Below, piece by piece: positions 1 through 64,000 of a DNA stretch of 64,000 nucleotides. This stretch comes from an uncultured Pelagibacteraceae bacterium (GTDB taxonomy: Bacteria; Pseudomonadota; Alphaproteobacteria; Pelagibacterales; Pelagibacteraceae). The stretch is taken from positions 35,242-99,241 of the forward strand of contig CACKDD010000004.1 of NCBI GenBank assembly GCA_902598825.1. Reading direction: 5' to 3'. The translations under genes and the position numbers were made by a program. How positions within the stretch are numbered: the first letter of the stretch is position 1; each line of letters begins with the position of its first letter. The notes beneath the pieces are model-generated. The model saw only the letters and a list, made by a program, of their open reading frames with translations, ran no database searches and had not been told where the DNA came from.

Positions 1-61
1 ATTTATCAATATTTTTCCACCAATCATAATATAAATTGTATAAAAAATTTTTATTTTCCAT
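1..61 (-). CDS. ftsW: FtsW, N-terminal fragment (runs off window start)
   Basis: Minus-strand ATG at 61 overlapping the murD 3' end; reads MENKNFLYNLYYDWWKNIDK..., FtsW-like 'WW.NIDK' start, and position downstream of murD fits a dcw cluster. Not in the ORF track. Confidence 0.6.
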   Translation of the reverse strand, partial: MENKNFLYNLYYDWWKNIDK

Positions 62-1346
62 TGAAATATCTTTTAACCAATTGATTAAAATAGAGCCCTC
101 TGTCCTCAAAATTTTTAAAATTATCAAATGAAGCTGCACAAGGGCTAAATAGTATTGTGCAATGAGCCAGTTTTTCCTTCTTAACTAAATATGAAATACT
201 TTTTAGAGCATCTTTTAATTCACTAAAGTTTTTTGATTTTAATTTATTTTTAAGTTGTTTATTAAAAAAATTTTTGTTTTTTCCATATATGAATGCTCTT
301 ACATTATTCAATTCTTTTTTTTTCAAAGTGAATTTATCACCTTTTTTATTAATTCCACCTAATAACCATAAGATATTAGAATTTGCTTTCAAAATACTAA
401 AAGTAGAGGAAAAACTAGTTGATTTTGAGTCATTAATAATTGTCAAACCATTTCTTTTTAAAATTGTTTGCTGACGGTATTTCAAACCCTTAAAATTTTG
501 AATTGTTTTTAAAAACAAATTATTTTTAAGTCTTAATTTTTTTGCTATTTCAATCACAAACGATAGATTTTCTTTATTTGCATCATTGAAAAAATAATTA
601 TTTTTAATTTTTTTAAAAAAAAAATTGTTGTGACTTGTATCAACTTTAGTAATTTTACTGTTAAATTTATTCAATCTCAAATTTTTATTAATTAACTCAT
701 CATTTTTTTTTACAAAAGCAAAACTTTTTTTATCTTGAAATTTTAGAAGTTTGAATTTTGCATCTACATAACTTTTTAAATTTTTATGTCTTTCAAGATG
801 ATCTGGTCTTATATTCAAAATAATCGCATATTTTGAAGTAAATATTTTGCTATAATCTAATTGATAAGACGATGCCTCGATTACAAAAATTGTTTCTTTT
901 TTTATTTTTCTTTCATTTAATATCGGGTTACCAATGTTCCCAACAAGTCTCACATCTTTTTTTTGAGCCAACAAAACGTCATGTAAAATTTTAGCTGTTG
1001 TTGATTTTCCATTTGTTCCTGTAACTGTGATACTCTTATTTTTGTAAAATGAGTAAAATACATCTAAATCTGTAAAAATTTTTGAATTATTTTTTTTTAA
1101 AAATTTTGATAATTTACAATTAGAAATATTAATACCAGGACTGATAATAATTATATCTACTTTTATTTTTGTTACTTCACTTAGACTAATAAATTTTTGA
1201 TTGAATAATTTGTTTATTTTTAAATTATCATCAAATAAATATATTTGAGCTAAGTCCTTTAAAAATTTGAAAGATGAAATTCCACTCTTACCCAGACCAT
1301 AGATTAATATTTTTTTTTCTAAAAAAATATTTTGAGCTATTTTCAT
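51..1346 (-). CDS. murD: UDP-N-acetylmuramoylalanine--D-glutamate ligase MurD
   Basis: Mur ligase motifs (VTGTNGKSTTAK, EASSYQLDY, NIRPDHLERH, LLGGINKKGD). Start chosen at internal Met (MKIAQNIF...) overlapping the mraY stop by 1 nt; the track ORF start at 1433 lies inside mraY. Confidence 0.93.
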   Translation of the reverse strand: MKIAQNIFLEKKILIYGLGKSGISSFKFLKDLAQIYLFDDNLKINKLFNQKFISLSEVTKIKVDIIIISPGINISNCKLSKFLKKNNSKIFTDLDVFYSFYKNKSITVTGTNGKSTTAKILHDVLLAQKKDVRLVGNIGNPILNERKIKKETIFVIEASSYQLDYSKIFTSKYAIILNIRPDHLERHKNLKSYVDAKFKLLKFQDKKSFAFVKKNDELINKNLRLNKFNSKITKVDTSHNNFFFKKIKNNYFFNDANKENLSFVIEIAKKLRLKNNLFLKTIQNFKGLKYRQQTILKRNGLTIINDSKSTSFSSTFSILKANSNILWLLGGINKKGDKFTLKKKELNNVRAFIYGKNKNFFNKQLKNKLKSKNFSELKDALKSISYLVKKEKLAHCTILFSPCAASFDNFKNFEDRGLYFNQLVKRYFNGK

Positions 1347-2431
1347 TATCTTAATTTTAGTGTAGCTAAACCTACCATTGCCAAAATTATAGAAATAATC
1401 CAAAATCTGATTACAACAGTCGACTCTGGCCAACCTTTCTTTTCAAAGTGATGGTGTATTGGAGCCATTTTAAAAATTCTTTTTCCAGTAAGTTTAAATG
1501 AAATTACTTGGACCATCACTGAAACTGCTTCTAAGACAAAAAGACCTCCAGTAATTGCTAAAACAATTTCATGTTTAGTAATTATCCCCACTGCACCTAA
1601 AGATCCTCCAAGGGATAATGAGCCAGTGTCACCCATAAAAATTTTGGCAGGTGGAGCATTGAACCACAAGAAACCTAAACAGGAACCTATTATCGCTCCA
1701 CAAAAAATTGAAATTTCACCTGTTCCTTCAATATAAGGAATATTTAAATAGTCTGAAAATACTATGTTACCAGTTACGTAACTAATAAAAGCAAAACAAG
1801 CTGCAACTAGTATTACTGGTACTGTGGCTAGACCATCCAAACCATCAGTAAGATTAACAGCGTTTGATGATCCAATAATTACAAATATTGAAAAAGGAAC
1901 AAAGAACCATCCAAGGTTTATGATTAAATCTTTAAAAAATGGAAAATATAAATTTGTTACATCTTGATAGTCCACAAATTGTAGATAAAAAATAACTCCT
2001 ATAATCGCTAATATTATTTGTAAAACAATTTTTAATTTCGATGAGATACCTGAAGAGTTTGTAAATTTAATCTTTTTGTAATCATCATAGGCACCTAATA
2101 ATCCAAAAGAGATTGCAATATATATACAAAATAAAATATTAATATTAGATAAATCTGCCCAACATAAAACTGATACAAGTAATCCTAATAAAATGATTAC
2201 CCCCCCCATTGTTGGAGTACCAATTTTTTTTACAATATGATCCTCTGGTCCATCATTACGGATTGGGTTATAAATTTTTTGATTAGAAAAAAATTTTATA
2301 AATGGACCTCCAATTATTAAAACTATTAACAAAGATGTAAAAACTGACAAGCCAGTCCGAAATGTTAAATACTTAAAAACATTTAAAAATCCAAATGTAT
2401 CTACAAAATTTAATAAAAATTGGTAAAGCAT
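1346..2431 (-). CDS. mraY: Phospho-N-acetylmuramoyl-pentapeptide transferase MraY
   Basis: Polytopic 361 aa; PTMGG, NAVNLTDGLDGLA, FMGDTGSLSLGG, APIHHHFEKKGW motifs. Confidence 0.96.
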   Translation of the reverse strand: MLYQFLLNFVDTFGFLNVFKYLTFRTGLSVFTSLLIVLIIGGPFIKFFSNQKIYNPIRNDGPEDHIVKKIGTPTMGGVIILLGLLVSVLCWADLSNINILFCIYIAISFGLLGAYDDYKKIKFTNSSGISSKLKIVLQIILAIIGVIFYLQFVDYQDVTNLYFPFFKDLIINLGWFFVPFSIFVIIGSSNAVNLTDGLDGLATVPVILVAACFAFISYVTGNIVFSDYLNIPYIEGTGEISIFCGAIIGSCLGFLWFNAPPAKIFMGDTGSLSLGGSLGAVGIITKHEIVLAITGGLFVLEAVSVMVQVISFKLTGKRIFKMAPIHHHFEKKGWPESTVVIRFWIISIILAMVGLATLKLR

Positions 2432-5271
2432 TAATTTAGCCCCTTTAAATCTTTCACTATTCTATTGAAACCTGTCGCATTTGAGGCTTTGATCATCAAA
2501 TAATCATCATTATTTAAGTCATCTCTTATCAAATTAATAATTTGTGATTTATTTTTCAAAATTCTACCTTTTTTAGATTTTGTAAGTTGATTAAATATAG
2601 ATGTCACCTTGGTTCCTTTAACAAAAACTTTATCTACCTTAGTTTGATTAATAATAGGTATAATAGATTGATGAAGTTTTTTTGAATGATTTCCAAGTTC
2701 CAACATATCACCAAGTAAAAGGTATTTTTTTGATTTTTTTGAATTAATTTTATCATAATTAAGTATTGCAGATTTTAATGATAATGGATTTGAATTGTAA
2801 CTTTCATCAATTAAATTAATATTTTTGCCATTAACTTTAATTTTAGAAAAGTCTCCTCTTCCATTAGGTACTTCAAAATTTAAAAAAATATTTTTATTCA
2901 AATCAAAGACATTTATATAAATATTAATAACAGCTATTGCAGCTAAAATATTATATACATTATTTTGAAAATCATTTGAAATTAAAAAATATTTTTTTAA
3001 ATTATTTATTTTAATGTAAATTTCAAAATTATCATTTTTTTTCAAACAATTTAATAATTTAACATCAGATTTAGGATTCTTTATACCAAAAGAAATTATT
3101 TTAAGATTATTTTTAAAAGCTATTTTTTTATGTAAATTAAAAAATTTATCATCTGCATTTAAAACAACAAAACCACCAGATTTAGTATTATTAATAATTT
3201 CAGATTTGGCTAAAGCAATTTGTTTTATATTTTTGAAATTTTTTGCGTGTGCGTAGTTTACATTAGTTATAACGCTAATATCTGGTTGTATGATTTTTGT
3301 GAGATAATCAATTTCACCTTTTTTATCCATTCCAACTTCTAAAACACCAAAATTGTCTTTATGGGTTAAATTAAAAAGACTTAAAGGGACTCCATATTTA
3401 TTGTTATATGATTTAGGAGAGATGCTTACTTTTGAAATTTTTTTCAATGTGTTGCCCAATAATTCTTTCAATGTAGTTTTGCCACAACTCCCTGTTATAG
3501 CAATTAGTTTAGCATCTATATTTTTTCGAAAAATTTTAGAGATAACTGTCAAAAATTTTAAAGAATCTTTTACTTTAATTTGTTTTGATTTTTTCAGACT
3601 ATTTTGAAATCGATTTACAATAGCTAGGGATGCCCTATTTTTAAATGATTGTTTTACAAATTTATTTCCATCATTTTTTTCGCCTTTTATTGCAAAAAAA
3701 ATATCATCTTTTTTCACTTCGTTTGAATTAATTTTTGCTAGCTTAATGGATAATGATGAAGAAACTCTTTTATTACCTGAAATCTCTTTAATTATATTTA
3801 ACTTTAAATTATCAGATAAATTTAAGTTTTTAGTTTTAATTGCTTTAAGAATAATTTTTTTATCTGAAAAGTAAATTTTATGCTTACCTATAACCTGAGT
3901 TTTTTCATGCCCCTTTCCAGCAACTAATAAAATTTCTCCAGTGTTCAAATTTTTTATTGCTTCAAATATTGCTTTCTTTCTATCAGAAATCTCAATGATT
4001 TTTTTTCTCTTAATTCCTTTTTTAATATCTCTTCTAATTTTATCTGGGTTCTCAAATCTAGGATTATCATCAGTAAGATAAATTTTATCAGAGAAATTAG
4101 ATGCAATTTTACCCATTTTTGATCTTTTATTTTGATCTCTATTTCCACCACAACCAAATAATAAACAGAGCTTTTTATCTGGAAATTGTTCTCTCAAGTT
4201 TAAAAGGCAAGTTTTTAGGGCCTCTGGAGTGTGTGCGTAATCAAGAATTATTTTTGATTTATTTTTAATTTTACCAATTTTTTCAAATCTGCCCTCTACT
4301 GGTTTAATTTTTTCAATAATATCGAAAATCTTTTTTAAATTAATATTTTTTTTAGCAGCAAATATTGCCATTAATATATTCTTTAATTGAATTTTTCCTA
4401 TTAAGTTAAGATTAATCTCTCTTATGGAGTTTTTATATATAATTTTAAGTAATTGACTTTCACCTTTAAAAGTATGAGATAAAACTCTAAAATTATTTTT
4501 TTTATCATTCAATGTAATTATTTTTAATCTTTTTTTTTTTGCAATTTTATTAATTGCTCTAAATTCAGGTATTTTATCGTCTGTTATTATATTCCCTTTT
4601 TTTTTGATAAGATTTCTAAATAGATAAAGTTTTGCATTAAGATAATCATTTAAATTTTTATGGTAATCTAAATGATCCTGAGACAAATTTGTAAATATTC
4701 CAGAATTAAATTTCAAACCATCGAGCCTATTCTGTTTAAGGCCATGACTCGAAGCCTCCATAATAACATTGTCTATTCTTTGATGTTTTAGTTTTTTTAA
4801 AATCTTGCCCAATTGAATTGGATCAATTGTAGTATTAGATAAGTCTAAATTAAAACTGTTGGACTTAACCCCTAAAGTTCCAATTGAGGCGACCCTTTTA
4901 TTATTTAATTTTAAAATTTGATAATAAAAATCTGCAATAGATGATTTCCCGTTTGTGCCCGTAACCGCAATTAAATTTTTTGGTATTCTATTGAAAATTT
5001 TGAATGAAACTTCTGACAATAATTTTCTAATATTTTTTGTATGTATAAACAAAATACCATTTTGAAATTCTTTAACTTTTTTTTCAGTAATAATAATTTT
5101 TGAGCCTTTTTTAATCGCAATTGAGATAAATTTGTTTCCATCAATTCTATTACCCTTAATAGCAAAAAAAATATCATTTTTTTTTATCTTAGAACTATTA
5201 AAGGATATTCCTGAAAAAAAGATATTTCCGAGTTTTTTATTGATATTAGGGATGTAGTCTTTCAGTAACAT
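2431..5271 (-). CDS. murE-murF: MurE-MurF fusion (UDP-MurNAc-tripeptide synthetase / tripeptide:D-Ala-D-Ala ligase)
   Basis: 946 aa single ORF with two Mur ligase ATP sites (AVTGTNGKSS and AITGSCGKTT); MurE half has DNPR motif and LLVAGKGHEKTQ, MurF half has LDESYNSNP-like (LIDESYNSNPLS) and LLLGDMLELG. Confidence 0.92.
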   Translation of the reverse strand: MLLKDYIPNINKKLGNIFFSGISFNSSKIKKNDIFFAIKGNRIDGNKFISIAIKKGSKIIITEKKVKEFQNGILFIHTKNIRKLLSEVSFKIFNRIPKNLIAVTGTNGKSSIADFYYQILKLNNKRVASIGTLGVKSNSFNLDLSNTTIDPIQLGKILKKLKHQRIDNVIMEASSHGLKQNRLDGLKFNSGIFTNLSQDHLDYHKNLNDYLNAKLYLFRNLIKKKGNIITDDKIPEFRAINKIAKKKRLKIITLNDKKNNFRVLSHTFKGESQLLKIIYKNSIREINLNLIGKIQLKNILMAIFAAKKNINLKKIFDIIEKIKPVEGRFEKIGKIKNKSKIILDYAHTPEALKTCLLNLREQFPDKKLCLLFGCGGNRDQNKRSKMGKIASNFSDKIYLTDDNPRFENPDKIRRDIKKGIKRKKIIEISDRKKAIFEAIKNLNTGEILLVAGKGHEKTQVIGKHKIYFSDKKIILKAIKTKNLNLSDNLKLNIIKEISGNKRVSSSLSIKLAKINSNEVKKDDIFFAIKGEKNDGNKFVKQSFKNRASLAIVNRFQNSLKKSKQIKVKDSLKFLTVISKIFRKNIDAKLIAITGSCGKTTLKELLGNTLKKISKVSISPKSYNNKYGVPLSLFNLTHKDNFGVLEVGMDKKGEIDYLTKIIQPDISVITNVNYAHAKNFKNIKQIALAKSEIINNTKSGGFVVLNADDKFFNLHKKIAFKNNLKIISFGIKNPKSDVKLLNCLKKNDNFEIYIKINNLKKYFLISNDFQNNVYNILAAIAVINIYINVFDLNKNIFLNFEVPNGRGDFSKIKVNGKNINLIDESYNSNPLSLKSAILNYDKINSKKSKKYLLLGDMLELGNHSKKLHQSIIPIINQTKVDKVFVKGTKVTSIFNQLTKSKKGRILKNKSQIINLIRDDLNNDDYLMIKASNATGFNRIVKDLKGLN

Positions 5272-5273
5272 TT

Positions 5274-6962
5274 TTAATTAATTTCACTGTATTTTGTGGC
5301 TAAAATAGGCCCAATTTTTTCAACTATTTGACCTGTTGTTTCGACTGTAGTCCATCCAGCAGTATTATATGGAGTACCTTTATATTTTATATTAGACCCA
5401 TCTCTATAATGATAAACATAATCTTGATTGGTCTTTGGCTCATCTAGCATGACTGCTAAAACAAATTTTGGTCTAGATGTGGGAAATACCGAAATAAAAG
5501 AATTTATCTTTTTTTTAGAATAACCTCCCGTTGTACTTTTTTGTGCTGTTCCTGTTTTTCCACCAATTTCATATCCATTAACATTTGCTAAAGAAGCAGT
5601 CCCTTCTTTAGTGTTAACAATTTTTCTTAAAATAGGTAAAATTTTTTCTGATACTTCTTGGTCTAAAATTTTTTCTTTTTTTTCTTTTTGAGATTTTTTA
5701 ATAATAGTAGGACTTATGTGATGACCTCCATTGACAATAATCGCATAGGCTTTTGCTAGCTGTAACAAAGTTGTAGTAATTCCATGCCCAAAAGAAGCAG
5801 TAGCTAGAGGACATTTTCCCCAATTGAATTTAATAGGTTTTCCAACTTCCTCAATATCAAAGTTTATCTTTTCCAATATTCCAATCTTGGATAAAAATAA
5901 TCTGAACTTTTCCTCACCAATTTGCTGACCAATTCTAACTGAACCTATATTTCCTGATCTAATAAGAATTTGTTCTGCAGTCAAATCTGATGGTATTTTA
6001 TCGTCATACTCTCTAATAGGAAATCCTGCACAAGTTAATGATTTTGGTAAATCATTATATTCTGTTTCAGGTTCAATAATTTTTTCATCCAAAGCTGCAG
6101 CTAAAGTGAAGGTTTTAAAAACAGATCCAAATTCATAAACTCCTTTAGTTGCTCTATTAATTAGATTTATATCAGAAATAGTTTCTCTTTTGTTTGGATC
6201 AAAATCTGGCAAAGACACTAAGGATAAAATTTCACCGTTATTAACATCCATTAAAATTGCAGCACTACCTTTGGTTTTAAAAATCTGATTAAATTTTAAA
6301 AGCTCATTTCTAATTAAAAATTGTATGTCTTTATCAACTGTTAGTTTTATTGGTTCTTGAAGATTTTTAAGTTCGTTATCTAACGACTTTTCAAGACCTG
6401 ATATGCCATTGTTATCATTATCAATTTGACCAATAATATGGCTAAATAAATTTTTTTCAGGATATATTCTAGTCAACTTTTCTTCAGGCTGAATAGACTT
6501 ATCACCTAATTTCATTATTTTTTCATAATTTTCATCAGAAATCATTTTTTCAAGATAGAAAAATTTTTTATTTATTAAATTAGACTCAATTTTTTTGTAA
6601 TCTTTATTGGGAAAAATATACTTTAAATTAATTATAAGTTTTTTTTTATCAATAACTTTTTGTGTGCTTATGCCTATATCAACAGAACTTACAGTCTTAC
6701 TTAAAAATTTTCCATTTCTATCAAGAATATCTGCCCTGTAAAGATTATTAATCGAATTATTTATATTTTCATTTATTTCATTTTTTGATTTTCTGGATCC
6801 CAAATGAATTAGATGAATTGAATAAATAAAGAAAATGATAAAAAAAATAAAAAAAATAAATGATACCCTATTAAAAGATAAATCTAAATTTGACTTACTT
6901 TTTTTATACGAAAAAGCATCTTGATGATCCTCTAAAATAATTTTAAAATTTCTATTACTCAT
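5274..6962 (-). CDS. ftsI: Peptidoglycan transpeptidase FtsI (PBP3)
   Basis: Single TM N-terminus, class B PBP; SVFKT (SxxK-type), SGN, GKTGTAQK motifs; dcw position. Confidence 0.93.
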   Translation of the reverse strand: MSNRNFKIILEDHQDAFSYKKSKSNLDLSFNRVSFIFFIFFIIFFIYSIHLIHLGSRKSKNEINENINNSINNLYRADILDRNGKFLSKTVSSVDIGISTQKVIDKKKLIINLKYIFPNKDYKKIESNLINKKFFYLEKMISDENYEKIMKLGDKSIQPEEKLTRIYPEKNLFSHIIGQIDNDNNGISGLEKSLDNELKNLQEPIKLTVDKDIQFLIRNELLKFNQIFKTKGSAAILMDVNNGEILSLVSLPDFDPNKRETISDINLINRATKGVYEFGSVFKTFTLAAALDEKIIEPETEYNDLPKSLTCAGFPIREYDDKIPSDLTAEQILIRSGNIGSVRIGQQIGEEKFRLFLSKIGILEKINFDIEEVGKPIKFNWGKCPLATASFGHGITTTLLQLAKAYAIIVNGGHHISPTIIKKSQKEKKEKILDQEVSEKILPILRKIVNTKEGTASLANVNGYEIGGKTGTAQKSTTGGYSKKKINSFISVFPTSRPKFVLAVMLDEPKTNQDYVYHYRDGSNIKYKGTPYNTAGWTTVETTGQIVEKIGPILATKYSEIN

Positions 6963-7260
6963 TATCTAATATTAGATTATTTATTTGAAGCTTTTTTTTG
7001 CTTTGATCTATTATCTTAATTTCATTTATATCTTTTTTATCTAATTCATCATCAAAGTATAAGTTTTGAAATTCAATTAATTTTTCTGTTGAACTTAAAA
7101 ATTCATATTCTAACTTAATATTTTCAAAATCCTTTTTTAATGCCCTAATATTCTCCTTTATTGTAAAAATCTCATCATCAGTTCTTTTTGTTGAGTTTTT
7201 TACAAGTGCTGTAGATAAGATTAAAAATACTATTAAAAAAATGACTGAAAATTTCTTCAT
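6955..7260 (-). CDS. ftsL: FtsL-like cell division protein
   Basis: 101 aa bitopic protein with N-terminal TM and coiled coil, between rsmH and ftsI; assigned mainly by topology and synteny. Confidence 0.65.
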
Positions 7261-8267
7261 AGCTTGTTTCCAAAATTTTCTATCTCTATTAAATACTCAA
7301 ATTTCTTTAAAATATCTGTTTTGAAATTATAAAAATCATCTTTTTTAACAATATATCTAAGTTTTGCTGATCTTGATGGCAAATTTTCTTTTAGCTCTGT
7401 TTTAGAGGGAGTCCTAGGTTTTTTTTCCAACATTTGAAATAACGTGTCAGCCTGCTCAATTTTAGGAACATATCTTGATATACTTTTTTTCTCTGACAAA
7501 CTTTTAAAGAAATATTTGACTATTTTATCCTCTAGTGAATGAAAAGTAACAACTGCTAAAATACCATCTTTTTTTAAAACTTTTGCTGCAGCTATTAATC
7601 CATAGATAAGCTCTGTAATCTCTTTATTAACAAAGATTCTCAATGCTTGAAAAACTTTTGTGGCACTATGAATCTTAAAGTTTTTTTTCTTTTTGTTCTT
7701 TGCAATTAACTCTACTAAACTTTTTGTATCAATTTTATTTATACTTCTTTGCTTAACAATACTGCTGGCAATTTTTTTTGCATATTTTTCTTCCCCAAAA
7801 AATTTAAATATTTTTTCAAGATCTTTTTCATCTAATCTATTTATTACCTCTTTTGCTGAAAAATCATTTAAACCCATTTGCATATTCAAATCTCCCAAAG
7901 AATTAAATGATAAGCCTTTTTTTGGATCTTTAATTTGTGTGGTTGAGTAACCCAAATCGAAAATTATTCCTCTTACATTGGTATTTTTAATTTTCAAATC
8001 ATCTAATTGACTAAATTTCTTATTCTTAAAAATAAATCTATCTTGAAACTCTTTTGAAATTTTATCTGCTTTTTTTTTACTTTCTAGATCTCTATCTAGG
8101 GCGATTACTTGAGTATTTTGATAACTTAAAATTTTTTTTGTGTAACCACCTTGACCGAAGGTGCAGTCAATAAATGTGCCACCATACTGAGGGGTAATAA
8201 TGCTAATTAATTCATTTAGCAAAACCGGATAGTGTTTTACAATATCCGATTGCATGGTGGCTTGCAT
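7257..8267 (-). CDS. rsmH: 16S rRNA (cytosine(1402)-N(4))-methyltransferase RsmH
   Basis: [56 protein letters not shown] motifs. Start may be the internal Met at codon 5. Confidence 0.94.
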
Positions 8268-8285
8268 TTATTTTTTTGAAGACCA

Positions 8286-9743
8286 TTAATTTTTTTGTCT
8301 TCTTAAAAATGCTGGAATCTCAAGATCATCATCTTCTTGATCTTCTTCGGATGATCCCAATAAATCATCTGAATTTTTTGCTTCAATATCTGAATTAAAT
8401 AAATCTGGCTCATCTATATCAACACCAAATTCTTTTAAATCTCCTGAAACTTCTTCTTTCTCTGATGATCTTATTGCTTCTTCTGAAAAAGAAACTTCAT
8501 TCTCCTTAGATGTGTCCTCAACTATGCTTTCAACCTCTTGATTTTTGAGTAATTCTTCATGATACTGATTGTTAACTTCATCTATAGTTTCATTTTGATT
8601 TTCAGAGACAACCTCATTTTCCAGTTTCAAAGCATTAGCTCCATGTGTAGCTATATTTGAAGCCGTATTAGAAAAAGAAAATGATGCTGTGTGATTATTT
8701 GAACCAAAATCAGAATATCCAGTATTACGATTTTGTATTCTATGCACCATATTAACAACTGACTTAGACTCAGGTTGTTGATTGTCTAATGATGTGGCAA
8801 CTATTGAAACTCTTATTTTGCCTGCAAGAGCTTCATCAGTTATTGCACCTATAATAACTTCTGCATCAGCTTCAACTTCTGATCTAATTTTATTAACTAC
8901 TTCATCAACTTCAAAAAGTTTAAGATCTTTTCCGCCAGTAATATTAACTAATAAACCTTTTGCTCCTTTAAGCGTATAGTCATCTATTAAAGGATTACTA
9001 ATTGCCATTTCTGTAGCTTGCATAGCTCTACCTTCGCCTTCGGCTTCACCTGTACCCATCATAGCTTTACCCATTGATGCCATAACAGTTTCAACATCAG
9101 CAAAATCTAGATTAATTATTCCAGGTCTAACCATTAAGTCAGTTACACTTTGTACTCCATGCATCAAAACATTATTTGAAAGATTAAATGACTCCTCAAA
9201 TGTAGTTTGTTCATTTGCTATTTTAAACAAATTTTGATTTGGTATTACAATTATTGTATCTACATGTTTTCTTAATTCCTCAAGACCAATTTGGGCCCTT
9301 CTCATTCTTGAAGGCCCTTCGTATAAGAAAGGAAGTGTTACTACACCTACAGTGAGTATATTTAATTCTTTTGCTGCTCTAGCTATAACATGTGCTGCAC
9401 CAGTTCCTGTTCCACCACCCATTCCTGCAGCAATGAAAACCATATTTGCGCCTTGCAAAATATTTACAATTTCATTTAAAGATTCATCAGCTGCAGCCTG
9501 TCCAATATCAAGCTTAGCGCCTGCACCTAATCCTTTCGTCAAATTTAAACCAATTTGAATTTTCGATTTTGCTTTACTATGTTTTAAATCTTGAGCATCA
9601 GTATTTACAGCTATAAATTCAACTCCCTGCATTCCGTTATCAATCATCTCATTAATTGCGTTCCCTCCTGCACCTCCAATTCCCATTACTAGAAGTCTTG
9701 GTTGCAACTCTTTTATCTCTGGTGCTCTTAAGTTAATTGTCAT
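8286..9743 (-). CDS. ftsZ: Cell division protein FtsZ
   Basis: GIGGAGGNAINEM, AAGMGGGTGTGAA, tubulin/FtsZ fold; C-terminal conserved peptide DDDLEIPAFLRRQ. Confidence 0.97.
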   Translation of the reverse strand: MTINLRAPEIKELQPRLLVMGIGGAGGNAINEMIDNGMQGVEFIAVNTDAQDLKHSKAKSKIQIGLNLTKGLGAGAKLDIGQAAADESLNEIVNILQGANMVFIAAGMGGGTGTGAAHVIARAAKELNILTVGVVTLPFLYEGPSRMRRAQIGLEELRKHVDTIIVIPNQNLFKIANEQTTFEESFNLSNNVLMHGVQSVTDLMVRPGIINLDFADVETVMASMGKAMMGTGEAEGEGRAMQATEMAISNPLIDDYTLKGAKGLLVNITGGKDLKLFEVDEVVNKIRSEVEADAEVIIGAITDEALAGKIRVSIVATSLDNQQPESKSVVNMVHRIQNRNTGYSDFGSNNHTASFSFSNTASNIATHGANALKLENEVVSENQNETIDEVNNQYHEELLKNQEVESIVEDTSKENEVSFSEEAIRSSEKEEVSGDLKEFGVDIDEPDLFNSDIEAKNSDDLLGSSEEDQEDDDLEIPAFLRRQKN

Positions 9744-9757
9744 TTTATTATCCCCCG

Positions 9758-10213
9758 TTATTTGTTAAGTTGAAGCTCCCACTTAAGGCTAGCACGATTT
9801 AAATTTGCTTTTTTCTTTGCGTTAACCTTAAATTTTTCAAAGGCTGCTGGTTCCCAAATTTGAAAGGTTTTTCCTTGGCCAACAAACAACATGCTATTTT
9901 TTATTTTTGCATGTTTTAATAATTTTGTAGTGAGTGAAATTCTTCCTTCACTATCAAACTGTAAATTAATACTTTCAGATAATATTGAAGTTGCAAAATA
10001 ATCTCTTTTTTCATCAAAAGGATTAAGTGTGTCAATTGTATTCGAAATTTTTTCTATTCTATCTTGTGGCCATGCTTCTATTGATTGGTGATTGAAAGAT
10101 GGGTAACAAATTACTCCATTATACCCTAGGTTGGATAAATAAGACCTATAACTTGCAGGCACTGATACTCTTCCTTTCTTGTCTAATTTGTTTTCGTAGC
10201 TTGCTAAAAACAT
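9758..10213 (-). CDS. mraZ: Transcriptional regulator MraZ
   Basis: 151 aa with two MraZ/SpoVT-AbrB-like halves (YENKLDKKGRVSVPASYR; LQFDSEGRISLT). Confidence 0.92.
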   Translation of the reverse strand: MFLASYENKLDKKGRVSVPASYRSYLSNLGYNGVICYPSFNHQSIEAWPQDRIEKISNTIDTLNPFDEKRDYFATSILSESINLQFDSEGRISLTTKLLKHAKIKNSMLFVGQGKTFQIWEPAAFEKFKVNAKKKANLNRASLKWELQLNK

Positions 10214-10241
10214 AAACCATAATTTCTATATACCCTTTATT

Positions 10242-10266
10242 TGGGAATATATGGGATATTATGGGT
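10242..10266. promoter_or_regulatory. Putative MraZ-binding box: three TGGGN repeats at exact 10-bp spacing
   Basis: + strand TGGGA-N5-TGGGA-N5-TGGGT (10242, 10252, 10262), 29 bp upstream of the mraZ start codon; matches the published MraZ repeat architecture (TGGGN with 5-nt spacers). Confidence 0.7.
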
Positions 10267-10373
10267 TTTTGATAATAGAGTCAATACCCTGTGTTCTGTA
10301 TTATTATAAGTAATTTGAGCAAAAAGAAGTGAATCAAAACATGAACATTTGTTTTAATTTTTAGAAAAGATTT

Positions 10374-10728
10374 GCCAGATAAACTATAAGCCGGGTTCTG
10401 TCATTTAAACTTATCATTTGTCTAGGCTTAAGATCACTCTTAAACTCAAGCAACTAACCCTGATGACTAGCCAAGGACGGCTTTTAGTTTTTCAACAGTG
10501 TCATCTCTACTTAGTCTTGCTCCCAGTGGGGTTTTCCAGCGTTCATTGTTACCAATAGAACCGGTGTGCTCTTACCACACCTTTTCACCCTTGCCATGTT
10601 ATGGCGGTTTATTTTCTGTGGCACTATCCCTAGGGTTTCCCCTGCCAGGCGTTATCTGGCACTGTGTCCTTGTAGAGCCCGGACTTTCCTCTTTAAATTA
10701 ATTTAAAGCGACAAGTCATTTATCTGGC
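10374..10728 (-). ncRNA. rnpB: RNase P RNA (bacterial type A)
   Basis: Minus strand contains GAGGAAAGTCCGGGCTCTACA, CAGGGGAAACCC, GGTAAGAGCACACCGG, ACAGAACCCGGCTTATAG and complementary ends (AGATAAATGACTTGTC / GTTTATCTGGC). Ends approximate. Confidence 0.93.
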
Positions 10729-10772
10729 AATACTAATTTATTATGAAATTTTAAAAATTCAAGTTTAATAAT

Positions 10773-11516
10773 TTATGAAATTATTAGATTTTTACTTATT
10801 AAAAAGCACTCTTTATCAATTAGACCGTTTACCAATTCTTGTCTAAATCTTCTTTGAAAAGCCTTAATTATCAACCGGTCTTTTTTTGATCTTTTTTGAC
10901 TAATTTTCATATACCCTATTTTATAAAGATTTTTTGTAAAACTTTTTTCATCTTTCTTTGAGGAAAGTCTAATTTTTCTAAATTTTTTTATTTTCTTTAA
11001 ATCTAAATTATGCCACCAAGCTAATTTATTTTGAGCTAATTCACGCCAAGGAAATTTTTCACCTGGATCTTTTTTACGATCAGGCGATACATCAGAATGA
11101 CCAAGAACATTCTTATGTTTGATTCTATATTTTTCAATTAGATATTTTAAGAGTTTTTTCAGTGAAGTAATTTGTTTTGAAGTAAAACTTTTATATCCAT
11201 TTTCATGACCTGGATTCGTGATCTCGATCCCAATAGAATTTTTATTCAATGATTTAAAATTTTTCCACCTTGATTTCCCTGCATGCCAAGCTTCATATAA
11301 ATCAGGAACTAGGTTAAGTAAATTTCCATTTTTCTTAACGTAATAATGTGAACTTACTTTTGACTTTGGGTCCAGCAATCTTTTGATTGCGGTTGATTCT
11401 GCTTTCATCCCTGTGTAATGAATTATTATAAACTTAATTCTTTTTTTTGATCTTTTTGGAATACTAAAGTTATATGAATAGTTGGTGGTCAATTTTATGC
11501 CTATTTTTCGATACAT
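10773..11516 (-). CDS. N-acetylmuramoyl-L-alanine amidase (Amidase_2 / AmiD-like)
   Basis: FIIIHYTGM, SSHYYVKKNG, AWHAGKSRW, NSIGIEITNPGH, VLGHSDVSPDRKKDPGEKFPW motifs. Confidence 0.88.
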   Translation of the reverse strand: MYRKIGIKLTTNYSYNFSIPKRSKKRIKFIIIHYTGMKAESTAIKRLLDPKSKVSSHYYVKKNGNLLNLVPDLYEAWHAGKSRWKNFKSLNKNSIGIEITNPGHENGYKSFTSKQITSLKKLLKYLIEKYRIKHKNVLGHSDVSPDRKKDPGEKFPWRELAQNKLAWWHNLDLKKIKKFRKIRLSSKKDEKSFTKNLYKIGYMKISQKRSKKDRLIIKAFQRRFRQELVNGLIDKECFLISKNLIIS

Positions 11517-11568
11517 TTTAGATAAATAGTTAATTTACATTAATGTTTAATATATTATAACGACACCA

Positions 11569-12354
11569 GTGATGAAAAAAATACTAATAATTATTTTTAC
11601 AACTTATGCGCTAACATTAAATGTTATTGCTAGTGATGACGGAGAATTAATATTAAAAAAAAATGATCCTGCAGAAATTGAAGATTGCTCAGAAAATTTC
11701 AATAGAGCAACTTTTAAATTTAACCAAGCATTAGATGGTGTAATTTTCCAACCTGTAGCTTCAGTTTATAGAAAACTCCCTTCACCTGCAAAAACAGGGG
11801 TGAGCAATTCACTTGAAAATATTTCTCATCTTATAACTATACCAAATAATCTTATTCAAGGAGACTTTAGACAAGCAGGAGTTAATACTGGAAGATTTTT
11901 AGTAAACACAACTATTGGTGTTTTAGGACTATTCGATGTTGCTCAACATTTGGGTTTAACTGGTTTTGAAAAAGAAGATTACGGCCAATCATTAGCTACT
12001 TTAGGTGTTGGCCCTGGATGCTATATTGTGCTTCCAATTTTAGGACCTAGTACTGCAAGAGATACCGTGGGATCAACTTTAAACTTTTTTGGTGGTGACC
12101 CTTGGTACAACGTGACTGTAAGAAATGATACTCAATATTTTAATGAAGCTAATTACTATACCTCAAAAGGAGTTTCAGGAGTTGATTTCAGAGCTAAAAA
12201 TTATGACTCTATTGAAAATTTAGAAAAAAATTCTTTAGATTTTTATGCTTCAGTTAAAAGTTTGTATTTACAAGATAGACAGCAAAAAATTCTTAATACA
12301 AAAAAGATTACTGACACTCAGGATGATAGCGATTGGGAAGAAATCAGCCAATAA
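11569..12354 (+). CDS. mlaA: MlaA (VacJ)-family outer membrane phospholipid transport protein
   Basis: NFNRATFKFNQALD, DFRQAGVNTGRFLVNTTIGVLGLFDVA, LPILGPSTARD motifs; N-terminal signal peptide but no lipobox Cys. Confidence 0.88.
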   Translation: MMKKILIIIFTTYALTLNVIASDDGELILKKNDPAEIEDCSENFNRATFKFNQALDGVIFQPVASVYRKLPSPAKTGVSNSLENISHLITIPNNLIQGDFRQAGVNTGRFLVNTTIGVLGLFDVAQHLGLTGFEKEDYGQSLATLGVGPGCYIVLPILGPSTARDTVGSTLNFFGGDPWYNVTVRNDTQYFNEANYYTSKGVSGVDFRAKNYDSIENLEKNSLDFYASVKSLYLQDRQQKILNTKKITDTQDDSDWEEISQ

Positions 12355-12366
12355 TTAAAAAAAACT

Positions 12367-12957
12367 ATGAAAATAAAAAAAATTGTTGTCGTAGTTTTTT
12401 TGTATCTTTTAAATTGTAATTATTCATATTCTATTGAGCCTGAAATATTTGTGCAATCAACTGTAAATAGAGCCTCAAAAATATTATCTGAAAACATTTC
12501 AAAAGAGAAAAAAATGGATGAATTAAGATTAATAGCCAAAGAAACTGTGGATATAAGAGGTATAGGATTTTATACTCTTGGTTCAGTGAGAAAGACCCTC
12601 AGCGACGGCCAAAAAAAAAGATATGCAATGTTATTTGAAGAATATTTTCTTAAGAGTTTTTCAAGTAGATTAGCAGAATACACAAATCCTGAAATTGATG
12701 TCCAATCCAAAGAAATATTAAGTGAGAATTATACGATTGTTAACAGTCTTTTAAAGGGGACAGCGGAAAGACCAGAGGTAAAAATTGATTGGAGAATTTA
12801 TACAAAAAATCCTGATAATCCTTTAATCAGAGATTTAATTATTGAAGGTTTGAGTTTAGCAAGAACTCAAAAAGAGGAGTTTTCTTCAATATTAAACTCA
12901 AATGACAATAATATAAATGCTCTTTTTAAAACTTTAGAAGAGTTTTCTAAAAATTAA
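12367..12957 (+). CDS. mlaC: MlaC/Ttg2D-family phospholipid-binding protein
   Basis: Signal peptide; RGIGFYTLGSVRKTLSDGQKKRYAMLFEEYFLKSFSSRLAEY matches MlaC family; next to mlaA. Confidence 0.82.
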   Translation: MKIKKIVVVVFLYLLNCNYSYSIEPEIFVQSTVNRASKILSENISKEKKMDELRLIAKETVDIRGIGFYTLGSVRKTLSDGQKKRYAMLFEEYFLKSFSSRLAEYTNPEIDVQSKEILSENYTIVNSLLKGTAERPEVKIDWRIYTKNPDNPLIRDLIIEGLSLARTQKEEFSSILNSNDNNINALFKTLEEFSKN

Positions 12958-12967
12958 TTAAAATATT

Positions 12968-13044
12968 TGGTGGGCCCGCCAGGACTCGAACCTGGGACCA
13001 ATACATTATGAGTGTACTGCTCTAACCAACTGAGCTACAGGCCC
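12968..13044 (-). tRNA. tRNA with CAT anticodon (tRNA-Ile2 or elongator tRNA-Met)
   Basis: GGGCCTGTAGCTCAGTTGGTTAGAGCAGTACACTCATAATGTATTGGTCCCAGGTTCGAGTCCTGGCGGGCCCACCA; full cloverleaf with encoded CCA. GGxCC acceptor start resembles tRNA-Ile2 but identity not settled. Confidence 0.92.
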
Positions 13045-13113
13045 TTTTTACACACACTAAAACTTTTATAACTTTTTAAATTAAAATCTACATATAAATT
13101 GTTTTTTTATAAA

Positions 13114-13188
13114 TGGTGGGCCGTGTTGGTTACGCTCCAACTACCCCTGCAATGTCAATGCAGTACTCTACTATTGAGCTAACGGCCC
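13114..13188 (-). tRNA. tRNA-Val (GAC), atypical T- and D-loops
   Basis: GGGCCGTTAGCTCAATAGTAGAGTACTGCATTGACATTGCAGGGGTAGTTGGAGCGTAACCAACACGGCCCACCA; 7-bp acceptor, 5-bp anticodon and 5-bp T stems intact, encoded CCA. Confidence 0.85.
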
Positions 13189-13202
13189 AAAGTTAATAAA
13201 TT

Positions 13203-15029
13203 TTAACTTTCTAAGAAACTTTTTAATTGTTTTGATCTACTTGGATGTTTAAGTTTTCTAAGAGCTTTGGCTTCTATTTGTCGAATTCTTTCTCTTGTAA
13301 CCGAGAACTGTAACCCAACTTCTTCTAGTGTATGGTCTGTATTCATTCCAACACCAAATCTCATTCTCAAAACTCTTTCTTCCCTTGGAGTTAAAGTAGA
13401 TAAAATTTTGGTTGTTGCTTCCCCTAAATTAGATTTAATTGCCTGTTCTAACGGTGCAAGAGCTTTTGTATCTTCAATAAAATCTCCTAAGCTACTATCT
13501 TCTTCATCACCAACTGGCTTTTCAAGTGAAACTGGCTCTTTAGAAATTTTTAATACTTTTCTAACTTTATCTAATGGCATTCTGAGTTTTTTAGCTAATT
13601 CCTCTGGAGTAGCTTCTCTGCCAAACTCACTTAAAATCAATCTTTGAGTTCTTACAATTTTATTAATTGTTTCGATCATATGAACTGGAATTCTAATTGT
13701 TCTTGCTTGGTCAGCAATCGATCTAGTAATAGCTTGTCGTATCCACCAGGTTGCATAAGTAGAGAATTTGTAACCTCTTCTATATTCAAATTTATCAACT
13801 GCTTTCATTAGTCCAATATTGCCCTCTTGAATTAAATCTAAAAACTGCAAACCTCTATTCGTATATTTTTTAGCAATAGAGATTACCAATCTCAAATTTG
13901 CTTCGACCATCTCTTTTTTCGCAATTCTAGACTCTTTTTCTCCTTTTTGAACTCTACTAACTAATTTTTTAAAGTCAGTTACTGACATTCCTATTTTGTG
14001 ACTAAATTCAATTAATCTTTCTCTTATTTCTTTAAATTGATCTTTATTTTTAGAAAAGAATTGTTTCCAATCGGGATTTGTGTCCAAAAATTTTTTTAAA
14101 TTTGGGTTAATTTCATTTCCTATATAAAATTTTATAAATTCATTTCTAGGAATATTATGATTTATAGCTAATCTTAAAAGATTTCCTTCTAATGAAATAA
14201 TCTTTTTATTTTCTACATAATGCTTTTGTACTAATTCCTCTAAAACGGATGGAGATAATTGAAGAGATTTGATATTTTCTAATATTACTTGAACAATTTT
14301 CTCATAACTTTTTTCCTTAGCAGACGAAAAACTTTTTGAGAATAATATACAATCTAATTTTTCTTTTTGGTATTTTATAAGTTTATTGTAATCTTTAGTT
14401 AGTAGAGCAACTGTTTTTAAAACTTTAGGTTTAATCTCTGTTTCCATAGCAGCAAGAGTAGGATTAAATTCCTCATCAGTGTCTTCTCCTGAACCATCTT
14501 CACTAACAGTTTCACCTGCATTTTTTTGTTTTGCACTAGGACCTGTTGACTCATCTTCCATATAATTTGTGTCTATATCAATAATTTCCCTTACTAAAAT
14601 TTCATCTTTTTGTAATTGTTCATTCCAATCTGAAAATTGTTTTGCTGTAATTGGACTTTGTGAAAGTGCAATCAACATTACATCTTTTCCAGCTTCTATT
14701 CTTTTTGCTATAGCAATCTCTCCCTCTCTTGATAGTAATTCAACTCCACCCATCTCCCTAAGATACATTCTGATAGGATCGTCGCTTTTCTCCATTGTCT
14801 TACCTTCTTCTTTAGAAGAGCCCTCTTTTTTTCTTAAAACTTTGAAGTCTGATTTTTTTTCTACAAGAGAAATTTTTTCGTCTAAGATATGAATAAAAGC
14901 TTGAGATAAATTATCATCAGAAAGATTCCTTTTTCCTAAGGATTTACTTAATTCCTCATAGGTAATGAAACCCCTGTGAGTTCCTCGACCCATTAATCTA
15001 GCAAATGATTTAGTAATTATTCTTTCCAC
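13203..15029 (-). CDS. rpoD: RNA polymerase primary sigma factor RpoD
   Basis: [71 protein letters not shown]. Confidence 0.97.
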
Positions 15030-15095
15030 AACAATTAAATTGAAGAGTCTTATATAATGTCAAATCTACAAAAATCCATTCTTTATTTGTAAGGA

Positions 15096-16874
15096 TTAGT
15101 TGATATTTTGCTTTTTTTTTAACTCTTTTAGCTCATTAAATGTTGCTTCACTCAAATCTTTAGAGAACTTCGATTCTAATTCCTGAATTCTATATTCTAA
15201 ATCGTAATTATTAAGATCTCGATTAATATCCTCTAATATTTCAATAACAGCATTTTCATCTTCAAGTTTATTTTTTAAAATATGTTTTATTGGAGCAAAT
15301 TTATTTATTTTATCAATCAATTGTGAGTCTATATCTAGATCACTAATTGAGATTTTTTGTTCAGATCTTAACTTCAACATAATCTTTTCGAAAATTTGCT
15401 TGTTTACTTCAGTGAATAACTTAACATTTTCAATCAAATGAATGTTTTCCTGCATCAATTTTAGATTTGTCATAACAAGATAAATTAATGAAAATTCTTT
15501 TAACTCAACCCCAGTCAAAGATTGACTTTCAGTAAAATATTTTTTTGTAGACTCTAATGATCTAGTTTTTTTAATATAAAAGTTTTTTCTATTTTGAATA
15601 GTGTGTGGAGTAAGCTCAGAAATCTTCTCTAAGAAATACTCTAAAACATATTTTTTTATATAATCATCTTTGATGGTATTTGCTATGGCTCTTAATTTCT
15701 TATCAAAAATTGCCAAAGAAGATGGATTATTTTCAGTTTGTTTTTTATAATGGCTAAATATGAATTGATGTATAGAGATTTTACTTTGTTTAGTAAAATC
15801 AATAAAATAATTTTTTCCATTTTTATTTACAAAACTATCAGGGTCTTCTTTATCTGGTAAAAATAAAAATGAAATTTGTTTTTCAGGTTTTAAATCTTTT
15901 ATAGAATTTTCTGCTGCTCTTAAAGCTGCTTTATAGCCACTCTCATCACCATCGAAACAAATAATTATATCATCAAAAAACTGATTTAAAGTTAAGATCT
16001 GTTTGTCTGTTAAAGAAGTACCGAGATTAGCTACAGCATTTTCAATACCATTTTTGCTTAAGCCTACAACATCCATATAACCCTCAACTAAATAAATATT
16101 ACTTAATTTATTAGATAACTTTCTTGCTAAATCTAAATTATATAAATTTGAACCTTTCTTAAAAAACATTGTTTCAGGAGAATTAATATATTTTGCTAAA
16201 TAATCTAATTGCTCAATAATTCTTCCACCCAACGCGATGGGTTGACCTGAAATATTGTTGATTGGAAAAATTAATCTTCCCCTAAATCTTTCAATAAATA
16301 TTTTCTTTTTTTCATCTAAGTAAAACAAACCACTATCAACTAGTGTTTGTTCGCTAAATTGATCTTTTAATTTATCAAAAAAATTTGGATTTTTTTCTAT
16401 ATAGCCAATTTTAAATTTCTTAACTTCTTCTTTACCTAAAGATCTATTTTTTAAATAATCTCTTGCATTGAAACAGGCATTATTTTTTAATAACTCGTTA
16501 TGATAATAATTAACATACTGGCTGTATATAGATAAGTATTCCTTCCACTTTTTTTCTCTTTCCTCATCTTGTTTAGAAAACATGTAGGGCTGCATCCCTG
16601 CAAGTTGAGCCAAATGTTTTACTGCTTCACCAAATTTAAAGTTTTGAGTTTTCATTACAAAATCAAAAATATTTCCATGTTCAGATGTTGCAAAACAATG
16701 ATAAAACTCTTTTTCATCATTAACAGTAAATGACGGTGTTTTTTCATTTTTAAATGGAGATAAGCCTACATACTCTTTACCTCTTTTTTTTAAAGCAACT
16801 GATTTTGAAACAACTGTAGAAACTTTTAATCTTGTTTTAATTTCATCGAGATATTCTTTAGGATATTTCATCAA
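15096..16874 (-). CDS. dnaG: DNA primase DnaG
   Basis: GLSPFKNEKTPSFTV zinc-domain region, RFRGRLIFPI, YLVEGYMDVVGL toprim, CFDGDESGYKAALRA. Zinc ligands appear altered: YHCFATSEHGN. Confidence 0.94.
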   Translation of the reverse strand: MMKYPKEYLDEIKTRLKVSTVVSKSVALKKRGKEYVGLSPFKNEKTPSFTVNDEKEFYHCFATSEHGNIFDFVMKTQNFKFGEAVKHLAQLAGMQPYMFSKQDEEREKKWKEYLSIYSQYVNYYHNELLKNNACFNARDYLKNRSLGKEEVKKFKIGYIEKNPNFFDKLKDQFSEQTLVDSGLFYLDEKKKIFIERFRGRLIFPINNISGQPIALGGRIIEQLDYLAKYINSPETMFFKKGSNLYNLDLARKLSNKLSNIYLVEGYMDVVGLSKNGIENAVANLGTSLTDKQILTLNQFFDDIIICFDGDESGYKAALRAAENSIKDLKPEKQISFLFLPDKEDPDSFVNKNGKNYFIDFTKQSKISIHQFIFSHYKKQTENNPSSLAIFDKKLRAIANTIKDDYIKKYVLEYFLEKISELTPHTIQNRKNFYIKKTRSLESTKKYFTESQSLTGVELKEFSLIYLVMTNLKLMQENIHLIENVKLFTEVNKQIFEKIMLKLRSEQKISISDLDIDSQLIDKINKFAPIKHILKNKLEDENAVIEILEDINRDLNNYDLEYRIQELESKFSKDLSEATFNELKELKKKQNIN

Positions 16875-17332
16875 CTATTTAATAATTCTTTAATAAGAAG
16901 ACCAGCTTTAGAAAAGTCAATTTCATCAGAATGTAATTTTTTTAGTTCACCCATTACTTTTCCCATATCTTTTACAGAGCTTGCTCCAAGCCTGGTGATT
17001 GTGTCAGTGCATATTTTTTTGGTTTCTTCTTCGCTTAATTGTTTAGGTAAAAATCCTGTTAGAATGTCATACTCACTTTGCTCAACCTCTAAAAGATCTT
17101 TTCTGTTATTTTTTTTGTAAATATCAATCGATTCGGCTCTTTGTTTAACCATTTTTTTTAGAAGCTTTTTAATGTCCTCATCATCTGTTTCTTTTTTATT
17201 TGGGCCTGATCTGTTTGTTATGTCTAGATCCTTTATAGAGGACAAAATTAACCTATAAGTTGATATTTTAGTTTTATCTTTGGCTTTCAAGGCATTTTTG
17301 TATTCAGTTTCAATTGTTTCTTTTAAAGGCAT
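16871..17332 (-). CDS. GatB/YqeY domain protein
   Basis: LKAKDKTKISTYRLILSSIKD, KQRAESIDIYKKNNRKDLLEVEQSEYDILTGFLPKQLSEEE. Confidence 0.9.
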   Translation of the reverse strand: MPLKETIETEYKNALKAKDKTKISTYRLILSSIKDLDITNRSGPNKKETDDEDIKKLLKKMVKQRAESIDIYKKNNRKDLLEVEQSEYDILTGFLPKQLSEEETKKICTDTITRLGASSVKDMGKVMGELKKLHSDEIDFSKAGLLIKELLNS

Positions 17333-17456
17333 ATTTTTAATTTACTGCAAAGAAAAAAATCTTCAAAAGAAAAATTGTTTTTTTACAATTTTATAATACA
17401 TCTCTGTTGCGATAATAAATCAATTATTGTATTAACCTTTAACTTATGAGTTGTAA

Positions 17457-18650
17457 TTGATCAAAAAAGTAAAAAAAACTCACTCAAAAAATTCTCAAAT
17501 TAATACAGGTATTTTAGTTCTTGAAAATAAGAAAGTTTTTAAGGGTATTGGGATAGGTTACCAAGGGGAAGCAACTGGAGAGGTTTGTTTTAATACCTCA
17601 TTAACGGGATACCAAGAAATAATATCAGACCCATCCTATGCGGGACAAATTATAAACTTTACATTTCCACATATTGGCAATGTTGGAACTAACAAAGAAG
17701 ATTTTGAGTCTGATAAAATTTGGACTAAAGGGGTAATTTTTAATTCAGAAATAACTTCACCATCAAATTATAGATCTTTTCAACATTTAGATGCTTGGCT
17801 TAAAAAAAATAAAATAGTTGGAATTACAGGACTGGATACTAGAAGTTTAACTAATTTTATCAGAGACAAAGGTGCTCCAAAGGGGACTATTGCTTACTCA
17901 AAAAAAGGAAGATTTAATATTAGTAAGCTTACAAACTTAACAATAAAGTGGAGTGGATTAAAAAATTTAGATCTTGCAGAAGCTGTGACCACACCAAAGA
18001 ATTATATTTGGAAAGGACTAAAAACGTGGAAAAAAGAAATAGGTTATAAAAAAAATACTAAAAATTCTTTTCATGTAGTGGCCATAGATTATGGAATCAA
18101 AAAAAATATTCTTAGGTATTTTTCTGACTTTAAATGCAAAGTCACTGTAGTTTCGTGTAAGACATCTGCTAAAAATATTTTATCTCTTAAACCTAATGGT
18201 ATATTTTTATCAAATGGGCCTGGAGATCCAGCTGCAACCGGAAAATATGCCATTAAAATAGTTAAAAGTCTTATTGAAAAAAAATTACCTTTATTTGGTA
18301 TTTGTCTTGGTCATCAAATACTTGCACTAGCATTAGGTGGCAAAACGAAGAAAATGAAATTAGGGCATAGAGGTGCAAACCACCCAGTTAAAAATTTAAT
18401 TCATGACAATGTAGAAATTACTAGTCAAAACCATGGTTTTGAAGTTGTCAAAGAAAGTTTACCAAAAAATATTGAGGTCACTCATAAATCTCTATTCGAT
18501 AACAGTATTGAGGGTATTAAATTAAAAAATAATCCAGTGTTTTCTGTTCAGTACCATCCAGAGTCAAACCCTGGACCACAAGACAGCGTGTATTTATTTC
18601 AAGAATTTATTAACAATATGAAAAAAAATGCCAAAAAGAAAAGATCTTAA
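17457..18650 (+). CDS. carA: Carbamoyl-phosphate synthase small subunit
   Basis: [53 protein letters not shown] start. Confidence 0.96.
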
Positions 18651-21600
18651 AAAAATATTAGTTGTTGGCGCAGGGCCCATTATTATTGGTCAAGCATGTG
18701 AATTTGATTATTCAGGAACCCAAGCATGTAAAGCATTAAGAGATGAGGGATACAAGGTTGTGTTAATTAATTCAAATCCAGCAACAATTATGACTGATCC
18801 AGATGTTGCTGATAAAACTTATATTGAGCCTATTACTTTAGAGGTTTTAGAAAAAATTCTCAAAAAAGAAAAACCAGATGCAATCTTACCCACCATGGGA
18901 GGTCAAACTGCTCTTAATCTGGCAATGGAAGCTGAAAAAAAAGGAATTTTAAAAAAATACAAAATAGAACTAATTGGAGCAAATTCTAAAGCTATTGCTA
19001 ATGCAGAAGATAGAAAGAAGTTCAGAAAAAATATGATTGATATTGGTTTAGATTTACCTAAATCTGAAATTGTTAATAACATAAACCAATCTTCTAAAGT
19101 TTTAAAAAAAATTGGGTTACCTGCAATTATTAGGCCTGCATTTACACTAGGAGGTTTAGGTGGAGGAATAGCTAAGAATATAAAGGACTACTTAAAAATT
19201 ATCAAAACTGGTTTGTATGAATCCCCTGTTAGTCAAGTTCTAGTAGAGGAATGTTTAGAGGGTTGGAAAGAATTTGAAATGGAAGTTGTAAGAGATAAAA
19301 AAGATAACTGTATAATCATCTGCTCAATTGAAAATGTTGATCCAATGGGAATACATACCGGAGACTCTGTGACTGTTGCCCCAGCACTCACTTTAACCGA
19401 TAAAGAATACCAGGTAATGAGAAATGCCTCTATTGCTTGTTTAAGAAAAATTGGAGTTGAAACAGGTGGTTCAAATGTTCAATTTGCCATAAATCCTAAA
19501 AATGGTCGTATGGTGGTGATTGAAATGAACCCAAGAGTATCTAGATCATCAGCTCTTGCATCAAAAGCAACTGGATTTCCAATCGCAAAAGTTGCAGCTA
19601 AACTTGCTGTTGGTTATACTTTGGATGAACTAAAAAATGAAATTACTAAAATAACTCCAGCATCATTCGAGCCAAGTATAGACTATGTGGTAACTAAAAT
19701 TCCAAGATTTACTTTTGAAAAATTTTCGACTTCCCCAGCAACTTTAGGTACATCAATGAAGTCTGTTGGAGAAGCAATGGCAATAGGTAGAAATTTTAAA
19801 GAGTCGCTTCAGAAAGCTTTGGTCTCTCTTGAAACTGGCTTTTCAGGGTTAGATAGAATTTTCGATCTAAATAAAAAACAAATTGAAAAAAAACTTAAAG
19901 AAAATATTCCTAATAAATTACTATTAGTTGCTGAAGCAATTAGAAAGAAAATCAATTTAAAAAGAATATTTGCATTATCTAAAATTGATCCTTGGTTTTT
20001 AGAACAAATAAAAGAAATAATAGATAGTGAATTTAAAATCAAAAGCAAAGGATTACCAAAAAATTTTAATGAATTAAATAAAATAAAATCTATTGGTTTT
20101 TCTGATAAAAAATTAGCAGAATTAACAAATACTTCGGAAGATGTAATAAGGCAAAAAAGAACTGCTCTTAAAATTTTACCTGTATTCAAGAAAGTTGATA
20201 CCTGTGCGGCTGAATTTAAATCCTTTACACCCTACATGTACTCAACTTATCAAAGAAATTTTTCAATAAAGTCTGAGTGTGAAGCTGATCCATCAGCTAA
20301 GAAGAAAATTATAATATTGGGAGGAGGTCCAAATAGAATTGGACAAGGAATTGAATTTGATTATTGCTGTTGTCAGGCAAGTTTTTCTCTTAAAGATGCT
20401 GGTTTTGAAACTATAATGGTTAATTGTAATCCAGAAACAGTTTCGACTGATTATGATACCAGTGACAGACTATATTTTGAGCCCTTAAAAGAAGAGTATG
20501 TTTTTAACATAATTAAAAGAGAAAGGGAGAAAGGTAATTTAATTGGTATTATTGCACAATTCGGTGGTCAAACTCCAATTAAACTAGCAAAATTTTTATA
20601 TGAGAATAAACTTCCAATTTTAGGAACACAATATACTTCAATAGACTTAGCTGAGGATAGAGATAGATTTAGAAATCTTCTTAACAGATTAAAATTAAAA
20701 CAAGCAGAAAGTGGAATTGCAAAAACTTATAAACAAGCAATCCAAATAGCAGAAAAAATTGGTTTGCCGTTGATGGTAAGACCTTCATATGTGTTAGGTG
20801 GAAGAGCTATGGAAATTGTTCATGAAAAAAGTCAACTTAAAAACTTTGTTCAGGAAGCATTTAAAGTTGCAGAAGATAACCCAATTTTAATAGACAAATT
20901 TATTGATCATGCAATGGAGGTAGATGTTGATGCAATATCTGACGGAACACAAGTACATGTTGCTGGTATTATGCAGCATATAGAGGAGGCTGGAATTCAT
21001 TCGGGAGACTCAGCTTGCAGCTTACCTCCAATATCAATTAAGCCTTTCTTAATTAAAGAAATTGAAAATCAAACTAAAAAATTAGCTTTAGCATTAAAGG
21101 TCAAAGGTTTCATGAATATTCAGTTTGCTATCAAAAAAGATGAAATTTATGTTATCGAAGTAAATCCGAGGGCAAGTAGAACGGTACCATTTGTTTCAAA
21201 AGCAAAAGGTCTACCTCTTGCTAAAATTGCTTCAAGAGTAATGGCTGGAGAAAAATTATCTAAGTTTAATTTAAGAGATAAATCCAATGGTATGTTTGCT
21301 GTTAAAGAGGCGGTGTTTCCATTTAATAAATTTCCTAATAGTGATTTACTTTTGGGTCCTGAAATGAAATCAACTGGGGAAGTTATGGGATTTGACAAAA
21401 ACTTTGGAATGGCATTTGCTAAAAGTCAAATAGCTTCAGCTAACTCTTTACCTAAGCAAGGTCTTGCTTTTATTTCTTTAAAAAATTCTCATAAAGACGA
21501 GGGAATTGATTTGGCAAAAGAATTAATAAAACTTAAATTTTCTCTGTGTGCTACAAAAGGAACTGCAGAGTATATCAGAAAACATGGTATGAGATGTAAA

Positions 21601-21852
21601 ATTATAAATAAAGTCAGTAGTGGCTCACCTCATATAGTTGATGTTTTAGACTCTAAGAAAATTGCATTAGTAATAAACACTGGAGGTGGAAATAGTGAAC
21701 ACAGATTAAATGATGCAATAGCTCTTAGAAGAGGAACGCTTAAAAACAAAGTTCCATATTGTACTAATATGTCAACTGCACTTGCATGTTTAGAGGCTAT
21801 TAAATCTCTTAAAACTAAAAAATTAGAAGTCAATTCTCTACAGGATATTTAA
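18628..21852 (+). CDS. carB: Carbamoyl-phosphate synthase large subunit
   Basis: 1074 aa with duplicated ATP-grasp halves; [36 protein letters not shown]; overlaps carA by 23 nt. Confidence 0.97.
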
Positions 21853-22514
21853 GTATTTACTTTCCAATCAGTTTCGAAAGTCACATAATTTACTTGGATA
21901 CATCTTCTTTCTTTAACTATTTTCTTCTTTTCCATCCCATGCCAAGTATTTGGCCCACTAGTAAACAAATATCCATAATTATGCTTATAAGGAACTGTTT
22001 TAACTTTTTCTAATTTCTCGTTATAAAAATCTGTGCCTAAGTCTTCAGACTCATTTGCATTATTTACAAAAATTAAACCAGACATTAGTTTTTCTTTAAT
22101 GTCACAATGAGGCTTCAACCAAAATCCTTCTCGATCACAGATAACTTCCAAACGAACATATGAATTTGATAAATCTTTATTTATCATTTTTGAAATATTT
22201 TCATAAACCTCTTTTGATTGTAGTTCATTAATAAATTTTACTAAATGAGGAAATTGTGAAGCGTTATCTTTTGTTATAAAACATCTAAATTTAATTGCCT
22301 TACCTCCAGAAGAATCTCCTTTTCTAAATTCTGCAGCACCTCCATCAATCGCTCTTGTTCCATCATAATTTAGATTATGTTTACTTACATCTGGAATATC
22401 AGCTTTGACAATTTCTTCTATTGCGGCATCAGTAAGTGCATCGTAATACTCATAATGTTCAAATGGAAATTCATGTTTTTTGGATTGTTTTTGAATTGAA
22501 TTGATAAAAGACAT
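21849..22514 (-). CDS. 2OG-Fe(II) oxygenase-like protein
   Basis: [19 protein letters not shown] (HxD) and [21 protein letters not shown] (distal H...R) in a DSBH-like order. Confidence 0.65.
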
Positions 22515-23458
22515 TAAGAATTAATTTTTTGTTTAATTATTTTTGCTACTCTATTAGTTTCATCTAGTTTTTGATAGTTCCAATTTTCCTCTTCCTCACC
22601 TAAATTTCTAATTATATTTAATTCTCTAAATAATTTTCTAAATTTTTGGAATCTTTTATCATTTTTTTTAGGTGAAATATTTGCGACATAAATAGGTTTT
22701 CCAGTTAAAGCTGCCTCTGAAATCATTGAGCTTGAGTCACAAGTTACCACTATACTTTGAGATATTGATAAAGCAGATAAATAAGCTTTTTTATCAATAT
22801 TATCAATAATTGTGTGATTTTCCCCAAAATATTCTTTAGCATAAACGATTGAATTTTTTGGTGTTCTCATAGATGGAATGACAACAAGCTGAAAATCATT
22901 TTTTTTTAAGAAATTATTTAAAAGAAAGAAAATATTTTCAATATTTTTTAAAGAATAGTCATAGTACTTAGTTGGACCACCCAAAATTAAAGTGCAAATT
23001 TTTCTTTGATCTTTTTTAATAAATAAATTTAAATAATCTTTGTTCTTAATTATTTCATCATTTGTAAGATAGTGAATCGCACCTTTCGTATTAATTACAT
23101 TTAGACCTTTTATGGAGTCATGTTCAGGAGCAACTATAAAATCAAAATTGTTGAAATTTACTTTTGGATCTTGAATATGAATACTAATTACTTTTTTTTT
23201 AAAACTATTTTTAAGATGAATTGAGGGAATTACACTTTTGCGTCCACAAGAAATAATCATATCAAAATCAGATTGATTAACTTTTTTGTAAACTATTTGT
23301 GAAATTGGAGTGAATTTTGGAGGAATCATTTTCCAAAAATTATTTAGTTCAACTGTATGGTGTGTAAAATCTATGTTTAAAGCTTTTGCTAAACCCTCTA
23401 CTTGGCTGATCATGCCATGCATGCCTTGAGTTAATAATATACCTTTTAATTTGTTCAT
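22514..23458 (-). CDS. ELM1/DUF1022 family glycosyltransferase-like protein
   Basis: LLTQGMHGMISQVEGLAKAL, SCGRKSVIPSI, HIQDPKVNFNNFDFIVAPEHD, VTCDSSSMISEAALTGKPIYV. Confidence 0.75.
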   Translation of the reverse strand: MNKLKGILLTQGMHGMISQVEGLAKALNIDFTHHTVELNNFWKMIPPKFTPISQIVYKKVNQSDFDMIISCGRKSVIPSIHLKNSFKKKVISIHIQDPKVNFNNFDFIVAPEHDSIKGLNVINTKGAIHYLTNDEIIKNKDYLNLFIKKDQRKICTLILGGPTKYYDYSLKNIENIFFLLNNFLKKNDFQLVVIPSMRTPKNSIVYAKEYFGENHTIIDNIDKKAYLSALSISQSIVVTCDSSSMISEAALTGKPIYVANISPKKNDKRFQKFRKLFRELNIIRNLGEEEENWNYQKLDETNRVAKIIKQKINS

Positions 23459-23479
23459 TAATTACTATATAGCTTCCAT

Positions 23480-24427
23480 ATGAGTCAAAATCCAACTAAA
23501 CACACAAAAGTGTTAATAATTGGATCCGGTCCAGCTGGTTACACGGCTGCAGTTTATGCAGCTCGTGCAATGTTAAACCCAATTTTGGTTTATGGATCTG
23601 AACCTGGAGGTCAATTGACAACAACTACTGATGTTGAAAATTATCCTGGGTTTGCTGATGTTATTCAAGGACCTTGGTTAATGGATCAAATGAAAGAGCA
23701 AGCAAAAGCAGTTGGTACTGAGATGATAGAGGATCATATTGGATCGGTAAATTTAAAATCGACTCCATTTGAAGCAATTGGTGATAGTGGTCAAAAATTT
23801 ACTGCAGATAGTATTATTATTTCAACTGGTGCTCAAGCAAGATGGTTAAACATAAAATCAGAGCAAGAATTTAGAGGTTTTGGAGTGTCGGCATGTGCTA
23901 CATGTGATGGATTTTTCTTTAAAGAAAAAGAAGTAGCAGTTGTTGGTGGTGGTAATGCTGCTGTAGAAGAAGCAATGTTTCTTACGAAGTTTGCTTCGAA
24001 GGTCAAATTAATTCACAGACGTGATAGTCTGAGAGCAGAAAAAATGCTTCAAAAAAAATTAATGGAAAACAAAAAAATTGAAATTATTTGGGATACTATA
24101 ATTGAAGACGTGATAGGTGATAAAGAACCTAAAAATGTCAAAGGTATTAAAGTAAAAAATGTAAAAACAAATAAAATTGAAGAAATCAAAGTTGATGGTT
24201 TATTTGTTGCAATTGGTCATGATCCAGCAACTTCATTATTTAAAGATCAATTGAAAATGGATAATGAAGGATATTTGATTACCAAACCGGACTCTACTGA
24301 AACTAATGTTCCTGGAGTTTATGCTGCAGGAGATGTGAAGGACAAAACATTTAGACAAGCTGTAACCGCTGCAGGTATGGGATGTATGGCTGCACTTGAG
24401 GCTGAAAAGCATCTTTCGCATAAGTAA
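23480..24427 (+). CDS. trxB: Thioredoxin-disulfide reductase
   Basis: IGSGPAGYTAAVYAARA, GVSACATCDGFFF (CATC), VYAAGDVKDKTFRQAVTAAGMGCMAA. Confidence 0.96.
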   Translation: MSQNPTKHTKVLIIGSGPAGYTAAVYAARAMLNPILVYGSEPGGQLTTTTDVENYPGFADVIQGPWLMDQMKEQAKAVGTEMIEDHIGSVNLKSTPFEAIGDSGQKFTADSIIISTGAQARWLNIKSEQEFRGFGVSACATCDGFFFKEKEVAVVGGGNAAVEEAMFLTKFASKVKLIHRRDSLRAEKMLQKKLMENKKIEIIWDTIIEDVIGDKEPKNVKGIKVKNVKTNKIEEIKVDGLFVAIGHDPATSLFKDQLKMDNEGYLITKPDSTETNVPGVYAAGDVKDKTFRQAVTAAGMGCMAALEAEKHLSHK

Positions 24428-24428
24428 A

Positions 24429-25376
24429 GTGAAAAATAATTTACATGTTTTTTTAGGAGCAACTGTAGCTGATGCTGCAGCTAGACCATTACATTGGGTT
24501 TATAATCAGAAAAAACTACTAACTTATATTAAGGGAAAACAAGACTTTACCTTCTTAAAAAAAAATAAAAGTCCTTTTTACAATATTAAAACTGGCAAAG
24601 TTTCTGGTTATAATGAAGTTGGTCAAGTGATGTTCAAAACTTTAGTTGAAGGTCATCGAAATATAGAAGAAAGATTTAAAAAAAATATTACAAAAAATTT
24701 TGGTCCAGGAAGTATTTACTGGAAAAATTTAAATCTAAGAGCAAAATACAGAAAAGTTAAAGACTGGCGAGGAATAATAAAAGGACCTTGGATCCATCAA
24801 AATATCATTGAAACTGTAAGAAATATTAAATCTAAAAAAAAATTAACTGGAGGTAAAAAGGTAAACGAGTCTGATGGTTATTGTGCTGCTCTTCCATATT
24901 TTTTGTATGGCTATAATCTTAAAGATGTAAAAAAAATTATCTCTGCAATAACTGTTTCAAAAATAAGTCTCAAATATGCTTTAGCAAAATTTTATCTAAT
25001 AGATTTAGCACTAAAAGGTTGCAAAGATCCTATAAACGAATTCATGAAGATATTTAAAAAAAATTCATATTTCAAAAGTGTTGTTGAAGATATGAAAAAA
25101 GTTAAAAGATTAAAATCAAAACCTCACCCTCTTGTGGTTAAAAAATTGGGCATGGCTTGTAGCTATCCAGGAACATTTAATAGCTCAATTCATTCAATTA
25201 TTAATTCCACAAATTATAAAGGGGCTATTTTAAAAACTATTAAAGCTGGTGGCTGTAACTGTTCTAGAGTTAATTTTATTGGAGCTTATTTTGCTGCTTT
25301 AAAAGGAATAGGTACTATCCCGAAATCTTGGATAAAAAAAACTGATTTAGCTAAAAAAATATTAGAGCAAAAATAA
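24429..25376 (+). CDS. ADP-ribosylglycohydrolase / J1-crystallin-like family protein
   Basis: FLGATVADAAARPLHWVYN, GGKKVNESDGYCAALPY, GGCNCSRVNFIGAYFAALKGIGTIPKSW. GTG start just after trxB stop preferred to the track ATG at 24396 inside trxB. Confidence 0.75.
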   Translation: MKNNLHVFLGATVADAAARPLHWVYNQKKLLTYIKGKQDFTFLKKNKSPFYNIKTGKVSGYNEVGQVMFKTLVEGHRNIEERFKKNITKNFGPGSIYWKNLNLRAKYRKVKDWRGIIKGPWIHQNIIETVRNIKSKKKLTGGKKVNESDGYCAALPYFLYGYNLKDVKKIISAITVSKISLKYALAKFYLIDLALKGCKDPINEFMKIFKKNSYFKSVVEDMKKVKRLKSKPHPLVVKKLGMACSYPGTFNSSIHSIINSTNYKGAILKTIKAGGCNCSRVNFIGAYFAALKGIGTIPKSWIKKTDLAKKILEQK

Positions 25377-25382
25377 AATTAT

Positions 25383-28761
<3,379 letters not shown>

Positions 28762-28780
<19 letters not shown>

Positions 28781-29517
28781 TTATTACTGGAGGAGCAACC
28801 AGAATAGGTGCTGCAATAGCAAAAAAATTATCAGGACCAAAAATTGAAATTGTAATTCACTATAACAAATCAAAATCCAAGGCTGAAAAGCTTAAAGAAG
28901 AATTAAAAAAGAATGGTACTATTGTTTATTTAGTAAAAGCAGATCTAGGTAGCGAAAATGATGTAGATAAAATTATCAAATTTTCAAAATTGAAATTAAA
29001 ATATTTTGATTGTTTAATAAATAATGCCTCTTTATTTGAAAACGATAAATTAGAAAATTTTACAGTTAAAGGTTGGGATCTTCATTTAAATGCAAATCTT
29101 AAAGCACCTGCATTGCTATCTAAGGGTTTTGCAAAAAATACCAAAGGAAAAAATAATAATATAATTAATATTATTGATCAAAGAGTCTTTAAACTAACAC
29201 CTTACTTTTTTTCATATACATTAAGTAAAACAGGTCTTTATACTCTCACTAAAACTAGTGCAATGAGCTTAGCTCCAAAGATACGTGTCAACGGCATAGC
29301 TCCAGGTCCAACAATTAAAAATAAAAGACAAACTCAAAAACACTTCAAAAAACAGTATTTTGCTACACCATTAAAACAGCAAGTTGATGTTAAGGAGATC
29401 TGTAGTGCTGTTGACTTTTTTATTAAAAACAGCTCTATTACAGGTCAAGTTTTAGCCATTGATAGTGGTCAAAGTTTAAACTGGCAAACACCAGACATTA
29501 TGGGAAGTAAAGAATGA
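28762..29517 (+). CDS. SDR-family oxidoreductase, pteridine reductase/FolM-like
   Basis: [58 protein letters not shown]; next to folB. Confidence 0.8.
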
Positions 29518-29939
29518 AAAAAAATAATCTTAAAATAGTAAAGATAGACAAATCAAAAAAATTATTTAATTACGAGAAAAAAATTTTAATTAATGAGCTT
29601 ATTTTAAATCTTAAACTTGGCTATTATGACTTCGAAAAAGAAAAGTCCCAAAAAGTTAAATTTAGTCTTGAAATTGATTATGAGGATAAAAAACCAACCA
29701 ATGATAAAGATATAAAGTCTATAGTAAACTATGGAACAATTGTTAAATTAATAACAAAACTAGTTAAAAAGAAACATTATAATTTCTTAGAGTCTCTTGC
29801 AGAGGCAGTTTTTGATGAATTATTTAAAGACAAAAGGATTGGTAGAATATTGTTAAAAATTGAGAAATTAGAAATTTTAAAAGACTGTTCATCAGTTGGT
29901 ATTCAAATTACCAAAAAAAGAAGTCATGATAAGTTCTGA
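29514..29939 (+). CDS. folB: Dihydroneopterin aldolase-like protein
   Basis: [59 protein letters not shown] match FolB. Confidence 0.8.
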
Positions 29940-31761
29940 TATCGGAAAAGAAGTAATTAAAAAAGAGCTCACACTTATTCCTAAACTCCCTGGGGTATAC
30001 AGGATGCTTAATGAAAAAGGAGATATTCTCTACGTCGGCAAAGCAAAAAATTTACCTAATAGACTTAAAAGTTATATAGCTGAAAAGAATCATATTATTA
30101 GAACAGAGAGAATGTTATCTCAAACCAGGAAACTCGAAATAACAACTACTTCAAATGAAAGTGAAGCATTACTTCTTGAAGCAAACCTAATTAAAAAACA
30201 TAAACCTAAGTTTAACATTCTACTAAGAGATGACAAATCTTTCCCGTTTATCTTTATTAGTAATAAAGACAAATGGCCACAAATTAAAAGACATCGTGGA
30301 AAGAAAACAGGTGAAGGTTTTTATTTTGGTCCTTTTGCATCAGCAGGATCAGCCAATTGGACAATTAAAATGATACAGAAGATTTTTCACTTAAGAGTGT
30401 GTGATGATACAGTTTTCAAAAATAGAGAACGTCCTTGTATTTTATATCAAATTAAAAGATGCTCTGGACCTTGTGTCGGGTATATAGAGAAAGAGGAGTA
30501 TAAAAAAACAGTAGATGATGCAATAGAATTTGTATCTGGCAAATCAAGGAAGATACAAAAAAGTCTTTCTGACCAGATGGAAAAAGCCAGTGAGGATTTA
30601 GACTTTGAAAAAGCAACAATTTTAAGAGATAGGATAAAATCTTTAAATATTATTCAATCTTCTCAAAGAATTAATGAAGCTAATTTGATCGAAGCTGATG
30701 TAATTGCAGGATATAAAGAGTCTGGCAAAACTTGTATTCAAGTTTTTTTTTATAGATCAAAACAGAATTGGGGCAATCAAGCTTTTTTTCCTAAACATGA
30801 TCCAGATGAAAAATTGTGTAATATATTAAATTCATTTGTCTCTCAATTTTATGAAAACAAAAGTGTACCATCATCAATAATTTTATCTGAGGATATTAAA
30901 GAAAAAATTTTAATAGAGAAAACTCTTTCTCAAAAAGAAAGTAAACAAATTAATATCTCTGTTGCAAAAAAAGGATCAAAATTAAAAGTTATTAATCAAG
31001 CAATAAAAAACGCTAAAGATAGTTTAAATCGAAAACTTTATGAAAGTCAGAATAATCGAGAATTATTTGATGCTGTTGTAAGCAAGTTTAATTTAGAAAC
31101 AAATATTAACCTAATTGAGGTTTATGATAACAGTCATATTCAAGGAACCAATAGCGTCGGTGCTTTAATTGCTTACGGAGATGAAGGATTTATAAAAAAA
31201 AGATACAGAAAATTTAATATAAAAAATAAAGAAAATGAACAAGATGATTATGGAATGATGCGAGAGGTATTGAATAGAAGATTTAAAAGGGCTGTCCAAG
31301 AAAAAGATAACTATTTATCTTTTCCAGATTTGGTTATTGTAGATGGTGGAAAAGGACAGTATTCTGTAGCAAGAGAGACTTTAAATGAATTAGGACTACA
31401 CGATATACCTATCATCGCGATAGCAAAAGGTAAATTTCGGAATAGTGGTAATGAAACCTTTTTTTACAATGGAAAAGAATTTAAATTTACCAAAAATGAT
31501 CCTACCCTCTTCTTTCTTCAACGAATTCGAGATGAGTCACATCGTTTTGCAATAAGCGCTCATAGAGCTAAAAGAAAAAAAGGAATTAGTAAATCTTTAC
31601 TTGATCAAATAGAGGGTATTGGCTCTATTAGAAAAAGAGCTCTATTGAACCATTTTGGCTCTGCTAGGGCAGTAGAATCTGCAAGTCTTGATGAAATAAA
31701 ATCAGTTGAAGGTGTTGAGGTAAAAGTTGCAAAAAAGATATATAACTTTTTTCATGAATAA
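29926..31761 (+). CDS. uvrC: UvrABC system protein C
   Basis: [55 protein letters not shown]-terminal HhH. Start at internal Met (MISSDIGK) favoured. Confidence 0.96.
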
Positions 31762-31769
31762 AAATTTTT

Positions 31770-32354
31770 ATGCTTAGAAAAATACCAAATATATTAACTA
31801 TAGGTCGGATATTAATAGTCCCGTTTTTTGTATTAGCATTTTATTTGCCAGGTTTTTATGGAGATTTGACTGCTTTAATTCTGTTTATTGTTGCTTCATT
31901 CACTGATTTTCTAGATGGAATGTTAGCACGATTACTTGGACAAGAGTCAAAACTAGGTGAATTGTTAGATCCGATTGCAGATAAGATTATTGTAGCGACT
32001 GCTTTAATTCTTTTAGTAATGGATGGAACGATACGTCATTATGAAGTCATAGCAGCAATAATAATTTTAACACGTGAAATTTTGATATCTGGTTTAAGAG
32101 AGTTTTTAGCAAAAGGAAAAATTAAACTACCTGTTTCAAGTCTCGCAAAATTAAAAACAGTTTTACAAATGGTTTCAATTGCACTTTTACTTTCTGGAGA
32201 AACTGGAAATAAAATTATTAATTTTCAAGATTATAATGCACAAACAATTGGCATAATTCTTTTATGGCTTTCAGCGGCTTTAACTCTTTTTACTGGATAC
32301 GATTATATGCGTAAAGGAATAGACCATGCAATATCAGAAGACAACAAAGATTAG
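31770..32354 (+). CDS. pgsA: CDP-diacylglycerol--glycerol-3-phosphate 3-phosphatidyltransferase
   Basis: IPNILTIGRI, FTDFLDGMLARLLGQESKLGELLDPIADKI CDP-alcohol phosphotransferase motif. Confidence 0.94.
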   Translation: MLRKIPNILTIGRILIVPFFVLAFYLPGFYGDLTALILFIVASFTDFLDGMLARLLGQESKLGELLDPIADKIIVATALILLVMDGTIRHYEVIAAIIILTREILISGLREFLAKGKIKLPVSSLAKLKTVLQMVSIALLLSGETGNKIINFQDYNAQTIGIILLWLSAALTLFTGYDYMRKGIDHAISEDNKD

Positions 32355-33235
32355 GCAGCTGTTTTTTTCTTTTTAACAACAGATTGATAACTCTCATTTA
32401 AATCTAATATCAAATCACAAACTTTAAATTTATTTTCAGCTATACATGATACAGGTGTTACTTCTGCAGCAGTTCCTGTTAAAAAACACCCAACAAAGTT
32501 TTTAAGCTCTTCAGGTTTAATTTTTCTTTCATGAACTTTAATATTTTTTGATTTTGCAATTTCAATTACAGTTCTTCTAGTAATACCATCTAAAAATGAA
32601 TCTGGAATTGGTGTATGTAATTCTCCATTTTTGTCCTTAAAAAAAACATTTGCACCAGTTGCTTCTGCAACATTCTCTTCGTGATCTAACATTAGTGAGT
32701 CTGTAAATCCTTGTTTTTCAGCTTCATGTTTAGAGAGTGTGCAAATCATATAAAGACCAGATGCTTTAGTATCCCAAGGAATTGTATTGGGCGCTGGTCT
32801 TCTCCAGCTAGATATATTTAATTTTATTCCTTCAATTTTAAGTTTGGGATCAAAATAAGATCCCCATTCCCAAGTTGCTATAGCTACATGAATTTTAGTT
32901 TGTTGTGCAGAGATAGCCATCATTTCACTTCCTCTCCAAGCTACAGGCCTCACATAGCCATTTTCTACTTTTTGAGTTGCGATTATTTTTTTTGATGCCA
33001 TGTTAATTTCATTTTCACTATACGGAATTTCAAATCCCATTCTCTTTGCAGAGTAAAATAACCTTGAAGTATGTTCTTCTAGTTTAAAAATAGATCCATC
33101 GTATACTCGCTCACCTTCGAAAACACAGCTAGCATAATGTAATCCATGGCTCAAAACATGTACTTTAACATCTGACCAATCAACCAATTCACCATTGTAC
33201 CATATTTTGCCTGATCTTTTATCGTAAGGTATCAT
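32351..33235 (-). CDS. ilvE: Branched-chain amino acid aminotransferase
   Basis: GKIWYNGELVDWSDVKVHVLSHGLHYASCVFEGER, DTKASGLYMICTLSKHEAEKQGFTDSLMLD, FLDGITRRTVIEIAK. Confidence 0.93.
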   Translation of the reverse strand: MIPYDKRSGKIWYNGELVDWSDVKVHVLSHGLHYASCVFEGERVYDGSIFKLEEHTSRLFYSAKRMGFEIPYSENEINMASKKIIATQKVENGYVRPVAWRGSEMMAISAQQTKIHVAIATWEWGSYFDPKLKIEGIKLNISSWRRPAPNTIPWDTKASGLYMICTLSKHEAEKQGFTDSLMLDHEENVAEATGANVFFKDKNGELHTPIPDSFLDGITRRTVIEIAKSKNIKVHERKIKPEELKNFVGCFLTGTAAEVTPVSCIAENKFKVCDLILDLNESYQSVVKKKKTAA

Positions 33236-33306
33236 TTTATGAAATTTAAAAATTCTTACTGAAAAATATCTTTGTATCTATAATATGTCAATATAACTTA
33301 CCAATA

Positions 33307-33744
33307 ATGAAACAACTTTTATATCTAAAAGATGATCAATTAAAAGAGCTAATCGAAAAGCTATTTATAAGTTACAGAGAAACTTTCTCAGACTCTAAAA
33401 AAATTCTAAATAAATACAAAATTGGTTTAGCTCACCAAAAAGTAATACATTTGCTGTCTATGTATAAGGGTATTTCTATCTCTGAATTGCTTAAGAGACT
33501 AAAAGTAACCAAACAAAGTCTAAACAGGGTTCTTAAAGATTTAATTAAATTAGAAATTATTTTTTTTGAAAAGGACGATCAAGATACAAGAATAAAGCAT
33601 ATATTTTTAAATGAAAAAGGAGAGAGAGTATTTACTGAAATTTTTGAAGTACAAAAAAAAAGGATACACGGAGCACTTTTAAATTCTAGTTCTGAAGAAG
33701 TGGTTAATTTTGATAAAGTATTAGAAAAAATTATTAATGGATAA
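33307..33744 (+). CDS. MarR-family transcriptional regulator (PetP-like)
   Basis: Winged HTH: GISISELLKRLKVTKQSLNRVLKDLIKLEIIFFEKDDQDTRIKHIFLNEKG; overlaps the response-regulator gene. Confidence 0.82.
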   Translation: MKQLLYLKDDQLKELIEKLFISYRETFSDSKKILNKYKIGLAHQKVIHLLSMYKGISISELLKRLKVTKQSLNRVLKDLIKLEIIFFEKDDQDTRIKHIFLNEKGERVFTEIFEVQKKRIHGALLNSSSEEVVNFDKVLEKIING

Positions 33745-34414
33745 CTTTATAGCACATATATTAGTTGTTGATGATGATGATGGTATTAGATCCTTAGTTA
33801 AAAAATATTTAAATGAAAACGATTATCTTGTTACAACCGCTAATAGCGCTGAGGATGCAAATGAAAAAGTAAATATTATAAAATTTGATTTAATAATATT
33901 AGATATCATGATGCCAGGAAAAAGTGGACTAGAGTTCATTCAAGAAAATCAAAAAAAAATTAAAACACCTATCATATTATTGACTGCTAAAGGCCAGGCT
34001 AATGAGAGAATAGAAGGTTTAGAAGTTGGTGCAGATGATTATCTTCCAAAACCTTTTGAGCCAAAAGAACTTATTTTAAGAATTCAAAATATTATTACCA
34101 AAACTAAAATAAAAGACCCAAAAAGAGTTATTGAATTTGAAAATATTAAAATTGATTTAAACAAACAATTAATTTTTAAAAAAAATGTTGAATTTAAAAT
34201 TAATAATACAGAAAAAAAAATTTTAGAAAATATGATTAATAACCCTGGTAAAATATTTTCAAGAGATGATATTGGATCATTAATTGATTTAGATAAAGAA
34301 AGATCTATTGATGTAATTATTACAAGATTAAGAAAGAAAATAGAAATTGATCCAAAAAATCCAAAATTTCTGCAAACTATAAGAGGAGCTGGATATGTTT
34401 TATGGATTGAGTAA
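33737..34414 (+). CDS. OmpR/PetR-like response regulator
   Basis: VDDDDGIRSLV, LDIMMPGKSGLEF, LLTAKGQANERIEGLEVGADDYLPKPF, C-terminal wHTH. Confidence 0.93.
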   Translation: MDNFIAHILVVDDDDGIRSLVKKYLNENDYLVTTANSAEDANEKVNIIKFDLIILDIMMPGKSGLEFIQENQKKIKTPIILLTAKGQANERIEGLEVGADDYLPKPFEPKELILRIQNIITKTKIKDPKRVIEFENIKIDLNKQLIFKKNVEFKINNTEKKILENMINNPGKIFSRDDIGSLIDLDKERSIDVIITRLRKKIEIDPKNPKFLQTIRGAGYVLWIE

Positions 34415-35714
34415 TTTTTTTAAGAACATTCTTCCAAAAAGATTATTTTACCGTGCTTTATTAATAGTTGCTATCCCAGTTATAGTTTTGCAACTAGTTA
34501 TAACCATCGTTTTTTTTGATAGCCTTTGGATTAAGACAAACAAAGGAATGACTAGAGCTCTAATAAATGAAGTAAAAACATTCATAGAAGTTTATAAAGA
34601 TGAAATTTATAACAAAGATGAAATAACAAATCTTTTTTCGATCTATCAAGATCTTAACATAGAATATGTTGATAATGAAAAATTTGATTATGAATATGAT
34701 GAAAGATGGTTTAGCCCAATAGATCGAACCTTGAGAAGAGAACTTAAATCAAGATTTCAATCAGAAAAATTTTGGTTTGATACAACAGGATACAAAGAAT
34801 TAATAGATTTAAGAATTAAATATAAATCTGGATACTTTAAATTTTTAATTCCTAAAGATAGAGTCACAAGTTCATCTGCTAGAATTTTCGCATTATGGAT
34901 TACTGTCCCAGCAATTATAATGATTTTTATTTCTTTAATCTTTTTAAAAAACCAAACAAGACCTATCACAAATCTTGCTAAAGCAGCTGCAAAATTTGGT
35001 AGAGGTGAAGAAGTAGAAGAATTCAAACCATCAGGTGCATCGGAAATACGACTGGCAGGTTATGAATTTGATAGAATGAGAAAAAGAATAAAAAGACACC
35101 TTAATCAACGCTCCGAGATGTTATCTGGAATTAGCCATGATTTAAGAACACCTTTAACAAGAATGAAACTACAAATTGCCTTTATCAAAGATAAACAATT
35201 AGCAGTAAAAATGTCTGAAGATATCAACGAAATGGAAAAAATGTTAAATGAGTATCTACAGTTCACAAGTTCATCTAATATTGAGAAAAATGATCAGTTC
35301 AATCTAAGTGAATTAATTAATGAAATTGTAGAAAAATATAATAATGAAAATATCTCAACAGATATAATGCCTCGACTTTATATTAACGGAAGAAAGAATT
35401 TAATAAGAAGGTGCATCAATAATTTATTAGATAATGCAATCAAGTATGCTGATAAAGTTCAGGTCGAAATCAACAAAAGTAATAATAATTTATTTATCAA
35501 AATTGAAGATGATGGTCCTGGAATACCAGAAAGTGAATTTGAGAATGTCTTTAAGCCTTTTTACAAAATCGATAAAGGTAGAGCAGATACAAAAGCAAGT
35601 GTAGGATTGGGACTATCTATAGCCTCAGATATAGTTAAATCACATGGAGGAAATATTAAATTAGATAAATCCTCGATGAATGGCTTATCAGTTAAGATTT
35701 TCTTACCTTTTTAG
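34395..35714 (+). CDS. EnvZ-like sensor histidine kinase
   Basis: Two TM segments, HAMP, GISHDLRTPLTRMKLQIAF H-box, NNLLDNAIKYA, DDGPGIPESEFENVFKPFYKID. Confidence 0.93.
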   Translation: MFYGLSNFFKNILPKRLFYRALLIVAIPVIVLQLVITIVFFDSLWIKTNKGMTRALINEVKTFIEVYKDEIYNKDEITNLFSIYQDLNIEYVDNEKFDYEYDERWFSPIDRTLRRELKSRFQSEKFWFDTTGYKELIDLRIKYKSGYFKFLIPKDRVTSSSARIFALWITVPAIIMIFISLIFLKNQTRPITNLAKAAAKFGRGEEVEEFKPSGASEIRLAGYEFDRMRKRIKRHLNQRSEMLSGISHDLRTPLTRMKLQIAFIKDKQLAVKMSEDINEMEKMLNEYLQFTSSSNIEKNDQFNLSELINEIVEKYNNENISTDIMPRLYINGRKNLIRRCINNLLDNAIKYADKVQVEINKSNNNLFIKIEDDGPGIPESEFENVFKPFYKIDKGRADTKASVGLGLSIASDIVKSHGGNIKLDKSSMNGLSVKIFLPF

Positions 35715-35943
35715 ACTTATTTTTTTTTGAATCTTTAAATTGAATGGTTTTTTTTTCTAAATTTTCTACTCTTTTCTTCAAAATTTCAAATTCATCTTTA
35801 CTTGTAAGTCTCATTCTAAAAACAATTTCATCTCTCTTTGATTTTAAAATATTCATTAATTCATTTGCCAGATCTTTAGATGATACTAAACCCTGTTCAA
35901 ATAATTTAGCCAATTTATCAATAACAAATTTTGAATTTTTCAT
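35692..35943 (-). CDS. ubiK: UbiK/BMFP-family accessory factor
   Basis: 83 aa: LANELMNILKSKRDEIVFRMRLTSKDEFEILKKRVENLEKK resembles DUF526/UbiK. Confidence 0.75.
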   Translation of the reverse strand: MKNSKFVIDKLAKLFEQGLVSSKDLANELMNILKSKRDEIVFRMRLTSKDEFEILKKRVENLEKKTIQFKDSKKNKSKKVRKS

Positions 35944-35994
35944 ATATATTTATATTAACCTATTATATTAATAGCTTACAATTATAATTCAAAA

Positions 35995-36777
35995 ATGTTC
36001 ATTAATAATTTTGACCCAGTTGCAGTCCAAATTTTTTCCATCGATATCAAATGGTATTCTTTAGCTTATATTATTGGAATATTACTTGGTTGGATTTTAA
36101 GTAAAAAAATTTTTATTTCTGATCAGAATATTAAAGAAAAATTTGATGATTTTGTTACATATATAATATTAGGTATAATTATTGGTGGTCGTTTAGGGTA
36201 TGTATTTTTTTATAATTTTAGTTATTACTCGGATAACTTATTAGACATTATTAAAATTTGGCAAGGTGGAATGTCATTTCATGGAGGTCTCATAGGAGTT
36301 ATATTTGCAAGTTTTTTATTTGCCAAAAAAAATAATCAAAACATTTTCAGTTATTTAGATATAGTTTCTATTGTAGCACCGATTGGCATTTTTTTTGGAA
36401 GAATTGCAAATTTTATTAACTCTGAATTATACGGGATAGAAACAAATCTTCCGTGGGCTGTAAAATTTATCCAGATAGATGATTTATACCGACATCCATC
36501 TCAATTGTATGAGGCATTATTTGAAGGATTAATTTTATTAGTTATTTTATTATATTTCAAAAAAAAAGGTTTTATGAAAATCCCAGGCTTCATCTCAGGT
36601 TTATTTCTAATTTTTTACTCAATATTTAGATTTACAGTTGAATTTTTTAGAGTTCCAGATGAACAGTTGGGATACTTATTTTTTAATTTAACGATGGGAC
36701 AGTTAATAAGTATTGTATTCTTATTAATTGGTACTTATTTAGTTATAAACAAATATGCAACTAAAAAAGAAAAATAG
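35995..36777 (+). CDS. lgt: Prolipoprotein diacylglyceryl transferase
   Basis: IKWYSLAYIIGILLGW, GGRLGYVFFYN, WQGGMSFHGGLIGVI, GRIANFINSELYG, RHPSQLYEAL. Confidence 0.96.
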   Translation: MFINNFDPVAVQIFSIDIKWYSLAYIIGILLGWILSKKIFISDQNIKEKFDDFVTYIILGIIIGGRLGYVFFYNFSYYSDNLLDIIKIWQGGMSFHGGLIGVIFASFLFAKKNNQNIFSYLDIVSIVAPIGIFFGRIANFINSELYGIETNLPWAVKFIQIDDLYRHPSQLYEALFEGLILLVILLYFKKKGFMKIPGFISGLFLIFYSIFRFTVEFFRVPDEQLGYLFFNLTMGQLISIVFLLIGTYLVINKYATKKEK

Positions 36778-37801
36778 TCTTTCTTTAGATAAATTTATAA
36801 ATTTTTCTCTTTACGATAAGAAATTTGGTTATTATATGAAAAAAAATCCTTTTGGACAGGAAAGTGATTTTATAACTGCACCCAATATTTCAAGACTATT
36901 TTCTGAAATGATTGCAATATGGATTATAGGTTTTTGGCAAAGTTTAGGGTCTCCAAAAAAGTTCAATTTAGTTGAGCTCGGAGCAGGTAATGGAGAAATG
37001 ATGAAAATAATTATTGAAAGTTTTCAAAATTTTCCATTTTTTTTGGAATCTTGTAATTTTATGATTCATGAAATAAGTCCTACTTTAATCAACATTCAAA
37101 AAAAAAAACTAATTAAAAGTAAGATTAAATGGATTCAAAATATAAACAAAATCAATAAGGACCCAAGTATATTTATTGCAAATGAATTCTTTGATGCAAT
37201 AGCAATCAAACAATTTAATAAAAAAAAAGGTTTATGGTTCGAAAAATTTGTAAATTTAGAAAATTCAAAAAGACCATTTTTTTTTGAAAAAAGAGCAGAT
37301 ATAAAAAAAATCGAAAAAGAGATTAAATTCAAAATATCACAAAATCAAAATTTTATCGAATATTCAAAGCTTGGGTTAAATTACTTAAAAGATATCTCCA
37401 ATATTATAAAAAAAAATACTGGTGGTTTATTGCTTATTGATTACGGATATACAGATAAAAAAATGAAAAATACATTACAAGCAGTGTCTAATCACAAATT
37501 TGCCAATATTTTAAGTAATATAGGAAATGTAGATATCACTCATAATATAAATTTTAAAATTTTCGAAAAGTTTGTAAAACAAATGAATGGTTTGAAAACT
37601 AACTTAACATCACAAAAAGGCTTTCTGACAAAACTAGGAATAAAAGAAAGAGCAGAGATCATATCTAAAAACAAAAATTTTTCTACAAAATCAGATATAT
37701 ACTATCGACTTGAAAGACTTATTAATAAAAAACAAATGGGTCATTTATTTAGAGTAATGCTTATTAAAAACGAGAATAATAAATTTAAATTAGGTTTCTA
37801 A
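36755..37801 (+). CDS. MidA/NDUFAF7-family SAM-dependent methyltransferase
   Basis: GYYMKKNPFGQESDFITAPNISRLFSEMIAIW, LVELGAGNGEMM, IANEFFDAIAIKQF, LLLIDYGYTD. Confidence 0.88.
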   Translation: MQLKKKNSLSLDKFINFSLYDKKFGYYMKKNPFGQESDFITAPNISRLFSEMIAIWIIGFWQSLGSPKKFNLVELGAGNGEMMKIIIESFQNFPFFLESCNFMIHEISPTLINIQKKKLIKSKIKWIQNINKINKDPSIFIANEFFDAIAIKQFNKKKGLWFEKFVNLENSKRPFFFEKRADIKKIEKEIKFKISQNQNFIEYSKLGLNYLKDISNIIKKNTGGLLLIDYGYTDKKMKNTLQAVSNHKFANILSNIGNVDITHNINFKIFEKFVKQMNGLKTNLTSQKGFLTKLGIKERAEIISKNKNFSTKSDIYYRLERLINKKQMGHLFRVMLIKNENNKFKLGF

Positions 37802-37802
37802 A

Positions 37803-38564
37803 TTGATTAAATCTAAAAGATTGTTGAAACAAAAAAAAATTAGTCATGGTTTTTTTAATAAAAACGGAGGTAAATCAAAAGGTATTTATAAAAGTTTAAA
37901 TTGTGGACTTGGCTCAAATGATAAAAGAAATAACGTCAAAAAAAATTTAAAGATAGTTCAAAAAAAGATTAGTAAAAATTCTAGAGATATTTTTTTACTT
38001 CATCAAATTCACAGTAATAAAATTGTTTTCATAAGGAATTTCTCAAAACTAAAGAAGAAAAAAATTGAAGCTGATGCAATTATAACTAATCAAGCAAAAT
38101 TACCTATAGGTGTTTTGACTGCAGACTGTGTTCCTATATTGCTTCATGATAGTAAAAAAAATTTTATCGCGGCAGTTCATGCTGGTTGGAAAGGTGCTTT
38201 TAAAGGTATTATAAACAAAGTAATAAGTTTTATGATAATGAAAGGAAGCGAAGCGAGGTCTATCACTGCCGCAATAGGCCCTTGTATTAAAAAAAAGAGC
38301 TACAATGTAAAAGAAGACTTTAAGAAAAGATTTATTAAAAAGGATAAAAAAAACATAAAATTTTTTATGACTAAAAGAAAAAATATTTATTTTGATTTAC
38401 CTAATTTTGTTAAATCTCAACTAAAATCAAATAAAATTACAAATATCGATATGATAAATATGGATACTTTTGATAAAAAAAATAATTTTTTCAGCGCAAG
38501 AAGATCTTTAAAATTAAAACATGTTGATTATGGTAGAAATATTTCAATAATTATGATTAATTAA
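37803..38564 (+). CDS. pgeF: YfiH/PgeF-family (laccase domain) protein
   Basis: [70 protein letters not shown] start. Confidence 0.88.
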
Positions 38565-38572
38565 ACTTTTCA

Positions 38573-39505
38573 ATGAAATTATTAACTGGAAATAGCAATA
38601 AAGTTCTCAGCAAAAATATTGCAAAATATTTGAAAACAAAACTTGTAAACTCAAGCATAAGAAAGTTTTCTGATGGGGAAATTTACGTTGAAATAAATGA
38701 AAATATTAGAGGCAATAGTATTTTTATTGTTCAATCAAGTTCTTCTCCAGCCAATGATAATTTAATGGAATTGTTGCTTTGTATAGATGCTCTTAAAAGA
38801 TCCTCTGCAAAAAATATAACAGCAGTAATTCCATATTTTGGATATGCTAGACAAGATAGAAAAGTTGTACCAAGAACATCTATTTCAGCAAAACTTGTTT
38901 CAAATTTAATTACTAAAGCTGGCGCTGATAGAGTGGTGACTGTTGATTTGCATGCAGGACAAATTCAAGGATTTTTTGATATTCCTGTGGATAACCTTTT
39001 TGCAACACCGATATTTGCAAGACATGCAAGAAAAAAAATTAAAAGTAAAAAAATTGTTTGTATTGCACCCGATGTGGGTGGGACAGAACGAGCTAGAGCG
39101 CTAGGAAAACTTCTTAACGTAGGCTTGGCTATTGTTGACAAGAGAAGACCAAAGCCTGGGCAGTCACAGGTGATGAATGTTATTGGAGACGTGAAAGGTC
39201 AAACTTGCATCATTGTAGATGACATAATTGACTCAGGTGGAACTATTGTGAATGCAGCAAAAGCATTAAAGGCAAAGGGTGCTAAAGAAGTTTTTGTTTA
39301 TATCACTCATGGTGTTCTAAGTGGTGATGCTGTAAAAAAAATAAAAAACTCAGTAATTAAAAATTTAGTTATTACCGATACAATTGATAACTCAGAAAAA
39401 ATTAAAAATGTTAAAAACATAGAAGTTTTACCAATTTCAGGGCTAATAGGTGAAGCTATTAAAAGAATATCTAATTCAACATCAGTATCTGATTTATTCA
39501 AATAA
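38573..39505 (+). CDS. prs: Ribose-phosphate pyrophosphokinase
   Basis: [62 protein letters not shown]. Confidence 0.96.
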
Positions 39506-39548
39506 TTACCTTGATTATTTATAAACATGGGTTAAAAAACTCTGTTTT

Positions 39549-40289
39549 ATGAATTCACTAGAAGCAAACATAAGAACTAACCAAACTAAAGGGCAACTAA
39601 ATGCCATAAGAGATAATGGCAACGTTCCAGCAATTATTTATGGTGGAAAAGATGAAAATCAAAAAATCTATATTTCAAAAAAATTACTTAAAACTTTAAT
39701 AGAAAAAGAAAATTTTTTATCTAGTATTATTACTCTTAATATTGATGGTAAGCCCCAAAATGTTTTGCCTAGAGAAGTAAAGTATCATATTTTAAGTGAC
39801 GAACCTACCCATGTAGATTTTTTAAGAGTTTTACCAGGAGTAAAAATTAAAATTGAAGTACCTGTTAATTTTATTAATCACGAGAAATCACCAGGATTGA
39901 AAAGAGGTGGTGTTTTAAACATTGTTAGAAGGAAGGTGGAATTAAAATGCCCGAGTGAAAAAATTCCTGGAAGTTTAACTTTAGATCTTGATGGTATTGA
40001 TATTGGTGAAAGTTTTAAAATTTCGTCAGTTAAATTGGACTCTGAAGTAACGCCGACTATACAAGGACGAGACTTTGTGATAGCAACTTTAGCCGCTCCA
40101 ACTGTTATGAAAGAGCCAGAGAAACCTGCAGAGGCTGAAGCAGCTGAAGGAGAAGAAGGTGCCGAAGGAACAGATGTAGCAGCTGCAGCAGATGGTGATA
40201 AACCAGCAGCAGACGCAGCTAAAGGTGATAAAAAAGAGGGTGAAGAAAAAAAACCCGCTGAAAAGAAACCTGCAGAAGAAAAAAAATAA
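39549..40289 (+). CDS. rplY: 50S ribosomal protein L25/general stress protein Ctc
   Basis: GQLNAIRDNGNVPAIIYGG, VDFLRVLPGVKIKIEVPVNFIN; long Ala/Glu/Lys-rich C-terminal tail. Confidence 0.92.
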   Translation: MNSLEANIRTNQTKGQLNAIRDNGNVPAIIYGGKDENQKIYISKKLLKTLIEKENFLSSIITLNIDGKPQNVLPREVKYHILSDEPTHVDFLRVLPGVKIKIEVPVNFINHEKSPGLKRGGVLNIVRRKVELKCPSEKIPGSLTLDLDGIDIGESFKISSVKLDSEVTPTIQGRDFVIATLAAPTVMKEPEKPAEAEAAEGEEGAEGTDVAAAADGDKPAADAAKGDKKEGEEKKPAEKKPAEEKK

Positions 40290-40323
40290 TCAATCAAAAT
40301 TGAAACTTTAATTCCATTTATTT

Positions 40324-40884
40324 ATGCTTTTATTCGTAGGATTAGGTAATCCAACACCTGACAGTGAAAACAATCGACACAACGTTGGATTCAAAATTAT
40401 AGACACTATCAACAAAAAATTTAGTCTCTCAAAACAAAAACCTAAGTTCAAAGGACTTTTAACAACTGGAAATATTGGAGACAAAAAGGTTTATGCAATA
40501 AAGCCATTAACATTTATGAATAATTCTGGAGTTTGTATAAGAGAGTTAATTGAGTATTTTAAAATAGATGCTGAAGACGTTATAGTATTTCATGATGATC
40601 TTGATTTAGAATTTGGTAAAATTAAAGCTAAATTTGGTGGATCAAGTGCAGGCCATAATGGAATTGCTTCTATTGATAAATTCATAGGTAAAGATTACTC
40701 AAGGGTTAGAATTGGAATTGGAAAACCAAAAAATGGTATAGAAATTGCAGATTATGTTTTACAAAATTTTGATGAGGATGAGTCAATTGGTATTGAAAAA
40801 ATATCTAAAGATATAACAGAGTCTATTTCTATTCTTGTTGAAAAAAAATTAGATTTATTTTCAAGTGCTGTAAATAACAAATAA
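40324..40884 (+). CDS. pth: Peptidyl-tRNA hydrolase
   Basis: LFVGLGNPTPDSENNRHNVGF, KPLTFMNNSG, VFHDDLDLEFGKIKAKFGGSSAGHNG. Confidence 0.95.
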   Translation: MLLFVGLGNPTPDSENNRHNVGFKIIDTINKKFSLSKQKPKFKGLLTTGNIGDKKVYAIKPLTFMNNSGVCIRELIEYFKIDAEDVIVFHDDLDLEFGKIKAKFGGSSAGHNGIASIDKFIGKDYSRVRIGIGKPKNGIEIADYVLQNFDEDESIGIEKISKDITESISILVEKKLDLFSSAVNNK

Positions 40885-41957
40885 TGAGTTTTAAGTGTGG
40901 AATAGTAGGTTTGCCCAACGTAGGTAAGTCTACTTTATTTAACGCATTAACAAATTCAAGCAAGGCTCAGGCAGCAAATTTTCCATTTTGTACAATTGAT
41001 CCAAATATTGGTATGGTTCCCGTTCCTGACCAAAGATTAAAAAAATTAGCAGAAATTTCTAAGTCAAAAAAGATTATAAATACTACAATTTCATTCGTTG
41101 ATATTGCTGGATTAGTTAAAGGTGCCTCTAAAGGTGAAGGATTAGGAAATAAGTTTTTATCTCATATAAGAGAGGTTGATGCTATTATTCACATGGTCAG
41201 ATGTTTTGATTCGAGTGATGTTCAAAATGTTAATGCAACAGTAGATCCTGTTAGAGACCTTGAAATTATCGAGACTGAGATGATGTTGGCAGATTTAGAA
41301 TCTATTCAAAAAAGACTAGAGAAAAACAATAAAAAAAATGTAGAGGAAGAGCAATTAAAAATTCTTAATGCTGCTTTGGATTGTATTAATAAAGATCAAG
41401 ATATTTCAATTTTAAATTCTCAATTTGAGAAAAAGCAACTAAGTCAAAGTGGTCTATTATCTTTAAAATCTAAAATATTTGTATGTAACGTAGATGAAAA
41501 AAGTGTTCAAAATGGAAACAATTATACAGAGGCATTTATTAATAAATTTGGTAATGAAAGTACTCTAATTGTTTCTGCAGATATAGAAAATCAAATAAAT
41601 GAATTGGATATTAGTGAAAAGAAAAATTATATGGAAATGATTGGTTTAAAAGAAACTGGATTAAATCAATTAATACAAAGAGGTTACAAAATACTTGAAT
41701 TAGATACCTACTTTACCTCTGGTCCTGAAGAAACTAGAGCATGGACAATTCCTAAAAACTGTACAGCTCCAAAAGCAGCATCTGAGATTCATACTGATTT
41801 TGAAAAAGGATTTATCCGAGCAGAAACAGTTTCTTATAAAGACTTTGTTGCAAACAGTGGGTGGGTTAATTCAAAAAATAATGGTAAAATGAGATTAGAA
41901 GGAAAAGATTATATTGTAAAAGATGGTGATGTACTAAACTTCCGTTTCAACACGTGA
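40884..41957 (+). CDS. ychF: Redox-regulated ATPase YchF
   Basis: CGIVGLPNVGKSTLFNALTNS, NFPFCTIDPNIG, DIAGLVKGASKGEGLGNKFLSHIREVDAI, C-terminal TGS. Confidence 0.96.
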   Translation: MSFKCGIVGLPNVGKSTLFNALTNSSKAQAANFPFCTIDPNIGMVPVPDQRLKKLAEISKSKKIINTTISFVDIAGLVKGASKGEGLGNKFLSHIREVDAIIHMVRCFDSSDVQNVNATVDPVRDLEIIETEMMLADLESIQKRLEKNNKKNVEEEQLKILNAALDCINKDQDISILNSQFEKKQLSQSGLLSLKSKIFVCNVDEKSVQNGNNYTEAFINKFGNESTLIVSADIENQINELDISEKKNYMEMIGLKETGLNQLIQRGYKILELDTYFTSGPEETRAWTIPKNCTAPKAASEIHTDFEKGFIRAETVSYKDFVANSGWVNSKNNGKMRLEGKDYIVKDGDVLNFRFNT

Positions 41958-42713
41958 CCAAATTTTTTTCATACTAAAATAGACTAAGATAGTTAGAATA
42001 ATTAAATACACTATTGCCTTGAAACCCATTTGATGTCTTGTTTCTAAATGAGGCTCAGCTGTCCACATCAAAAATGTAGTGACATCTTTGGACATTTGCT
42101 CAACTGTTGCATTAGTTCCATCAGAATATTCAACTAATCCATCAGATAGAGGGTTCGACATTTTAATTTTGTTTCCATACATATATTTATTGTAATGAAC
42201 ACCCTCATCTAAAGTAATACCTACCGGTGGATCGTCATATCCTTGAAGTAAAGAATAGATATAATCTACTCCACCACCCCTAGCTTTCACTAAAACTGAC
42301 ATATCTGGTGGATATGCTCCACCATTTGCTGCTTGAGCAGCTTTAACGTTTTCATATGGCATTACAAATTTATCAGAAAGTTTTCCAGGTCTTGTAAACA
42401 TCTCTCCATCTGAATTTGGTCCATCTGTTACATCAAAAGATGCTGCAATTGCCTTCGCTTGTTGTTCAGTAAATTCAGGCCCACCTTTTTCTGCCAAATT
42501 TCTATAGCTTAGATATTTCATAGAATGACAAGATGCACATACTTCTGTATATACTTGATAACCTCTTTGCAATGCTCCTCGATCAAACTTTCCAAAAAGA
42601 CCTTTAAAACTCCAATCAGTTTTCAAGTATTCAACTTTTTCTGCTGCTTGAGAACTTAATGGAGTAGCTAAAAATACTATAATTAAAGATAATATTCTTA
42701 AAAAATTTTTCAC
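41934..42713 (-). CDS. petC: Cytochrome c1 (bc1 complex)
   Basis: Signal peptide, VCASCHSMKYLSYRNL heme-binding motif, C-terminal TM anchor. Confidence 0.95.
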   Translation of the reverse strand: MKNFLRILSLIIVFLATPLSSQAAEKVEYLKTDWSFKGLFGKFDRGALQRGYQVYTEVCASCHSMKYLSYRNLAEKGGPEFTEQQAKAIAASFDVTDGPNSDGEMFTRPGKLSDKFVMPYENVKAAQAANGGAYPPDMSVLVKARGGGVDYIYSLLQGYDDPPVGITLDEGVHYNKYMYGNKIKMSNPLSDGLVEYSDGTNATVEQMSKDVTTFLMWTAEPHLETRHQMGFKAIVYLIILTILVYFSMKKIWSRVETEV

Positions 42714-43976
42714 TTATTTAATTGAACTTTCTTTATTTCTTGCGGTTGCCAAATTAGCTGTACCACCAAGTATAGGCTCGGTAATACTTAAAGGAATAGG
42801 AAGAGTTTTTTCTTTTAAACCTAATACAGGAAGAATTACTAGAAAGTGTAAAAAATAATATGCTGTAGCAACTCTTGCTACTAACAAGTATAATCCTTCA
42901 GCAGGCATTGCGCCGACGTATCCAAGTATTAAAACGTCAGCTACTAAAATCCAGTAAAACTGTTTATATAAAGGTCTGAAGACAGCAGATCTGATTTTAG
43001 ATGTATCAAGCCATGGTAAAGCTGCTAAAATTAAAATTGCAGATAACATTGCAATTACTCCCAAAAGTTTATCAGGAACTGATCTTAAAATTGCATAAAA
43101 AGGTAACAGATACCATTCAGGAACAATGTGTGCAGGTGTTACCAAAGGATCAGCTTCAATATAATTATCAGCATGACCCAAAATATTAGGCGTATAAAAA
43201 ACAAAAAATGCAAAAACAATCATAAACATCAGTAGCGCAAAAGTATCTTTTATGACTATATAAGGGTGGAATGGAACTGTGTCCTTTGAAGGTTTTTTGA
43301 CATCAATTCCTACTGGATTATTATTTCCTGGAACATGTAGTGCCCAAATATGTAACACAACTAAACCTAAAATTAAAAAAGGAATTAAATAATGTAATGT
43401 AAAAAATCTAGTTAAGGTTGGGTTATCAACTGAGTAACCTCCCCATAACCAAGTAACTATCCCTTCTCCTACTAATGGAATTGCACTGAATAGATTTGTG
43501 ATTACAGTTGCGCCCCAAAAACTCATTTGTCCCCAAGGCAACACATAACCCATGAATGCTGCGGCCATCATTAACAAGTAAATAATAATACCTATTATCC
43601 AAATTATTTCTCTAGGGGCTTTATAAGAGCCATAAAACAAAGATCTAAAAATATGAATATAAACTGCTAGAAAAAACATTGAAGCACCATTCGCATGTAT
43701 ATACCTGATAAGCCAACCATAGTTAACATCTCTCATAATATGTTCTACGCTTTCAAATGCCATATCTGCGTGAGCAATATAATGCATAGCTAATGTTAAA
43801 CCTGTTACGATTTGAGTTATTAAACAAAAAGTAAGTATGCCACCAAAAGTCCACCAATAATTTAAATTTTTAGGTGTTGGATAATCGGTTAAATGATTCG
43901 CTAAAGTTAATAATGGAAGTCGATCATTAAACCATTTTCCAGCTTTTGATGTAGGTGTATATTCGTTATCACTCAT
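42714..43976 (-). CDS. petB: Cytochrome b (bc1 complex)
   Basis: 420 aa polytopic; [76 protein letters not shown]. Confidence 0.97.
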
Positions 43977-43981
43977 ATAAT

Positions 43982-44491
43982 TTATCCAATTTTAATCGTA
44001 TTAGCATTTACAAATTCATATTTCGGAACTTCCATATTTGTAGGTGCAGGTCCCTTTCTAATTCTACCCGATGTATCATAATGTGATCCATGACAAGGAC
44101 AGAACCATCCATTATAATCTCCCTTATCATTTAAGGGTACACATCCTAAGTGAGTACAAACTCCAAGCATTACGAGCCACTCAGGGTTTTTTGCTCTGTC
44201 TTCATCTTTCTCTGGATCTTTTAAATCATCAAGTTTAACTGATCGCGCATCTGCAATTTCATCTTCAGTTCTTCTTCTTATGAAAACAGGTTTTCCTCTC
44301 CAAAGAACAGTGATAGTTTTTCCTGGTGTTAATGAACTAACATCTACTTCCGTACTAGCTAACGCTTTCACTGAAGCATCAGGATTCATTTGATCTATCA
44401 TAGGCCAAACTGTAGCACCTACTCCTACCGCTCCAACTGCATAGGTAGCAGTAAACAAGAAATCTCTTCTTTTAGTTTTTTTTTCTGACAT
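43982..44491 (-). CDS. petA: Ubiquinol-cytochrome c reductase Rieske iron-sulfur subunit
   Basis: [19 protein letters not shown] (Tat-like), CTHLGCVP...[20 protein letters not shown]. Confidence 0.97.
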
Positions 44492-44584
44492 TAATATTAC
44501 TAATTAAATATACCCAATATTGATTTTTTCTACTTAAATATATGGTTTCATATAATATAAAATACTAAATTTACTACTGATAGA

Positions 44585-45058
44585 ATGACACAGAAATTAA
44601 TAAATGTAGGGCCTAAAATTGCATTATTTGAACCAGATATTCCTCAGAACACCGGGGCAATAATTAGAACCTGTGCGTGTCTGGGTGCAAAATTAGAGAT
44701 AATTGAGCCATGTGGTTTTTTACTAAGCGATAAGCGTTTTAAAAGAGTTGTAATGGACTATATGGATGAGAGGGAAATTAAAATATATCAAAATTCAGAT
44801 CATTTCTTCGAGTCAAAAAAGAATCAAAGAGTAATATTAATGACTACTAAAGGATCTGATTCTTACACAAATTTTAAATTTGATGTGAACGATACAATTT
44901 TATTTGGAAGAGAAAGCGCTGGAGTGCCAAAAGATATTCATGGATTAGTTAAAAATAGACTAAAAATTCCAATGAAAAATGATAAACGTTCTCTAAATAT
45001 TGCATCTTCAGTTGCAATTATATTGGCTGAATGTTTAAAACAAACTAAATTAATTTAA
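44585..45058 (+). CDS. trmL: tRNA (cytidine(34)-2'-O)-methyltransferase TrmL
   Basis: SPOUT family: IALFEPDIPQNTGAIIRTCACLGAKLEIIEPCGF, LFGRESAGVPKDIH, RSLNIASSVAIILAE. Confidence 0.92.
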   Translation: MTQKLINVGPKIALFEPDIPQNTGAIIRTCACLGAKLEIIEPCGFLLSDKRFKRVVMDYMDEREIKIYQNSDHFFESKKNQRVILMTTKGSDSYTNFKFDVNDTILFGRESAGVPKDIHGLVKNRLKIPMKNDKRSLNIASSVAIILAECLKQTKLI

Positions 45059-45886
45059 ATGAATTTAGAATTTAAAAAAGACTTAACAAGTAATTGGTTT
45101 AAAACACTTCAAGAGTCTTTTTGTGATGACATAATCAAATTTGAAAAAAATAAAACTAAATTTAAATCAACAAATTGGATAAGAAACACCAAAGTTGATG
45201 AAGGAGGAGGAGAATATCGAATACTGCAAGGAGGAAAAATTTTTGAAAAAGTAGGTGTAAACTTTTCCAAAGTTTACGGTAAATTTCCAAAACAATTTCA
45301 AAAAAATATACTAGGGGCAAATAAAGATCCAAGATTTTGGGCATCAGGGATTTCTGTAGTTATGCATATGAAAAATCCTTTGATCCCTGCAATGCATTTT
45401 AATACGAGATATATTTGCACTACCCAAGAGTGGTTTGGTGGAGGAATGGATGTGACTCCATCAAAAAAAGATCTTAAAGAAAAAAGAGAATTTCATAAGA
45501 TTTTAAAGAATATGTGTGATCGTCACAATAAAAACTATTATACAAAATATAAAAAATGGTGTGATGAATATTTTTATTTACCTCATCGAAAAGAATCTAG
45601 AGGAATAGGTGGGATTTTTTTTGATTATAAAAAAGATAATTTTGAAAAAGACTTTAAATTTGTAAGGGATGTCGGAATAACATTTCAATTAATTTTTCAA
45701 AAAATAATCAGAAAAAAAATGAAAAAGAAATGGTCCATTAGTGATAAAGAAATGCAATATATTAAAAGAGGTAGATATACTGAATTCAATTTATTATATG
45801 ATAGAGGAACTAAATTTGGATTACAAACAGGTGGAAATGTTGATGGTATTTTAATGTCATTACCCCCTTTGGCTAAGTGGAAATAA
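45059..45886 (+). CDS. hemF: Oxygen-dependent coproporphyrinogen III oxidase
   Basis: GGEYRILQGGKIFEKVGVNFS, FNTRYICTTQEWFGGGMDVTP, GIGGIFFDY, RGRYTEFNLLYDRGTKFGLQTGGNVDGILMSLPP. Confidence 0.95.
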   Translation: MNLEFKKDLTSNWFKTLQESFCDDIIKFEKNKTKFKSTNWIRNTKVDEGGGEYRILQGGKIFEKVGVNFSKVYGKFPKQFQKNILGANKDPRFWASGISVVMHMKNPLIPAMHFNTRYICTTQEWFGGGMDVTPSKKDLKEKREFHKILKNMCDRHNKNYYTKYKKWCDEYFYLPHRKESRGIGGIFFDYKKDNFEKDFKFVRDVGITFQLIFQKIIRKKMKKKWSISDKEMQYIKRGRYTEFNLLYDRGTKFGLQTGGNVDGILMSLPPLAKWK

Positions 45887-45887
45887 A

Positions 45888-46364
45888 ATGGAAAAAGAAC
45901 CAATAACTTTAAATGGATTAAACAAAATTAAAGAAGAGTTAATTTTTTTAAAAGAAAAAAAAAGACCAGAAATTGTTGCAGCGATTGCAGAAGCTAGATC
46001 TCATGGTGATCTCAAAGAAAATGCAGAATATCATGCTGCAAAAGAGGAACAATCTCACAACGAAGGAAGGATTAATGAAATAAATGATATAATCGCTAGA
46101 GCAAATGTAATTGATGTTAAAAAATTAAGTAACGAAGGAAAAGTAATATTTGGTTCAACTGTTTTTCTAGAAAATTTAGATAATGGTGAAAAAATTAATT
46201 ACCAAATAGTTGGAAAAGATGAGGCAGATTTAAAACAAAAATTAATTTTTTTCCAATCACCTATTGGCAAAGGTCTAATTGGAAAAAATAAGGGTGATTT
46301 AGTTGAAATAAAAACTCCTGCAGGAATAAAAAATTTTGAAATTAAGGATGTAAAGTATATTTAA
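45888..46364 (+). CDS. greA: Transcription elongation factor GreA
   Basis: PITLNGLNKIKEEL, IAEARSHGDLKENAEYHAAKEEQS, SPIGKGLIGKNKGDLVEI. Confidence 0.96.
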   Translation: MEKEPITLNGLNKIKEELIFLKEKKRPEIVAAIAEARSHGDLKENAEYHAAKEEQSHNEGRINEINDIIARANVIDVKKLSNEGKVIFGSTVFLENLDNGEKINYQIVGKDEADLKQKLIFFQSPIGKGLIGKNKGDLVEIKTPAGIKNFEIKDVKYI

Positions 46365-47635
46365 TTATTAATGATATTTTCTAATTTTGTATCAGAAATT
46401 TGAAAATTATTATTTACCCATTCATTTTCTATTAATTTAAGTTTATCACCTAGCTCCTTTCCCTCAGGAACTTTGTACTTTGTCATAAGCATGTCCGCAT
46501 TTATTGGCATTATAGGTTTTGACTTTGTTTCAAATAATTTGATTAATTCTTCATAAATTTTAAGATTTTTTTTTGATTTAATAAGCTTAAACTTTAAAAT
46601 ATCAGTTACGGCTTGCTTCCCGTTGTAATAAAAAAATGCATTCATGCTATTTTCTGTAAATATCTTTTTTTGCGTTTTTTCTTTATAAAAATTATGGATC
46701 ACTTTTACTCGTTTTTGATCTTTTTTGGATAAATTAAATTTATATAAAAAATAATCAGTATTATCTGTATCATCAATTATCATCAGAGATAAAAGGAAAA
46801 TGAAATCTTCGTTCTGTAGGAGAATCTTTTTACTTCTATCTAAATTTGAAAAAATTTTTATATCTTTTAATTCAGGGAAAATAATACTAAATAATTCAAG
46901 ACTTATTTTATCCTTTGATAATCTTTCGATTGTACTTAACTGAATAATTTTTTTTAATTCATCTAATAATCTTTCTTTTGATAGTTTTGAAACCCCATCA
47001 ATATTCATTTTTAATTTTTTAATTATTTCTGTGTCATGAGAGTTTTTTGAGTAATTAATAAAAAATCTTAAATATCGCAGTATTCTAAGATAATCTTCTT
47101 TGATTCTTTGATCTGCATCACCTATAAAATTGACTAAACCGTTTTCTAGATCTTTTTTTCCATTATGAGGGTCAAATAAATTGCCATTACCATCTGAATA
47201 AATTGAATTAATAGTAAAATCTCTTCTTAAGGAGTCATCTTTCCAATTTGTAGAGAATTTTACTTTGGCATGTCTTCCATCCGTAAAAACGTCTTGTCTC
47301 AAAGAAGTAATTTCAAATTTTTCTCCATTTATTTCAGCAGTAACTGTTCCATGTTCAATTCCTGTTTTATAGTAGTTGATATTTTCTTTTTTTAGAGCTT
47401 CACAAACTTGTTCGGGGACCAAATTGGTTGCTAAATCAATATCGTCTACTTTTTCCTTATTTATTATTTTTCTTATACATCCTCCAACATATCTAATTTC
47501 ACTTTCTGACGTAAAAGAATTGATTGCTTCAAAAATTTTGTTTGCTGATGTCTTTTTTGTGAGATCCTTAATATTTTCACTAATGTAACTTAGGTTATTA
47601 GATCTTAAAAAAATTATATCTAAAAATTTTTTCAT
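46361..47635 (-). CDS. CCA-adding / poly(A) polymerase family tRNA nucleotidyltransferase
   Basis: RYVGGCIRKIINKEKVDDIDLATNLVPE, RRDFTINSIYSDGNGNLFDPHNGKKDLENG, RILRYLRFFINYS. Confidence 0.9.
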   Translation of the reverse strand: MKKFLDIIFLRSNNLSYISENIKDLTKKTSANKIFEAINSFTSESEIRYVGGCIRKIINKEKVDDIDLATNLVPEQVCEALKKENINYYKTGIEHGTVTAEINGEKFEITSLRQDVFTDGRHAKVKFSTNWKDDSLRRDFTINSIYSDGNGNLFDPHNGKKDLENGLVNFIGDADQRIKEDYLRILRYLRFFINYSKNSHDTEIIKKLKMNIDGVSKLSKERLLDELKKIIQLSTIERLSKDKISLELFSIIFPELKDIKIFSNLDRSKKILLQNEDFIFLLSLMIIDDTDNTDYFLYKFNLSKKDQKRVKVIHNFYKEKTQKKIFTENSMNAFFYYNGKQAVTDILKFKLIKSKKNLKIYEELIKLFETKSKPIMPINADMLMTKYKVPEGKELGDKLKLIENEWVNNNFQISDTKLENIINN

Positions 47636-47638
47636 AAT

Positions 47639-47712
47639 TGGCTGGGGCGCTAGGATTCGAACCTAGGATGCAGGTACCAAAAACCCGTGCCTTACCACTT
47701 GGCTACGCCCCA
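47639..47712 (-). tRNA. tRNA-Gln (TTG)
   Basis: TGGGGCGTAGCCAAGTGGTAAGGCACGGGTTTTTGGTACCTGCATCCTAGGTTCGAATCCTAGCGCCCCAGCCA; canonical T-loop, CCA encoded. Confidence 0.94.
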
Positions 47713-47745
47713 ATATAATGTTCGTATAACACAAAAGAAAAAAAT

Positions 47746-48591
47746 TTATATAGTTTTTGAAGCTATACACCAGTAATTTCTGTACTTTTTAATAACGCTT
47801 TTTTTCGCATGTTCGCATCTTTCTTTTGATTGAAAATATGCTGCTATAGCTGATCCAGACCCTGTCATTCGAACAAATATTGGGTTTAATGATTTTTCTA
47901 AATCTAATTTTACTCTTTTAAGTTTGGGGTATTTGTTAAAAACTATGGGCTCTAAACTATTTTTCATATTTATTAAATTATTGTTATTAAACATCTTTTT
48001 ACTAGGTCTATTTAATTTAGGTTTGTCAAAATTTCTTACTTTTGAATATATATCTTTCGTAGAACATCCAAAATTAGGTTTTACAATCAAAACATAAATT
48101 TTTTTTATTTTGGTAAAATGTTTTATTTTATTTTTTGCGGTTAAAATTGAGTATTTAGTGTTTAGCCCTAAAATTACATCTGATCCTATTAAATTAGCAA
48201 TCTTACTAGTCTCTTTTTTATTAATCTTAATTATTTTTTTTTTTATGAAATATTTCAAAATAGATGCTGCGTTCATTGAGCCTCCCCCTAAACCTGCTTT
48301 ACTCGGAATTTTTTTAATTATTTTGATATGAAAATTTTGGTTTTTGATAAGTTTTCTTTTTTCTAAGATCTGTAATAATTTAGAAATTGTATTTTTTTTA
48401 TCAATATTTTTAGAAAATTTTCCTGTAAATGAAATTTTATGTTTTTTAAATCTAGATTTTTTAATCAATATTGTGTCATACAAATTAATAAAAGCTATGA
48501 TACTCTCAATCTTATGTAAAAATTTATTTTTGCCTACAATATTTAATGCAAGATTCAATTTAGCATATGATTTGATTGTAGAAAAAGACAT
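47746..48591 (-). CDS. ispE: 4-diphosphocytidyl-2-C-methyl-D-erythritol kinase
   Basis: SYAKLNLALNIVGK, KIPSKAGLGGGSMNAASIL, GSDVILGLN, VRMTGSGSAIAAYF (GHMP kinase). Confidence 0.93.
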   Translation of the reverse strand: MSFSTIKSYAKLNLALNIVGKNKFLHKIESIIAFINLYDTILIKKSRFKKHKISFTGKFSKNIDKKNTISKLLQILEKRKLIKNQNFHIKIIKKIPSKAGLGGGSMNAASILKYFIKKKIIKINKKETSKIANLIGSDVILGLNTKYSILTAKNKIKHFTKIKKIYVLIVKPNFGCSTKDIYSKVRNFDKPKLNRPSKKMFNNNNLINMKNSLEPIVFNKYPKLKRVKLDLEKSLNPIFVRMTGSGSAIAAYFQSKERCEHAKKSVIKKYRNYWCIASKTI

Positions 48592-50277
48592 TTAAGAGTT
48601 TTGAAGACCATTAATCATTTTGATATTTATTTTTTTGAGCATGTCTTCTTCAGCATCCTCCATTTCAAGAACGTTGCTCCAAAAATAACGAGCTTGAATT
48701 TTTCTGTCTAATTTCCATAAAATATCCCCATAATGATCATTAACAATTGGATCATCCGGCATTAACTCTACTGCTCTTTTAAGAAATTTTTCAGCTTTAA
48801 AAAAATCATTTATTAAATAATAAGCCCACCCAATTGAGTCGATTATATAAGGATCATTGCTTTCTGCTTTATAAGCAATTTCAAGCATCTCAATAGCTTG
48901 ATTAATTTTATAATCTCTTTCAAGCCACGAATAAGCTAAGTAATTTAATATGTATGCATTGTTGGGAGTTATCTTTAAAGCATGATGTAAATCTTTATCT
49001 GAGGCCTCGTAATTTTTTAATCTCTCATAACTCCCTCCCCTTCGGTAAAGAACATCAGATTTCAAATCAGAATTATCATCTAAATCATCTATAATCATAG
49101 TGTAATATTTTATTGCTTTATTATAATTTTTCGAATTTTTATAAAAATTAGCAATATCAAATAAATTCTTTTTATTTGGAGCCTCTAATTTATTAAATTT
49201 TGAAACAATATAATTTAAAGATTCTTCTTTACTTTTTTGTTTTTCTATTATCTGAGCCTCTTTTTTTAATCTAAACCAATAATAAAAAGCTGCTTCTTTT
49301 TTAAATCTTTTAAGTACTACTTTTGCTTTTTCATATTCTTCATTTAAAAAGTAGTTTTCAGATACTAATGATAAATTAAAAGTAAATTTAGGATTAAGAT
49401 AACTTGAAAGGTTAAGATAAAAGTTTGATGCTTTAAAATCTTTTTGTGAGGAATACAAATTTGAGATTAAAAATAAAAACTCACTAATTAAATCATTATG
49501 GTTTCTACATGAAAAAACATCATTTAATCTTTGCCCATTTTCATTTTCAATCCAACTTTTTCCTTGGGACAATAATAATGTTGTATTAATAAATTCAATC
49601 TCTTTAGTGATTTCTTTTGCTTCATCAATTCTATTTTTTTCAACCAAATAACTTAGATAAAAATAAATGTATCTTGTAAAATCTGACTCATTATTATTTA
49701 TTAAATTTGAAAAATATGAGTCTGTTTTAGGATCATCAAGATAGCACTTTAAAAAAGTATCTGAAATAATCGATAAATTACCAAAATTCTTTTTATTATT
49801 TAAAATTTTTTTTTCTTTAAATACATAAACATATTGTCTTAAGGTCTCTAAAATTGCCTTGTTAAATCTATCTTGCTGAACAAAATTATTAGCTTCTGAT
49901 ATATAATCATAAGCTAAATCAAAATCATTATTCTTTAGGCTGTCTATTAATAACAATAAATAAGCATCAAAAAAATCAGTATTTTTTTTTCCTTTATTTT
50001 GTTTAATTATATTAATTGCTTGGAAAATTTTATTTTCTAAAACTAAAGAGTTAACATATTTTTTTAAATAAGGATCGTGTTGAAGAGTTAATATCTTAGT
50101 AGAGTTAAAAAAATTTAAGGCAGATGAATTATCTTCATTACCTGAAGCTACAATTCCAGAAAAATATTTTGATAAATTTTTAGAGTTAAAATTGTCAAAA
50201 GTTGTACTTTTAGAATGTAGGGGGGTCTGGTAGAATAATAATAAAACTAAAATAAATTTTATTTTTTTAAAAAACAT
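48592..50277 (-). CDS. TPR-repeat protein
   Basis: Signal peptide plus C-terminal TPRs (ALKITPNNAYILNYLAYSWLERDYKINQAIEML, YIIDSIGWAYYLINDFFKAEKFLKRAVELMPDDPIVNDHYGDILWKL). Confidence 0.85.
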   Translation of the reverse strand: MFFKKIKFILVLLLFYQTPLHSKSTTFDNFNSKNLSKYFSGIVASGNEDNSSALNFFNSTKILTLQHDPYLKKYVNSLVLENKIFQAINIIKQNKGKKNTDFFDAYLLLLIDSLKNNDFDLAYDYISEANNFVQQDRFNKAILETLRQYVYVFKEKKILNNKKNFGNLSIISDTFLKCYLDDPKTDSYFSNLINNNESDFTRYIYFYLSYLVEKNRIDEAKEITKEIEFINTTLLLSQGKSWIENENGQRLNDVFSCRNHNDLISEFLFLISNLYSSQKDFKASNFYLNLSSYLNPKFTFNLSLVSENYFLNEEYEKAKVVLKRFKKEAAFYYWFRLKKEAQIIEKQKSKEESLNYIVSKFNKLEAPNKKNLFDIANFYKNSKNYNKAIKYYTMIIDDLDDNSDLKSDVLYRRGGSYERLKNYEASDKDLHHALKITPNNAYILNYLAYSWLERDYKINQAIEMLEIAYKAESNDPYIIDSIGWAYYLINDFFKAEKFLKRAVELMPDDPIVNDHYGDILWKLDRKIQARYFWSNVLEMEDAEEDMLKKINIKMINGLQNS

Positions 50278-50288
50278 AATTACACATT

Positions 50289-51008
50289 ATGACTAAAAAG
50301 ATCTTAAATCAAAATGCCAAATTTGTTCAAACATTAATAGATACTATTGAACCTAATTTTAGTTTCAGTAATGAACCTATAAATAGACTTAAAACAATAA
50401 AAAATAATGAGAGTAATAATAACAACAATAAAATTAAAAAATTATCTGATCTTAAAGATAAGATTAATTCAATTGAGAATTGTAATTTAAAAGACAATTC
50501 CAAAAATCTTATTTTAGGAGATGGGGATGTTAATGGTGCCATCATGCTAATTGGTGAAGCACCTGGATCAGCTGAAGATAACTCAGGTTCTTCATTTCAG
50601 GGAGACGTTGGTACTTTGTTAAATAAAATGTTGATGGCAATTAACATTAAAAAAGAAAAAATTTACTCTACATATGCAGTTAACTTTAGACCTCCAGATG
50701 ATAGAAAGCCTACATCTCAAGAAATAAAACGTTATTCAATATTTTTGAAAGAACATATTTCAATTATAAATCCTCAAATAATAATTTTATTAGGTTCAAC
50801 CGCTATGGAAGCAGTTATGGCATTAAATAACAAAGTTTCAGATGAAAGAGGTAAATGGAAGGAAATTATTCTTAAAAATAAAACATATCCCTTAATAGTA
50901 ACTTTTAGCCCTTCATACTTAATTAGATTTCCTGACAAAAAAAAATACTCCTGGGAAGATTTAAAAAAAATTAGACAAAAAATAAAAGATTTAAGTATTA
51001 AGATTTAA
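50289..51008 (+). CDS. Uracil-DNA glycosylase superfamily (family 4-like) protein
   Basis: IMLIGEAPGSAEDNSGSSFQGDVGTLLNKML, STYAVNFRPPDDRKPT, ILLGSTAMEAVM. Confidence 0.78.
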   Translation: MTKKILNQNAKFVQTLIDTIEPNFSFSNEPINRLKTIKNNESNNNNNKIKKLSDLKDKINSIENCNLKDNSKNLILGDGDVNGAIMLIGEAPGSAEDNSGSSFQGDVGTLLNKMLMAINIKKEKIYSTYAVNFRPPDDRKPTSQEIKRYSIFLKEHISIINPQIIILLGSTAMEAVMALNNKVSDERGKWKEIILKNKTYPLIVTFSPSYLIRFPDKKKYSWEDLKKIRQKIKDLSIKI

Positions 51009-51568
51009 TGAAAATTATTGCGGGAGTTGATGAAGTGGGTCGAGGAAGTTTAATTGGACCAGTTTATGCAGCTGCTGTAATTCTAAAAAAATCAATTAAT
51101 ATAAAATTATTAAAAGACTCAAAAAGTTTAACTAAAAATAAAAGGGAAATTATAGCACTCCATATTAAAAAAAATTCTGCTTGGGCTATAGGAAAGGCAT
51201 CAACAAAAGAAATAGAAAAATTAAATATTTTAAATGCTAGTCTTTTAGCAATGAAAAGAGCTATAAAAAAACTAAAAAAAAAACCAACTCTCACTTTAAT
51301 TGATGGAAATAAATTGCCTGAAATTAAAAATTATAAACTTAAATCAGTAATAAAAGGAGATCAAAAAATACCTTCAATTTCTGCGGCATCAATTATCGCT
51401 AAAGTTACACGTGATAAAATGATAACTAAATTAGCAAAAAAATTTAAAGGTTATAAATGGGATCAAAATTATGGATATGGAACGAAACATCACTTAAAAG
51501 CCATAAAAGATCTAGGAATTACAAGTCATCATAGAAAAAAGTTTTCACCAATTAATAAAATAAAATAG
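51008..51568 (+). CDS. rnhB: Ribonuclease HII
   Basis: IAGVDEVGRGSLIGPVYAAAVIL, DSKSLTKNKRE, AASIIAKVTRDKM. Confidence 0.95.
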   Translation: MKIIAGVDEVGRGSLIGPVYAAAVILKKSINIKLLKDSKSLTKNKREIIALHIKKNSAWAIGKASTKEIEKLNILNASLLAMKRAIKKLKKKPTLTLIDGNKLPEIKNYKLKSVIKGDQKIPSISAASIIAKVTRDKMITKLAKKFKGYKWDQNYGYGTKHHLKAIKDLGITSHHRKKFSPINKIK

Positions 51569-51621
51569 GTTTCACGTAGAAACACTATATCTTGTTATCT
51601 CAAAAAGTTTTGATACAAGTC

Positions 51622-51670
51622 GAATCCAAATAATTCAATCCTAGGTTGACCCAAGAATCTTTTTAGAGTC
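51622..51670. promoter_or_regulatory. Cluster of three GANTC (CcrM) sites upstream of ccrM
   Basis: GAATC 51622-51626, GAATC 51655-51659, GAGTC 51666-51670 between rnhB and ccrM. Confidence 0.6.
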
Positions 51671-51686
51671 TAATTTATTTTTACAA

Positions 51687-52757
51687 ATGAATTTTAATTT
51701 TAAAAATAAATTAATTAATGGTGACAGCTTAAAGGAATTAAAAAAAATTCCTGATGAATCTTTCGATTTAGTATTTGCAGATCCACCTTACAATCTTCAA
51801 TTAAAAAGTGAATTAACAAGGCCTGATAGATCTAAAGTAAATGCAGTAAACGATAAGTGGGATCAATTTGAAAGTTTTAAAAAATATGATGATTTTACTT
51901 ATGCTTGGCTAAGTGAATGTAAAAGAATTTTAAAAAAAGATGGAGCTATTTGGGTAATTGGTAGTTATCACAACATTTTTAGAGTTGGTGCTACAATTCA
52001 AAATTTAGGCTTTTGGATCTTAAATGATGTTATTTGGAATAAAAAAAATCCGATGCCAAACTTTAGAGGAACTCGTTTTACTAATGCTCATGAAACTTTA
52101 ATTTGGGCCTCTAAATCAGAGAAATCAAAATATACTTTTAACTATCAATCTTTAAAGTGCTTAAATGATGATCTTCAAATGAGATCTAATTGGGATTTGC
52201 CTATTTGTAATGGAGCAGAAAGACTGAAGAAGAATGGAAAAAAAGTACATTCAACACAAAAACCTGAAGCTTTACTTCATAGAATTTTATTAGCAACTTC
52301 AAATAAAAATGATTTGGTTTTAGACCCTTTTTTAGGCTCAGGAACAACCGCAACCGTTGCGAAAAAATTAGGTAGAAATTATTATGGTATAGAAAAAAAA
52401 AAAACTTATTTTAAAGCTGCTGAACAAAGATTAAAAAATACAGAACCTATTGAAGACAATTACCTAGATACAATTAAAAATAATAGATCTAAACCAAGGA
52501 TACCTTTTGGTTCATTGGTAGAATTAGGAATAATAAAGCCAGGAACAACTATTTTTGATAATAAAAAGAAAATAAGTGCAAAAATCATGGCTGATGGAAG
52601 CATTAAACACGCTCAAACAGAGGGTTCAATTCATAAAGTAGCAGCAACAATTTTGGGTGCTGAAAGCTGTAATGGATGGACTTATTGGCACTATAATTTG
52701 GATGGCACTGTAGTCCCAATCGATCATTTGAGACAAAAATTAATTTCAAAAGATTAA
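51687..52757 (+). CDS. ccrM: CcrM-type adenine DNA methyltransferase (GANTC-specific)
   Basis: LVFADPPYNLQL (DPPY), DPFLGSGTTATVAKKLGRNYYGIE, CcrM-type C-terminal extension (IPFGSLVELGIIKPGTTIFD... ESCNGWTYWHY). Confidence 0.93.
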   Translation: MNFNFKNKLINGDSLKELKKIPDESFDLVFADPPYNLQLKSELTRPDRSKVNAVNDKWDQFESFKKYDDFTYAWLSECKRILKKDGAIWVIGSYHNIFRVGATIQNLGFWILNDVIWNKKNPMPNFRGTRFTNAHETLIWASKSEKSKYTFNYQSLKCLNDDLQMRSNWDLPICNGAERLKKNGKKVHSTQKPEALLHRILLATSNKNDLVLDPFLGSGTTATVAKKLGRNYYGIEKKKTYFKAAEQRLKNTEPIEDNYLDTIKNNRSKPRIPFGSLVELGIIKPGTTIFDNKKKISAKIMADGSIKHAQTEGSIHKVAATILGAESCNGWTYWHYNLDGTVVPIDHLRQKLISKD

Positions 52758-53899
52758 TTTCTATACACTTTTCCCAAGTAAGATTCTAAAAACTTTTTGT
52801 TTTTAACCAATCTTTTCAGAAAGATGTTTCTAAAAAAAATTATTAAAGGATTAGATAAATGAAAAACAAACTGATTAATTTTTGATCTGATATTTACCAT
52901 TTTTGTTTTGTTAACTCTATTCTTAAAAAAATTACTTTCTGTGTTATTTTCGATACTTTTAAATAAATCATAAGCACCTTCTATGGACTGTGATGCACCC
53001 TGAGCAAATGATGGTGGAAAAGCAAAAAAAGCATCACCAATAAAATGAATATTATTATTTTGTAATTTATAGAAATTTTCACTGACAAATACTGGAAATA
53101 TTTTTAGTTCTTTTAGATTTTTTAAAAAGCTTTTATTTCTTGGGGGAAATTTTTCTAATACTTTTTTGATAAATGAACTATCACTGAATAATGAGTAATT
53201 TTTTTGTTCTTCTACTGAGAGTTTGTATTTCATTATAGCTATAAAATTTAAGTCTCCATTTGGATTGACTGGATAAATTACATGATGAAAGTCTGAATCT
53301 AAAAATAAAGCAATATTTTTAATATCAATATTTTCAGGAGATTTATTCAAGATGCCTCTAATAGCTAATGTATTATTATATTTAGGTTTTGCCTCATCTT
53401 TAGACATAAGACTTTTACTTTTTGAAAAAACCCCATCAGAAATAATTAAATAATCACATTCTTTTACTTCAGCATTTTCAAAAGAAAGTTTAATTTTTTT
53501 TTCTTTTTGGTCTATTTTTGAAATGTTATAGCCAGTCCTTATCAAACCTTCCAAATCTGTTTTTAAAAAATTTATTAAAGATGATCTTTTTAAAGTGGTA
53601 TACTTACAATCCTCTGAATTAAATTCTGTGATATCTAACTCACATATTTTATCTAAACTTTTATTTGAATAAAAATTGATTTTTTCTGGAGTAAATTTTT
53701 CATTATTATGTATTTTTTCAAATCCAATTTCATTTAAAAGTTTGATACTGTTAACTGATAGTTGTACACCATAACCCTCATCTAAATTAATTGAAGTATT
53801 TTTTTCATAGATTGTAATTTGATAATCAGGATTTTTTTTGAATAAATTAGTAATGAATAATCCTGAAATTCCAGCACCTATGATTGCTATTTTTTTCAT
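52754..53899 (-). CDS. FAD-dependent monooxygenase (UbiH/PHBH-like)
   Basis: IAIIGAGISGLFITNLFKKNPDYQITIYEK, YLIISDGVFSKSKSL, IHFIGDAFFAFPPSFAQGASQSIEGA. Confidence 0.85.
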   Translation of the reverse strand: MKKIAIIGAGISGLFITNLFKKNPDYQITIYEKNTSINLDEGYGVQLSVNSIKLLNEIGFEKIHNNEKFTPEKINFYSNKSLDKICELDITEFNSEDCKYTTLKRSSLINFLKTDLEGLIRTGYNISKIDQKEKKIKLSFENAEVKECDYLIISDGVFSKSKSLMSKDEAKPKYNNTLAIRGILNKSPENIDIKNIALFLDSDFHHVIYPVNPNGDLNFIAIMKYKLSVEEQKNYSLFSDSSFIKKVLEKFPPRNKSFLKNLKELKIFPVFVSENFYKLQNNNIHFIGDAFFAFPPSFAQGASQSIEGAYDLFKSIENNTESNFFKNRVNKTKMVNIRSKINQFVFHLSNPLIIFFRNIFLKRLVKNKKFLESYLGKVYRN

Positions 53900-54879
53900 T
53901 AATTTCTCATTAAATATTTTACAATTTTTTTTGTAAATGATGGTAGCATGTAATTGTCTAATTTTTTTTCATTTATCCAATAAGGTGATTGAAATTTTTT
54001 GGTATTTTTCAAATATTTAATTTTTATATTCATTTTCATATTTGACATTTTAAAGTTTAAATTTTCATCAAAATTTTTTGGTTTTGATAACTCTTCCATA
54101 GGAAAGATTGTCAAATTTTTTAAAAAATTAAACTTAGTATTTTTAATCAGTAAATATCTTTGATTTTTTTTATAAACTTTTAAAAGAAAGTACTTGTTTA
54201 TATTTTTTTTATTTTTTTTTGTTAAATTAAAATCTTTTTTAAGTAACGACTTACACTTCTTTGAAATAGGACATCGATGACATAGTGGATTAGTTGGTTT
54301 ACAAATTAATGCTCCTAATTCCATCAAAGCTTGAGCATAATCACTAGGTCTTGATGACGTTCCAAATATTGATTTTTTTTTTATAAGATTATCTTTTTTA
54401 ATATCTCTATCTTTTTTTAAATACAAATATCGCTTTAAAACTCTTTCTATATTTCCATCCAATGGAATGTAAGGTTTATCAAATGCAATTGATAAAATTG
54501 CACTTGCAGTATAGTTTCCTATCCCAGGAAGTGATACCAAATCTTCAAAATTATCAGGCAACTTTCCGTTAAAGTTTTTAATAATTTTTTGTGCAGTTTT
54601 TTTTAGATTTCTAACTCTAGAATAGTATCCAAGTCCTTCCCATAATTTTATTAATTTTTTGTTCTGGACTTTTGAAAGAGCTTTTAAATTTGGGACATCT
54701 TTTATAAATCGATTAAAATAAGGAATAACTGTTGCAACCTGTGTTTGTTGTAACATGAATTCACTTACTAATGTGTAATACTGTCTTTTTTGAAAAGAAA
54801 CATTTTTTCGCCACGGTAATGATCTTTTATTTAAATCGTACCATTTAATAATTTTTTTTGTTACTAATTGATCTTTCAT
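53899..54879 (-). CDS. mutY: A/G-specific adenine glycosylase
   Basis: LPWRKN, SEFMLQQTQVATVIPYFNRF, LPGIGNYTASAILSIAF, VPL-like DGNIERVLKRY, CxxxxxxCxxCPISKKC Fe-S loop. Start at internal ATG (MKDQLVTKK). Confidence 0.93.
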   Translation of the reverse strand: MKDQLVTKKIIKWYDLNKRSLPWRKNVSFQKRQYYTLVSEFMLQQTQVATVIPYFNRFIKDVPNLKALSKVQNKKLIKLWEGLGYYSRVRNLKKTAQKIIKNFNGKLPDNFEDLVSLPGIGNYTASAILSIAFDKPYIPLDGNIERVLKRYLYLKKDRDIKKDNLIKKKSIFGTSSRPSDYAQALMELGALICKPTNPLCHRCPISKKCKSLLKKDFNLTKKNKKNINKYFLLKVYKKNQRYLLIKNTKFNFLKNLTIFPMEELSKPKNFDENLNFKMSNMKMNIKIKYLKNTKKFQSPYWINEKKLDNYMLPSFTKKIVKYLMRN

Positions 54880-55326
54880 ATGCAATTTAAAAAATATACT
54901 AAGCAGAGAAACGGAAGCATTCAAGGATTAAGATCCTTCAAAGACACTTTGCCAAAAAATATTAAAAAGTTTATAAGTAAAAGAGGTCAAATTTATTCTG
55001 AAACTTTAAATAATTGGAAGCATATCGTAGGAGAAAATTTATTCAAAGTCTGCTATCCAAAATCGTATAAAAATTCTAATAAGTTTGGTGTTAGCACTTT
55101 AACGATAATGGTAAGAAGAGGTAATGAGGTTGATTTAGAATATTCAAAAAAAGAGATCATTACTAGAATGAATATTTTTTTTGAGGACCAGGTGGTTGAG
55201 AAAATAAAATTAACTAGTTTTAATGATGAAAGAAAAATTATAGTTAAAGACATAATTAGTAATGTTAAAAATGAAAAAATTAAAAAATCTTTACTAGAGT
55301 TAACAAAAGTTTTTAAAGAAAAATGA
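54880..55326 (+). CDS. DUF721/DciA-like protein
   Basis: NNWKHIVGENLFKVCYPKSYK, STLTIMVRRGNEVDLEYSKKEIITRMNIFFEDQVVEKIKL; upstream of dsbA-like and smc. Start at internal ATG (MQFKKYT). Confidence 0.72.
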   Translation: MQFKKYTKQRNGSIQGLRSFKDTLPKNIKKFISKRGQIYSETLNNWKHIVGENLFKVCYPKSYKNSNKFGVSTLTIMVRRGNEVDLEYSKKEIITRMNIFFEDQVVEKIKLTSFNDERKIIVKDIISNVKNEKIKKSLLELTKVFKEK

Positions 55327-55898
55327 AAAAAATTATAATCATTCTTGTTTTTTATTTTGTATCTACAATAAGTATTAGCGCAGAAACTAAACGGATAGTA
55401 TCAGGAAATATAAATGCAAAAATTACTATAATTGCATATGAGTCTTTAACTTGCAGTCATTGTGCTGATTTTCATAAGGATGTTTATCCTCAACTAAAAA
55501 AAGATTATATTGATACTGGATTAGCTAAAATAGAGTTTAGACATTTTCCTCTCGATATTGCTGCTTTTAATGCTTCAAAAATTTCTCAATGCAATCAAGG
55601 TAATAGTTTAAAAATTTTAGAAAGTTTATATTCTAATCAACAAATCTGGGTGAAAGGAAGTACGATAGAAGAAGTAAATGATAATCTTAAAAAATTTATT
55701 AAAAAAGAAGGTTTCAATATTGACTTTGAAAAATGCATTAATAATAAAGAAATTGAAGATTTTGTTTTAAATGATCGAATCGAAGGAACAAAAAAATTTA
55801 AAGTAAATGCTACTCCTACGATAATTATCAACAACAAAAAGTTTGAAAAATCTCTAAATTATAAAAATTTAAAAAAATCTCTAGAAAAACTGATATAA
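55323..55898 (+). CDS. DsbA-family thioredoxin-fold protein
   Basis: Signal peptide; IIAYESLTCSHCADFHKDVYPQLKKDYI (CSHC), VNATPTIIINNKKF. Confidence 0.87.
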   Translation: MKKIIIILVFYFVSTISISAETKRIVSGNINAKITIIAYESLTCSHCADFHKDVYPQLKKDYIDTGLAKIEFRHFPLDIAAFNASKISQCNQGNSLKILESLYSNQQIWVKGSTIEEVNDNLKKFIKKEGFNIDFEKCINNKEIEDFVLNDRIEGTKKFKVNATPTIIINNKKFEKSLNYKNLKKSLEKLI

Positions 55899-55906
55899 GT
55901 TAATCC

Positions 55907-58303
55907 ATGGAGTTTAAAAAAATCCAACTAAATGGGTTTAAATCTTTTGCGGATAAAACCAACTTTTTAATTGAAGACGGTTTAACAGGAATTGTTGGCC
56001 CTAATGGTTGTGGTAAATCTAATATTGTAGAGTCTCTAAGATGGGTTATGGGAGAAACGTCTGCCAAAAGCATGAGGGGTTCAGGTATGGAAGATGTGAT
56101 ATTTTCTGGTACCTCAAACAAAACATCAAAAAATATTGCTGAGGTTTCAGTCACCGTGGCAAATGAAAATAATGAGGGTCCTGTTCAGTTTAGAGACTCA
56201 GATGAAATAAGTGTTAGAAGAAAAATTGAAAAAGATAAAGGGTCTAAATTCTATATAAATAATAAAGAGGTAAGAGCAAGAGATGCACAGATGTTTTTTG
56301 CTGATTTATCAACCGGCGCACACTCACCCTCTATGATCAGCCAAGGACGTATAGGTGCTTTAGTAACTGCAAAACCAACAGACAGAAGAGCTATTTTAGA
56401 AGAGGCTGCAGGAATATCTGGTTTACATGTTAGAAGACATGAGGCTGAACTAAGATTAGGCGCTGCTGAAAATAATTTAAAAAGAGCTGACGAGCTTAGA
56501 AGACAACAAGAAAAACAACTAGCTAATCTTCAAAAACAAGCTGAAGAGGCTACTAAATATAAAAATATGTCTGATGAGATTAAAAAGATAGAGGCAGGTT
56601 TATATTACTTAAAATTATTAGAAATTGATAAAGAAATTAAAATTGAAAATGAAATTAATACTGAAGCAGAAGGAGAAGTGACTGGCTTTAATGAAAAAAT
56701 TTCAGAGATTGAAAACTTTATAAAAACTGAAACTGAAAAAGTAGACCCTTTAAGAGAAAAAAATATAGAAAATCTCTCAAAAATACAAAGGCTTAATTTG
56801 GAATTACAAGGACTTGATGAAGAAAATACAAGAATTCAAGATGAAATAGAAAATATAAAAAAGTCTCTTAGAACATTCGATGAGGATATCAATAGAGAAA
56901 AAGGAATTGTCATTGATGCAAAATCGAATGAAAAAAGACTTAAAGAGGAAAAAAGTGAACTTATTGAAATTGACTCTAAATATTATGATACTGAAAAAAA
57001 ATCTAATGAGGATTTAGATAATTCAAAAAATAAATTAAGAAAAGAAATAGATAAAGTTAAGGAATTAATTAATTTGCAAAAAAATAGTGAAGCAATAGCT
57101 CTTTTGGAAAACTGTCAACTGATTATTGAAGAGTATGCAGATAGCTATAGTAAAAACCAAAATATAAAAAAGGATTCTGTTAAAAGAAATGAGAGAATAA
57201 GCATTATAGATAAGGAAATTGAGAGTTGGAAAAATTTATTATCAAATTCTGAAAAAATGGTTTTTGAGCTTACCGACAGAAAAAATAAATTGAATTTGCA
57301 ATTGGAAAAATTAGATAATAAACCAAAATTACAAGCTGAAAAGAAAGGTCAAATTTCTGAAGGTCTAAGGATTTCTGAAAAAGAAAAGGAGGATAATGAG
57401 TCTATAATTCATTCTACAGATGAAAAAATAGATACTCTACGAGTACAACTAAATGAGGTTCAAGAACAATCGATTCAGATTAGGGAAAGAAAAGCAAGTT
57501 CTGGAGCAACGATTGAAGGTCTCAAAAAAAGAAAAAATGATTTGATCGATAGAATAACTTCTGAGCTAAATTTAACTGAGGAAAATATTCTAGAGAATTC
57601 GAATCTGTATGGAGCCGAAGATCTTCCTGATGCTGTTAATCAAGAGGATTTACTTGATAAAAAAAGACAAGAAAGAGAAAAACTAGGATCAGTTAATTTA
57701 AAAGCTGATGAAGAAACTAACAAATATGAGGCAGAAATTAAAAAGATGGAACAAGATCGTGCCGATTTGGTGAGTGCAATTGTTAAACTTAAAGATAGTA
57801 TTAATGAATTAAACCAAAAAGGTAGAGAGCGATTAATTGAAGCTTTTGAAAAAGTAAATAGAAAATTTAATGAAGTTTATACAAAACTTTTTAATGGTGG
57901 AAATGCTAAGTTAGAATTAGTTGATTCCGAGGACCCACTTGAAGCTGGTTTAGAAATGTTAGTAAGTCCTCCTGGAAAAAGACTTCAATCGATAACTTTG
58001 TTGTCTGGTGGTGAACAAGCTTTAACAGCACTATCATTAATCTTTGCCGTTTTTTTAACAAATCCTTCACCAATTTGTGTGCTAGATGAAGTAGATGCTC
58101 CACTAGATGATGCCAATGTTACAAGGTTTTGTAGCTTGCTCGAAGAACTTATAAAAATTACAAATACAAAATTTATTATTGTAACTCACCATGCTTTAAC
58201 CATGTCTAAAATGAACAGACTGTATGGTGTTACAATGCCCGAAAAAGGTATTAGCCAATTAGTTGCTGTTGATTTACAAAAAGCAGAAAGTATGGTTGCT
58301 TAA
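55907..58303 (+). CDS. smc: SMC-family chromosome segregation ATPase, short (798 aa)
   Basis: VGPNGCGKSNIVESLRWVMGE (Walker A), LLSGGEQALTALSL signature, ICVLDEVDAPLDDANV (Walker B); coiled-coil middle without a recognisable hinge. Confidence 0.9.
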   Translation: MEFKKIQLNGFKSFADKTNFLIEDGLTGIVGPNGCGKSNIVESLRWVMGETSAKSMRGSGMEDVIFSGTSNKTSKNIAEVSVTVANENNEGPVQFRDSDEISVRRKIEKDKGSKFYINNKEVRARDAQMFFADLSTGAHSPSMISQGRIGALVTAKPTDRRAILEEAAGISGLHVRRHEAELRLGAAENNLKRADELRRQQEKQLANLQKQAEEATKYKNMSDEIKKIEAGLYYLKLLEIDKEIKIENEINTEAEGEVTGFNEKISEIENFIKTETEKVDPLREKNIENLSKIQRLNLELQGLDEENTRIQDEIENIKKSLRTFDEDINREKGIVIDAKSNEKRLKEEKSELIEIDSKYYDTEKKSNEDLDNSKNKLRKEIDKVKELINLQKNSEAIALLENCQLIIEEYADSYSKNQNIKKDSVKRNERISIIDKEIESWKNLLSNSEKMVFELTDRKNKLNLQLEKLDNKPKLQAEKKGQISEGLRISEKEKEDNESIIHSTDEKIDTLRVQLNEVQEQSIQIRERKASSGATIEGLKKRKNDLIDRITSELNLTEENILENSNLYGAEDLPDAVNQEDLLDKKRQEREKLGSVNLKADEETNKYEAEIKKMEQDRADLVSAIVKLKDSINELNQKGRERLIEAFEKVNRKFNEVYTKLFNGGNAKLELVDSEDPLEAGLEMLVSPPGKRLQSITLLSGGEQALTALSLIFAVFLTNPSPICVLDEVDAPLDDANVTRFCSLLEELIKITNTKFIIVTHHALTMSKMNRLYGVTMPEKGISQLVAVDLQKAESMVA

Positions 58304-58316
58304 ATAAATAAACAAA

Positions 58317-58592
58317 ATGTCTAAAGATCCGTTTAAAACTCGCTTAGAGATTGCAAAAAAGAAGGTTTCTAAGAGAAATTTAGAGGACAAGAAACATAAT
58401 CCGTCCTCAATTGGCACTGCTTTTAAGCTGAGTACTGAATTAGTCTCAGCAGTAGCAGTAGGGACAATTATTGGGTTTATTTTAGACAAGACCTTTGGTA
58501 CTAAACCCTGGTTAATTTTAATATTTTTTTTTGTAGGTGTGATTGCTGGAATAACAAATGTAATTAAATCTGCTAAAAATATGCAAAAATAG
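58317..58592 (+). CDS. atpI: AtpI-like F0F1 assembly protein
   Basis: 91 aa, two TM segments (VSAVAVGTIIGFILDKTFGTKPWLILIFFFVGVIAGITNVIK), directly upstream of atpB. Confidence 0.85.
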   Translation: MSKDPFKTRLEIAKKKVSKRNLEDKKHNPSSIGTAFKLSTELVSAVAVGTIIGFILDKTFGTKPWLILIFFFVGVIAGITNVIKSAKNMQK

Positions 58593-58602
58593 ATACAAAC
58601 TT

Positions 58603-59337
58603 ATGGCAGCAAATCCGATGACACAATTCGAAGTTTATAGAATTGGTCCAGAAATTAAAATAGGTACATTTGACATTTCTTTTACAAATGCAAGTTTATT
58701 TATGGTTATTAGCTCTTTAGCAATTTTGATTATTTTCAATTTGGGTTCAAAAAAAAATTCGATATTGCCAAATAAAATTCAGCTGCTGGCTGAGCTTAGC
58801 TACTCTTTTGTTTCTAAAATGATCAGTGACACCGCGGGTTCAAAAGCAAAACCATATTTTTCATTTATTTTTTCATTATTTATGTTTGTACTTTTCTGTA
58901 ATATGTTTGGCATGATCCCATACACTTTCACTGTTACAAGCCATATAATAGTGACTTTTGTGCTAGCTTCATTTATTTTTATTGGGGTAACAGTAATTGG
59001 ATTTTTAAAGCATGGCTTTGGTTACCTAAAATTGTTTGTTCCAAGTGGAGTACCAGTTATACTACTCCCTTTAATAGTGGTTATAGAAATTATATCATAT
59101 TTAAGTAGACCAATTAGTTTATCTGTAAGACTGTTTGCAAATATGATGGCTGGACATACTATGATGAAAGTTTTCGGAGGCTTTGTAATAAGCCTCGGAA
59201 TTGTCGGTGGATGGCTTCCACTGAGTTTTTCGGTTGCTTTAACAGGTTTGGAGATCTTAGTTGCTTTTCTTCAAGCATATGTTTTTGCAATCTTAACCTG
59301 CATCTATTTAAATGATGCATTAAACTTACACCATTAA
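58603..59337 (+). CDS. atpB: ATP synthase F0 subunit a
   Basis: LSRPISLSVRLFANMMAGHTMMKV, LEILVAFLQAYVFAILTCIYLNDAL. Confidence 0.96.
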   Translation: MAANPMTQFEVYRIGPEIKIGTFDISFTNASLFMVISSLAILIIFNLGSKKNSILPNKIQLLAELSYSFVSKMISDTAGSKAKPYFSFIFSLFMFVLFCNMFGMIPYTFTVTSHIIVTFVLASFIFIGVTVIGFLKHGFGYLKLFVPSGVPVILLPLIVVIEIISYLSRPISLSVRLFANMMAGHTMMKVFGGFVISLGIVGGWLPLSFSVALTGLEILVAFLQAYVFAILTCIYLNDALNLHH

Positions 59338-59355
59338 ACAACACAGGAGGATATA

Positions 59356-59583
59356 ATGGAATTAGAAGCAGCAAAAATGATCGGAGCAGGTTTAGCAGCA
59401 ATTGCTTTAGCTGGTGCCGGGGTTGGTATTGGAATAATTTTTGGAAATTATTTGTCTGGAGCGATGAGAAATCCATCTGCAGCACAAAAACAATTTCCTA
59501 ATTTGCTTTTAGGTTTTGCTTTAGCAGAAGCAACAGGATTATTTGGATTGGTAGTAGCGTTAATCATTCTATTTGCATTTTAA
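59356..59583 (+). CDS. atpE: ATP synthase F0 subunit c
   Basis: 75 aa: AAKMIGAGLAAIALAGAGVGIGIIFGNYLSGAMRNPSA, LGFALAEATGLFGLVVALIILF (carboxylate Glu). Confidence 0.97.
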   Translation: MELEAAKMIGAGLAAIALAGAGVGIGIIFGNYLSGAMRNPSAAQKQFPNLLLGFALAEATGLFGLVVALIILFAF

Positions 59584-59588
59584 ATTTA

Positions 59589-60179
59589 ATGATTAAAAAA
59601 ATTTTTTTTCAGTCGATTTTTTTTAATTTCTTTTTTTTAAAAGAAGTTTTTGCTGCTGAAAGTGGAGGTATGCCTCAATTAAACCCTGAATTTTGGATTT
59701 CACAAATATTCTGGCTTACACTAACTTTTGGAATTCTTTATATAGTTTTATCAAAACTCATATTGCCTAAAATAAGTGCTAATTTAGAATTAAGAAAATC
59801 TCAAATACAAGATAATATTGAGGCCGCAGAAAAACAAAGAAAAGATAGCGAGTCTAAAATTAAAGAATACGACGATATTATTTTTAAAAGTAAGTTAGAG
59901 GCAAAAAATATATTTAAAGACTCAAGAGAAAAAGTAATTAAGGATATAAATAATAAAAAAGAAACCTTGGAAAATCAAATTAACGAGGAAATTAAAAAAG
60001 CGGAGAAAGAAATTGAAGTGGTTAAGAAAAGCGCCCCAGAAAAAATTAATAAAATTGCAATTGAAGCGTCTTCAGAATTAGTGAAAAAACTGATCGGAGC
60101 TGAGATAAACAATAGTAGTATTTCAGCAATAGTAGATGATTTATCAAAAAAAAATGGAGATAAGTATTATGGTAATTGA
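59589..60179 (+). CDS. atpF': ATP synthase F0 subunit b'
   Basis: MPQLNPEFWISQIFWLTLTFGILYIVLSKLILPKISANLELRKSQIQDNIEAAEKQRK; first of a b'/b pair. Confidence 0.92.
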   Translation: MIKKIFFQSIFFNFFFLKEVFAAESGGMPQLNPEFWISQIFWLTLTFGILYIVLSKLILPKISANLELRKSQIQDNIEAAEKQRKDSESKIKEYDDIIFKSKLEAKNIFKDSREKVIKDINNKKETLENQINEEIKKAEKEIEVVKKSAPEKINKIAIEASSELVKKLIGAEINNSSISAIVDDLSKKNGDKYYGN

Positions 60180-60666
60180 TTCTACTTTTTGGGTAGCAGT
60201 TTCTTTTGTTATTTTTTTTGGAGCTCTTGTATATTTAAAAGTCCCCCAAAAAGTAAACCAAATTCTAAATAAATTAATATCTGATATAAAAAATGAAATT
60301 AATGAAAGTGAAAAATTAAGAACTGAAGCTAAAACATTATTAGATAAAGCTCAAAAAAAATTAGATACTGCACAAACTGTTAGTGATGAAATTTTAGAAC
60401 AAGCTAAAAGAGACAGCGATAAAATGGTAATTGAGCTCAATGATAAGTTCCATAAAACTTCTGAAATCAAAAAAAATCTTGCTGAAAATAAAATAAGTCA
60501 AATGAAAGAGGCAGCTATTAAAGAAATTAAGGATACTTCAATTAAAATTGCTGTGGATTCTGTTAAAAAAATTATCACTACTTCTGTTGATAAGTCTAAA
60601 CTTGATGCTCTATTCCAAAAAAATTTAGATGAAACTAAAGAAGAGTTAAAAAAAATTAATTCATAA
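60169..60666 (+). CDS. atpF: ATP synthase F0 subunit b
   Basis: MVIDSTFWVAVSFVIFFGALVYLKVPQKVNQILNKLISDIKNEINESEKLRTEAKTLL; start at internal ATG favoured over track start 60136. Confidence 0.9.
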   Translation: MVIDSTFWVAVSFVIFFGALVYLKVPQKVNQILNKLISDIKNEINESEKLRTEAKTLLDKAQKKLDTAQTVSDEILEQAKRDSDKMVIELNDKFHKTSEIKKNLAENKISQMKEAAIKEIKDTSIKIAVDSVKKIITTSVDKSKLDALFQKNLDETKEELKKINS

Positions 60667-60705
60667 TAACCTTACAATTCTTTAAAAAAACTATAAATTA
60701 TAACA

Positions 60706-62166
60706 ATGAATTCTGTTGTAATAGGTTCTGGGTTTGGGGGCATAGCTGCTGCACTTCGTCTAAAAGCTAAAGGCCACGATGTTACTTTAATTGAAAAGCA
60801 TCCTGACCTTGGAGGGAGAGCAAGGGTGTTTAAAAAAAATGGATTTATCTATGATGGTGGCCCAACAGTTATTACAGCACCATACCTAATAAATGAATTA
60901 TTTGAATTATTTGAAAAAGATCCAAAAAATTATATTAAATTATCTCCGCTCAAGGTTTGGTATCAATTTGTTTTTGAAGATAATTCTAAATTTAACTATT
61001 CAGGTAATGAAAACGAGATGAAAAGTCAAATTGCAGAAATGAGTAAAGATGATGTTATAGGTTATGAAAAATTAGTTAACTTTACGAAAAAAATTTTTGA
61101 CAAAGGTTTTATAGAACTAGCCGATGTTCCATTTGATAAACCTTTAGTCATGATGCAACAACTACCAGCTCTATTGAAGCTTAAAAGTTATAAGTCAGTT
61201 TATTCATTAGTTTCGTCTTATATAAAAAATGAAAAATTAAGAAGAATGTTAAGTATGCATCCACTTTTAGTTGGAGGAAATCCTTTTACTACAACCTCTA
61301 TATATGGACTTATCTTATATTTAGAAAAAAAATGGGGCATCCATTATTCAATGGGTGGAACAGGAAATATTATAAAGGGGTTTGAAAAGTTGATGAATGA
61401 AGTTGGCATAGAAATAATTAAAGGTCATGAAGTTAAAAAAATTATTTCTAATGGTAATAAAATAACTGGTATTCAATTAGATAATCAAACTCATATTGAA
61501 ACTAATAATGTTATTTGTAACGCAGATCCGCCTGCTGTTTATGAAAAAATGTTAAATGGAAATTCTAATAATTCACTTATGTTTAAATGGAAAAAAAATA
61601 GAATGGAATATTCAATGGGTTTATTTGTTTATTATTTCGGTACAAAAAAAAAGTATGAAAATGTAGAACACCATACTATTAAGTTTGGAAATAAATACAA
61701 AGAACATCTTGATGACATATTTAATAATAAAAAATTAAATAATGATATTAGTTACTATCTTCATAGACCATCTGCTACTGATAAATCTATGGCTCCAGAA
61801 GGGCAAGATTGTTTTTATGTTCTAGTTCCAGTTCCAAATAACCAATCAAAAATTGATTGGTCTATTGAAGGAGAGAAAATGAAAGATTTGGTAATTGATA
61901 AAATGGAAAAGGATTTAATGCCAAATCTAAGAAAAAATATTATTGAAGATTTTTATTTAACGCCTGATTATTTTGAAAAAGATTTAAATACAAAATACGG
62001 TTCTGGTTTTTCAATCCAGCCAAAATTTTCTCAATCAGCTTATTTTAGATTTCATAATAAGTCAGAGATATATGATGGACTTTATTTTGTAGGAGCAGGT
62101 ACTCATCCAGGTGCTGGCGTACCTGGGGTACTTTCTTCAGCAAAAGTATTAGATAAAATTTTATAA
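60706..62166 (+). CDS. crtI: Phytoene desaturase
   Basis: VIGSGFGGIAAALRLKAKGHDVTLIEKHPDLGGRARVFKKNGFIYDGGPTVITAPYL, YFVGAGTHPGAGVPGVLSSAKV. Confidence 0.95.
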   Translation: MNSVVIGSGFGGIAAALRLKAKGHDVTLIEKHPDLGGRARVFKKNGFIYDGGPTVITAPYLINELFELFEKDPKNYIKLSPLKVWYQFVFEDNSKFNYSGNENEMKSQIAEMSKDDVIGYEKLVNFTKKIFDKGFIELADVPFDKPLVMMQQLPALLKLKSYKSVYSLVSSYIKNEKLRRMLSMHPLLVGGNPFTTTSIYGLILYLEKKWGIHYSMGGTGNIIKGFEKLMNEVGIEIIKGHEVKKIISNGNKITGIQLDNQTHIETNNVICNADPPAVYEKMLNGNSNNSLMFKWKKNRMEYSMGLFVYYFGTKKKYENVEHHTIKFGNKYKEHLDDIFNNKKLNNDISYYLHRPSATDKSMAPEGQDCFYVLVPVPNNQSKIDWSIEGEKMKDLVIDKMEKDLMPNLRKNIIEDFYLTPDYFEKDLNTKYGSGFSIQPKFSQSAYFRFHNKSEIYDGLYFVGAGTHPGAGVPGVLSSAKVLDKIL

Positions 62167-63017
62167 TGTCTAATAAAAGTTACTTATCTGTTTATGCCAA
62201 ATCATTCAGTTGGGCTGGTTTTTTTTTACCCAAAAAAACGTTAGAAAAATGTTCTGTTTTGTATGACTTTTGTAGAGTCGCAGACAACATTGCAGATGAT
62301 AATGAAAAAATAGAAAATAAAGAAAAAAAATTTTATCATTTTGAAAATAATTTTAATCAAAAAAACTTTAATGATCCTATTATCAAAAATATGTGGGATC
62401 TTATTGAAGAATTCAATATATCCCTGAAAATTGTTCAAGATTTACTGATGGGAATAAAATCAGACATTAAAGATAAAGTTAAATTAGATACAAAGAAAGA
62501 TCTGTTAATTTACTCATACAGAGTAGCTGGAACTGTTGGATTGATGATGGCAAAAATTTTAAAAGTTAATAAAAAAAGTTCACTCAAGTCAGCAATCGAT
62601 CTAGGAATTGCGATGCAACTTACTAATATATCGAGAGATGTAATTGAAGATTCTGAAAATAATCGTTTTTACATAAATGAAAACTTTGAAGAAATTTTAT
62701 CAACTATCAATCTTGCTGATACTTTTTACGAAAATTCATTTTATTCAATTAAGGATATACCTATTACTTTCCGTTTTTCTATTCTGGTAGCTAGAAGAGT
62801 TTATAGAAAAATAGGACATAAGATAAAAAATAAAAAAAATTTAGAAAATTATATAAATTCAGGTAAGATATATGTATCGAATGTTGAAAAAGTCTTGGAG
62901 ACTTTTCTATCAATTTTTGACTTAATTAGACTATCCTTCAGTCATAAATTAGATGATGAAATTCAACATGATCATAATTTGATAAATCAGGAAATAAATT
63001 TAAATGAAAGAATTTGA
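62166..63017 (+). CDS. crtB: Phytoene synthase
   Basis: SFSWAGFFLPKKTLEKCSVLYDFCRVADNIADD, YSYRVAGTVGLMMAKIL, LGIAMQLTNISRDVIEDSENNRFYI. Confidence 0.94.
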   Translation: MSNKSYLSVYAKSFSWAGFFLPKKTLEKCSVLYDFCRVADNIADDNEKIENKEKKFYHFENNFNQKNFNDPIIKNMWDLIEEFNISLKIVQDLLMGIKSDIKDKVKLDTKKDLLIYSYRVAGTVGLMMAKILKVNKKSSLKSAIDLGIAMQLTNISRDVIEDSENNRFYINENFEEILSTINLADTFYENSFYSIKDIPITFRFSILVARRVYRKIGHKIKNKKNLENYINSGKIYVSNVEKVLETFLSIFDLIRLSFSHKLDDEIQHDHNLINQEINLNERI

Positions 63018-64000
63018 TTATATTATTGTTGGTGGTGGTTGTGCAGGATTATCACTTGCGTATGAACTTGAGATCAATGAAAAATTAAAAAATAAAACTT
63101 TAGCTATTATTGAGCCAAGAGCAGAATATAAAAAAGACAAAACCTGGTCTTTTTGGAAAGTATCAGCACATAATTTTGATGATTGTGTTAAAAAAAATTG
63201 GGAAAATTTCTCTGTTAATATACCAAAAAAAACTAATTATTTAGAATGCAATATTTATCCATACCAAAGTATTGATAGTGGGCTGTTCTATGAAAAAATT
63301 AACAGTAAATTAAAAGAAAATAATAATATTTCATTCTTTAAAGATATAAGCGAAATTAATTCAAAAAATTCTTTTGTCTTTAATAGTGTTCCATCAATTA
63401 AAAAGGATCATCGTAACCTTTGGCAGCATTTTTGTGGAGTAGAAGTTGAAACTAAAAACGATTTCTTTGATGATGAAATTTTTAATCTTATGGATTTTGA
63501 TTGTGATCAAAGAGAAAGTGTGCATTTTTTTTACACTCTACCCTATTCAAAGACTAAGGCTTTAATTGAAACTACATGGTTATCAAAAATGAATGATGAC
63601 TCTCAAAAAGACTATGACTCACAAATTAAAGATTATATTGAAAATCACTTAAATTTAAAAGATTACAAAATAATTTATAAAGAAGAAGGTGCAATACCTC
63701 TTTTTTACCCAATAAATGAAAAAGTTAAAAACAAAATAAATATTGGAACTGCTGGAGGCATGACAAGATTAAGTACAGGTTACACTTTTCTAAATATTCA
63801 AGAACACAGTAGATATATAAGAGAGAATATCGAGAATATTACTCATGCTAAAAAATATAAAATTGGCAATAAGTATCAATTTTTAGATGAGATATTTCTT
63901 AGAGTTCTTGAAAAATACCCAGAAAAAATGCCTGAAATTTTTTTTAAAATGTTTAAGACCTCTCCAAAGACTGTTATAAAATTTTTGTCTAATAAAAGTA
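63004..64000 (+). CDS. crtY: Lycopene beta-cyclase, 3'-truncated by window end
   Basis: Open frame to window end, not in ORF track: MKEFDYIIVGGGCAGLSLAYELE..., QHFCGVEVET, FFYTLPYSKTKALIETTWLS, EEGAIPLFYP; 14-nt overlap with crtB. Confidence 0.92.
   Translation, partial: MKEFDYIIVGGGCAGLSLAYELEINEKLKNKTLAIIEPRAEYKKDKTWSFWKVSAHNFDDCVKKNWENFSVNIPKKTNYLECNIYPYQSIDSGLFYEKINSKLKENNNISFFKDISEINSKNSFVFNSVPSIKKDHRNLWQHFCGVEVETKNDFFDDEIFNLMDFDCDQRESVHFFYTLPYSKTKALIETTWLSKMNDDSQKDYDSQIKDYIENHLNLKDYKIIYKEEGAIPLFYPINEKVKNKINIGTAGGMTRLSTGYTFLNIQEHSRYIRENIENITHAKKYKIGNKYQFLDEIFLRVLEKYPEKMPEIFFKMFKTSPKTVIKFLSNKS

Follow-up and report, generated by a model that had tools for sequence, protein, structure and literature searches.

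A conserved SAR11 tRNA-Val(GAC) gene with a non-canonical D-loop/T-loop elbow

Outside mitochondria, the elbow formed by the D-loop and T-loop is, to our knowledge, regarded as nearly universal among elongator tRNAs, with few natural exceptions named in reviews. A gene located in a 64,000-nucleotide stretch of DNA from an uncultured Pelagibacteraceae bacterium (the window, analysed as a whole) raises the question of whether a tRNA in which several of the customary elbow residues are changed can be a genuine decoder, and of how such an elbow might be held together. The gene, at positions 13114-13188 of the minus strand, was called tRNA-Val(GAC) by ARAGORN and matches the Rfam tRNA family (RF00005), and its identity is further backed by conservation and stem covariation. 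It reads GGGCCGT TA GCTC AATAGTA GAGT A CTGCA TTGACAT TGCAG GGGTA GTTGG AGCGTAA CCAAC ACGGCCC A CCA. It had been proposed from these letters that all stems pair and that CCA is encoded, and this was confirmed, as the acceptor, D, anticodon and T stems form 7, 4, 5 and 5 pairs with a single G-U, at 10:25, and the anticodon and T loops have 7 bases each. The proposed departures in the T-loop were found in the sequence as well, since the loop (13130-13136, minus strand) is AGCGTAA, or A54 G55 C56 G57 U58 A59 A60, in place of TTCRANY with U54 U55 C56 R57 A58, which turns 54:58 into A:U and 18:55 into A:G. With regard to the D-loop, AATAGTA (A14 A15 U16 A18 G19 U20 A21; 13169-13175, minus strand), the original prediction that G18-G19 is missing held in part: G18 is lost to A18, but the G of the loop aligns with G19. 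Since G19 and C56 are both kept, a 19:56 pair is possible, and the two residues were invariant in the 13 derived tRNA-Val sequences that were aligned, in keeping with the suggestion that a G19:C56-like contact may persist. The variable loop GGGTA (13142-13146, minus strand) has A48 where a pyrimidine is usual and the R15:Y48 pair is therefore missing; A48 was common to all 14 distinct derived sequences.

Such a gene might be a decaying or dispensable copy, or its loops might reflect sequencing error. It does have a lower Rfam tRNA score (53.6 bits) than the other two tRNAs of the window, which had been described as normal and were indeed canonical (Met, 72.7 bits; Gln, 62.8 bits), or than the canonical tRNA-Val(GAC) genes of relatives (61.8-71.6 bits), and 5 of the 57 genomes of the genus that are at least 90% complete gave no match to the gene pattern. 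Against this, the remaining 52 of the 57 did match, as did 285 of 399 genomes in the genus-wide pattern search, and nearly all of the matches listed had D- and T-loops of the window type. In a BLAST comparison with 40 relatives the gene was present in 19 of 24 same-genus genomes (its own excluded); in 15 of the 24 the match was identical, and in one more it stood at 99%, a single-base difference. Matches to the tRNA pattern came almost only from Pelagibacteraceae or Pelagibacterales, the window itself belonging to genus-level group g1 (SAR11), and 14 distinct derived sequences were collected from three genera. Across this set, changes in the acceptor, anticodon and T stems are compensated, and the D-, variable and T-loops are nearly fixed, the T-loop being AGCGTAA, AGCGTTA or AGCATAA only. 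When 13 of the 14 were aligned, all 299 of 299 pair cells were paired (100%; 34-49% in slid controls), both members had changed in 12 pairs (against a mean of 7.5 in shuffles, with 0 of 500 as high), and the covariation score was 0.475 versus 0.127. Chance can be set aside, since the loops are conserved across hundreds of genomes whose stems differ; identical copies in many separate genomes and purifying selection with compensatory stem changes refute decay or error in the main. The derived tRNA-Val is a genuine gene, and for practical purposes neither decay nor error need be considered further. The low score serves as a warning that genes of this kind are under-scored by tRNA models fitted to TTCRA.

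The elbow had also been thought to have changed in a coordinated manner, and a comparison of 31 distinct tRNA-Val(GAC) genes supports this, as D-loop and T-loop class agreed in 31 of 31: either G18-G19 was found with TTCRA or A18-G19 with AGCRT, and none of the 31 had a mixed combination of old and new loops. Canonical genes were found in the sister family f2, in genera g5 and g9 and in most of g8, and in a class-wide draw of 337 genomes all listed genes outside the window's genus were canonical. Canonical loops in close relatives had been named beforehand as evidence against a real change; such genes do exist in four genus-mates (G336, G451, G179, G067), but these are a small minority, and it is the odd form that prevails and is conserved. 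In all four the canonical gene adjoins rpoD, the same locus as that of the derived gene, and it appears to be the same gene; the G336 gene and the window gene have identical anticodon and T stems and differ in their loops and at the inner end of their acceptor stems. It is unusual that a free-living bacterial clade has a fixed, coherent alternative elbow while an apparent canonical forerunner survives within the same genus. In the rpoD tree the earliest branches within the genus are G179 and G336, in agreement with a canonical ancestor; G067 and G451 lie inside an unresolved group, where reversion or gene replacement is possible. The derived gene was also found in genus g7, at a different locus beside the initiator tRNA; contamination was rejected as its source, since the flanking regions agree with those of that locus in g5 and the complete genome G853. 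This distribution suggests that the gene either moved or predates the genera, 75 bases being too short to resolve the two, and the patchy spread over genera and two loci would allow for horizontal transfer.

The change at 18 and 55 is not confined to tRNA-Val. In the window's own, incomplete genome 24 of the 27 tRNAs found have TTCRA T-loops, the exceptions being tRNA-Val(GAC), tRNA-Phe(GAA) with TGCGAAT and tRNA-Thr(GGT) with GTCAGTA. In the complete genome G012, 29 of 32 tRNAs are canonical, and the odd ones are again Val(GAC), Phe(GAA) and Thr(GGT). Across the order, 55 tRNA-Phe(GAA) genes combine A18 with TGCGA (G55) and 74 combine GG with TTCRA (U55), with 0 mixed. By genus, the A18/G55 form was found in 44 of 68 genes in g1, 10 of 10 in g8 and 1 of 1 in g9, and in 0 of 6 genes in g5, g6 and g7 and 0 of 44 in f2. 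The tRNA-Thr(GGT) of G012 (C1:1131481-1131555), with D-loop AGGTAGTA and T-loop TGCAAGT, is also of the A18/G55 type, and that of the window's genome (L027:1501-1574) has the GTCAGTA loop with GG retained. Taken together with tRNA-Phe and one tRNA-Thr of the same clade, tRNA-Val is probably part of a wider trend towards A18/G55. A second tRNA-Phe type with canonical loops occurs within the genus, in G004, G048, G051 and others, and its T stem contains a mismatch (GCTGG/CCCGC).

How the derived elbow might be built can be judged from what is known of the canonical one, in which residue 18 intercalates between 57 and 58, the G18-Psi55 pair is made by a single hydrogen bond, and G19:C56 forms a flat outer face that serves the ribosome and other partners (PMC4810234). 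As the window tRNA-Val keeps G19, C56 and purines at 18 and 57, neither the stack nor the outer face need be lost. The G19:C56 outer pair, touched by the ribosome and RNase P, would be retained, a purine-purine A18:G55 pair would replace the weak G18:Psi55 contact, and A54 and U58 would form an inverted closing pair replacing U54:A58. A further contact is suggested by positions 16 and 59. Most derived genes have U16 with A59, and three sequences (G093, L074 and the complete g7 genome G853) have A16 with U59; D-loop AATAGTA was found only with AGCGTAA or AGCATAA, and AAAAGTA only with AGCGTTA. This covariation is exact, yet based on 3 of 13 sequences, perhaps one event, and suggests that 16:59 is a new D-loop/T-loop pair. 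Such a Watson-Crick contact, U:A or A:U, may offset lost stability. The same residues could instead form a different fold, an antiparallel helix between the D- and T-loops with U16:A59, A18:U58 and G19:C56 paired and G57 bulged. The invariance of A18 and U58 in derived genes, the covarying 16:59 and the freedom of position 57 to be G or A (A in G417) would all fit this helix, but 18:58 never varies, leaving covariation silent there, and tRNA-Phe, in which A18 would face A58, cannot use an 18:58 pair. We regard the helix as unlikely.

The derived gene can be compared with several known systems. With the canonical bacterial elongator tRNA-Val(GAC) with TTCRANY it shares the cloverleaf, the length of the stems, the anticodon arm, the encoded CCA and both G19 and C56, and it differs in having A18, A54, G55, U58 and A48 for G18, U54, U55, A58 and Y48, and in the covarying 16:59. 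Eukaryotic initiator tRNA-Met, in which nature is known to depart from U54 (PMC7912444), shares A54 with the window tRNA-Val; however, the initiator pairs A54 with A58, whereas the window gene encodes an elongator with U58 and G55. In tRNA-Sec an interaction between D-loop 16 and T-loop 59 has been described, C16:C59 or U16:U59 (PMC7609411), which is non-Watson-Crick and added to the canonical D/T contacts, in contrast to the covarying U:A or A:U set in a non-canonical elbow. Standard D- and T-loop residues are likewise missing in tRNA-Pyl and type II mitochondrial tRNAs, whose loops lack GG and T-Psi-C (PMC7609411), but tRNA-Pyl alters stem and loop sizes and the mitochondrial forms lose D/T contact, whereas the window tRNA-Val has a standard cloverleaf changed in the elbow only.

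A precedent for altered residues 18-19 raises the possibility that the tRNA does not serve in protein synthesis. In Staphylococcus aureus, non-proteinogenic tRNA-Gly isoacceptors with GG at 18-19 changed to UU or CU feed cell-wall synthesis (PMC4052509), and as in the window tRNA-Val the GG is lost from an otherwise ordinary tRNA. By analogy, the altered elbow could lower the use of the tRNA by EF-Tu and the ribosome, and the Val-tRNA would feed another pathway. The presence of a second valine tRNA, which had been singled out for checking, is in favor of this, since a canonical tRNA-Val(TAC) was found in both the window's own genome and G012 and might cover all valine codons; if it reads GUU and GUC too, tRNA-Val(GAC) could be partly dispensable. 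However, the S. aureus tRNAs change both 18 and 19, whereas the window tRNA-Val keeps G19, with G19:C56 intact, and changes 55 along with 18. In addition, G012 has only one tRNA-Val(GAC), and GUU and GUC account for 58% of its valine codons, which makes use in translation the simplest assumption. Furthermore, the sole tRNA-Phe(GAA), and indeed the sole Phe tRNA, of G012 must translate and has the same 18/55 swap, which shows that translation can proceed with it, and the tRNA-Val gene lies behind rpoD with no candidate pathway adjoining. A role outside protein synthesis is, in our judgement, very unlikely. We consider it likely that tRNA-Val(GAC) is a genuine, conserved decoder of GUU and GUC whose elbow has been remodelled as a unit, its pairing and its role in translation being deduced from sequence. 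The interpretation first put forward is supported and extended; on this reading the derived tRNA-Val is still a tRNA and a decoder.

The stop codon of rpoD (13203-15059, minus strand; NCBIfam RpoD, 777 bits), which encodes the housekeeping sigma factor, lies 14 bases upstream of the 5' end of the tRNA-Val, and a canonical tRNA-Met(CAT), identified by ARAGORN and Rfam (12968-13044, minus strand), follows downstream in the same direction, so that tRNA-Val is probably co-transcribed with rpoD. In the genus, rpoD was upstream of tRNA-Val in 15 of the 20 loci read, including all four canonical-loop loci, and the tRNA-Met was near tRNA-Val in many genus-mates too.

What could have permitted such changes? 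TruB is the Psi55 synthase that normally modifies elbow position 55. In the family draw, the 14 genomes in which TruB (TIGR00431) was detected all came from g5, g6, g7 and g262, and the other 184 gave no match; the search was positive in 14 of 14 control genomes. A profile built from the order's own TruB proteins gave 537 bits in G853 and no match above 17 bits in the complete genome G012. In g6 and g5 the operon reads infB-rbfA-truB-rpsO, and in g1, g8, g9 and the window's own genome it reads infB-rbfA-rpsO with truB cleanly absent (loci L709, L698-L708). As the TruB-less genera g1, g8 and g9 form one group in the rpoD tree (92/87), apart from g5, g6 and g7, truB was most simply lost once. 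The derived tRNA-Val, with G55, offers no U55 to TruB and no U54 for m5U. With truB gone, the advantage of U55, as Psi55, would be gone too, and a purine-purine 18:55 would be tolerated. TruB loss and the tRNA-Phe swap coincide, on one branch only, and the swap is confined to TruB-less genera, with canonical tRNA-Phe retained in 24 genomes of the window's own genus, which is itself TruB-less. Loss of truB may therefore have been a permissive cause of the tRNA-Phe swap and, for tRNA-Val, at most one factor. As a single cause of the tRNA-Val change it was rejected, since TruB-positive g7 carries the derived gene. Loss of m5U54, as judged from TrmFO, was also rejected as an explanation; TrmFO was absent from 16 of 16 order genomes tested, in which sub-cut-off matches of 49-57 bits in proteins of about 630 amino acids were read as MnmG, and its absence is common to genomes that have the change and genomes that lack it.

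A similar swap occurs outside SAR11. An Amesbacteria tRNA-Val (L078) has A18-G19 with G55-C56, and in viral contig L169 all 27 of 27 tRNAs in the 5.2 kb read of its 120 kb (L169:474-4842) have A18-G19 and G55-C56 with T-loop GTGCRA, leaving no TruB target U55 in this part of the set; three annotated phages with tRNA arrays were almost all GG/TTC. Judged by these sequences, there are at least three settings, unrelated to one another, in which positions 18 and 55 act as a pair that can be replaced. We tentatively propose, as a possibility that falls somewhat short of probable, that loss of the Psi55 synthase let a free-living clade evolve a second working elbow, with A18:G55 in several elongators, to which tRNA-Val adds the 16:59 bridge and the inverted 54/58, and that one virus uses A18/G55 for its whole tRNA set. 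In the literature nothing direct was found on A18/G55 or on SAR11 tRNA T-loops, and the terms valine, T-loop and G18 were absent from a SAR11 tRNA-signature paper. A general 18 by 55 table for viruses was abandoned, as loose scans gave 360 loci, only 5 of which had the pattern inside an ARAGORN tRNA, and tighter patterns gave 27 matches with 0 called as tRNA. Many viral contigs (e.g. L446:11074-11136) carry a repeated tRNA-like element, TTCCAG..TAGCTCAATGGTAGAGC..GAGAGTGCAAATCTCAC, with G18/G55 and no ARAGORN tRNA call.

The derived tRNA-Val would represent a fixed, coherent alternative elbow in a free-living and extremely abundant bacterial clade. Three SAR11 tRNAs have altered different parts of the elbow, and this offers a natural experiment on the contacts that are needed (19:56) and those that are replaceable (18:55, 54:58, 15:48), and also on the fate of tRNA sequences once the Psi55 synthase is lost. 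Two other structured RNAs were observed in the window, a full-length bacterial class A RNase P RNA at 10371-10727 on the minus strand (290 bits), 2.4 kb from the odd tRNA-Val, and a bablM sRNA (RF01784) at 51622-51690 on the plus strand (73.6 bits).
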